From a virus, in IMG/VR virus record IMGVR_UViG_3300034103_000542, positions 1 through 29,945 of that record: DNA of 29,945 nucleotides; one strand, written 5' to 3'. Both the position numbers and the translations under genes were made by a program. Under the pieces are notes generated by a model. That model ran no database searches. It saw nothing but the letters and a program-made list of their open reading frames with translations, and had not been told where the DNA came from. The first letter of the stretch is position 1; the number at the start of each line of letters is the position of its first letter. Positions 1-29,945 of the stretch are shown here, in pieces.

Positions 1-38
1 TAATCAATTAGTTGTTGTCTACTTGCTGGTTTTGCCAT
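1..38 (-). CDS. neck protein, gp13-like (N-terminus only, runs off left edge)
   Basis: Only the first 12 codons lie in the window: the ATG is at 38-36 and the reading continues as M-A-K-P-A-S-R-Q-Q-L-I-D past base 1. The sequence resembles the start of the cyanophage family related to T4 gp13, a neck protein at the head-tail junction. T4 gp13 likewise begins with a short polar stretch before a Leu-Arg-Arg-Leu-Gly segment, which would lie just outside this window. A ribosome-binding site GAGGAA sits in the last codons of the preceding 60-residue gene. The position after the tail-fibre-like genes fits the T4 order of baseplate, fibre and neck genes. The call rests on very few residues and on context. 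Confidence 0.5.
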   Translation of the reverse strand, partial: MAKPASRQQLID

Positions 39-42
39 TTTA

Positions 43-225
43 TCATTCCTCTGATTGATTGGAAATTAATAGTTCATTATATTTTTCTTCTAACGTAGAA
101 TAATCTTGAGTCAATGTTTGAAGTTTTGCTTCTAACAAAATATTTTGATTTGACAGTGACGCTAGTTTTTGATTATAAAGTTTAATCAATACATTCACAT
201 CAACTTCACTATTTTGATTTGACAT
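43..225 (-). CDS. small coiled-coil protein (60 aa), cyanophage structural cluster
   Basis: This 60-residue protein is not assigned a function. After a polar N-terminus, residues 11-55 are rich in Leu, Ile, Lys, Glu and Gln with hydrophobic residues at heptad-like spacing, which predicts a helix forming a coiled coil. There is no signal peptide, membrane segment or cysteine. Its start lies 3 bases after the stop of the 560-residue fibre-like gene. The Shine-Dalgarno sequence GGAGGAA lies inside that gene's last codons, so the two are probably translated together. Its own last codons (GAG GAA) supply the binding site for the gp13-like gene. It may be a chaperone, an assembly factor or a minor virion part linked to the fibre. 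I recall short coiled-coil proteins in the same place in related phages, but this is memory. Confidence 0.75.
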   Translation of the reverse strand: MSNQNSEVDVNVLIKLYNQKLASLSNQNILLEAKLQTLTQDYSTLEEKYNELLISNQSEE

Positions 226-228
226 AAA

Positions 229-1911
229 TTAGAATGTTCCTCCATCTAGGGTTGAAGTCCAGGTTGGTTTATTTGTATATATGGTTGTTACGCCAGTTGG
301 AATTATTGACATACTTACACTATTTTTTAATAGGTTATAAGTATTTGTAAAACTTCCTTCAACTCCAACTAATGTGATCGTTGATGAGTTTGCCGTAGTT
401 TTAACAACACCATATGCTCCACTTGTCTCTTGTAAAATTAAGTCACCTTGCGTAACGGATACAGAACTTCCGAAAGTTAAATTGATTTCAGTGATCGCAG
501 TCAAAATTTGCTTTGATGTTAAAGTTGGGGATGCTGGATTATTTGTAGAAGTTTGTAATCCATCAACATCAAAATATACAATACCATGAGTATTAAAATC
601 ACCAGTTTGGTAGTAAATACCTTTAATATCAAGGTAACCTCTTGTTCCTGTGACTACACCATTTGAAACAATGGCAGCATCTGGAATATAAGTCCAAGAT
701 CTTGAAGTTGCCGCACTACCAACATTAGTTCCGTCAATATAACCAAAGAATCCAGTTTTGTTATTTGCCGTTCCTACACCAGTGTTATAATCAAACGCAA
801 TACCTCTGTCGGTATTGGTATCAAAAGCGTGAGTAATCGTTAGTTGTGTAGTTGTAGTGATTCCTGCTGTAGTGGAACCCTGGATAGTGATGATTTTTGT
901 TGTGGTGTTATATCCAGTAATAGTGGTTAGTCCACTATTTGGTAATGAAGCACTACCCTGAATAGTATCACCAGTATTAATACCAATTACGGAATCGAGT
1001 GTAATTGTTGAGACACCGGTGGCAACTGGTGCCATAACCGTTCTCTTACTGGTTACATCACCAAGAACGATGATTGGATCGTTGATTGATACAACAGTAG
1101 AATTTACAGAGGTAGTTGTACCATCAACCTGCAAATCACCTTTAATAACGACAGTTCCTTCATTACTTAATCCATCTGGATATGGATCAATATACAGAAT
1201 CCCATTTGATCCTGGAACTGTGGAAATTATATTTTGATTAATTTTTACGTCACCAATGGTCACACTTCCAGTAAAGGTTGAGACCCCAGCAACAGTAGCA
1301 TTTCCACCAACATTGAGGTTTTTCTCAATTCCAACGCCACCTTCAACTACAAGAGCACCATTATCTTTAGTAGTTGAATCTGTTACATCTCCAATATTAA
1401 TGGAAACACCATTGGCAAATGCCCAGTCTGCCCCTTCGATTTCAAATCTATTATCAGTAGCTTCGTCGTATCGTAACTTTACATCTTTATCAGTACCAAA
1501 ACTCAAATAAGTATCATCAACTATGTTGATTTCACCAGTTCCATTCGGATCTAATACAATGTCTCCATCAGTATTCTGTGAAGAAAATGTATTTCCATCT
1601 AATCTTAAATTATCAACATTCCACTGATCTACTTTTCTTGTGTTATCAAGAATAACAACAATTCCACCATCACTATTGCGAGTGTTTGTAACTCCAGCAA
1701 CAGTTCCTGGAACGTGGTCCATCATGGACGTGTAATAACGTCCAGCAACAGATACTACATTAGTTCCATCGTCACCAACATAAATTCTGTCTCTATTTTG
1801 GTTAGTTCCTGTAGCACTACCAATACCAGTTACATATGCTAATTCACCCCACTGCAGACTTCCAGGTATACTAGTACCAGAGGATCTTTTAATCCTAATA
1901 ATACTTGCCAT
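229..1911 (-). CDS. tail-fibre-like virion structural protein (560 aa)
   Basis: This is probably an extended fibre or adhesin-like virion protein. Residues 1-50 carry the pattern R-I-K-R-S, then L-Q-W-G-E-L-A and an I-Y-V-G-D-D-G segment. That pattern is typical of the N-termini of many phage fibre and tropism proteins that attach to the virion. The middle has short beta-type repeats: a D-N-G-A-L-V-V-E-G-G-V-G segment followed by L-N-V-G-G and T-G-S-V-T-I-G, and later V-N-S-T-V-V-S-I-N-D-P. These are seen in cyanophage fibre-like proteins. Cysteine is absent, as expected for a secreted-like beta fibre. The C-terminus ends D-G-G-T-F. The start overlaps the stop of the 76-residue gene (TAATG), with GGAGGT upstream. 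Whether it binds the host surface cannot be told from sequence alone. Confidence 0.75.
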   Translation of the reverse strand: MASIIRIKRSSGTSIPGSLQWGELAYVTGIGSATGTNQNRDRIYVGDDGTNVVSVAGRYYTSMMDHVPGTVAGVTNTRNSDGGIVVILDNTRKVDQWNVDNLRLDGNTFSSQNTDGDIVLDPNGTGEINIVDDTYLSFGTDKDVKLRYDEATDNRFEIEGADWAFANGVSINIGDVTDSTTKDNGALVVEGGVGIEKNLNVGGNATVAGVSTFTGSVTIGDVKINQNIISTVPGSNGILYIDPYPDGLSNEGTVVIKGDLQVDGTTTSVNSTVVSINDPIIVLGDVTSKRTVMAPVATGVSTITLDSVIGINTGDTIQGSASLPNSGLTTITGYNTTTKIITIQGSTTAGITTTTQLTITHAFDTNTDRGIAFDYNTGVGTANNKTGFFGYIDGTNVGSAATSRSWTYIPDAAIVSNGVVTGTRGYLDIKGIYYQTGDFNTHGIVYFDVDGLQTSTNNPASPTLTSKQILTAITEINLTFGSSVSVTQGDLILQETSGAYGVVKTTANSSTITLVGVEGSFTNTYNLLKNSVSMSIIPTGVTTIYTNKPTWTSTLDGGTF

Positions 1912-2141
1912 TAAAAGCTACCTCCGTTGATGTCTAAATTCTGTGTTGTTCCTGGGGTTAAGTCTAATGTTGCATCCCATTTTTGGGTGGTGGAGTTATA
2001 AACAAGAACCATCCCATTTAATACTGCGGGAGGTAAGTTTACATCTGTCAAATCACCTAAAGAAATTTCTTTAGTTCCAGCTAAAGATGATACAACTTTA
2101 ACTGCGTTTTGCTGACCAACTCTAACTCTAATGTCTGCCAT
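1911..2141 (-). CDS. small virion-associated protein (76 aa), unknown function
   Basis: A 76-residue protein with no assigned function. It begins M-A-D-I-R-V-R-V-G-Q-Q and contains a L-G-D-L-T-D-V-N-L segment followed by L-V-Y-N-S-T-T-Q-K-W. That combination is common in the shafts of tail fibres and collagen-like phage proteins. It ends N-G-G-S-F, close to the D-G-G-T-F end of the next protein, so the two may share a terminal docking or trimer motif. Its ATG overlaps the stop of the 113-residue gene and its stop overlaps the ATG of the 560-residue gene (TAATG both times), so translation is probably coupled. AAGGAG lies 10 bases before the start. It is probably a small fibre or connector protein. 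Confidence 0.7.
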   Translation of the reverse strand: MADIRVRVGQQNAVKVVSSLAGTKEISLGDLTDVNLPPAVLNGMVLVYNSTTQKWDATLDLTPGTTQNLDINGGSF

Positions 2142-2482
2142 TAGCGAGTTACTCCTTCTCTAACTAGAACGGATCCTTCAACAACTCTAGTTATTACTCC
2201 AGAATTATCTGTTATCAAAACATCATAAACATAACGACCTGGTTTAAGGGAGGCAGTTGTAGTAGTTCCCAGTCCAACTTTAATTGTTCCTGCGGAAGGA
2301 TTTAAAATTGATGCAGTAAATGAAGTATATGCTGAACTACCAGCATGTTTTCTCATTTGAGCAGATACTATGTATCCACCCAAATTTAATGAGGAACTAG
2401 AATCACTATTTTCTAATGAAAATGTTTGAGTAAATGTAGTACCAGTGTTTACGACTAGATTACTTACATAAACGGCTGCCAT
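2141..2482 (-). CDS. virion structural protein with predicted beta-sandwich (113 aa)
   Basis: This 113-residue protein alternates beta-type segments with Gly/Ser turns. It has the layout of the N-terminal domains of phage baseplate and fibre proteins of the BppU type: an early T-F-T-Q-T-F-S-L strand, a L-N-L-G-G-Y-I-V-S-A-Q-M-R-K segment, a turn with G-T-I-K-V-G-L, then L-K-P-G-R-Y-V-Y-D-V and a final V-V-E-G-S-V strand. Cysteine and membrane segments are absent. It is the first gene after a perfect late promoter (2509-2516), so it should be made late. Its start lacks a good Shine-Dalgarno sequence, and TATAAATG covers the ATG. The fold call is by pattern only. I recall similar proteins in other T4-like cyanophages as structural proteins. 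Confidence 0.7.
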   Translation of the reverse strand: MAAVYVSNLVVNTGTTFTQTFSLENSDSSSSLNLGGYIVSAQMRKHAGSSAYTSFTASILNPSAGTIKVGLGTTTTASLKPGRYVYDVLITDNSGVITRVVEGSVLVREGVTR

Positions 2483-2508
2483 TTATAAAAACTTCAGGAT
2501 CTAAAATA

Positions 2509-2516
2509 TATTTATA
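2509..2516 (-). promoter_or_regulatory. late promoter TATAAATA
   Basis: The minus strand reads TATAAATA, an exact match to the T4 late promoter used by gp55-type sigma factor. It lies 26 bases before the ATG of the 113-residue gene and covers the TAA stop of the preceding 62-residue gene. It should drive the tail-fibre-like operon from 2482 leftward. Confidence 0.75.
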
Positions 2517-2700
2517 CTTGACCAAATCCAAGATTACCAAGACTATGAATTACCTCTTGTTGCTTCATATAAAGCTTGATAGAGGTCTTAAGCATTAGTC
2601 TAAGTTGATTGATATCGTTACAATCATCAATTTCTCTAGATTGCATTTCATATTCAAATAATTTATTGATATCGTCAAGTTTTATTTCATTTGGATCCAT
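2512..2700 (-). CDS. small helical protein (62 aa), conserved cyanophage type
   Basis: A 62-residue protein of unknown function. It begins M-D-P-N-E-I-K-L-D-D-I-N-K-L-F and is predicted almost wholly helical, with acidic residues early and a more basic middle (M-L-K-T-S-I-K-L-Y-M-K). It overlaps the 66-residue gene by 14 bases. The Shine-Dalgarno sequence AAGGAG with 8-base spacing lies within that gene. The late promoter for the next gene overlaps its stop codon. I recall similar 60-residue proteins beside the giant tail gene in other cyanophages. It could be an assembly chaperone, but nothing in the sequence shows a role. Confidence 0.7.
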   Translation of the reverse strand: MDPNEIKLDDINKLFEYEMQSREIDDCNDINQLRLMLKTSIKLYMKQQEVIHSLGNLGFGQV

Positions 2701-2887
2701 TGATAATCTCCTTCAGTAAAGATTTAATTTCTTCAATATCTGTTTTAATTTGGTCAATTTCTTCCTTTTGCTTTTGCTTTTCAGATTTCATTTTAATATA
2801 TTGAGAATATCCCAATGTATCATAATTAACAATAGCACCAGATTTTTCATCTCTATAGAGATTTTTATGACCTTCAACGGGAATCAT
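2687..2887 (-). CDS. small protein with C-terminal coiled coil (66 aa)
   Basis: A 66-residue protein in two parts. Residues 1-30 read M-I-P-V-E-G-H-K-N-L-Y-R-D followed by a G-A-I-V-N-Y-D segment. Residues 31-64 form a highly charged Lys/Glu/Ile helix with heptad spacing, so a coiled coil is expected. The ATG overlaps the stop of the 2359-residue tail gene by four bases (ATGA), which implies translational coupling with that protein. It is possibly a dedicated chaperone or a small partner of the large tail protein, as small coiled-coil proteins next to phage fibre genes often are. That role is inference. The pattern is one I recall from several cyanophages without a known function. Confidence 0.75.
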   Translation of the reverse strand: MIPVEGHKNLYRDEKSGAIVNYDTLGYSQYIKMKSEKQKQKEEIDQIKTDIEEIKSLLKEIINGSK

Positions 2888-5800
2888 GCTAAAGCAATTA
2901 CTCTTAAATCTTTAAATCTTGGAGCATATGCTTCATTAGTTCCAGAACATACAATCTTAATAGCAAATCCAGTAAATTTGTCAAGATTATCAGCACTAAA
3001 TTGATACTCTAGGAATTGATTATCCCTACTTGATGGAACAAAAGCATCTGATCTGCCGCTGTTTAGAGTAGCGTCAATGATCGTCTCTCCAAATCCATCA
3101 CCATTCAAATCTCTCAAGTTATCATACCCTGGGAATAGTTCATAGGATTGTTGAACTTCACTAGAATCTGGTCTAAAGAGTCTATAGAGAACTCTAAAGT
3201 CAGCGGAAGAATGTCTATAAGCAGAAACAAGAACTTTAAGTGAAGTTGCTGGTTGTTTCAGATCAACTCTATTTGAAATGTAAATGGCGGAGTGAGGATC
3301 TCCAGATATCAGTTTAACCCTAGAATCAGTAGAATAATTTACAATTGGGGCATTAACTCTATTTCTTTGTAGAATTAGAACACCATTCTGACTATCAATT
3401 ACGGGAGAAAGATTAGGATCTTGCGAATTAAATTGGATTGCCAGTGTTGTTGATCTATTCTTAGGAAGATCAGTTAATCTGTTTGTCTCATTAATTTCGG
3501 AACAAACAAGTCTTGTAGAAGAAACTCTGTTAACTTGATTTAATTCAACGGGTTCATAACCTTGATCAATAAATGAGATTTCGGATCCACCAGCACTTGT
3601 TCCAGAAACAGATCTTAATTCTGCTGAAACAGATGTTGTTTCTCCTGGAGTAATAACATTAAATTGTGGAACAATAGCGTTATATTGGAAGTTTTGTGAA
3701 GCAAATACCTCCATTCCTCCAAGTGATCTTTCATCTGTGAAACTCAGTTGAGTATCACCAGATGGTCTGTTTGATCTACTAATTTGTAAGTAATACTTAT
3801 CAATGTTTTTAGATGCTTTTAGAGCAGAATCAGTTGGCATATCATGAGTTGTGTTGATCTTAGTGAGAGAAACTCCATTTAATTCATACTTATAGCAAAG
3901 ATCATTAACATTATGAGTTCTGGTTAAGGAACCGTCTATACCTCTTGTGCCAATACCAAGTGTTCCAGAACCAATGCTGTTATAGTAAATAATTTCATTA
4001 TTAATCTTGACATATCCAGTTGAAGTTGAAATACCTTCAAAAGTAGCAAATGTTGAAGTGCTGGCAACAGAGATAGTTGTTGCATCAACCGCAAGATTGG
4101 CAGTTAAAAGAACTGGAGCAGTATTTGGTTCAATATCGGCAAGAGTAACCTTGTTATTATCTGCCATCATACCATGATTATAATGCTCAACTTCAACAAC
4201 TCTACCATCATATAGATTGCTGATGAGAGAAGAAGATCCTCTAATATCAGTATTCGCCACAGCAACAGCAGTTGATCCTTCAAAGTAAACTAAATCTTGA
4301 CCATCAGTAAACTCTTCACCTTGAACATTTGTTAGGTACAATGTATCAATTCCATTAATGTTAGAAACAGTGATTGTAGCACTAGATCCCTTAACAACAT
4401 TACTAGTTGTAATTCCCAGAACATCACCTATCGCATAACCATTTCCTGGAGTTGTAATGGAAACTGCAGAAACAATATTTGAAGATATTGTTACAACACC
4501 GACCGCTCCAGAACCATTTCCAGTTACTGAATAGAATGACACTCCAGCAAATGTTCCGTTTGAATATCCAACGCCAGTATTGGTAAGTGAAAGAGCAGAA
4601 ACTCTACTTCCAATATTTTCAATATATCCGTAAGGACCTGATGAGTTAGTTTCGCTTACCTTTCTACCTGGAATCAAAATACTACCCATTGTTGTTGTAG
4701 TTGTAATTCCAACTTTTAACTTTCTAGGTAATGTTTTAATTGGATTTGGAAGTAGTCTTGGGGTTTGACTATTTCTAGTCCCTAGTTTAGGATTATAGAA
4801 ATAAACTGTGCCAAGATTTTGGGTAAACTGTGCTTTATAGAGAGTAAATTTGAGATCTTCAAATTGGCTTGGAGTCCAAATAGTTCCATTCTGTGATTTA
4901 AATAGACTCCCTCCTAAGTATTGCTTAGTTACAACTACACTTTCAGCATCTGGTAAATTCTGAGTATTTACAGTTCTTTCACCCATTCTTGCGATCCAAG
5001 TTTCATAATTATTTGAAGATGGTGAAAGAATTACAATCGCATATTCCTCACCTGGTTGTAGATAGACAGGTGATGGGAATGTAACTCTTGTGGCAACAGA
5101 TCCATCAGAAGACGTATTGACCTGAGATGGTTCAAGAGTGACTCTTGCGAAGTCTTGAACCAATTGATCTGTTGGTGTTCCAAGCTCTACAGTTCTAAGT
5201 TCAACTGTAACTTTTTCATTTTCATCTTTGCTAGCAAAGAATAGATCAACAGAAGTCAAGAATGCTCCAGTTTCATCAACAGTAAATGTCTGAGCAAGAG
5301 GATCCTTTCCACCGCCACGAGCAGGAGGTGGTGGTGGAGGTGGTGGGGGTGGTCTTCTAACTATGACATTAGTTTGTCTAAATGTGTCTACGATTCCACT
5401 TGTGGAATAACTAGTTTCAGCACTACTAATTAATAGACTTCCAGGTAGTGGAGAGGCATTTGTAGAACTAGATGTGAGTTTAAATGTCTTAGTGCCAGTT
5501 CTGAATCTCAGAGTTGGTGGAGGTGATGCTAGTGGGTCTCTGAAGAAGAATGAACCACCTAGATCTCCAAAAGTATCGGTAACCAGTCTTATATTGGCAA
5601 CAGATGCCTGAGCACCGCTAGTTCTACCAATTAAGACAGTACCAATAGTCACGTAACCAGTAAATCTTCCTTGTGCCTCTTCAGATAGAGAAGCAACGTC
5701 TATATTCAATACTGTTGAAGATGCTGAATATGTTGAAGGAAGACTGATTGAGGTATTGTATGGATTGGCATTAAATGTTGTTGCTGGATTGTTGATATCA

Positions 5801-8800
5801 CCAGTTTTGTGGTTTGGTTGACAAGATCTAAATGATATGACTCTGGTTCCACCTATAAATCCATCTACAGTTTCTCCATTTTGGAAAATACCAGATGTCA
5901 TTGAGATTTCCAAAAGTTTTGGAACTATGTCAATGCCACTAGTGCTATCAAAGAATGGATAGTATCTTGTTACTGGCTTTAATCCACCCGCACCAAAAGC
6001 AACGTTTCTTGAACGAATATGGGTATCTGGTTCGCTACTGATTTTAATAGTCTCTACATATGAACCATCAAAATCTCCAGTGATTGTTCTTTCACCACCA
6101 CTTACAAATATATTTCTAACCCAATTGTCGGATGCTGGTTCCAATTGAACTCTACCAACAAATTCAATCATATTAAATGGATTTACATTTTCCACTCTAG
6201 AAGCTAGAGGTTGCCCGATCCAACTTACTTCATCATAATCTAATGTGATTAGATCTCCAGTTTTTCTGACATTAGAATCTAAAAGTTCAAGATTTGCTGA
6301 AAAATCGGCGGTCTCAGTATTGGTTGATGGTAATAAAGCTAATTCTGGTTTTAATGAATAGAAATCAAGAGGGGTGTTTAATTCTTGATTTTCTACATCA
6401 ACATCACACTTACAATCAGGATTAAGTAGATCTAAAAGATCGTTGTTCTTAAAATCATCTACAAAGAATCCAGACTTAAATCTAGAAAGACCATCAGAAT
6501 CTTGAATTTGGAGAGTTTTGGTATCAAGTTCAAGCAAACTTAGAGAAGTAACTACCTCTAGAGTTGAAATCCTATCATCAAGTTTTCCAATATCTCTCAT
6601 CGTATATCTTCTATTATCAACGAGAGTTATAACAGCATCGTCTGGATCATAAAGATATGCCGGAAGTTTGATCGTTCCGATATCCATCGCACTTTCAACA
6701 TTTGTTGGTTCTTTAGGGTCTAGGGCAGATACACCTTTGGCAATTGAGAAGTTTCCGAGACTATCAAGAATCAATTTATCAATTCTTGGCAGATAGTAAC
6801 TATATCCAATTAAAGAACTTTCATTTGGTGCTATCACTAAAGTGGGATTATTTCCAGATGAACCAAAATTTCTACTTGAAAAGGCAAATGGTGATGAAGT
6901 TGTAGATGTAAAGGAAGAAACTCTTGGTCTAAAGTCAAGAGTATCTGACGATCTCAAATTATTTCTTAAGAGAGGAATATCTTTTGTAAATCTCTCTTCA
7001 CTATATGATTCTACACTATACAAGTCTCCAAGATCATTAGATGGTACAGAGTAGTAGTTATATACTACCAATAACTTCCTGGTAGGTTCTGGGAAGTTGA
7101 TTTTTCTAACAATTTTAGAATAATCATAATATTGTTCTTTCTGACCCTTGTCTAGATCAAATCTATTACTAATATTTAAATAATTTCCTACAGTTATACT
7201 TTGAATATTTGTTATGATGCTTGATTCTTCAAATGTAACAGTTTCACCTACTGTGAAAGTTTGTGGAGTTAGATAACAGATCTCAACCTCGGTAGATGAA
7301 GACCTTGTAGCAAGTTGAGCAATAGCACCACTAGTAGAACCAACGATTCTTTCACCCAAGATTGAATTTGTGTCTAATGAAAGACCAGAAACAAAAGTTA
7401 ATTTATCTAAAGTTGGGTTAGATGTGTCTAAAGATTCAAAAACACCAACAACATTAACAACATCGGGAACATTCAGTGAAATTTCTTTATCTTGAACTCT
7501 TAATCCGTAGAATTGACTTGTACTTAATCCACTCAGAGCAGTAGAGATACCAGAAAAAGTTTTGTCAATAATGACTTTTTGACTTCTAATAAAATCTTTT
7601 TGTTTATTTTTAATAAGATTTTTTCTTACGGTCGCATTCAATGTCACATTGGAAGTTTGACTTACCCTTAATCCAGAGAAAACAATTTGTGATCCATTTG
7701 AATTAAGAGTAAACTGATCGCCAGTTAAATCTTCTACATCACCATTTGAATAGTGAATTGAATATCTTTCCGCATCAAATGTCTCAAAGAATGCGCTAGA
7801 AATACCAGTGGAAGTTATGTCAACACTTAAAGATCCAACAGAATTGGATGTAAGTTCTCTAAGTTGAGTTGTGACAAGAAGATTTGAGTTTGAAAGACTT
7901 ACATCTGAAACATTGGAGGCATCCAATGGAGCGTAAAGTCCAGCATTTTCATCATTAGTGATATTTGGAGCACCAATAGAAAATGTTACAGATTGAGTTG
8001 ACGATGGTAATCCACCATTACATACCCCAAATACGCTTGAAATACCAGCAACAGTCATAGTTAGACCATCACTGGAAACTGAAACTACCCTGTTGTAAGT
8101 TTCTGTTGACAGACCAGATACTTGATATCTGATAATGGCATCACTTCTAATTCCTAAAAAGTTTTTACCGGGGCAAGTTACTGATCCAGCACTAGTTCCA
8201 CCAGTGATTGTTACCCTATCGGTAATATTAAATCCAGATGGAACAAATCTTTGAAGAACAGTATCAGCAACAAATGAAGTTTTGATTCCGGAAGATATTG
8301 AGTTTGAAGACTGGAAAACTGATTTAATATCTTGAGTATTGAATGCTTTAACACTAACAATACTTCTGGAATATTCTGTCGTTTCATTTATTAAAATTTG
8401 CTCACCAGCAATAAATGAACCAGAAGTTTGAATGAGTGTTAATCCTGTTCCAGCAGCGGCACGATCAACATATCCAGATGCGTTGCTACTTATACCTCTA
8501 ACATACGAAGTTGCTGGGCACTGGTCGGAATTTAAACTTTGATTGATGGTGAGTTTTGTATAAGTTTGAACATCAAAGAGATATAAATCCCACTCTGTTC
8601 CATCGTTTGAATAAGCAGCATCGCTTAACCCAAATGAATATACTCTAGCTTGTCCAATCTCAGTTCCAGTTCCAGATCCTTCAGATGCCTTTCTTTGATT
8701 ATATAATGACAGGGTATTATTCCCAGTATTAATGCCTACAAATGGCGTTCCAGTAACATTATTAACTTTGAGTAGGTTACCCATCTCAAATGGCACTAGA

Positions 8801-9963
8801 GAAGTTCCTACGGTTGCCTTATCTCTTGGTTTATCTACATCTAGTATTGTCGTTGCTTGCTTTTCAATATCAAATCCCCTTACATAAGCTTTTCCTGGGG
8901 AAATCTTAATACACATTAAATCATCAGACGGAATATTTCCAGAATCAGTTACCTGAGTAGATAGATATATTCCCTCGTTTGAAATTCCATCATTTAGTGA
9001 ATTTGCTACTTGAACATTAAATTTATCTACTGCATAATCACCAGACTCTTCATATGTTCTCTTCGCAAAATAGTCTTTTATAATTGAATATTCAGACTTG
9101 TTTTGTAATTTCTTAACTTCTCCATTATCAAGTCTAATCAGTTCAACAAAACTTTTGTCGTTAAAATCTGTTAATGGTTTTTTAGATAAAACTGTAGAAA
9201 TTTTTAATCTATCTGCTCCAGGTGCGGCATAGTTTGAAAATCCTCTAGCATTGTCATAAAGACTAGAATCATCTTTAGCAGTAACAATTTCTTCTAAAAT
9301 GTTTAATCCAACTCTATATGAAGGAGTGTTGGAATATGGATCTAGAACAATTTTATCAGTTGCTACATCTACAAAAGTACCTCTAATGAAGTAAACACCA
9401 GAAGAAATTCCAACGGCACATCCAATTGCCGAAGCATTTAGGGAAACTAATGTGGCAACAGTATCTCCAGCATTAATGGAGGTGTTTCCATAAACAAATG
9501 ATTCTTCGGTAATTAAAAATTCACCATCATTTAATGTTTTAACAATATTATCAGATCCAGATCCAAGATATTTGACAAATAAAGTTAAGTCTGTAATTTC
9601 TGTTGAATCTGCTGGGAGCAGATACTTATCAACTACTACAGTAATCCCAGAATCTTGACCGGTTAATCTTTTTCCTACTAATTGATCTACGTATAGTGAA
9701 ACTGGAATTCCTAAATGATCTTGATTTAATCGTATTGAGTAATATTCAGAATCGTAATTAATATTACCTGGGATCACCATGGATCCCTCTTTAAAGATAT
9801 GACTTCCGAAGGACTCTATCTGGTTTTGTAATATTGATTGAAGCGTCGTTAATTCTCTAGCCTGTACTGGGTATCCTGGCTTGAATAAAACTTTATAAAA
9901 ATTATTATCCTTATTAAAGTCATCATAATAAGGATTGATATTTAAATTTGTTTTCTGTGGCAT
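2884..9963 (-). CDS. giant tail/baseplate structural protein, DUF4815-type N-terminus (2359 aa)
   Basis: The N-terminus (about residues 10-60: N-P-Y-Y-D-D-F, then V-L-F-K-P-G-Y-P-V-Q-A-R-E-L and a Q-S-I-L-Q-N-Q-I-E segment) is the pattern I know as DUF4815, found in large tail or baseplate proteins of many contractile-tailed phages. A run of ten prolines (residues 1538-1547) followed by A-R-G-G-G forms a linker. Straight after it comes a D-P-L-A-Q-T-F motif and a beta-rich domain with V-Y-L-Q-P-G-E-E-Y-A-I-V. The later part holds G-x-G-Y repeats, one E-I-I-Y-Y...R-G module, and the end R-F-K-D-L-R-V-I-A-L-A. It starts 3 bases after gp8 and overlaps the 66-residue gene by four bases. By position it stands where T4 has gp9-gp12, but I cannot show homology to those. 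It is a late virion protein, probably at the baseplate rim or in fibres. Confidence 0.8.
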   Translation of the reverse strand: MPQKTNLNINPYYDDFNKDNNFYKVLFKPGYPVQARELTTLQSILQNQIESFGSHIFKEGSMVIPGNINYDSEYYSIRLNQDHLGIPVSLYVDQLVGKRLTGQDSGITVVVDKYLLPADSTEITDLTLFVKYLGSGSDNIVKTLNDGEFLITEESFVYGNTSINAGDTVATLVSLNASAIGCAVGISSGVYFIRGTFVDVATDKIVLDPYSNTPSYRVGLNILEEIVTAKDDSSLYDNARGFSNYAAPGADRLKISTVLSKKPLTDFNDKSFVELIRLDNGEVKKLQNKSEYSIIKDYFAKRTYEESGDYAVDKFNVQVANSLNDGISNEGIYLSTQVTDSGNIPSDDLMCIKISPGKAYVRGFDIEKQATTILDVDKPRDKATVGTSLVPFEMGNLLKVNNVTGTPFVGINTGNNTLSLYNQRKASEGSGTGTEIGQARVYSFGLSDAAYSNDGTEWDLYLFDVQTYTKLTINQSLNSDQCPATSYVRGISSNASGYVDRAAAGTGLTLIQTSGSFIAGEQILINETTEYSRSIVSVKAFNTQDIKSVFQSSNSISSGIKTSFVADTVLQRFVPSGFNITDRVTITGGTSAGSVTCPGKNFLGIRSDAIIRYQVSGLSTETYNRVVSVSSDGLTMTVAGISSVFGVCNGGLPSSTQSVTFSIGAPNITNDENAGLYAPLDASNVSDVSLSNSNLLVTTQLRELTSNSVGSLSVDITSTGISSAFFETFDAERYSIHYSNGDVEDLTGDQFTLNSNGSQIVFSGLRVSQTSNVTLNATVRKNLIKNKQKDFIRSQKVIIDKTFSGISTALSGLSTSQFYGLRVQDKEISLNVPDVVNVVGVFESLDTSNPTLDKLTFVSGLSLDTNSILGERIVGSTSGAIAQLATRSSSTEVEICYLTPQTFTVGETVTFEESSIITNIQSITVGNYLNISNRFDLDKGQKEQYYDYSKIVRKINFPEPTRKLLVVYNYYSVPSNDLGDLYSVESYSEERFTKDIPLLRNNLRSSDTLDFRPRVSSFTSTTSSPFAFSSRNFGSSGNNPTLVIAPNESSLIGYSYYLPRIDKLILDSLGNFSIAKGVSALDPKEPTNVESAMDIGTIKLPAYLYDPDDAVITLVDNRRYTMRDIGKLDDRISTLEVVTSLSLLELDTKTLQIQDSDGLSRFKSGFFVDDFKNNDLLDLLNPDCKCDVDVENQELNTPLDFYSLKPELALLPSTNTETADFSANLELLDSNVRKTGDLITLDYDEVSWIGQPLASRVENVNPFNMIEFVGRVQLEPASDNWVRNIFVSGGERTITGDFDGSYVETIKISSEPDTHIRSRNVAFGAGGLKPVTRYYPFFDSTSGIDIVPKLLEISMTSGIFQNGETVDGFIGGTRVISFRSCQPNHKTGDINNPATTFNANPYNTSISLPSTYSASSTVLNIDVASLSEEAQGRFTGYVTIGTVLIGRTSGAQASVANIRLVTDTFGDLGGSFFFRDPLASPPPTLRFRTGTKTFKLTSSSTNASPLPGSLLISSAETSYSTSGIVDTFRQTNVIVRRPPPPPPPPPPARGGGKDPLAQTFTVDETGAFLTSVDLFFASKDENEKVTVELRTVELGTPTDQLVQDFARVTLEPSQVNTSSDGSVATRVTFPSPVYLQPGEEYAIVILSPSSNNYETWIARMGERTVNTQNLPDAESVVVTKQYLGGSLFKSQNGTIWTPSQFEDLKFTLYKAQFTQNLGTVYFYNPKLGTRNSQTPRLLPNPIKTLPRKLKVGITTTTTMGSILIPGRKVSETNSSGPYGYIENIGSRVSALSLTNTGVGYSNGTFAGVSFYSVTGNGSGAVGVVTISSNIVSAVSITTPGNGYAIGDVLGITTSNVVKGSSATITVSNINGIDTLYLTNVQGEEFTDGQDLVYFEGSTAVAVANTDIRGSSSLISNLYDGRVVEVEHYNHGMMADNNKVTLADIEPNTAPVLLTANLAVDATTISVASTSTFATFEGISTSTGYVKINNEIIYYNSIGSGTLGIGTRGIDGSLTRTHNVNDLCYKYELNGVSLTKINTTHDMPTDSALKASKNIDKYYLQISRSNRPSGDTQLSFTDERSLGGMEVFASQNFQYNAIVPQFNVITPGETTSVSAELRSVSGTSAGGSEISFIDQGYEPVELNQVNRVSSTRLVCSEINETNRLTDLPKNRSTTLAIQFNSQDPNLSPVIDSQNGVLILQRNRVNAPIVNYSTDSRVKLISGDPHSAIYISNRVDLKQPATSLKVLVSAYRHSSADFRVLYRLFRPDSSEVQQSYELFPGYDNLRDLNGDGFGETIIDATLNSGRSDAFVPSSRDNQFLEYQFSADNLDKFTGFAIKIVCSGTNEAYAPRFKDLRVIALA
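5323..5352 (-). other. ten-proline linker in the 2359-residue tail protein
   Basis: Residues 1538-1547 are ten consecutive prolines written with mixed codons (CCA, CCC, CCT), flanked by Arg-Arg before and Ala-Arg-Gly-Gly-Gly after. It separates the long N-terminal part from the D-P-L-A-Q-T-F domain and is best read as a stiff spacer with a flexible Gly hinge. Confidence 0.85.
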
Positions 9964-9966
9964 TTT

Positions 9967-11517
9967 TTAGAATTCCAGGATAATTTTAACGTCTTCTTTT
10001 TGTCTAGAATTTCTTGTAATCAATGGTCTATTATCTAAGTAGATAATTTCACCCGACCCTTTATTTATCTCAGGATTTGAGAGACCATTTGTAAATTGAC
10101 TACCAAGACTAATAATTTTGTTTCCTGTTGGATTTGTAGTAATACCAGTAAAATTAATATCTACAGATCCAGAGAATCCACCAGAAGTTGTAACTGGATT
10201 TGCTGATGATTCAAAATTCAATACTTTAGAACTTGTAGAAACACCAACATAATCAGTTTGATCTAAAGTTGTTTGATTGAAATATAAGGATCTATCTCTA
10301 TAGTATTTAAGAACCTTTGTTTCAGAGTCATATGAAGCAACATATCCGTGTGCTGATCCACCAGTTACAGATTGACTAATTTTATCCCCAACACTAATCG
10401 TACCAGAAACCGTTGAGAACTTTAAAGAATACAATGAAGAAAATTGATTTTCTGTAAATACTGAAGTTGATCCGATTGAAGTTGGATTTTTTACAATACC
10501 AATTTGTGAAAACTTAGTATCAGTTGGGAAGTCTTTGGTGGAATCATCAAATCTAGCATAGATTAAAATTTTATCTGTTCCCAACTCTTTATATAAATCA
10601 TATCCATGTCCCTTTGATGGTGGAATAATTGGAATTAGTTTGGCAAAATTGCCAGTAGAATTAGCATTGATTGATCCCAAATCAACCATACCATAAGTAT
10701 AATTTTTACCACCAGATGAAACAATAGCGTTTGTTACTTTTCCACTTATAACATCTACAACAACCTTTGCCCCACTTCCATCACCAAGAATGCTAACCTC
10801 TTGTCCAAGACCACCAGAATATCCAGATCCCTGATTTTGAATATAAACTTTTTTGATTTGATTATTATTAGTAGTTGAATCTCCGTTCTCTCTAACCGCC
10901 TGTATTTGGGAATCCGTAGATGTTGACCAGTTATTCGGTACAGAAATATATTCAGTAGAATCAAATTTTATAATATCACTAGGAGAAACGGTAAAAAGGT
11001 ATTTCCAGATATACCCATCACCACTTTCACCTGCTCTGGAAGGTTCTAAATCAGTAAATAATGGTTCATCTTGCGAAGCATTTCCTGTGGTGCTAATTCC
11101 AGAAGAACCGTTATCAATACAAATATACACATTATAATTACTATTCATTACATAGTAATTTGCGTCATATAATCTAGAAGATTGTGTTATAGGTGAAGGA
11201 GAAGTAATACTGTAATCTTGGCGATACATTTCATATCTGGTTCCCTGCGTCCAATCAATCCTTCTAATTAATCTTCTTACATTCAGAGACGTAATCTTTT
11301 TACCAAAGATCATTGTATCCGAAACATGACTAATATTGTCAAAGTTATCAATTGGATTTGGAGTATTTGTATTCCAATCAGAAGTTCTTCCAAATCCAAC
11401 TTGAGTGGGGTTGGACAATCCTAAAAATACATAATAAGAATTTGATGAGCTATCAATACTCTCTACAAAGTTATTCGCATTTAAAATTCTAAATTGATCT
11501 GTTACAATAGCAGACAT
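9967..11517 (-). CDS. 8: baseplate wedge protein gp8 (516 aa)
   Basis: This is the homologue of T4 gp8, a dimeric baseplate wedge subunit. Signs are the N-terminal R-I-L-N-A-N-N-F segment followed by Y-Y-V-F-L-G, a G-Y-I-W-K-Y-L-F-T motif at about residue 165, and the C-terminus I-I-Y-L-D-N-R-P then K-I-I-L-E-F. The C-terminus follows the ending of the gp8 family (I-x-N-R-x-P-V, then a short strand ending E-F). At 516 residues it is far longer than T4 gp8 (334). The extra length includes a G-S-G-Y repeat block at about residues 228-275, a type also present in the two giant neighbours. A perfect late promoter lies 18 bases upstream, and AGGA precedes the ATG. It follows the giant gp7-position gene, the same order as T4 6-7-8. 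Confidence 0.88.
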   Translation of the reverse strand: MSAIVTDQFRILNANNFVESIDSSSNSYYVFLGLSNPTQVGFGRTSDWNTNTPNPIDNFDNISHVSDTMIFGKKITSLNVRRLIRRIDWTQGTRYEMYRQDYSITSPSPITQSSRLYDANYYVMNSNYNVYICIDNGSSGISTTGNASQDEPLFTDLEPSRAGESGDGYIWKYLFTVSPSDIIKFDSTEYISVPNNWSTSTDSQIQAVRENGDSTTNNNQIKKVYIQNQGSGYSGGLGQEVSILGDGSGAKVVVDVISGKVTNAIVSSGGKNYTYGMVDLGSINANSTGNFAKLIPIIPPSKGHGYDLYKELGTDKILIYARFDDSTKDFPTDTKFSQIGIVKNPTSIGSTSVFTENQFSSLYSLKFSTVSGTISVGDKISQSVTGGSAHGYVASYDSETKVLKYYRDRSLYFNQTTLDQTDYVGVSTSSKVLNFESSANPVTTSGGFSGSVDINFTGITTNPTGNKIISLGSQFTNGLSNPEINKGSGEIIYLDNRPLITRNSRQKEDVKIILEF

Positions 11518-11535
11518 ATTATTAGCTTTTTCCTA

Positions 11536-11543
11536 TATTTATA
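11536..11543 (-). promoter_or_regulatory. late promoter TATAAATA before gp8
   Basis: An exact TATAAATA on the minus strand, placed directly after the TAG stop of the 3957-residue gene and 18 bases before the gp8 ATG. It fits gp55-type late transcription and starts the second late segment (gp8 and the 2359-residue tail gene). Confidence 0.8.
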
Positions 11544-14500
11544 CTACCCAAGATCCTTTCTCAAGGCACCACTATCTCTTAGTCCATAATCTCTTCTCTG
11601 AATTGATGGGAATGTAGAAAGTCCAGCATCAATTGTGAATCCAGTTACACCAAGAGATATTGGATTACTTGATCTATTAAATCCAGACAGTCTTCCCCAA
11701 GAGAATCTACCTATTGGTTGACTTGTTGATCCAGATGTGTTAATTCCAATGATATTAGATGAGGAATGAACATTTGCCACTATTTCAGAATTTGATCCAC
11801 TAGAAGTAATAGAGTGAATGTAGTAAATATTATCCAAGAATGTTGTTCCAATTCCTACAACAGCAGAATTACTTCCATCTATAGAAGTTACTCCAGATCC
11901 AACTGAGGTATTGAAAATGTAAAGTGGATATCCAGTTACAAGTCCAACAAAAGATGTGGCATTAAGATTAAACTTAAGTGCTAATGGATTTCCAGAGGTT
12001 CCTGAAGTAGTGCTGATTCCTGTAATAATCCCAGCAAATCCCTCCACTGTAGTGATGTTGTTAACATCTTCTTTTGAGAATGTGGGTAGAGGAGAAAGAA
12101 CTTGAGGAGGATTGTTTTGTGAATAACCAAACCCTTGGTTCACTATAGTCGTAGAAGTTACTTGCCCATTTGTTATCGTAGCAGTCGCAGTTGCAGTTGT
12201 TCCAACACCAACACCAACTGTAGGAGGCGCAGATATTGAAACAGTAATTGCTGAACCAACATAACCACTTCCAGAACTTACGATACTTAAAGATTGGATT
12301 GTTCCTCCTGCCGAAACTACAGCAGTAAGTCCAGCAGCAACTGGAGAATCTCCCGTAACAATTAATCCACCGACACTAGAAATAACCAGAACAGAGTTAT
12401 TTTCCTCATAGTTAAAGAATTGTGCGTCATCAACAAATAATTCCGTGGCACTAGATGAAAGGTTCTTGATTATTCTAGCAGTTGGGTAAACTAGAGATTC
12501 AATTGAGTCTCTAGACTTATAAACATAATCGCCATTAATATATCTATCAACCTTTTGCTTAGTCCAACTCAGAGGTTTAAAGTTAATTTGATCTATACCC
12601 TGATCAACATAAAGATTTGTCTCAATTTTATCAGATGATGCTATATTGTAAATTGTTCTTAGATTTTGATCAATTGTTTGTGGATAGTTGTTATTCTTGA
12701 ATACTTGTACAGCATCTCCAACCTTAATAGTTTCATTGATAGAAACAGATATACTATCAGTTCCAGTGGTTCCTTTATAGAAGAAAATTGAGATATTATC
12801 CTCTGGTTCTGGGGGAACCATGAATGTGAATGAAGTCCCCCCTTCAAACGTATAGGATTCTCCAGGAGTCTGTAATATACCATTTACAAATATTAGTAGT
12901 AAAGAATTTAAATCTATTAGAGAAGAATCTGGGTCATTACTATTAACTTCAAAACTTATAAGTTGTCCGTTATAATTTAATGGGAATCTTAAACGATTTC
13001 CATCTTGTAGACTTAAAATTGAATCAATATAGTCAAATTCACCAAATTCCCATGATGATAATCTATCAGTATATACATCCAATACGGTCAATTGGAAATC
13101 ATTAATTGGTGATGCGAGTCTTCTATCTGTAACCAGACCAACAGGAGTAAACACATCTCCCACTTTAAATCCATATCCAGTTCTAGCAATCTTAAACGAA
13201 GTGACCTCAAACAATGTTGATCCTATACCCGTTGTGGAACTAGCACCAACATCAACTGTTACGAGCAGTCCAGATCCACTATCTGTTGTTGCCCCAGCCC
13301 CAAGTCTTGAAACTCCTCTAATTTCAAGGTTTTCATATGAAGGTTGAGGTATTTGAATAGTTGGATTTGTATAACCAGTTCCAGAGTTTACAATTGTAAA
13401 TGCTAAAGTTCCACCCAGACCAACTATTGCTGTGATAGAAGCAGCAGTTCCAACATGTCCAGTCTGAGTGATTCCAATAGAAATAGTTCCACGATATCCA
13501 GATCCAGAAATATCAGTTGTTCCCAAACCAACCGATACAATCGTACCACCAGCACCAACAACAGCAGTTACAGATGCTCCTACGAGAGGAGCAATGCCAA
13601 GTCCACCACTTGAACCAAGAGAAACAATTACACCACCACGAGGTAGTTGATTTTGATTTACATCAAATTGACTCTTTACAATAGATCCATTTGAAGAAGT
13701 AATACCAGTAAAGACTACACTAGAAACTCCAACATTTTCAATAAAGGAATAGTTATTACCGGTATTGTTTATTGTTGATGGTTTTTGGAAAATTCCATTC
13801 AATAACAAAATTCCACTTCCTGTTTGTATTCCTGTTGTGTTAATACCTTGAACAGTTACTGTGTAAGTTTGTCCAATTCCAGTGAATCTATCGGAAATAT
13901 CATCAAAGATTCTATTATTGGTATAATCGTTTCTTAAATAGACTCTACCATCAAATGAAGATCTTGTATACTCTAAATTAGAAGAATCTCTTAAAATTGT
14001 ATTTTTACCTTTTGGAGCATCTGTAAAGTAAATTTTATTTCCTACAATATTAAAAGATCCAGAGTACAATCTGACTTCAGTGCTATCAGCATGAGATGTT
14101 GCTGATGTGCCGACAAATGCCCTACTAACTTCCAGTAGATTTACGCTACCAGATCCACTAATTGGACCAGTTGATGTTGTTCCAAAACCAACTGAAACAA
14201 CTTTCATATATTCATCATCTATTCTTACAATATTATTTGGTCTTATTGAGGTTATTCCTGTAACACCAAAAACTGTAGAAGAATTAGATATTTGACCACC
14301 ATTGTTATACAAGTTAGTCTTAATTGGTGTAAATGCTAACGGAGATTGAATGATTCCATCTATATCAATTAAAGTCTTTTCATTCTTTTTATACATCTCA
14401 AGTTCATGAGCATTTCCAGAACCTAGAGAAGTAAATGTTACATAAATTCCACTAGATGCAAAATTTGATCTTGTTGAAATTCTAAATCTATCTTTATTAA

Positions 14501-17500
14501 TTCTTATTGCGTATACGTCTGATGGTAAAATATTTGTTACAACTCCAACAGAATTTAATGTGGATCCAATTCCAACTGAAGAAGCAGCAACTCCAACAAA
14601 TGTTGAATTTGGAGTATAGATTAATTTTTCTCCAGTATTAAAGAAGTGATCTTGAATTGTAAATATACCTGTTACTGGATCTAAAGTCGCAGAATCTGAT
14701 GGATTAAATTTCTTCTCAAAGATAGGAACACCTTCATAATTAAGTGAAAAACTAGTTTTATTTGCTCTTGTTCCATTAATCGCATCATATTGAAGTAGAG
14801 ATAATGATTCTGTAACTGGTCCATACAATAAGTCTGGAGCAGTATTCGCAGAATCACTTTCAGTATAAATTACTTCACTGAAAGTTTGAATTTGAATATT
14901 ACCAGAAACTGAAGGATCTGGATGGAAAAGAAGATTAAAGTTAGATCCATTATATTGTGTTGAAAATGTTCCAATTCCAGAAGTACTTCCAATGGATATG
15001 AATGGATATTGAACATTATATGTGTTTTGACCATTATGCGCCATCAGCACTTGATGAATAGCACTTGTAGATCCATAAGAAACTCTTATCAAGTTCTTAG
15101 AAGTGGTTACTTCGGAAGTACTAAATCCAACAATAGTTGATGCTGATGATACATTAGAATAATTGGACTCTAACTTTAGGGATCTTTCTGTTCCATCTAT
15201 TTGTTGAGTCTGTTTGAATCTATAAGTACCAATTCCAGCAGCAGTCGTCCCAAATCCAACAATCTTGGATCTAACTAAAATTTCATTAGAAGTATTGTTT
15301 TCATATTTTAAGTATAAAATCCCAGAATCTATATTTGATGTGAAAGTGCCAATAAAGTTAGATGAGAAAAGTGGGGAAGATCCACTATCAACATAGTATT
15401 CTGAGAAATACGAATTAGTTCCGTCATGAGTTACATATAATTCTACAAAATTCTTTTCACTTGTAGAATTATTGGTAACCTCTACCGTAGCATAATATGA
15501 ATTAGTATTTAAAATATTGTCAGAAATAATTTCAGATGTTTGTCCAGCACTTACGATTCTGTTTACACCTGTTAAATCCACAAATCCAATTGATTGTGTA
15601 GAAATTCCCGCTAGATCACTATTGAATGTATTTTTGAAAACTTTGATATCATAATCACTATCATAGGCATCTGCTGGAGTAAATCTTAAACTGGAGCTTC
15701 CAAATTCATCAGTATTAGCAGATATTTCAACTAATTCTTGAGAACTATTAAACAGATTTGATTTTTCAAAAGTAAATGTATCACTTGAATCATTATAGAA
15801 TGCCAATTCAGTGACCTGAATGTCATCATTGTTTGGATTTACAATTTGGACTAAAAATCTTGAGTATTCTTCGCCAATAAACAAATCAACATATTGATCC
15901 AATGGAGATAGAGAATTTGAGAATTGTGAACTTATATCATCTATTTTTAATACTCTATTTGTTCTACACTCAATATAATCTGCTAATTTTTTATTTTTTA
16001 ATTTTAAAAATTTTGATTTATTATCAACAACATCAACATCTAAAGTCAAATCATAATTATTAATTGTATCTACTCTCTTTTCTTCTAAAATATCAAAAAT
16101 ACTTATGCTATCAACTGTTGATGATCCGACAGAAACATTAGATGTAGATAGTACCTCGGTGTCGGCAAAATTCTTAAGACCGCTGGTGTGTAACAGACGA
16201 TTTACTGGATTGATTAGATTTTCAAATTCAATCGGACTCTTTACAGTATAAGATAAAGACTGGTAGTAGTCATTATCTGGAAGAACCTGATAATCTTCGT
16301 CTAATTTTCCAATATTATCTGACCAACCGTAATCTTGTCTCAGTGAATAATTAACGTTGAATCTTCCATAGTTGTCAACTATATCATTGATTGTGGCAAT
16401 AGATCCGCTTACAGAACCCTTAATAGTCTCATTAAACCGTAACTTGTAAGTACCATAAACTTTAATGTAATCGCTACTACTTTCAGTTACTAAAAGATCG
16501 ATAATTACAAACTGATCATTTGATAATACAAGTAGGTTTTCTCCTACTTGGAAAATAGAAGATTCTTGTGTAACTCTAAATCTTGGATAATCATCATATT
16601 TAACTATGGACGCATATGAATTTTGTGACGTTTTAGCAATTCCAGGATTTGTGCTAAGTCCAGCTAGATTAAACTCAACTTCAGCTGGGTTTGTATTTCT
16701 ATAATCAGTTACAGTAAAGAATTGGTAGTCATAATTTGTGGAATTAAATCCATCGCCAGTGGTGTCATACTGTTGAATCCCTTCAACAAAAATTTTCTCA
16801 CCAACATTAAATGTTGAGGTGCTGAATCCAGAAATAGGTGTGACTAAAACGCAAGTTACAATTCCACTTGATGATGAATATACAGTTCTTACAGTAACTC
16901 CATTACTATTATTGATGGCAACAATAGACTGCTCGGTTGCACCAAGTCCTTTTGGAGACTCAATAATATTAACATCTACAATTGATGTTCCATTCAGAGA
17001 TGCTTGTAATATTCCTGTGGTAACTTGATCCCCAGTTTCTGGATTGACAATAATAAGATCTGGAGCAGATGTATAATTTCTACCACCATACGAAACTTCA
17101 ATATTAGTAATCGTATCTGAATTAATTAAAGATACTACTGGAGATACAAATGCTTCTGGTCTCAAAGTTTTATCAGATGAGTATTCAAATCCAGGATCTA
17201 TAATCCTAACACTATCAATTCTGTTAATATTTCTGGATTGTGGTAAAATCTTAGCATTAAGTCCTTGAGTAGAAGCAATACTTACAAAAGTTGGAAGTTT
17301 TTTATATCCAAATCCACCAAACGTAATTTGGAACTTATCAACACCACCTCTAGCGGTGGTTGAATTTGTAGAATACTCCAATACATCTGTATTTGAAACA
17401 CTATATGTTAAAGATTCTGGTATCTCTCTTAGTGAAAGATTAAATGAGGTAGTTCCAACACCAAATACCTTATAGGTTCCATTATACTTACTATCAACAT

Positions 17501-20500
17501 AAGTTATTTTGGAATAATTTGATACATCAGTATCGGATGTACTAATGAATCCAGATCTTTCAATATTGTAGAACAAATTAGATGGATTATTAGAAGAGTA
17601 ATTTAATGTTAGAGAAGCATTTGTAGAAACGCCTATTGTTCCAACACCACTAATAATAAATGAATCCGTGCTTCCTGTAGAAACAAATTCATTTTTAAAC
17701 TCTAAATCATAGAATAACTTAAACTTACTACCTACCAATGAAGAATCGGTAAGATCAAAAACTAGATTATTATTTTTTGTTACAAATAATTCTGGATTAA
17801 TTGGAGATAGTTGATGGTTTGACCCACCTGTTGAACCCAAACTTACAATAGTTGGTGGATAGTTGATAGCATCATAATAAGTTTGAGTTAATTGGATATT
17901 GTTATCATCTATTCGGTAAACAAAATATTCACCTGTCCCAAGACCACTTGAAACTAAATTAGAGTCATAAAATACTTTATCACCTGTTTTTAATCTGTGA
18001 GAACTAATTGTAATTTTATTGTTAGTTAAATCAACGGCCGATGAAGAAAATCCAACAGGATTAATTAGAATTTTATTTCTAGAAGAACTATATTTAACAA
18101 TCACTGCAGATGATGTTCCTACACCAACAGATTCATTTGCGTTTACAGTTAATGTAATTGAATCGCCATTTGTTAAAGAATGTGCTGTTGAGACGGAAAC
18201 TCTAGCATTAATTTTTTGGAGTGTTCCAGTTACTTGAGTATCGTTTGATTCAAGTAAATAGTCAAACTCATTAGATCCATTATTTACAAAGAATAAACCA
18301 TTAGTACTTGTAGTAAGTCCAACTTGAGTTACAATTCCAATATAGTCTCTTGACTTATTGATTATGTAAACTGTCTGACTATTTCCACTACTTGGCAGAT
18401 TAAAGGTTGTTCCACCAGAAGAATTTGATACGGTCAGCGCAAGTCCAACTGATGGTTTGGTAAGAGTGACCGCCTGATTTGTTCTAAATGGATGATTTGG
18501 TAAATAAATGCTTTGCGATGGAATTGAAACTACTTCAAGTAATTCACCTTTGGTGTAGTTTACAGAAGTACCAATTCCTACAATTGTACCAACACCAACT
18601 GTTTCTCTTGGATTGAAGTAATATCTATCATCAACTTTAGACTCAAAATAGTCAGATTTTACTGGTAACGTTAGATAACTTGGAATTAAATCTACATATG
18701 TTGACGCAGTATGAGCAGATCCAGATACCCCCCTCTTAACTCTTATGATATTCTTGTCTGCAAACTTATTAAGAACAAAAAGTCTTTCAGTTCCTATTCC
18801 AATGCTACTGCCGATTGAAATAGAATTTGGAATATTGGATAAGTAAACATCAGTTACAACACCAGCAGTAGCATTGGAAGATATTTCTTTGTAAACTACT
18901 GTTCTGACAGTGTTGACTCCAATAATATGAGAACCAGTTAAAGATTTTATTGATGTTGAAAGACCCGATACTACAACTCCATCACCACTAAGTAAAGAGT
19001 GTGATGTTGAGATGTAAGCAGAAACTTGATTTGGATTATCCCAAATAAAGATTACATTACTGTATCCCTCAACAGTTGTTTGAATACTAGTGATATCCTT
19101 ACCAGTTATGCTGCTAACATAGGCACTTAGACCACCACCATTCGTTCCATCATTATCAAATTCAACAGAATCTCCTATTTTATATTCGCTACCAGACTCA
19201 ATAATTTGGAATGATTCAACAGATCCTTTAGTTACGGAATCAACAATTGCTGTTTGATCAACATATTCATTTGATTCAACAATAAAATCATTATCCGCAT
19301 ATGTATCAGATACTTTATATGGGAAGGTATTTCTAATTAAATTTGAACTATTAAAGTCAAATGTGCTCTGATCAATAATAAAGTTTTCATTTACTGGATT
19401 TGATCTATAAGAATTTCCTATAAAATAAGGATATTTTGGATCTAAAGTTCCAGTAGATGTATTTGTGCTTATACCAACAAAGTAAGCATAAACTCCATCT
19501 GGATAATCTGGAGTTTTACAATATCTACCATTATTTTCATCTAGATCACCCGAATCTGTAAATGAATAGTCTTCAACAAAAAATCCTACAGCAAATGCAG
19601 AGGGTCTATCAATTACATTAGAAGAACTGGAAGAATATCCAGTTTGTAAAAGTCGTATACCAGAATTCTCATTAGATGGGTTGCTATATCCATAAGGACC
19701 ATAAATTGGATTTCCATCATATGCCCACCCAATAATTGGTGAGTGATCTAATCCACTATCATCAAAATAATTTTTACCAATGTTTGTAGAGTATCCTACA
19801 AAAGAATATTTCAATTGATCGTTAGACTGGACTAGTTTTTCAAATCCATATCTAGCAAAATTATTAATTGATAATCCTCTAATTTTTGGTTCAATAATCG
19901 CCCCAGATCCAGGAGCAGTCACCTTAATTGTAGTTTTGTCTAATGTATAGTTTACACCAGAATTAAGAACAATAATTTCTGAAATATATCCATTTTGAAC
20001 AATTGCTCTCAACTTCGCCCCAATACCATCACCCTGTACCTCAAGATCTGGAGCAGCATTATACTCAGATCCTCTACTTTGAATTTCAACAGAAACAATT
20101 CTGCCATTATTAATGATTGGTTTTAATTGACCATTCTTACCATTTTTGATGGTTACAGATGGTTTCTTTTGAAGATTTAAAATATCAGATCCATATCCAG
20201 ATCCACCCTCATAAACATAAGCATCAACGATTGATCCACGTACAACTGGTGTTGCTGTTATAACACCAGAAGTTCCAGAATACTCAACATTAATATTGAC
20301 TTGAATTTGAGGGTACTCAAAATTATGATAACCAGATCCAGTAGATGCTAATTTGATATAATTTTTACGAGTATAATTAGATGTTACAGTTCCACCAATC
20401 CCAGCATCTGATAATCTAAATGCGTTATCATTTAATTTAATAACATAGTATTGATTTATTGTAGAGAGACCAGATATTGTAGTTCCTGTGCTAGAATAAA

Positions 20501-23417
20501 CAACTTTTTCACCGTCACCAAATCCATGATTAGCAAAATTAACAGATGAGTCTATTGTAGATATTCCTACAGGTTTTACAATTAGTTTTCTGTTTTGATA
20601 TCCACTTCCTGGATTAATTACTTTGACAGACTGTAAAGTATTTTTATCATCATAAATTCTAAATTTATGAACTCCAATATTACTTGCCGTCGTAAATCCT
20701 ACCGTATTAATTCCAACATAATAGTCGGAAAAAGTTTGATGTAATTTTATAGATGTTGGGTTAACAATTGATGCGTAATATACAGATCCACTCTGTAGAG
20801 TCTTATTCTGATCAGTGTTTAAACCACCAAAAGTACCAATGCTTACTGGATTGTTTCCATTTTTATTATAAACAATTGCTTGACCATTTGATAGATTGTG
20901 ATTATTAATAAAGGTTATAGTTTCGTTAGTAACATCTATTCCACCAGATTCTGTGTTCAGTCTGGCATCAAAAGATAGTTCCCTATATCTTTTTCCAATA
21001 ATAGGTTGTAGTACAACTCCGCTGCCATTTCCACCAGTTACAGTTATTGATACCACATTATCAATATCAAAGTCTTGTGGATCAACATAAACTGCTGTTA
21101 CGATACCACTAATAACAGGACGAACTAAACATGTAGTACCAGACCCTGGATTTGAAATTTGAATGGTGGGTGGATTAATTACATCATAATTTAATCCACT
21201 GTTTAATATTTCTACATTTTCTATTGGACCATAATAAATTTGATCATCGGATTTGTAGTTTGTAATTTCAACACCGTTGATTAGCATCCCAACTGGTCCA
21301 GGAACAGTTTCTACACCATATCCCGATTCAATGTTTGGATTTATTGGAAACTTTTTAAGTAATTTTTGTGGTCCTATTTTTTTACCACTATTTTCCAATA
21401 ATGTAAACGTATGACTACCAGTTCCAGACGAGAGTGGTTCAAATTCAATATAATCATCAATAGGTATAAAAGATCTTGATGAATAAAGTCTAATTTGGTT
21501 CTTATTAGTTAATACCTTTACATAATAAATTCCTTCAGAGAGACCCGTAATATCAGTTGTTTGTGGAGAATAATAAACGGCATCACCGGTGATGAAAGGT
21601 ACATCACTATCAAACGATAGAATGGAGTACTTTAAAGTTGAAGCATCATATCCCTGGATTCTTGATCCAGTTGCTTCAACTAAAGTTGCTTTAGAAATAT
21701 TCTTAGTTATTTCATAAGATGGTAAAGAGTTTGAGGCAATGTAAAAATATTGATCAGAATCATTGTAAACATTTTGAACATCTGAAGTAATTACATTATT
21801 ACCATAAACAATTTCTGCACCAGAACTAATAGACTTGTTTAGATTTCTTCTGATATCATAGGAAAGTCCAACTACTGGGGCAAATCCCGCCAAATTATCA
21901 AGTAAAATTTCTTTTGTTAATGGGTTAATGTTTTTTACAATAGCACCACTAACAACTACATTTTGTGTTCCTCTTACTAAAACATCTATGTTATCATTTT
22001 CCTTTAAACTTGATTTATCAATTTCAGAATACAGAGTGTAAGAAGATCCAGAGATCTCTTTAATTTGATATCTAGATGATGTATTATAAATCCAAGAATT
22101 TGAAAAAATTTGTTTTTTGGTTTTATCTTCTTCTGGATTTAGAATTTTTTCACCAAGATTTTTTACAAAAATTCTTTCACCTTCTGAAGTTAATTTAATA
22201 TCAGAAGTTGGGACAAATTCAGATAAAACTCCAGTAATTCTGAGCTCTACTTTTTTAGTTAAATCTCCATTTTCATAACCATAAATTGTTTCGTCCGACC
22301 TTAAATCGGAAGACGAACTAATAGCAGAAGATATTCCACTACAATTTAAAAATTGGTTGATTGTTTTATCAGTATATGTGATACTATTACCACTGGAGAT
22401 AACGTTTCCTGATGTACTAAAACCAATTGTTGAATCAACTGTGATTACAGAGGAACCAACTGAAACAGTTCCTATTACCTTGGTTTTTCCTGGGATAATA
22501 AATGTACCTTCAATTAAGTCCTTTTCATCAAATCCGACAAATAATCCTAATTTGTAATATGTCCTTCCTTTTCTACTAATAATTTCAACTTCAGACACTG
22601 AAGCTTGAGTATTTACGTCAGTTGATTTTCTAATTGTTTGTCCAACTAGATTATTTGGATCTCCAGAAATTCTTTCTGCAAGTACGATTTCTCTTCTAAT
22701 AAACTGAGCAGAAGATGGTTTTAAAAGATATTGCTCAAGATCAATTACCTTTGGTGTAACTCCATACAAAACATTAAAAAGAATTCTAAAAGATTCTTCT
22801 GTTCCTTTTGATTGGTAAAATGCCTTAGATTCCTTAATAAAATTACTTACATCTAAATTAGATACAAAATCAACGTTTTCTAATCCAGGAGTAAGAGTGT
22901 ACTTAATTTTTTTATAAAATTCTTTTAAAAATAAAGAACTTAGATTGGAAACAATTTTACCAGAAGTATGTGATGTTGCTGAAGAAGTTGAAAAAACTAA
23001 TTCACCTGGAGCATTATCAGCATGATAAGATGTAATTCCACTAAATCCGCGAACACATCCGATAAAAGTATTAGTTGTTACTCCAGTGTAGGTAATGATC
23101 TCATCATCAATCTTAAAGAGTCCATATTGATTTGGAAACCCTTTAGTGCTATCTACTTGAATTGATGAACTTGTGCTAGTAATACCAACAGATAGAAACG
23201 TCTGACCAGTAATTACTTCAGGTGTTAAATTATCTAATCTTAAATATTGATCTAAATTATCTACAATATCAACCGTTCCACCAGAAAATTCCTGTGAAAT
23301 ATAATATTGCTTTAAAAATTCTGATGCCTTTGGACTCTCTGATAAAATATATTCTGGAAGTTGATTTTCAACAATCTGTTGTATTTGTACTCTTGTTTCA
23401 AACCCTGTTGCTATCAT
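11544..23417 (-). CDS. giant baseplate protein in the gp7 position (3957 aa)
   Basis: A single open frame of 3957 residues between gp6 and gp8, where T4 has gp7 (1032 residues). Residues 1-300 look like a distinct domain: R-V-Q-I-Q-Q-I-V-E-N-Q-L-P-E-Y, then L-K-Q-Y-Y and later K-G-T-E-E-S-F-R-I-L-F-N-V-L-Y-G. I recall this pattern from the equivalent cyanophage proteins. Most of the rest is beta-type repeats: about eight H-x-L-x-x-G-D-x-V modules, many G-S-G-Y blocks, three or four modules ending R-G-x-S-G...H, and a YHYH-like domain at about residues 1223-1316. The end (F-S-W-G-R-L, then F-T-I-D-A-G-L-S-T-F and G-A-L-R-K-D-L) also matches the cyanophage type. The start follows gp6 by one base with AGAGGA upstream. 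It probably forms the wedge core and extended outer arms. Homology to gp7 itself is not shown. Confidence 0.8.
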   Translation of the reverse strand: MIATGFETRVQIQQIVENQLPEYILSESPKASEFLKQYYISQEFSGGTVDIVDNLDQYLRLDNLTPEVITGQTFLSVGITSTSSSIQVDSTKGFPNQYGLFKIDDEIITYTGVTTNTFIGCVRGFSGITSYHADNAPGELVFSTSSATSHTSGKIVSNLSSLFLKEFYKKIKYTLTPGLENVDFVSNLDVSNFIKESKAFYQSKGTEESFRILFNVLYGVTPKVIDLEQYLLKPSSAQFIRREIVLAERISGDPNNLVGQTIRKSTDVNTQASVSEVEIISRKGRTYYKLGLFVGFDEKDLIEGTFIIPGKTKVIGTVSVGSSVITVDSTIGFSTSGNVISSGNSITYTDKTINQFLNCSGISSAISSSSDLRSDETIYGYENGDLTKKVELRITGVLSEFVPTSDIKLTSEGERIFVKNLGEKILNPEEDKTKKQIFSNSWIYNTSSRYQIKEISGSSYTLYSEIDKSSLKENDNIDVLVRGTQNVVVSGAIVKNINPLTKEILLDNLAGFAPVVGLSYDIRRNLNKSISSGAEIVYGNNVITSDVQNVYNDSDQYFYIASNSLPSYEITKNISKATLVEATGSRIQGYDASTLKYSILSFDSDVPFITGDAVYYSPQTTDITGLSEGIYYVKVLTNKNQIRLYSSRSFIPIDDYIEFEPLSSGTGSHTFTLLENSGKKIGPQKLLKKFPINPNIESGYGVETVPGPVGMLINGVEITNYKSDDQIYYGPIENVEILNSGLNYDVINPPTIQISNPGSGTTCLVRPVISGIVTAVYVDPQDFDIDNVVSITVTGGNGSGVVLQPIIGKRYRELSFDARLNTESGGIDVTNETITFINNHNLSNGQAIVYNKNGNNPVSIGTFGGLNTDQNKTLQSGSVYYASIVNPTSIKLHQTFSDYYVGINTVGFTTASNIGVHKFRIYDDKNTLQSVKVINPGSGYQNRKLIVKPVGISTIDSSVNFANHGFGDGEKVVYSSTGTTISGLSTINQYYVIKLNDNAFRLSDAGIGGTVTSNYTRKNYIKLASTGSGYHNFEYPQIQVNINVEYSGTSGVITATPVVRGSIVDAYVYEGGSGYGSDILNLQKKPSVTIKNGKNGQLKPIINNGRIVSVEIQSRGSEYNAAPDLEVQGDGIGAKLRAIVQNGYISEIIVLNSGVNYTLDKTTIKVTAPGSGAIIEPKIRGLSINNFARYGFEKLVQSNDQLKYSFVGYSTNIGKNYFDDSGLDHSPIIGWAYDGNPIYGPYGYSNPSNENSGIRLLQTGYSSSSSNVIDRPSAFAVGFFVEDYSFTDSGDLDENNGRYCKTPDYPDGVYAYFVGISTNTSTGTLDPKYPYFIGNSYRSNPVNENFIIDQSTFDFNSSNLIRNTFPYKVSDTYADNDFIVESNEYVDQTAIVDSVTKGSVESFQIIESGSEYKIGDSVEFDNDGTNGGGLSAYVSSITGKDITSIQTTVEGYSNVIFIWDNPNQVSAYISTSHSLLSGDGVVVSGLSTSIKSLTGSHIIGVNTVRTVVYKEISSNATAGVVTDVYLSNIPNSISIGSSIGIGTERLFVLNKFADKNIIRVKRGVSGSAHTASTYVDLIPSYLTLPVKSDYFESKVDDRYYFNPRETVGVGTIVGIGTSVNYTKGELLEVVSIPSQSIYLPNHPFRTNQAVTLTKPSVGLALTVSNSSGGTTFNLPSSGNSQTVYIINKSRDYIGIVTQVGLTTSTNGLFFVNNGSNEFDYLLESNDTQVTGTLQKINARVSVSTAHSLTNGDSITLTVNANESVGVGTSSAVIVKYSSSRNKILINPVGFSSSAVDLTNNKITISSHRLKTGDKVFYDSNLVSSGLGTGEYFVYRIDDNNIQLTQTYYDAINYPPTIVSLGSTGGSNHQLSPINPELFVTKNNNLVFDLTDSSLVGSKFKLFYDLEFKNEFVSTGSTDSFIISGVGTIGVSTNASLTLNYSSNNPSNLFYNIERSGFISTSDTDVSNYSKITYVDSKYNGTYKVFGVGTTSFNLSLREIPESLTYSVSNTDVLEYSTNSTTARGGVDKFQITFGGFGYKKLPTFVSIASTQGLNAKILPQSRNINRIDSVRIIDPGFEYSSDKTLRPEAFVSPVVSLINSDTITNIEVSYGGRNYTSAPDLIIVNPETGDQVTTGILQASLNGTSIVDVNIIESPKGLGATEQSIVAINNSNGVTVRTVYSSSSGIVTCVLVTPISGFSTSTFNVGEKIFVEGIQQYDTTGDGFNSTNYDYQFFTVTDYRNTNPAEVEFNLAGLSTNPGIAKTSQNSYASIVKYDDYPRFRVTQESSIFQVGENLLVLSNDQFVIIDLLVTESSSDYIKVYGTYKLRFNETIKGSVSGSIATINDIVDNYGRFNVNYSLRQDYGWSDNIGKLDEDYQVLPDNDYYQSLSYTVKSPIEFENLINPVNRLLHTSGLKNFADTEVLSTSNVSVGSSTVDSISIFDILEEKRVDTINNYDLTLDVDVVDNKSKFLKLKNKKLADYIECRTNRVLKIDDISSQFSNSLSPLDQYVDLFIGEEYSRFLVQIVNPNNDDIQVTELAFYNDSSDTFTFEKSNLFNSSQELVEISANTDEFGSSSLRFTPADAYDSDYDIKVFKNTFNSDLAGISTQSIGFVDLTGVNRIVSAGQTSEIISDNILNTNSYYATVEVTNNSTSEKNFVELYVTHDGTNSYFSEYYVDSGSSPLFSSNFIGTFTSNIDSGILYLKYENNTSNEILVRSKIVGFGTTAAGIGTYRFKQTQQIDGTERSLKLESNYSNVSSASTIVGFSTSEVTTSKNLIRVSYGSTSAIHQVLMAHNGQNTYNVQYPFISIGSTSGIGTFSTQYNGSNFNLLFHPDPSVSGNIQIQTFSEVIYTESDSANTAPDLLYGPVTESLSLLQYDAINGTRANKTSFSLNYEGVPIFEKKFNPSDSATLDPVTGIFTIQDHFFNTGEKLIYTPNSTFVGVAASSVGIGSTLNSVGVVTNILPSDVYAIRINKDRFRISTRSNFASSGIYVTFTSLGSGNAHELEMYKKNEKTLIDIDGIIQSPLAFTPIKTNLYNNGGQISNSSTVFGVTGITSIRPNNIVRIDDEYMKVVSVGFGTTSTGPISGSGSVNLLEVSRAFVGTSATSHADSTEVRLYSGSFNIVGNKIYFTDAPKGKNTILRDSSNLEYTRSSFDGRVYLRNDYTNNRIFDDISDRFTGIGQTYTVTVQGINTTGIQTGSGILLLNGIFQKPSTINNTGNNYSFIENVGVSSVVFTGITSSNGSIVKSQFDVNQNQLPRGGVIVSLGSSGGLGIAPLVGASVTAVVGAGGTIVSVGLGTTDISGSGYRGTISIGITQTGHVGTAASITAIVGLGGTLAFTIVNSGTGYTNPTIQIPQPSYENLEIRGVSRLGAGATTDSGSGLLVTVDVGASSTTGIGSTLFEVTSFKIARTGYGFKVGDVFTPVGLVTDRRLASPINDFQLTVLDVYTDRLSSWEFGEFDYIDSILSLQDGNRLRFPLNYNGQLISFEVNSNDPDSSLIDLNSLLLIFVNGILQTPGESYTFEGGTSFTFMVPPEPEDNISIFFYKGTTGTDSISVSINETIKVGDAVQVFKNNNYPQTIDQNLRTIYNIASSDKIETNLYVDQGIDQINFKPLSWTKQKVDRYINGDYVYKSRDSIESLVYPTARIIKNLSSSATELFVDDAQFFNYEENNSVLVISSVGGLIVTGDSPVAAGLTAVVSAGGTIQSLSIVSSGSGYVGSAITVSISAPPTVGVGVGTTATATATITNGQVTSTTIVNQGFGYSQNNPPQVLSPLPTFSKEDVNNITTVEGFAGIITGISTTSGTSGNPLALKFNLNATSFVGLVTGYPLYIFNTSVGSGVTSIDGSNSAVVGIGTTFLDNIYYIHSITSSGSNSEIVANVHSSSNIIGINTSGSTSQPIGRFSWGRLSGFNRSSNPISLGVTGFTIDAGLSTFPSIQRRDYGLRDSGALRKDLG
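19470..19751 (-). other. YHYH-like domain inside the 3957-residue protein
   Basis: Residues about 1223-1316 carry L-D-H-S-P-I-I-G-W-A-Y-D-G-N-P-I-Y-G-P-Y, then L-D-E-N-N-G-R-Y (1292-1299) and G-V-Y-A-Y-F-V (1308-1314). This follows the order of the YHYH family: H...G-x-A-x-D-G-x-P-I-Y-G-P, then L-D-x-x-N-G, then Y-H-Y-H. The last motif here is Y-A-Y-F, so its two histidines are missing. The function of YHYH domains is not known to me. Confidence 0.65.
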
Positions 23418-23418
23418 C

Positions 23419-25326
23419 TTATATCCTCTTTAGTTCCCCGTTTAGATAGTTTGAAGTTACCTTAAACCCAATGCCAGATATTTGTTCCCCAGAAGAAATT
23501 GTATCTTTAATCATATTTATGGTACTATCCGCAACACTAAAACTTAGATATAGATCTTTAAGTCCAATAACATCGTTGGATTCTGGGTATGCTTGAACTT
23601 GAATTATATTATTAGTTAAGTCTGTAGCAGTTATGTTGATGGTAGTTAAAAGTATTTCTCCAGTCGTATAGTCAATTGTTCCAGCAGATTTGATGACGAC
23701 AATATTATCAATACCATTTGGATTTGGTTTAACAATTGAAACATCTCCCATACCACTACCATCTAGATTTCCATTAACATCTTTCTTAGGAACATCCGTT
23801 AGGTATACAGTGTCTGCTTCTCCAGAAATTCTAAATCCAGTGCTCTTAATATTAAATCCTTTTGAATTAATATGGAACTGATTTCCAAAGCAAAGTTCGT
23901 ATTGGGCAAAGTCATTTACAGCAGCTTTTAGATTTCTTCTGATAATAACTCTGGTAATATTAGATGTAATCGCAGTATCAACATCATCAATAATTCTTAC
24001 TAACTTACTGTACTTAAATCTACCACCAAACTTATTGACATCTGTTGATGATGAATAAGTTGTAAGAGCATTGGTCACTCTGGTTTTTAGATCATTTACA
24101 TTAGAAACCTTAGGTGAATCATAATAGACTGCAGAGTCTATCTCTACATAAAGAACCTTGAGATCAATAATTGACTGGTTAATTCCTGTAAGAGAATAAT
24201 TCTTAAGTTTATTTAAAATTTGTTGCTTGTCAAAGTCAGAAACATAATCACCATTCTTTGGTTTAATGCTGATTAAAACGGTTCCAAACTGAGGTGGGTC
24301 TAGTTCTTCTCCACCAACAACTGAAACTGATTCTGTGTTTGGATAGATTTGTTGAATAATAGATTCATAATCTCTTCCCGTTACTGCTCTATACTGTGAT
24401 GAATACAGACGGGGGGCAAAATATTTGATGGAATCAATACTTTCAATCTCCCCACCATTGGATGATGATGCGGTAGTTACAACAGAAACTGTTGATGATG
24501 GAGTCACAATCTCATCAGAAGATCCTCTTAGTGATCCAGAGAAAGAAAAGAGTGATGCCCCATTACCATCTTTCCCATCAGTAACGATATAGGTTACGGT
24601 GATGATCGTTCCATTTTCTAATTTCTTACCAAAAATACCATCACCAAATAAAAGTTCGTATTTTTCGTCCTTTATTTCTTGAATCAGATATGTTTCCGAT
24701 GTGCTCTGAACATTTAAAATATTATCAACTAATGTATATTCCCTCCCCAATCCAGTATCAGAAATACCTTTTACATAAACAACAATCGTAGAGGTGTCAA
24801 TAAAAGAATTATCTAAAATAAATCTTTGATCTAATGACCCATCAACAACAAACTGGTTACGAAGAAAAGTTCCTTGATAAATGCTGACATCGCTAAATGA
24901 TGCCACACCTCCAGTTACAGTGGTCGTGATATTTTCTGGAACTGAAAAAGTATAGGTCGTGTCTTCAATGCCACCAACGCACACTAGACCTGCCTGTAAG
25001 GTCAGTGTTGGACTTGTTGTGGTAGTTGGCACCGTTAATGAAACAACCGCTTTAGACGCCGTTCTAGAGCGTGGTACGTATCCAATATTTCTTGCTAACG
25101 AGACAACGTTTTCTCTTAAAGATGCCGAGTCTAGAAAAGACTCATTCACGACCATGTTGGAATTAAATGCCGTGATATAAGTGTTATATGCTAGAGTATC
25201 AATTAATACAGAGAAGTTTGATCCTTCAAAATCAAAGTCTGTAAAATTTGAGTTCGCACGAAGATAATCCTTTATAGAAGTTTTGATCTGATCAAAATCT
25301 AGGTTGGTAAACTGTGTAAAAGGCAT
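23419..25326 (-). CDS. 6: baseplate wedge protein gp6 (635 aa)
   Basis: Homologue of T4 gp6, the wedge protein that forms the continuous inner ring of the baseplate and belongs to the baseplate J-like group. Length is close to T4 (660). The N-terminus (M-P-F-T-Q-F-T-N-L-D-F-D-Q-I-K, then D-F-D-F-E-G-S-N-F-S-V-L-I-D) and the L-A-Y-N-T-Y-I-T-A-F-N-S-N-M-V-V-N-E-S-F-L segment with L-A-R-N-I-G-Y-V-P-R-S are family hallmarks. A central G-R-D-Y-E-S-I-I-Q-Q-I-Y-P motif at about residue 318 is typical of baseplate J-like proteins. It starts one base after gp25 with GAGG upstream and is followed one base later by the giant gene, so gp25, gp6 and the giant form one tightly packed late unit. Confidence 0.95.
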   Translation of the reverse strand: MPFTQFTNLDFDQIKTSIKDYLRANSNFTDFDFEGSNFSVLIDTLAYNTYITAFNSNMVVNESFLDSASLRENVVSLARNIGYVPRSRTASKAVVSLTVPTTTTSPTLTLQAGLVCVGGIEDTTYTFSVPENITTTVTGGVASFSDVSIYQGTFLRNQFVVDGSLDQRFILDNSFIDTSTIVVYVKGISDTGLGREYTLVDNILNVQSTSETYLIQEIKDEKYELLFGDGIFGKKLENGTIITVTYIVTDGKDGNGASLFSFSGSLRGSSDEIVTPSSTVSVVTTASSSNGGEIESIDSIKYFAPRLYSSQYRAVTGRDYESIIQQIYPNTESVSVVGGEELDPPQFGTVLISIKPKNGDYVSDFDKQQILNKLKNYSLTGINQSIIDLKVLYVEIDSAVYYDSPKVSNVNDLKTRVTNALTTYSSSTDVNKFGGRFKYSKLVRIIDDVDTAITSNITRVIIRRNLKAAVNDFAQYELCFGNQFHINSKGFNIKSTGFRISGEADTVYLTDVPKKDVNGNLDGSGMGDVSIVKPNPNGIDNIVVIKSAGTIDYTTGEILLTTINITATDLTNNIIQVQAYPESNDVIGLKDLYLSFSVADSTINMIKDTISSGEQISGIGFKVTSNYLNGELKRI

Positions 25327-25327
25327 T

Positions 25328-25729
25328 TTATCTTGTTGCCTCTAGGATAAATGTAAATTCTTGAGTCGGGAAGTCTTGTCCAATAATGTCAAAGAATATG
25401 GTTGCCTCAAACTCATTAGTATCTGGTCTAGGAGTTACCTCAACAGAAACGTTTTCAACTCTGGTTTCAAAGTTGCGTATCGCAAGTTCAATTTGATTTT
25501 GTATGATTGAGGCAGTACCAAAATCAACAAATTCAAAAAGACTACTACGAACGTCAGATCCAAAAACTGGATTGAAGAACTTTTCTGTAGGAAGAGTCTC
25601 TACAATGTTCCTGACTGATCTTTTTATTGCGTTTTCGTTTCTCAATATCGGCAAATCCTTTGTGACCGGATGAGGTTCAAAGGATAAACTAATATCTTTA
25701 AACGATCTAGATATCCTTTGTATTGCCAT
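25328..25729 (-). CDS. 25: baseplate wedge protein gp25 (133 aa)
   Basis: Homologue of T4 gp25, the small wedge subunit with a lysozyme-like fold that joins the wedge to the sheath. Length matches T4 (132). Visible family signs are F-K-D-I-S-L-S-F near the start, H-P-V-T-K-D-L-P-I-L-R-N-E-N-A-I-K-R-S-V-R-N-I segment (about residues 20-43), then K-F-F-N-P-V-F-G-S and a V-T-P-R-P strand near residue 98 in the place of the conserved E-P-R-like motif. It begins 20 bases after an exact late promoter. The short leader has no Shine-Dalgarno sequence, unlike gp6 and the giant gene. It is the first gene of the baseplate unit. Confidence 0.95.
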   Translation of the reverse strand: MAIQRISRSFKDISLSFEPHPVTKDLPILRNENAIKRSVRNIVETLPTEKFFNPVFGSDVRSSLFEFVDFGTASIIQNQIELAIRNFETRVENVSVEVTPRPDTNEFEATIFFDIIGQDFPTQEFTFILEATR

Positions 25730-25749
25730 CGGACAAAAGTTTCTTGCTT

Positions 25750-25757
25750 TATTTATA
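25750..25757 (-). promoter_or_regulatory. late promoter TATAAATA before gp25
   Basis: An exact TATAAATA on the minus strand two bases after the TAG stop of the 80-residue gene and 20 bases before the gp25 ATG. It should drive gp25, gp6 and the giant gene as the first late segment. Confidence 0.8.
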
Positions 25758-25759
25758 TC

Positions 25760-26002
25760 CTATTTCCAAGGTGAACCATATGTTGGTTCAGTTCCATAAC
25801 TCCAATCATCGTAATCTTCATCATTACGAATTTTCTCATGAAGTTCGGTTTGTTTTTTGAGATTGTGCTTGGGTGCCAAGTCATGATAAATTTCCTGAAT
25901 GACTCTTTTTGGTGAATTTAAGTCATAATCAGTGATTAATTTCGTGGTTCCCCACATCTCTCTCATGTAATTTGAATCTCTATCGACTGGTAGATTAGAC
26001 AT
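25760..26002 (-). CDS. unknown conserved phage protein (80 aa)
   Basis: An 80-residue protein with no recognised domain. It begins M-S-N-L-P-V-D-R-D-S-N-Y-M-R-E-M-W-G-T-T-K and ends with a Trp/Tyr-rich, acidic tail (D-E-D-Y-D-D-W-S-Y-G, then P-T-Y-G-S-P-W-K). The middle (K-R-V-I-Q-E-I-Y-H-D) is probably helical. A good Shine-Dalgarno AGGAG lies 5 bases before the ATG, but two of its bases fall inside an 8-base-pair hairpin (26011-26031), which could limit translation. It lies between speD and the late promoter of gp25. It may be a small enzyme-associated or regulatory protein; no function is claimed. Confidence 0.7.
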   Translation of the reverse strand: MSNLPVDRDSNYMREMWGTTKLITDYDLNSPKRVIQEIYHDLAPKHNLKKQTELHEKIRNDEDYDDWSYGTEPTYGSPWK

Positions 26003-26010
26003 TTTAGCTC

Positions 26011-26031
26011 CTGTTTTAATGAATAAAACAG
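26011..26031 (-). promoter_or_regulatory. 8-bp hairpin overlapping the Shine-Dalgarno of the 80-residue gene
   Basis: CTGTTTTA (26011-26018) and TAAAACAG (26024-26031) are perfect inverted copies around a five-base loop. On the minus-strand transcript the 3' arm ends within the AGGAG site (26008-26012). It may tune ribosome access or mark a transcript end. The stem is AT-rich and no T-run follows, so a classical terminator is unlikely. Confidence 0.5.
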
Positions 26032-26041
26032 AACTTTTATA

Positions 26042-26061
26042 AAGGAGGTTGCTATCTCCTT
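26042..26061 (-). promoter_or_regulatory. small hairpin after speD
   Basis: AAGGAG (26042-26047) and CTCCTT (26056-26061) can pair around eight bases, 8 bases after the speD stop codon. On the minus strand it is followed by TATAAAAG, which has a short A run and no T-run. It could be a weak transcript end, or a remnant late promoter could follow it (one or two bases off TATAAATA). Either reading is uncertain. Confidence 0.3.
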
Positions 26062-26069
26062 ATTTCTAT

Positions 26070-26396
26070 TTAACGATCCAGTTCGCGCAGTGAATATGAG
26101 TCTGAATTGAGGTATTTAAGTATTTCAAGAGCAATTAATTTGGGATTTCCTTCACCACAGGTGTATACATCTACTGCCAGACACCCATTTTCTGGCCAAG
26201 TATGACAAGAAACGTGACTTTCGGCAAGGGCAATGACGACTGTACACCCTTGTGGAAGAAAACAGTGCGAAAAAGTGTTCAAGATCGTCATCTTCGCACG
26301 TTCAATACCTCTAATCATGACGTTCTGAAGAGAATCTACGTCATTGATCAGGTCAAAGTCAACATCATACACCTCTAGGAGCAGGTGTTTGCCCAT
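26070..26396 (-). CDS. speD: S-adenosylmethionine decarboxylase proenzyme (SpeD)
   Basis: SpeD removes CO2 from S-adenosylmethionine to give the aminopropyl donor for spermidine synthesis. It is made as a proenzyme that cleaves itself at Glu-Ser to form a pyruvoyl group. From the ATG at 26396 the protein is 108 residues. The cleavage site is A-E-S-H-V-S with Ser60 as the pyruvoyl residue, followed by His65 (C-H-T-W-P-E) and Cys80 (Y-T-C-G). These match Ser63, His68 and Cys83 of the small bacterial class with identical spacing. A TTG at 26411 would add five residues (M-K-Q-F-S). I prefer ATG, although neither start has a clear Shine-Dalgarno. speD is common in T4-like cyanophages. Polyamines may help pack DNA or support host metabolism, but that role is inference. 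Confidence 0.93.
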   Translation of the reverse strand: MGKHLLLEVYDVDFDLINDVDSLQNVMIRGIERAKMTILNTFSHCFLPQGCTVVIALAESHVSCHTWPENGCLAVDVYTCGEGNPKLIALEILKYLNSDSYSLRELDR

Positions 26397-26432
26397 TGAA
26401 AACTGTTTCAACTCAACTTTTTGGTAAAAATT

Positions 26433-26440
26433 TATTTATT
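26433..26440 (-). promoter_or_regulatory. possible late promoter AATAAATA before speD
   Basis: The minus strand reads AATAAATA, one base away from TATAAATA. It covers the TAA stop of the 211-residue gene and lies about 36 bases before the speD ATG. The position over a stop codon is like the three exact late promoters, but the region is AT-rich and a chance match is possible. Confidence 0.3.
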
Positions 26441-27071
26441 TTGATTCTAAATCGGTAATTTGGTACATATAGTGATCAGATGTCTCAAATTTTCTCTTAT
26501 TTTCAACTGAATAGACCGTTAAATCAATTTCATAACCTGGATTTTTGCCAATTCGGTTGAATGTCCAGGCATTATCATACCAAACAATGCGATTATTTGG
26601 ATATGCGTAGTAATTTCCTGTTTCTACTTTAAATAAATGAGCACATTTATGCTCTGGAGTCTCTGAAAAGTTAAGATCTGGGACACCTTTGTTCTCCCAG
26701 GACCAGTCAAGAGTGAACATGTAGGATCCCACGACCTTTTTTCCATCGGGACGAATTAATTCTGCCTGTAATCCAGCGAGACGAGCACGTCTTTGAACGT
26801 CAATGTATGGGGAAAAGCAATCCCAATACATAATGTCCTCTAAAGGTTCAATCGGTGCGTCTGGTTTCCAGCAAAAAGCGTGAAGTGGCCTGCGAGTCCA
26901 ATTCACACCGTTTTCTAAAAATGCCTCAAACAGAGGAACTCTTTTTTCAATGCTCGCAACAGAATGAACATCACATTTGGTTACTTCACCATGTCCCATT
27001 TTATGGTTAAAAAGGAATTCATTACGAATATAACAGGACCAATCTGGAAGACTATGGTTTAAGTAAGCCAT
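26436..27071 (-). CDS. unknown protein (211 aa), probably conserved in cyanophages
   Basis: A 211-residue soluble protein with no family I can name. It is rich in Trp and Tyr (for example W-K-P-D-A-P, M-Y-W-D-C-F-S-P-Y, S-Y-M-F-T-L-D-W-S-W-E-N-K-G and R-I-V-W-Y-D-N-A-W-T-F-N). A central D-V-Q-R-R-A-R-L-A-G-L-Q-A-E-L segment may be helical and the rest looks beta-rich, so a compact enzyme-like or lectin-like fold is possible. There is no signal peptide or membrane segment. The start follows the 51-residue gene by two bases with AAGG upstream, and its stop overlaps a possible late promoter for speD. Its place with a glycosyltransferase-like gene might suggest sugar or surface work, but that is only context. 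Confidence 0.75.
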   Translation of the reverse strand: MAYLNHSLPDWSCYIRNEFLFNHKMGHGEVTKCDVHSVASIEKRVPLFEAFLENGVNWTRRPLHAFCWKPDAPIEPLEDIMYWDCFSPYIDVQRRARLAGLQAELIRPDGKKVVGSYMFTLDWSWENKGVPDLNFSETPEHKCAHLFKVETGNYYAYPNNRIVWYDNAWTFNRIGKNPGYEIDLTVYSVENKRKFETSDHYMYQITDLESK

Positions 27072-27073
27072 GT

Positions 27074-27229
27074 TTAACCTTTACCTTGACCCCTATACTT
27101 TTTACGAGCATTATTACGAGACGAAGCGGCATACTTGGTTCCTGCACCGCTTCCCTGACGAGACTTTTTAGGGGTCCCAGGCATATAAGAGGAGTTCTTA
27201 TTCAGACCGACTTTTGCTTTTGCTGCCAT
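27074..27229 (-). CDS. very small basic protein (51 aa), K/R/S/G-rich
   Basis: A 51-residue protein starting M-A-A-K-A-K-V-G-L-N-K-N and ending K-K-Y-R-G-Q-G-K-G. It is strongly basic, with short segments such as T-P-K-K-S-R-Q-G and A-R-K-K-Y, and no hydrophobic core, so it is probably unstructured alone and may bind nucleic acid. GGAG lies 9 bases before the ATG. The first 28 bases overlap the end of the 64-residue gene in another frame, and the stop is two bases before the 211-residue gene. I recall similar tiny basic proteins in this position in other cyanophages, without a known role. The coordinated spacing supports it as a real gene. Confidence 0.7.
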   Translation of the reverse strand: MAAKAKVGLNKNSSYMPGTPKKSRQGSGAGTKYAASSRNNARKKYRGQGKG

Positions 27230-27396
27230 ACATTATTCTCCAATAAAATTTCAGTTTCAATATCTTCAGGATTTGGAGAACCTGTCTGATAAAATTCAAT
27301 CGACAGATCCTCCATTACATTGAAATATTCTTCTTCTGTAAGACTTGAATAAATTCTTCTTCCCTTACAGAGAATATTATATCGTTCGTTAGCCAT
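27202..27396 (-). CDS. small acidic protein (64 aa), conserved cyanophage type
   Basis: From the ATG at 27396 this is 64 residues: M-A-N-E-R-Y-N-I-L-C-K-G-R, then L-T-E-E-E-Y-F-N-V-M-E-D-L and E-F-Y-Q-T-G-S-P-N-P-E-D-I. The ATG overlaps the stop of the glycosyltransferase-like gene (TGATG), so translation is probably coupled. A GTG at 27444 would add 16 residues inside the upstream gene and was not chosen. The pattern E-E-Y-F-x-x-M-E-D-L-x-I-E-F-Y-Q-T-G is one I recall from several T4-like cyanophages as a hypothetical protein. It is likely helical and acidic. It may partner the upstream enzyme, but no function is shown. Confidence 0.75.
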   Translation of the reverse strand: MANERYNILCKGRRIYSSLTEEEYFNVMEDLSIEFYQTGSPNPEDIETEILLENNVWQQKQKSV

Positions 27397-28148
27397 CAAA
27401 TGATTCTTGTCTTCTCGTGACCAACTCTGATACGAGGATCGCACCAGATTTCAAAACCTGCTTCCTTTGCATCCAAACAGAATGATACGTCTTCTCCACA
27501 CATATCCTGTACTTCACCAGATTCAAAGACTTGCATCTTTGGAGCAAACCAAGGATACTTCATCTCTGAGTGTTCAAAGACTCCGTTCTTAATCAACAAC
27601 CAACCAAATCCAGCATAATCAACAGTGAATGGTTTCCGACGCTTTGAGATACTCTCAATGGTTTCGTGATTCATAACACCACCATTGTTACGGAAATCAT
27701 CCTCTTCCATCCAGTGTGCTACAGAGGTTGTTCTACCATCCTCTGTACAATACCATCCAGAAGCAATGTCTTGATCCATCAGAACAAGTTGCCAGAACTT
27801 TTCAGTATTGAAAACAATATCACTATCAATCCATAACTGCCAATCATACTTCAGTTTACCATCCCAGGGAATCTGATCAGGTCCACGAAGTACATTTGCT
27901 CCAAGACACTTGCAACGGGCAAAGTTCACCATTGAAGAATAATCTTGTGAGATTTGGATACTGGCGCCAGCCTGCACCAAATCAAAACAAAGTTGAACAA
28001 AATTCTTTAAGTAAGTATATGAGACCCCTCTTCCAGGTAGACAGAATACAACTGTTTTGCCCTTTACCATCTCACGGGCCAAGTTGTAATCCCATTCAGG
28101 TTCTGAAGCGGTCGGAGTCTTTGCTTTTACGGTAAATCCTTTAGCCAT
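27396..28148 (-). CDS. glycosyltransferase-like protein, GT-A fold (250 aa)
   Basis: Probably a nucleotide-sugar-using transferase. After an N-terminal segment, a T-V-V-F-C-L-P-G-R-G strand-loop (residues 32-41) is followed by a W-I-D-S-D-I-V-F motif with D-S-D at 108-110. That is the DxD-type metal and sugar-nucleotide site of GT-A enzymes. Then come V-D-Y-A-G-F-G-W-L-L-I-K (177-188), G-E-D (218-220, the likely catalytic acid region with V-S-F-C), and a C-terminal D-P-R-I-R-V-G-H (237-244) with a conserved His. This order matches phage and bacterial GT2-like proteins. The acceptor is unknown; host or virion surface or phage DNA are possible. It has a near-consensus sigma-70 promoter and no Shine-Dalgarno, and it overlaps the 64-residue gene by one base. 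Confidence 0.75.
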   Translation of the reverse strand: MAKGFTVKAKTPTASEPEWDYNLAREMVKGKTVVFCLPGRGVSYTYLKNFVQLCFDLVQAGASIQISQDYSSMVNFARCKCLGANVLRGPDQIPWDGKLKYDWQLWIDSDIVFNTEKFWQLVLMDQDIASGWYCTEDGRTTSVAHWMEEDDFRNNGGVMNHETIESISKRRKPFTVDYAGFGWLLIKNGVFEHSEMKYPWFAPKMQVFESGEVQDMCGEDVSFCLDAKEAGFEIWCDPRIRVGHEKTRII

Positions 28149-28171
28149 AATAGAATGCGTTTACATCAATG

Positions 28172-28200
28172 ATCATACAGTATTATATAGTGAATGTCAA
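28172..28200 (-). promoter_or_regulatory. sigma-70-type promoter for the glycosyltransferase-like gene
   Basis: The minus strand has TTGACA (28200-28195), a 17-base spacer, and TATGAT (28177-28172), which match 6 of 6 and 5 of 6 consensus bases. Transcription would start near 28165, leaving about 17 bases before the ATG. The -35 hexamer lies over the TGA stop of the 58-residue gene. This suggests host RNA polymerase and early expression. Confidence 0.7.
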
Positions 28201-28373
28201 TCGCTGTCCTTTTCGGTAATCACTAAATCTCCGCCCTCAATTGACAAACGGACCTCTGTGTCTTCATACCAAGAAAGATCGTTTGCAATCCATTCAGGAA
28301 TCACAATATAATACTCACCAGTAATTGGATCGACCTGTACGAGTTGAAAATTTTCTCCGGAATTTTTTTTCAT
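28197..28373 (-). CDS. AbrB/SpoVT-like small protein (58 aa)
   Basis: A 58-residue protein. It has Q-L-V-Q-V-D-P-I-T-G-E-Y-Y-I-V-I-P-E-W-I-A (about residues 10-30), then V-R-L-S-I-E-G-G-D-L-V-I-T-E. This resembles the swapped-hairpin AbrB/SpoVT fold, in which a D-x-x-G-x-I-x-I-P stretch is followed by a V-x-x-x-x-x-x-x-x-L-x-I strand. The fit is partial, and I recall similar proteins in cyanophages annotated as hypothetical. If it folds that way it could be a small DNA-binding regulator or an antitoxin without a toxin partner (the neighbouring gene is not a toxin). A TATAAATC late-like box lies 26 bases upstream, and no Shine-Dalgarno is seen. Confidence 0.65.
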   Translation of the reverse strand: MKKNSGENFQLVQVDPITGEYYIVIPEWIANDLSWYEDTEVRLSIEGGDLVITEKDSD

Positions 28374-28399
28374 TTCAGGTATATGAATCTTCTTTTTCA

Positions 28400-28407
28400 G
28401 ATTTATA
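28400..28407 (-). promoter_or_regulatory. possible late promoter TATAAATC before the AbrB-like gene
   Basis: Minus strand TATAAATC differs from TATAAATA in the last base and lies 26 bases before the ATG at 28373, the same spacing as the exact late promoter before the 113-residue gene. It may be a weaker late promoter. Confidence 0.35.
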
Positions 28408-28477
28408 TAGCACTTTATATTTTACTCGCGTCCGTAACACTTTGTAGGTTAGGGGGACCCATGGTTTTTATATAACG

Positions 28478-28490
28478 GGGGCGGCGCCCC
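28478..28490 (-). promoter_or_regulatory. GC-rich hairpin
   Basis: GGGGC and GCCCC pair around a three-base loop. No T-run follows on either strand, so it is not a standard terminator. It could stop, pause or protect RNA ends between two gene blocks. Confidence 0.4.
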
Positions 28491-28538
28491 GAACGCAACG
28501 GGACGGGGGCACTGCCAGATCACGAACGAATGTTATAC

Positions 28539-28736
28539 CTAACCACGCCCTTCGTAGTTAGTATGAAGACCCGCAAGTTCCCACGCAGGGTAACCATCAA
28601 TGCCCGCACGATTGAGTGAACGACCGAACGTATCATCACGGTGAGAGTTAAGTTGCGAACGACCCTTTGCAACGTTGGTGCTCACCCATACGGTCTGACG
28701 GGTGTTAAGATCGGATGCGATGTTGTAGAGTGCCAT
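28539..28736 (-). CDS. unknown small protein (65 aa)
   Basis: A 65-residue polar protein of unknown function, beginning M-A-L-Y-N-I-A-S-D-L-N-T-R-Q-T-V-W-V-S-T-N-V. It then has R-S-Q-L-N-S-H-R-D-D-T-F-G-R-S-L-N-R and ends Y-P-A-W-E-L-A-G-L-H-T-N-Y-E-G-R-G. It has many Asn, Arg and Asp and no membrane segment or cysteine. The reading frame is clean, with the ATG at 28736, though the usual Shine-Dalgarno is absent (a pyrimidine tract TTCCTC precedes it). GC content is higher than in the structural cluster. Its place in a row of small genes with the same composition supports it as a real gene. Transfer from another source is possible, but nothing in the protein names a family. Confidence 0.55.
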   Translation of the reverse strand: MALYNIASDLNTRQTVWVSTNVAKGRSQLNSHRDDTFGRSLNRAGIDGYPAWELAGLHTNYEGRG

Positions 28737-28772
28737 GATAACGAATGAGGAATGTGTGTGGTTTAGTGTAAC

Positions 28773-29033
28773 TCAGTCACGGGTAGAATCGAACACCGAA
28801 TAGAAACAATCCCATGCCCAAGTGTCGGCAACGAATGTATCAATGCCGCACTGATCACAGACCCATTCGTAGGCACTGTCACAGTCTGCATTAGTCTCAA
28901 CCACGAAGTTATAGAGAGAAGCAATAGCACCACGGAAGCAATCATTCTCCATTTCAGACACCCACCACTTGCCAGTTTCAGTGCTTTTGTTGATCATCTT
29001 GCCGTCGATGGAGAATGCTTTGATCACGGACAT
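28773..29033 (-). CDS. unknown small Cys/Trp-rich protein (86 aa)
   Basis: An 86-residue acidic protein with four cysteines (one at about residue 32, then 51, 59 and 62) and five tryptophans. It begins M-S-V-I-K-A-F-S-I-D-G-K and ends C-F-Y-S-V-F-D-S-T-R-D. A C-D-Q-C pair (residues 59-62) could bind metal, with another Cys at 51. It follows the terminator at 29070-29102, so it should have its own promoter in the 36 bases before it, though no clear one was found. Upstream, AAAGAAAAG is a weak purine stretch only. No family is recognised. The frame is compact, is free of internal stops and shares the composition of its neighbours, which supports coding. Confidence 0.55.
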   Translation of the reverse strand: MSVIKAFSIDGKMINKSTETGKWWVSEMENDCFRGAIASLYNFVVETNADCDSAYEWVCDQCGIDTFVADTWAWDCFYSVFDSTRD

Positions 29034-29069
29034 TTGAGTTGCTTTTCTTTGACTCTTTTAGTATTGCAT

Positions 29070-29102
29070 AAAAAAAGTGTCCACGGGGAGAATCGTGGAC
29101 AC
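29070..29102 (-). terminator. rho-independent terminator (minus strand)
   Basis: Nine-base perfect inverted repeat: GTGTCCACG (29077-29085) and CGTGGACAC (29094-29102) around an eight-base loop. On the minus strand a run of seven T follows (29076-29070). It ends transcription 11 bases after the stop of the 45-residue gene. Confidence 0.88.
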
Positions 29103-29113
29103 CTTATCAACTG

Positions 29114-29251
29114 TCACCAGATAACAGGATTGCCCTGCAGATCGGTTACAGTTCCCTGTTCATTGTCGGTTGCGATAGAGTCAAGAATCTGCAGAATTTG
29201 CGAACCATCTTTACCTTGACGAAGCAGAGAGATTGCGAGGTTGAGAGTCAT
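29114..29251 (-). CDS. small protein (45 aa), cyanophage small-gene family
   Basis: A 45-residue protein starting M-T-L-N-L-A-I-S-L-L-R-Q-G-K-D-G and including Q-I-L-Q-I-L-D-S-I, with the end N-P-V-I-W. The pattern M-T-L-N-x-A-x-x-L-L-R-Q-G, then I-L-x-I-L-D, is one I recall from short hypothetical proteins of marine cyanophages. It is likely helical and could help interact with a host protein or nucleic acid, but this is not shown. The strong terminator lies 11 bases after its stop. The upstream sequence is pyrimidine-rich (TTTTTCCTTC) without a Shine-Dalgarno. Confidence 0.6.
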   Translation of the reverse strand: MTLNLAISLLRQGKDGSQILQILDSIATDNEQGTVTDLQGNPVIW

Positions 29252-29268
29252 GAAATGAAGGAAAAAGA

Positions 29269-29376
29269 TTAACGAATGGCGGTGAGTTTGATGTCATCAC
29301 CAGGACAGAAGTTCAGTTCAGACGCATACCAGAGAAGAAGGGAATTGTGCCAAATTGTGCAGAGTGAAAGAACCAT
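29269..29376 (-). CDS. possible overlapping small ORF (35 aa)
   Basis: An ATG at 29376 opens a 35-codon frame that overlaps the last 64 bases of the 105-residue gene in another frame and ends at 29269. Its end (A-S-E-L-N-F-C-P-G-D-D-I-K-L-T-A-I-R) lies mostly outside the overlap and reads like a real protein tail. The start reads M-V-L-S-L-C-T-I-W-H. No Shine-Dalgarno is present. It could be a separate small gene translated after the 105-residue gene, or chance. Confidence 0.3.
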   Translation of the reverse strand: MVLSLCTIWHNSLLLWYASELNFCPGDDIKLTAIR

Positions 29377-29630
29377 TGAAAGTTCTTTTGAAACACACTC
29401 TCATCACCAATTCCGTGCTCACGCAGAATAGCATTGAGGCGCGATTTGGTGGTGTTAGATTGATGCCCACCATCGAACAATTCGATCCAGGTTTCACCAA
29501 TGCGAGCGATCAGATTGCCATGGAGAAACACATCAGAAACGTTCGAACATGCAACGACTTCGGTGTTATCAAGTTTGAAATCTTTGCCAGCAGTGATAGC
29601 GGCATTCATCAGACGTTCGATCTTACGCAT
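29313..29630 (-). CDS. unknown small protein (105 aa), phage family
   Basis: From the ATG at 29630 this is 105 residues: M-R-K-I-E-R-L-M-N-A-A-I, a beta segment V-F-L-H-G-N-L-I-A-R-I-G, then S-N-T-T-K-S-R-L-N-A-I-L-R-E-H-G, F-Q-K-N-F-Q-W-F and an end with G-M-R-L-N. The run of L-H-G-N-L-I-A, then T-T-K-S-R-L-N-A-I-L, then Q-K-x-F-x-W is a pattern I recall from hypothetical proteins of marine phages. The family has no function known to me. A TTG at 29651 would add 7 residues but has no better ribosome site. CCTCC, not GGAGG, precedes the ATG. Its composition matches the GC-richer block. Confidence 0.65.
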   Translation of the reverse strand: MRKIERLMNAAITAGKDFKLDNTEVVACSNVSDVFLHGNLIARIGETWIELFDGGHQSNTTKSRLNAILREHGIGDESVFQKNFQWFFHSAQFGTIPFFSGMRLN

Positions 29631-29655
29631 GGGAGGAATTCGTCTCAACAAAGGT

Positions 29656-29684
29656 AGTATGGATCAAATCAGGGGACTTTGCAA
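29656..29684 (-). promoter_or_regulatory. possible sigma-70-type promoter before the 105-residue gene
   Basis: Minus strand TTGCAA (29684-29679), 17-base spacer, CATACT (29661-29656). Four of six bases match in each hexamer, and the ATG is 25 bases further. It fits an early host-type promoter but is only moderate evidence. Confidence 0.35.
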
Positions 29685-29691
29685 GGGGGGT

Positions 29692-29715
29692 TGTGCCACT
29701 TGTTCAACTGGCACA
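29692..29715 (-). promoter_or_regulatory. hairpin at the end of the right-edge gene
   Basis: TGTGCCA (29692-29698) and TGGCACA (29709-29715) pair across a stem of 7 bases, and the inner TTG and CAA could extend it. It spans the TGA stop at 29704-29706. On the minus strand it is followed by a C run and not T, so termination would not be of the standard type. Confidence 0.4.
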
Positions 29716-29945
29716 CTGAAAGCGCCCAGCGTTGAAGTTATGATACGCAAAGACCTCACGATTGACCAGTTTGAACATACCAAACTCATTGGTCATCACA
29801 TAACCCTCTGCATCAATCCTGTTGTATCCGATATAAGCAGCAGGACCCATGTTGCGGCACAGGAAGAGACAATCATCTTTGATCGACTTCACCAATGCCC
29901 ACAAACGAATCAGGTTAGGATCACAATCAAAGTCTTCTGCAACGA
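29704..29945 (-). CDS. unknown protein, partial at right edge (about 80 aa visible)
   Basis: The frame is open from the stop at 29704 to the right edge of the window and beyond. The only initiator near the edge would be a TTG at 29904, but in-frame codons before it read V-A-E-D-F-D-C-D-P-N-L-I-R, which look like real protein, so the true start lies outside. Visible later segments are L-W-A-L-V-K-S-I-K-D-D, Y-I-G-Y-N-R-I-D-A-E-G-Y-V-M and F-K-L-V-N-R-E-V-F-A-Y-H-N-F-N-A-G-R-F-Q-C-A-S. It looks like a compact alpha/beta domain of about 80 residues or the end of a longer protein. No family is recognised. A hairpin spans its stop codon. Confidence 0.6.
   Translation of the reverse strand, partial: VAEDFDCDPNLIRLWALVKSIKDDCLFLCRNMGPAAYIGYNRIDAEGYVMTNEFGMFKLVNREVFAYHNFNAGRFQCAS

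Follow-up and report, generated by a model that had tools for sequence, protein, structure and literature searches.

The DNA analysed here (the window) is a virus fragment of 29,945 bases from a T4-like cyanophage, and the closest annotated isolate for the region of interest is Synechococcus phage S-SRM01. On its minus strand a gene for a glycosyltransferase-like protein (the transferase gene) is preceded by a 58-residue gene and a promoter-like sequence, and is followed by three smaller genes (Table 1). A strong hairpin of 12 pairs with a T-run, resembling an intrinsic terminator, lies at 29105-29074 (minus strand), after a 45-residue gene and 5' of this cluster. The GC-rich stretch at 28440-28540 folds no better than its shuffles (z -0.58).

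Table 1. Features of the transferase locus, in the order in which the minus strand is read.
Feature	Positions	Strand	Basis or remark
58-residue gene upstream of the transferase gene, phrog_661	28197..28373	-	MazE/AbrB-like, sub-threshold, E 0.13
-35 hexamer TTGACA	28195..28200	-	TTGAC near-invariant in aligned relatives
Spacer element TANATA (TATATA in the window)	28184..28189	-	ends 6 bases 5' of the -10 hexamer
-10 hexamer TATGAT	28172..28177	-	pattern scan and alignment of relatives
Presumed leader, no Shine-Dalgarno motif	28149..28164	-	putative start G28164, from conserved GTAA
Glycosyltransferase gene, 250 residues, phrog_1574 / T4-GC 102, predicted GT-A fold	27396..28148	-	profile and model
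64-residue gene, phrog_3252	27202..27396	-	ATG at 27396, TGATG overlap with the transferase stop
51-residue gene for a small basic protein, phrog_516	27074..27229	-	begins inside the 64-residue gene
211-residue gene, phrog_3704	26436..27071	-	directly after the 51-residue gene; the final gene ahead of the speD late-type motif
Late-type motif AATAAATA before speD	26433..26440	-	motif scan
Late promoter motif TATAAATA of gp25 (baseplate wedge)	25750..25757	-	motif scan

The two hexamers in front of the transferase gene are 17 bases apart and agree with the consensus at 11 of 12 positions, which is the arrangement of a sigma-70-type promoter (TTGACA and a TATAAT-like hexamer separated by 16-18 bases). 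The strict pattern TTGAC-N17..19-TANRAT has no other site on the minus strand of the 29,945 bases and has one on the plus strand. Mononucleotide shuffles of 110-base upstream regions reach at least 11/12 in 0.5% of cases and at least 10/12 in 4.4%. The TTGACA hexamer shares bases with the TGA stop codon of the 58-residue gene (GAT TGA CA), and it could be argued that this overlap and an AT-rich spacer mimic a promoter by chance, the more so as a 20-kb scan returned 98 promoter-like sites against a shuffle mean of 85 per scan, which makes weaker sites uninformative; the transferase promoter is one of two sites in that scan that score 11/12. Three other readings of the same bases were rejected. 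No plus-strand site around 28172-28200 is among the matches listed, as an antisense promoter behind the spacer motif would have it; a second, overlapping sigma-70 promoter, whose -10 would be TANATAAT, has a fitting -35 in the window (AGGACA) and one in L047 and L048, but none is conserved in the relatives' upstream columns; and an NtcA site (GTA-N8-TAC) is, by eye, a poor fit to the leader.

Relatives were taken from three IMG/VR scans (the best 80 of at least 600 matches in each) and from annotated phages, where 104 records have a match to the transferase, 102 of them covering at least 80%, and 19 isolates were used for comparison of loci. Among the matches listed, a match of at least 10/12 is found in 74 of the 83 non-redundant upstream regions of a first set (4.4% of shuffles) and in 153 of the 181 non-redundant relatives of the full set (3.6% of shuffles), and in 137 of these 181 it lies 20-26 bases 5' of the ATG, mostly 21-25, where 0.4% of shuffles have one. 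The strict pattern accounts for 135 of the 181, a second class for 15, and others make up the remaining 31 (again among the matches listed). In 55 aligned relatives each TTGAC column is kept in 54-55 (1.87-2.0 bits), the sixth base of the -35 hexamer is A in 34 (0.71 bits), the -10 columns hold 1.27-2.0 bits, and 17 of 20 upstream columns hold less than 0.5 bits. The gene 5' of the transferase gene differs from isolate to isolate among the 19: the 58-residue gene has a match in 96 of 227 relatives (among the matches listed), within 100 bases of the transferase gene in 70, and other genes occupy its place in several isolates. The hexamers are therefore kept although the upstream genes change, which refutes the chance reading and leaves it a practically negligible probability. 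Judged from these sequences, the promoter is real, and its earlier description as a near-perfect sigma-70 promoter on the minus strand was well founded.

A match of at least 10/12 is absent from 28 of the 181 relatives (among the matches listed), including one with a mis-set start and three in which the promoter lies beyond an inserted ORF. Mis-set starts were scored as misses in L032 (first set) and L086 (a separate scan); among the 31 others, S-SKS1 is such a case, with its promoter visible in the first-set scan, and five have TTGACA together with TAAACT or TATACT. In L062, L070 and L144 the promoter with its spacer element (the composite promoter, see below) lies 531-536 bases 5' of the transferase gene, before an ORF resembling an HNH endonuclease. 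Such ORFs, of about 160-171 residues from stop to stop, are found directly 5' of the transferase gene at four loci (L062:3513-3992, L070:2339-2830, L144:675-1187 and L051:1064-1561), and two of the four scanned reach the Pfam cutoff. At three of these loci (not L051) the composite promoter is found where the ORF begins, which looks like an insertion of the ORF at the leader. The promoter is absent in 7 of 7 S-TIM5-type relatives, and before the transferase gene of S-CAM7, ACG-2014f and B23. The second class is a subclade of 15 members (L099, L113, L116, L118, L119, L120, L127, L128, L141, L146, L147, L148, L157, L170 and L174) that has TTGCA[ACT]-N17-TANRAT instead, with [GT]GG before the -10 hexamer in 14 of the 15 and TAAATA upstream, also in 14 of the 15 (among the matches listed); in this subclade the transferase gene may, by its motifs, be transcribed late as well.

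The promoter had also been set apart from the late promoters of the structural neighbours, and the relatives bear this out: of 71 non-redundant relatives, 70 have TAAATA within the 100 bases upstream of gp25 and none has the strict sigma-70 pattern there. A T4-type late promoter consists of (N)ATAAATA about 25-40 bases upstream, with no -35, and TAAATA does not occur on the minus strand of the window from 26439 to 29945. Like the (T)ATAAATA promoter of gp25, the transferase promoter is AT-rich, and its spacer element differs from the late core at a single base; unlike it, the transferase promoter has a -35 hexamer, and a late promoter at the transferase gene was rejected for most relatives, in which the late core is absent from this place. 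In P-SSM2, 27 late genes were compared with 31 genes of replication or metabolism: TAAATA occurs within 100 bases of 15 of the former and 5 of the latter, and a strong sigma-70 match at 1 and 5, respectively; the two promoter classes differ in this genome, but by themselves they do not separate timing sharply. The 13 TTGAC-N18-TATRAT sites of P-SSM2 include sites before gp32, the gp45 operon, gp61, psbA, the transferase gene and unknown genes, and one inside nrdA; none lies before a named virion gene. According to excerpts of PMC2984593, cyanomyoviruses are believed to rely on the unmodified sigma-70 RNA polymerase of the host for their early genes, and NATAAATA marks their late promoters; no sigma-70 motif turned up 5' of the early genes of S-RSM4, and cyanomyoviruses are reported to be without the T4 factors by which the polymerase of the host is altered for early and middle transcription.

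With transcription presumed to begin near 28164 and the ATG at 28148, the leader would measure about 16-17 bases, and in the window it contains none of GGAG, AGGA, GAGG, GGAA, AAGG or GGGA. The preliminary description had the length (about 17 bases) and the missing Shine-Dalgarno motif right, but not the special meaning that it attached to them, as such a motif is found at only 4 of the 12 gene starts checked in the region (the 8 without one include late gp25). By motif, 12 of the 153 promoter-bearing relatives (among the matches listed) have one. A leader of this kind is ordinary in the region and carries no information. Directly after the -10 hexamer, the leaders of relatives (for example L083 and L016) have a conserved G-T-A-A that opens the presumed transcript, often within a short palindrome (GTAATTAC, AAGTAACGTTACTT), possibly an operator or a start-site preference.

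The spacer between the hexamers is itself patterned. TANATA occurs in the spacer of 127 of the 153 promoters (9.1 on average over 300 spacer shuffles, and at most 17), and its end is 6 bases from the -10 hexamer in 101 of the 127; its distance from the -35 hexamer is more variable (5 in 81, 6 in 28), so that the element is placed relative to the -10 hexamer (all counts among the matches listed). In 19 whole phage genomes the pattern TTGACN{4,8}TANATAN{4,8}TATRAT has 12 matches, 10 of them at the transferase gene, and the reversed pattern has 2. TTGAC-N18-TATRAT has 152 sites in 14 of these genomes, and 8 of the 9 at the transferase gene are composite, compared with 1 of the 143 remaining sites when the lists are compared. 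A looser composite pattern gave 10 matches in Syn9, S-PM2 and P-HM2 together, against 5 for the reversed control; two of the 10 fit the pattern well, namely a site in front of Syn9 gp151 and another at S-PM2 117302, with TAAATA in its spacer. By these pattern searches the TANATA composite appears nearly private to the transferase gene, and composite-like promoters also exist in phages without the transferase (Syn9, S-PM2). The Syn9 site (L269, 1073-1101) reads TTGAC..TATATA..TATAAT, and gp151 is a gene of unknown function near cobS.

Sigma-70 early promoters are already known in cyanophages, and the composite with TANATA would be the new element. Those of S-PM2 and Syn9 share the sigma-70-like motif, not NATAAATA (PMC2984593, excerpts), with the promoter of the window, to which TANATA, 6 bases 5' of the -10 hexamer, is added as a feature near-private to one gene per genome. 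The cyanophage literature that we searched, the Syn9 transcriptome not being covered, yielded no description of the composite promoter, and we make no claim that it is unpublished. Lying at about -24 to -19, TANATA most likely tunes the strength or timing of this one promoter, through DNA flexibility or a bound regulator. A more specific proposal, which we hold only tentatively, is that it adds a third element to the promoter, in the form of an operator or regulator site read by a phage or host protein, that defines a one-gene regulon across many Kyanoviridae; if true, this regulon would be set apart from the general early and late programmes, and the dose or timing of the enzyme would be critical. 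Alternatively, TANATA could be a T4-type late promoter, weakened and lying within the sigma-70 one, the gene being made early and again late. Its distance of one base from the late core TAAATA, its exact identity with that core in 10 of the 127 elements (including those of P-TIM68 and DSL-LC02) and the TAAATA found upstream in 14 of the 15 members of one subclade all suit such dual timing (element and subclade counts among the matches listed), and for RB49 and S-PM2 it has been proposed that middle genes have early and late promoters that overlap (PMC2984593, excerpts). However, the third base of the element is T in 59, C in 33, G in 25 and A in 10 of the 127 (among the matches listed), whereas TAAATA is intact in 70 of 71 gp25 promoters, so the base that would complete the late core is mostly avoided; in addition, the fixed gap of 6 bases to the -10 hexamer (101 of 127, among the matches listed) suggests action together with the sigma-70 promoter. 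We consider dual timing unlikely, and prefer a TANATA element that tunes the sigma-70 promoter.

Early expression of the transferase gene is the best inference from its promoter class. The host RNA polymerase, carrying its main sigma factor of the RpoD/sigma-70 type, would start the gene early, without phage factors, and this would give the transferase its own early start at the border between a variable region of small genes and the late baseplate genes. We found no transcript or protein time course of the transferase gene in the cyanophage literature, a search that did not cover the Syn9 transcriptome, and the excerpts of PMC3037559, PMC10976474, PMC5082946 and PMC5931967 contain no mention of the gene; for P-SSM2, which carries the transferase, a time course has reportedly been characterised (PMC7238727, excerpt). 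The transcript is expected to read into the 64-, 51- and 211-residue genes, because the next late-type motif on the strand precedes speD. The overlaps that had been taken to couple the 64- and 51-residue genes to the transferase gene are as claimed. In 145 of the 236 relatives whose sequence extends far enough, a match to the 64-residue gene lies no more than 100 nt from the transferase gene; matches to the 51-residue gene are present in 225 of the 236, at a median distance of 169 and within 100 bases in 40 (all among the matches listed). The 51-residue gene is nevertheless not tied to the transferase: at E 1e-3 it matches 398 phage records, 194 of them with a coverage of at least 80%, and it is present in Syn9, S-PM2 and P-HM2, three cyanophages on which work has been published and from which the transferase is absent (three positive controls matched). 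By its distribution it is an independent, general cyanophage gene and not the transferase's alone. We therefore rejected the 51-residue protein as a dedicated partner or acceptor of the enzyme, on account of these 398 records and its presence in phages without the enzyme; likewise, the promoter is not taken to belong to the 51-residue gene, since no composite is found within 1,500 bases upstream of it in Syn9, S-PM2 or P-HM2.

The transferase itself matches the phrog_1574 profile over residues 19-250 (E 5.6e-123), a family to which PHROGs assigns no function, and the copy in P-SSM2, PSSM2_106, carries the GenBank note T4-GC 102; the protein is a member of this family, and no difference from it was seen. 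A second, weak PHROGs match is to a glycosyltransferase family (E 2e-6). No Pfam family scored above its cutoff, either with the window protein or with four relatives; NCBIfam, searched with the window protein, gave no match, and a sequence search against solved structures gave no credible one. An AlphaFold2 model was built from 22 sequences (pLDDT 82.3, pTM 0.82). VIA-align matched it to mimivirus R699 (Z 15.8, rmsd 3.6, 189 aligned), human LH3 (Z 15.4), STIV A197 (Z 15.3, rmsd 2.7, 162 aligned of 191 residues, 25% identity), yeast Mnn9 (Z 14.1) and COLGALT1 (Z 13.3). Foldseek against solved structures returned glycosyltransferases at TM about 0.4-0.55 (Mnn9 E 1.4e-7, TM about 0.5), and against predicted viral proteins TM values up to 0.63. 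D108-x-D110 (DxD), E219-D220 and H244 are invariant in the 22 sequences, and we take their roles to be those known in GT-A enzymes, a metal-binding DxD and downstream acidic and histidine residues. The model thus agrees with the earlier view of a glycosyltransferase-like product, and it places the protein clearly in the GT-A glycosyltransferase class, no specific enzyme being matched. The enzyme is predicted to be soluble and metal-dependent, and probably active, as the residues that an active GT-A enzyme should have are present. STIV A197 (PDB 2c0n), from an archaeal virus and presumably a glycosyltransferase, has the GT-A fold in common with it. R699, LH3 and COLGALT1 share the GT-A domain (Z 13-16) at 11-14% identity; these enzymes act on collagen, and no collagen substrate is known for the phage of the window.

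It had been argued that an early enzyme would act on the host surface or on phage DNA rather than on a virion part. This argument fails, because an early enzyme can act on virion proteins made late, and because the nearest folds include protein and collagen glycosyltransferases as well as glycan-building ones; the promoter class does not decide between surface, DNA and virion. Our first choice of acceptor, perhaps, is a host glycan or host protein, to which the GT-A enzyme, with an expression that would precede that of the virion genes and be separate from it, would add a sugar early in infection; this is the weakest step of the proposal. Second comes a modification of virion proteins, of the adjoining baseplate or of fibres, by an enzyme simply made ahead. 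The transferase gene lies just upstream of the baseplate genes gp25, gp6 and gp7 in 17 of the 19 isolates, the collagen glycosyltransferases are among the nearest folds, and collagen-like repeats adjoin the gene in S-CAM7 and occur elsewhere in P-SSM2. Yet the gene has a sigma-70 promoter separate from the late one of gp25, collagen-like repeats are present in only 2 of the 260 sequences scanned (among the matches listed), and in S-TIM5 and S-CAM7 the transferase gene does not adjoin an annotated gp25; a virion target is, on balance, rather doubtful. Genes for 2OG-Fe(II) or phytanoyl oxygenases are seen by eye near the transferase gene in 4 of the 19 isolates (L083, L090, L096 and L099). A hydroxylase and transferase acting together on collagen-like fibres was rejected and the proximity taken as chance, P-SSM2 alone having about ten such genes annotated. 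Third, T4 glucosylates its DNA, and the early or middle timing suggested by the promoter class would fit an enzyme of that kind. The alpha and beta DNA glucosyltransferases of T4 are, however, GT-B enzymes, whereas the modelled fold is GT-A and the matches of the model are GT-A enzymes; the absence of GT-B from the match list being no proof in itself, we regard a DNA target as very unlikely, and retain a host acceptor as the first choice.

Taken as a whole, the proposal of a host sigma-70 promoter with an early start, read-through into the following genes, tuning by TANATA and a GT-A enzyme, with a host acceptor as its weakest step, has, in our estimate, a probability of about 0.72. With it, an anonymous and widespread cyanophage gene (104 annotated records, at least 600 matches per IMG/VR scan) becomes a testable predicted early enzyme with a located promoter. 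The near-private composite promoter offers a handle on how cyanophages, reported to be without MotA and AsiA (PMC2984593, excerpts), time single genes. Should the enzyme change the surface of the host, this would have a bearing on superinfection and on host resistance in Synechococcus and Prochlorococcus.
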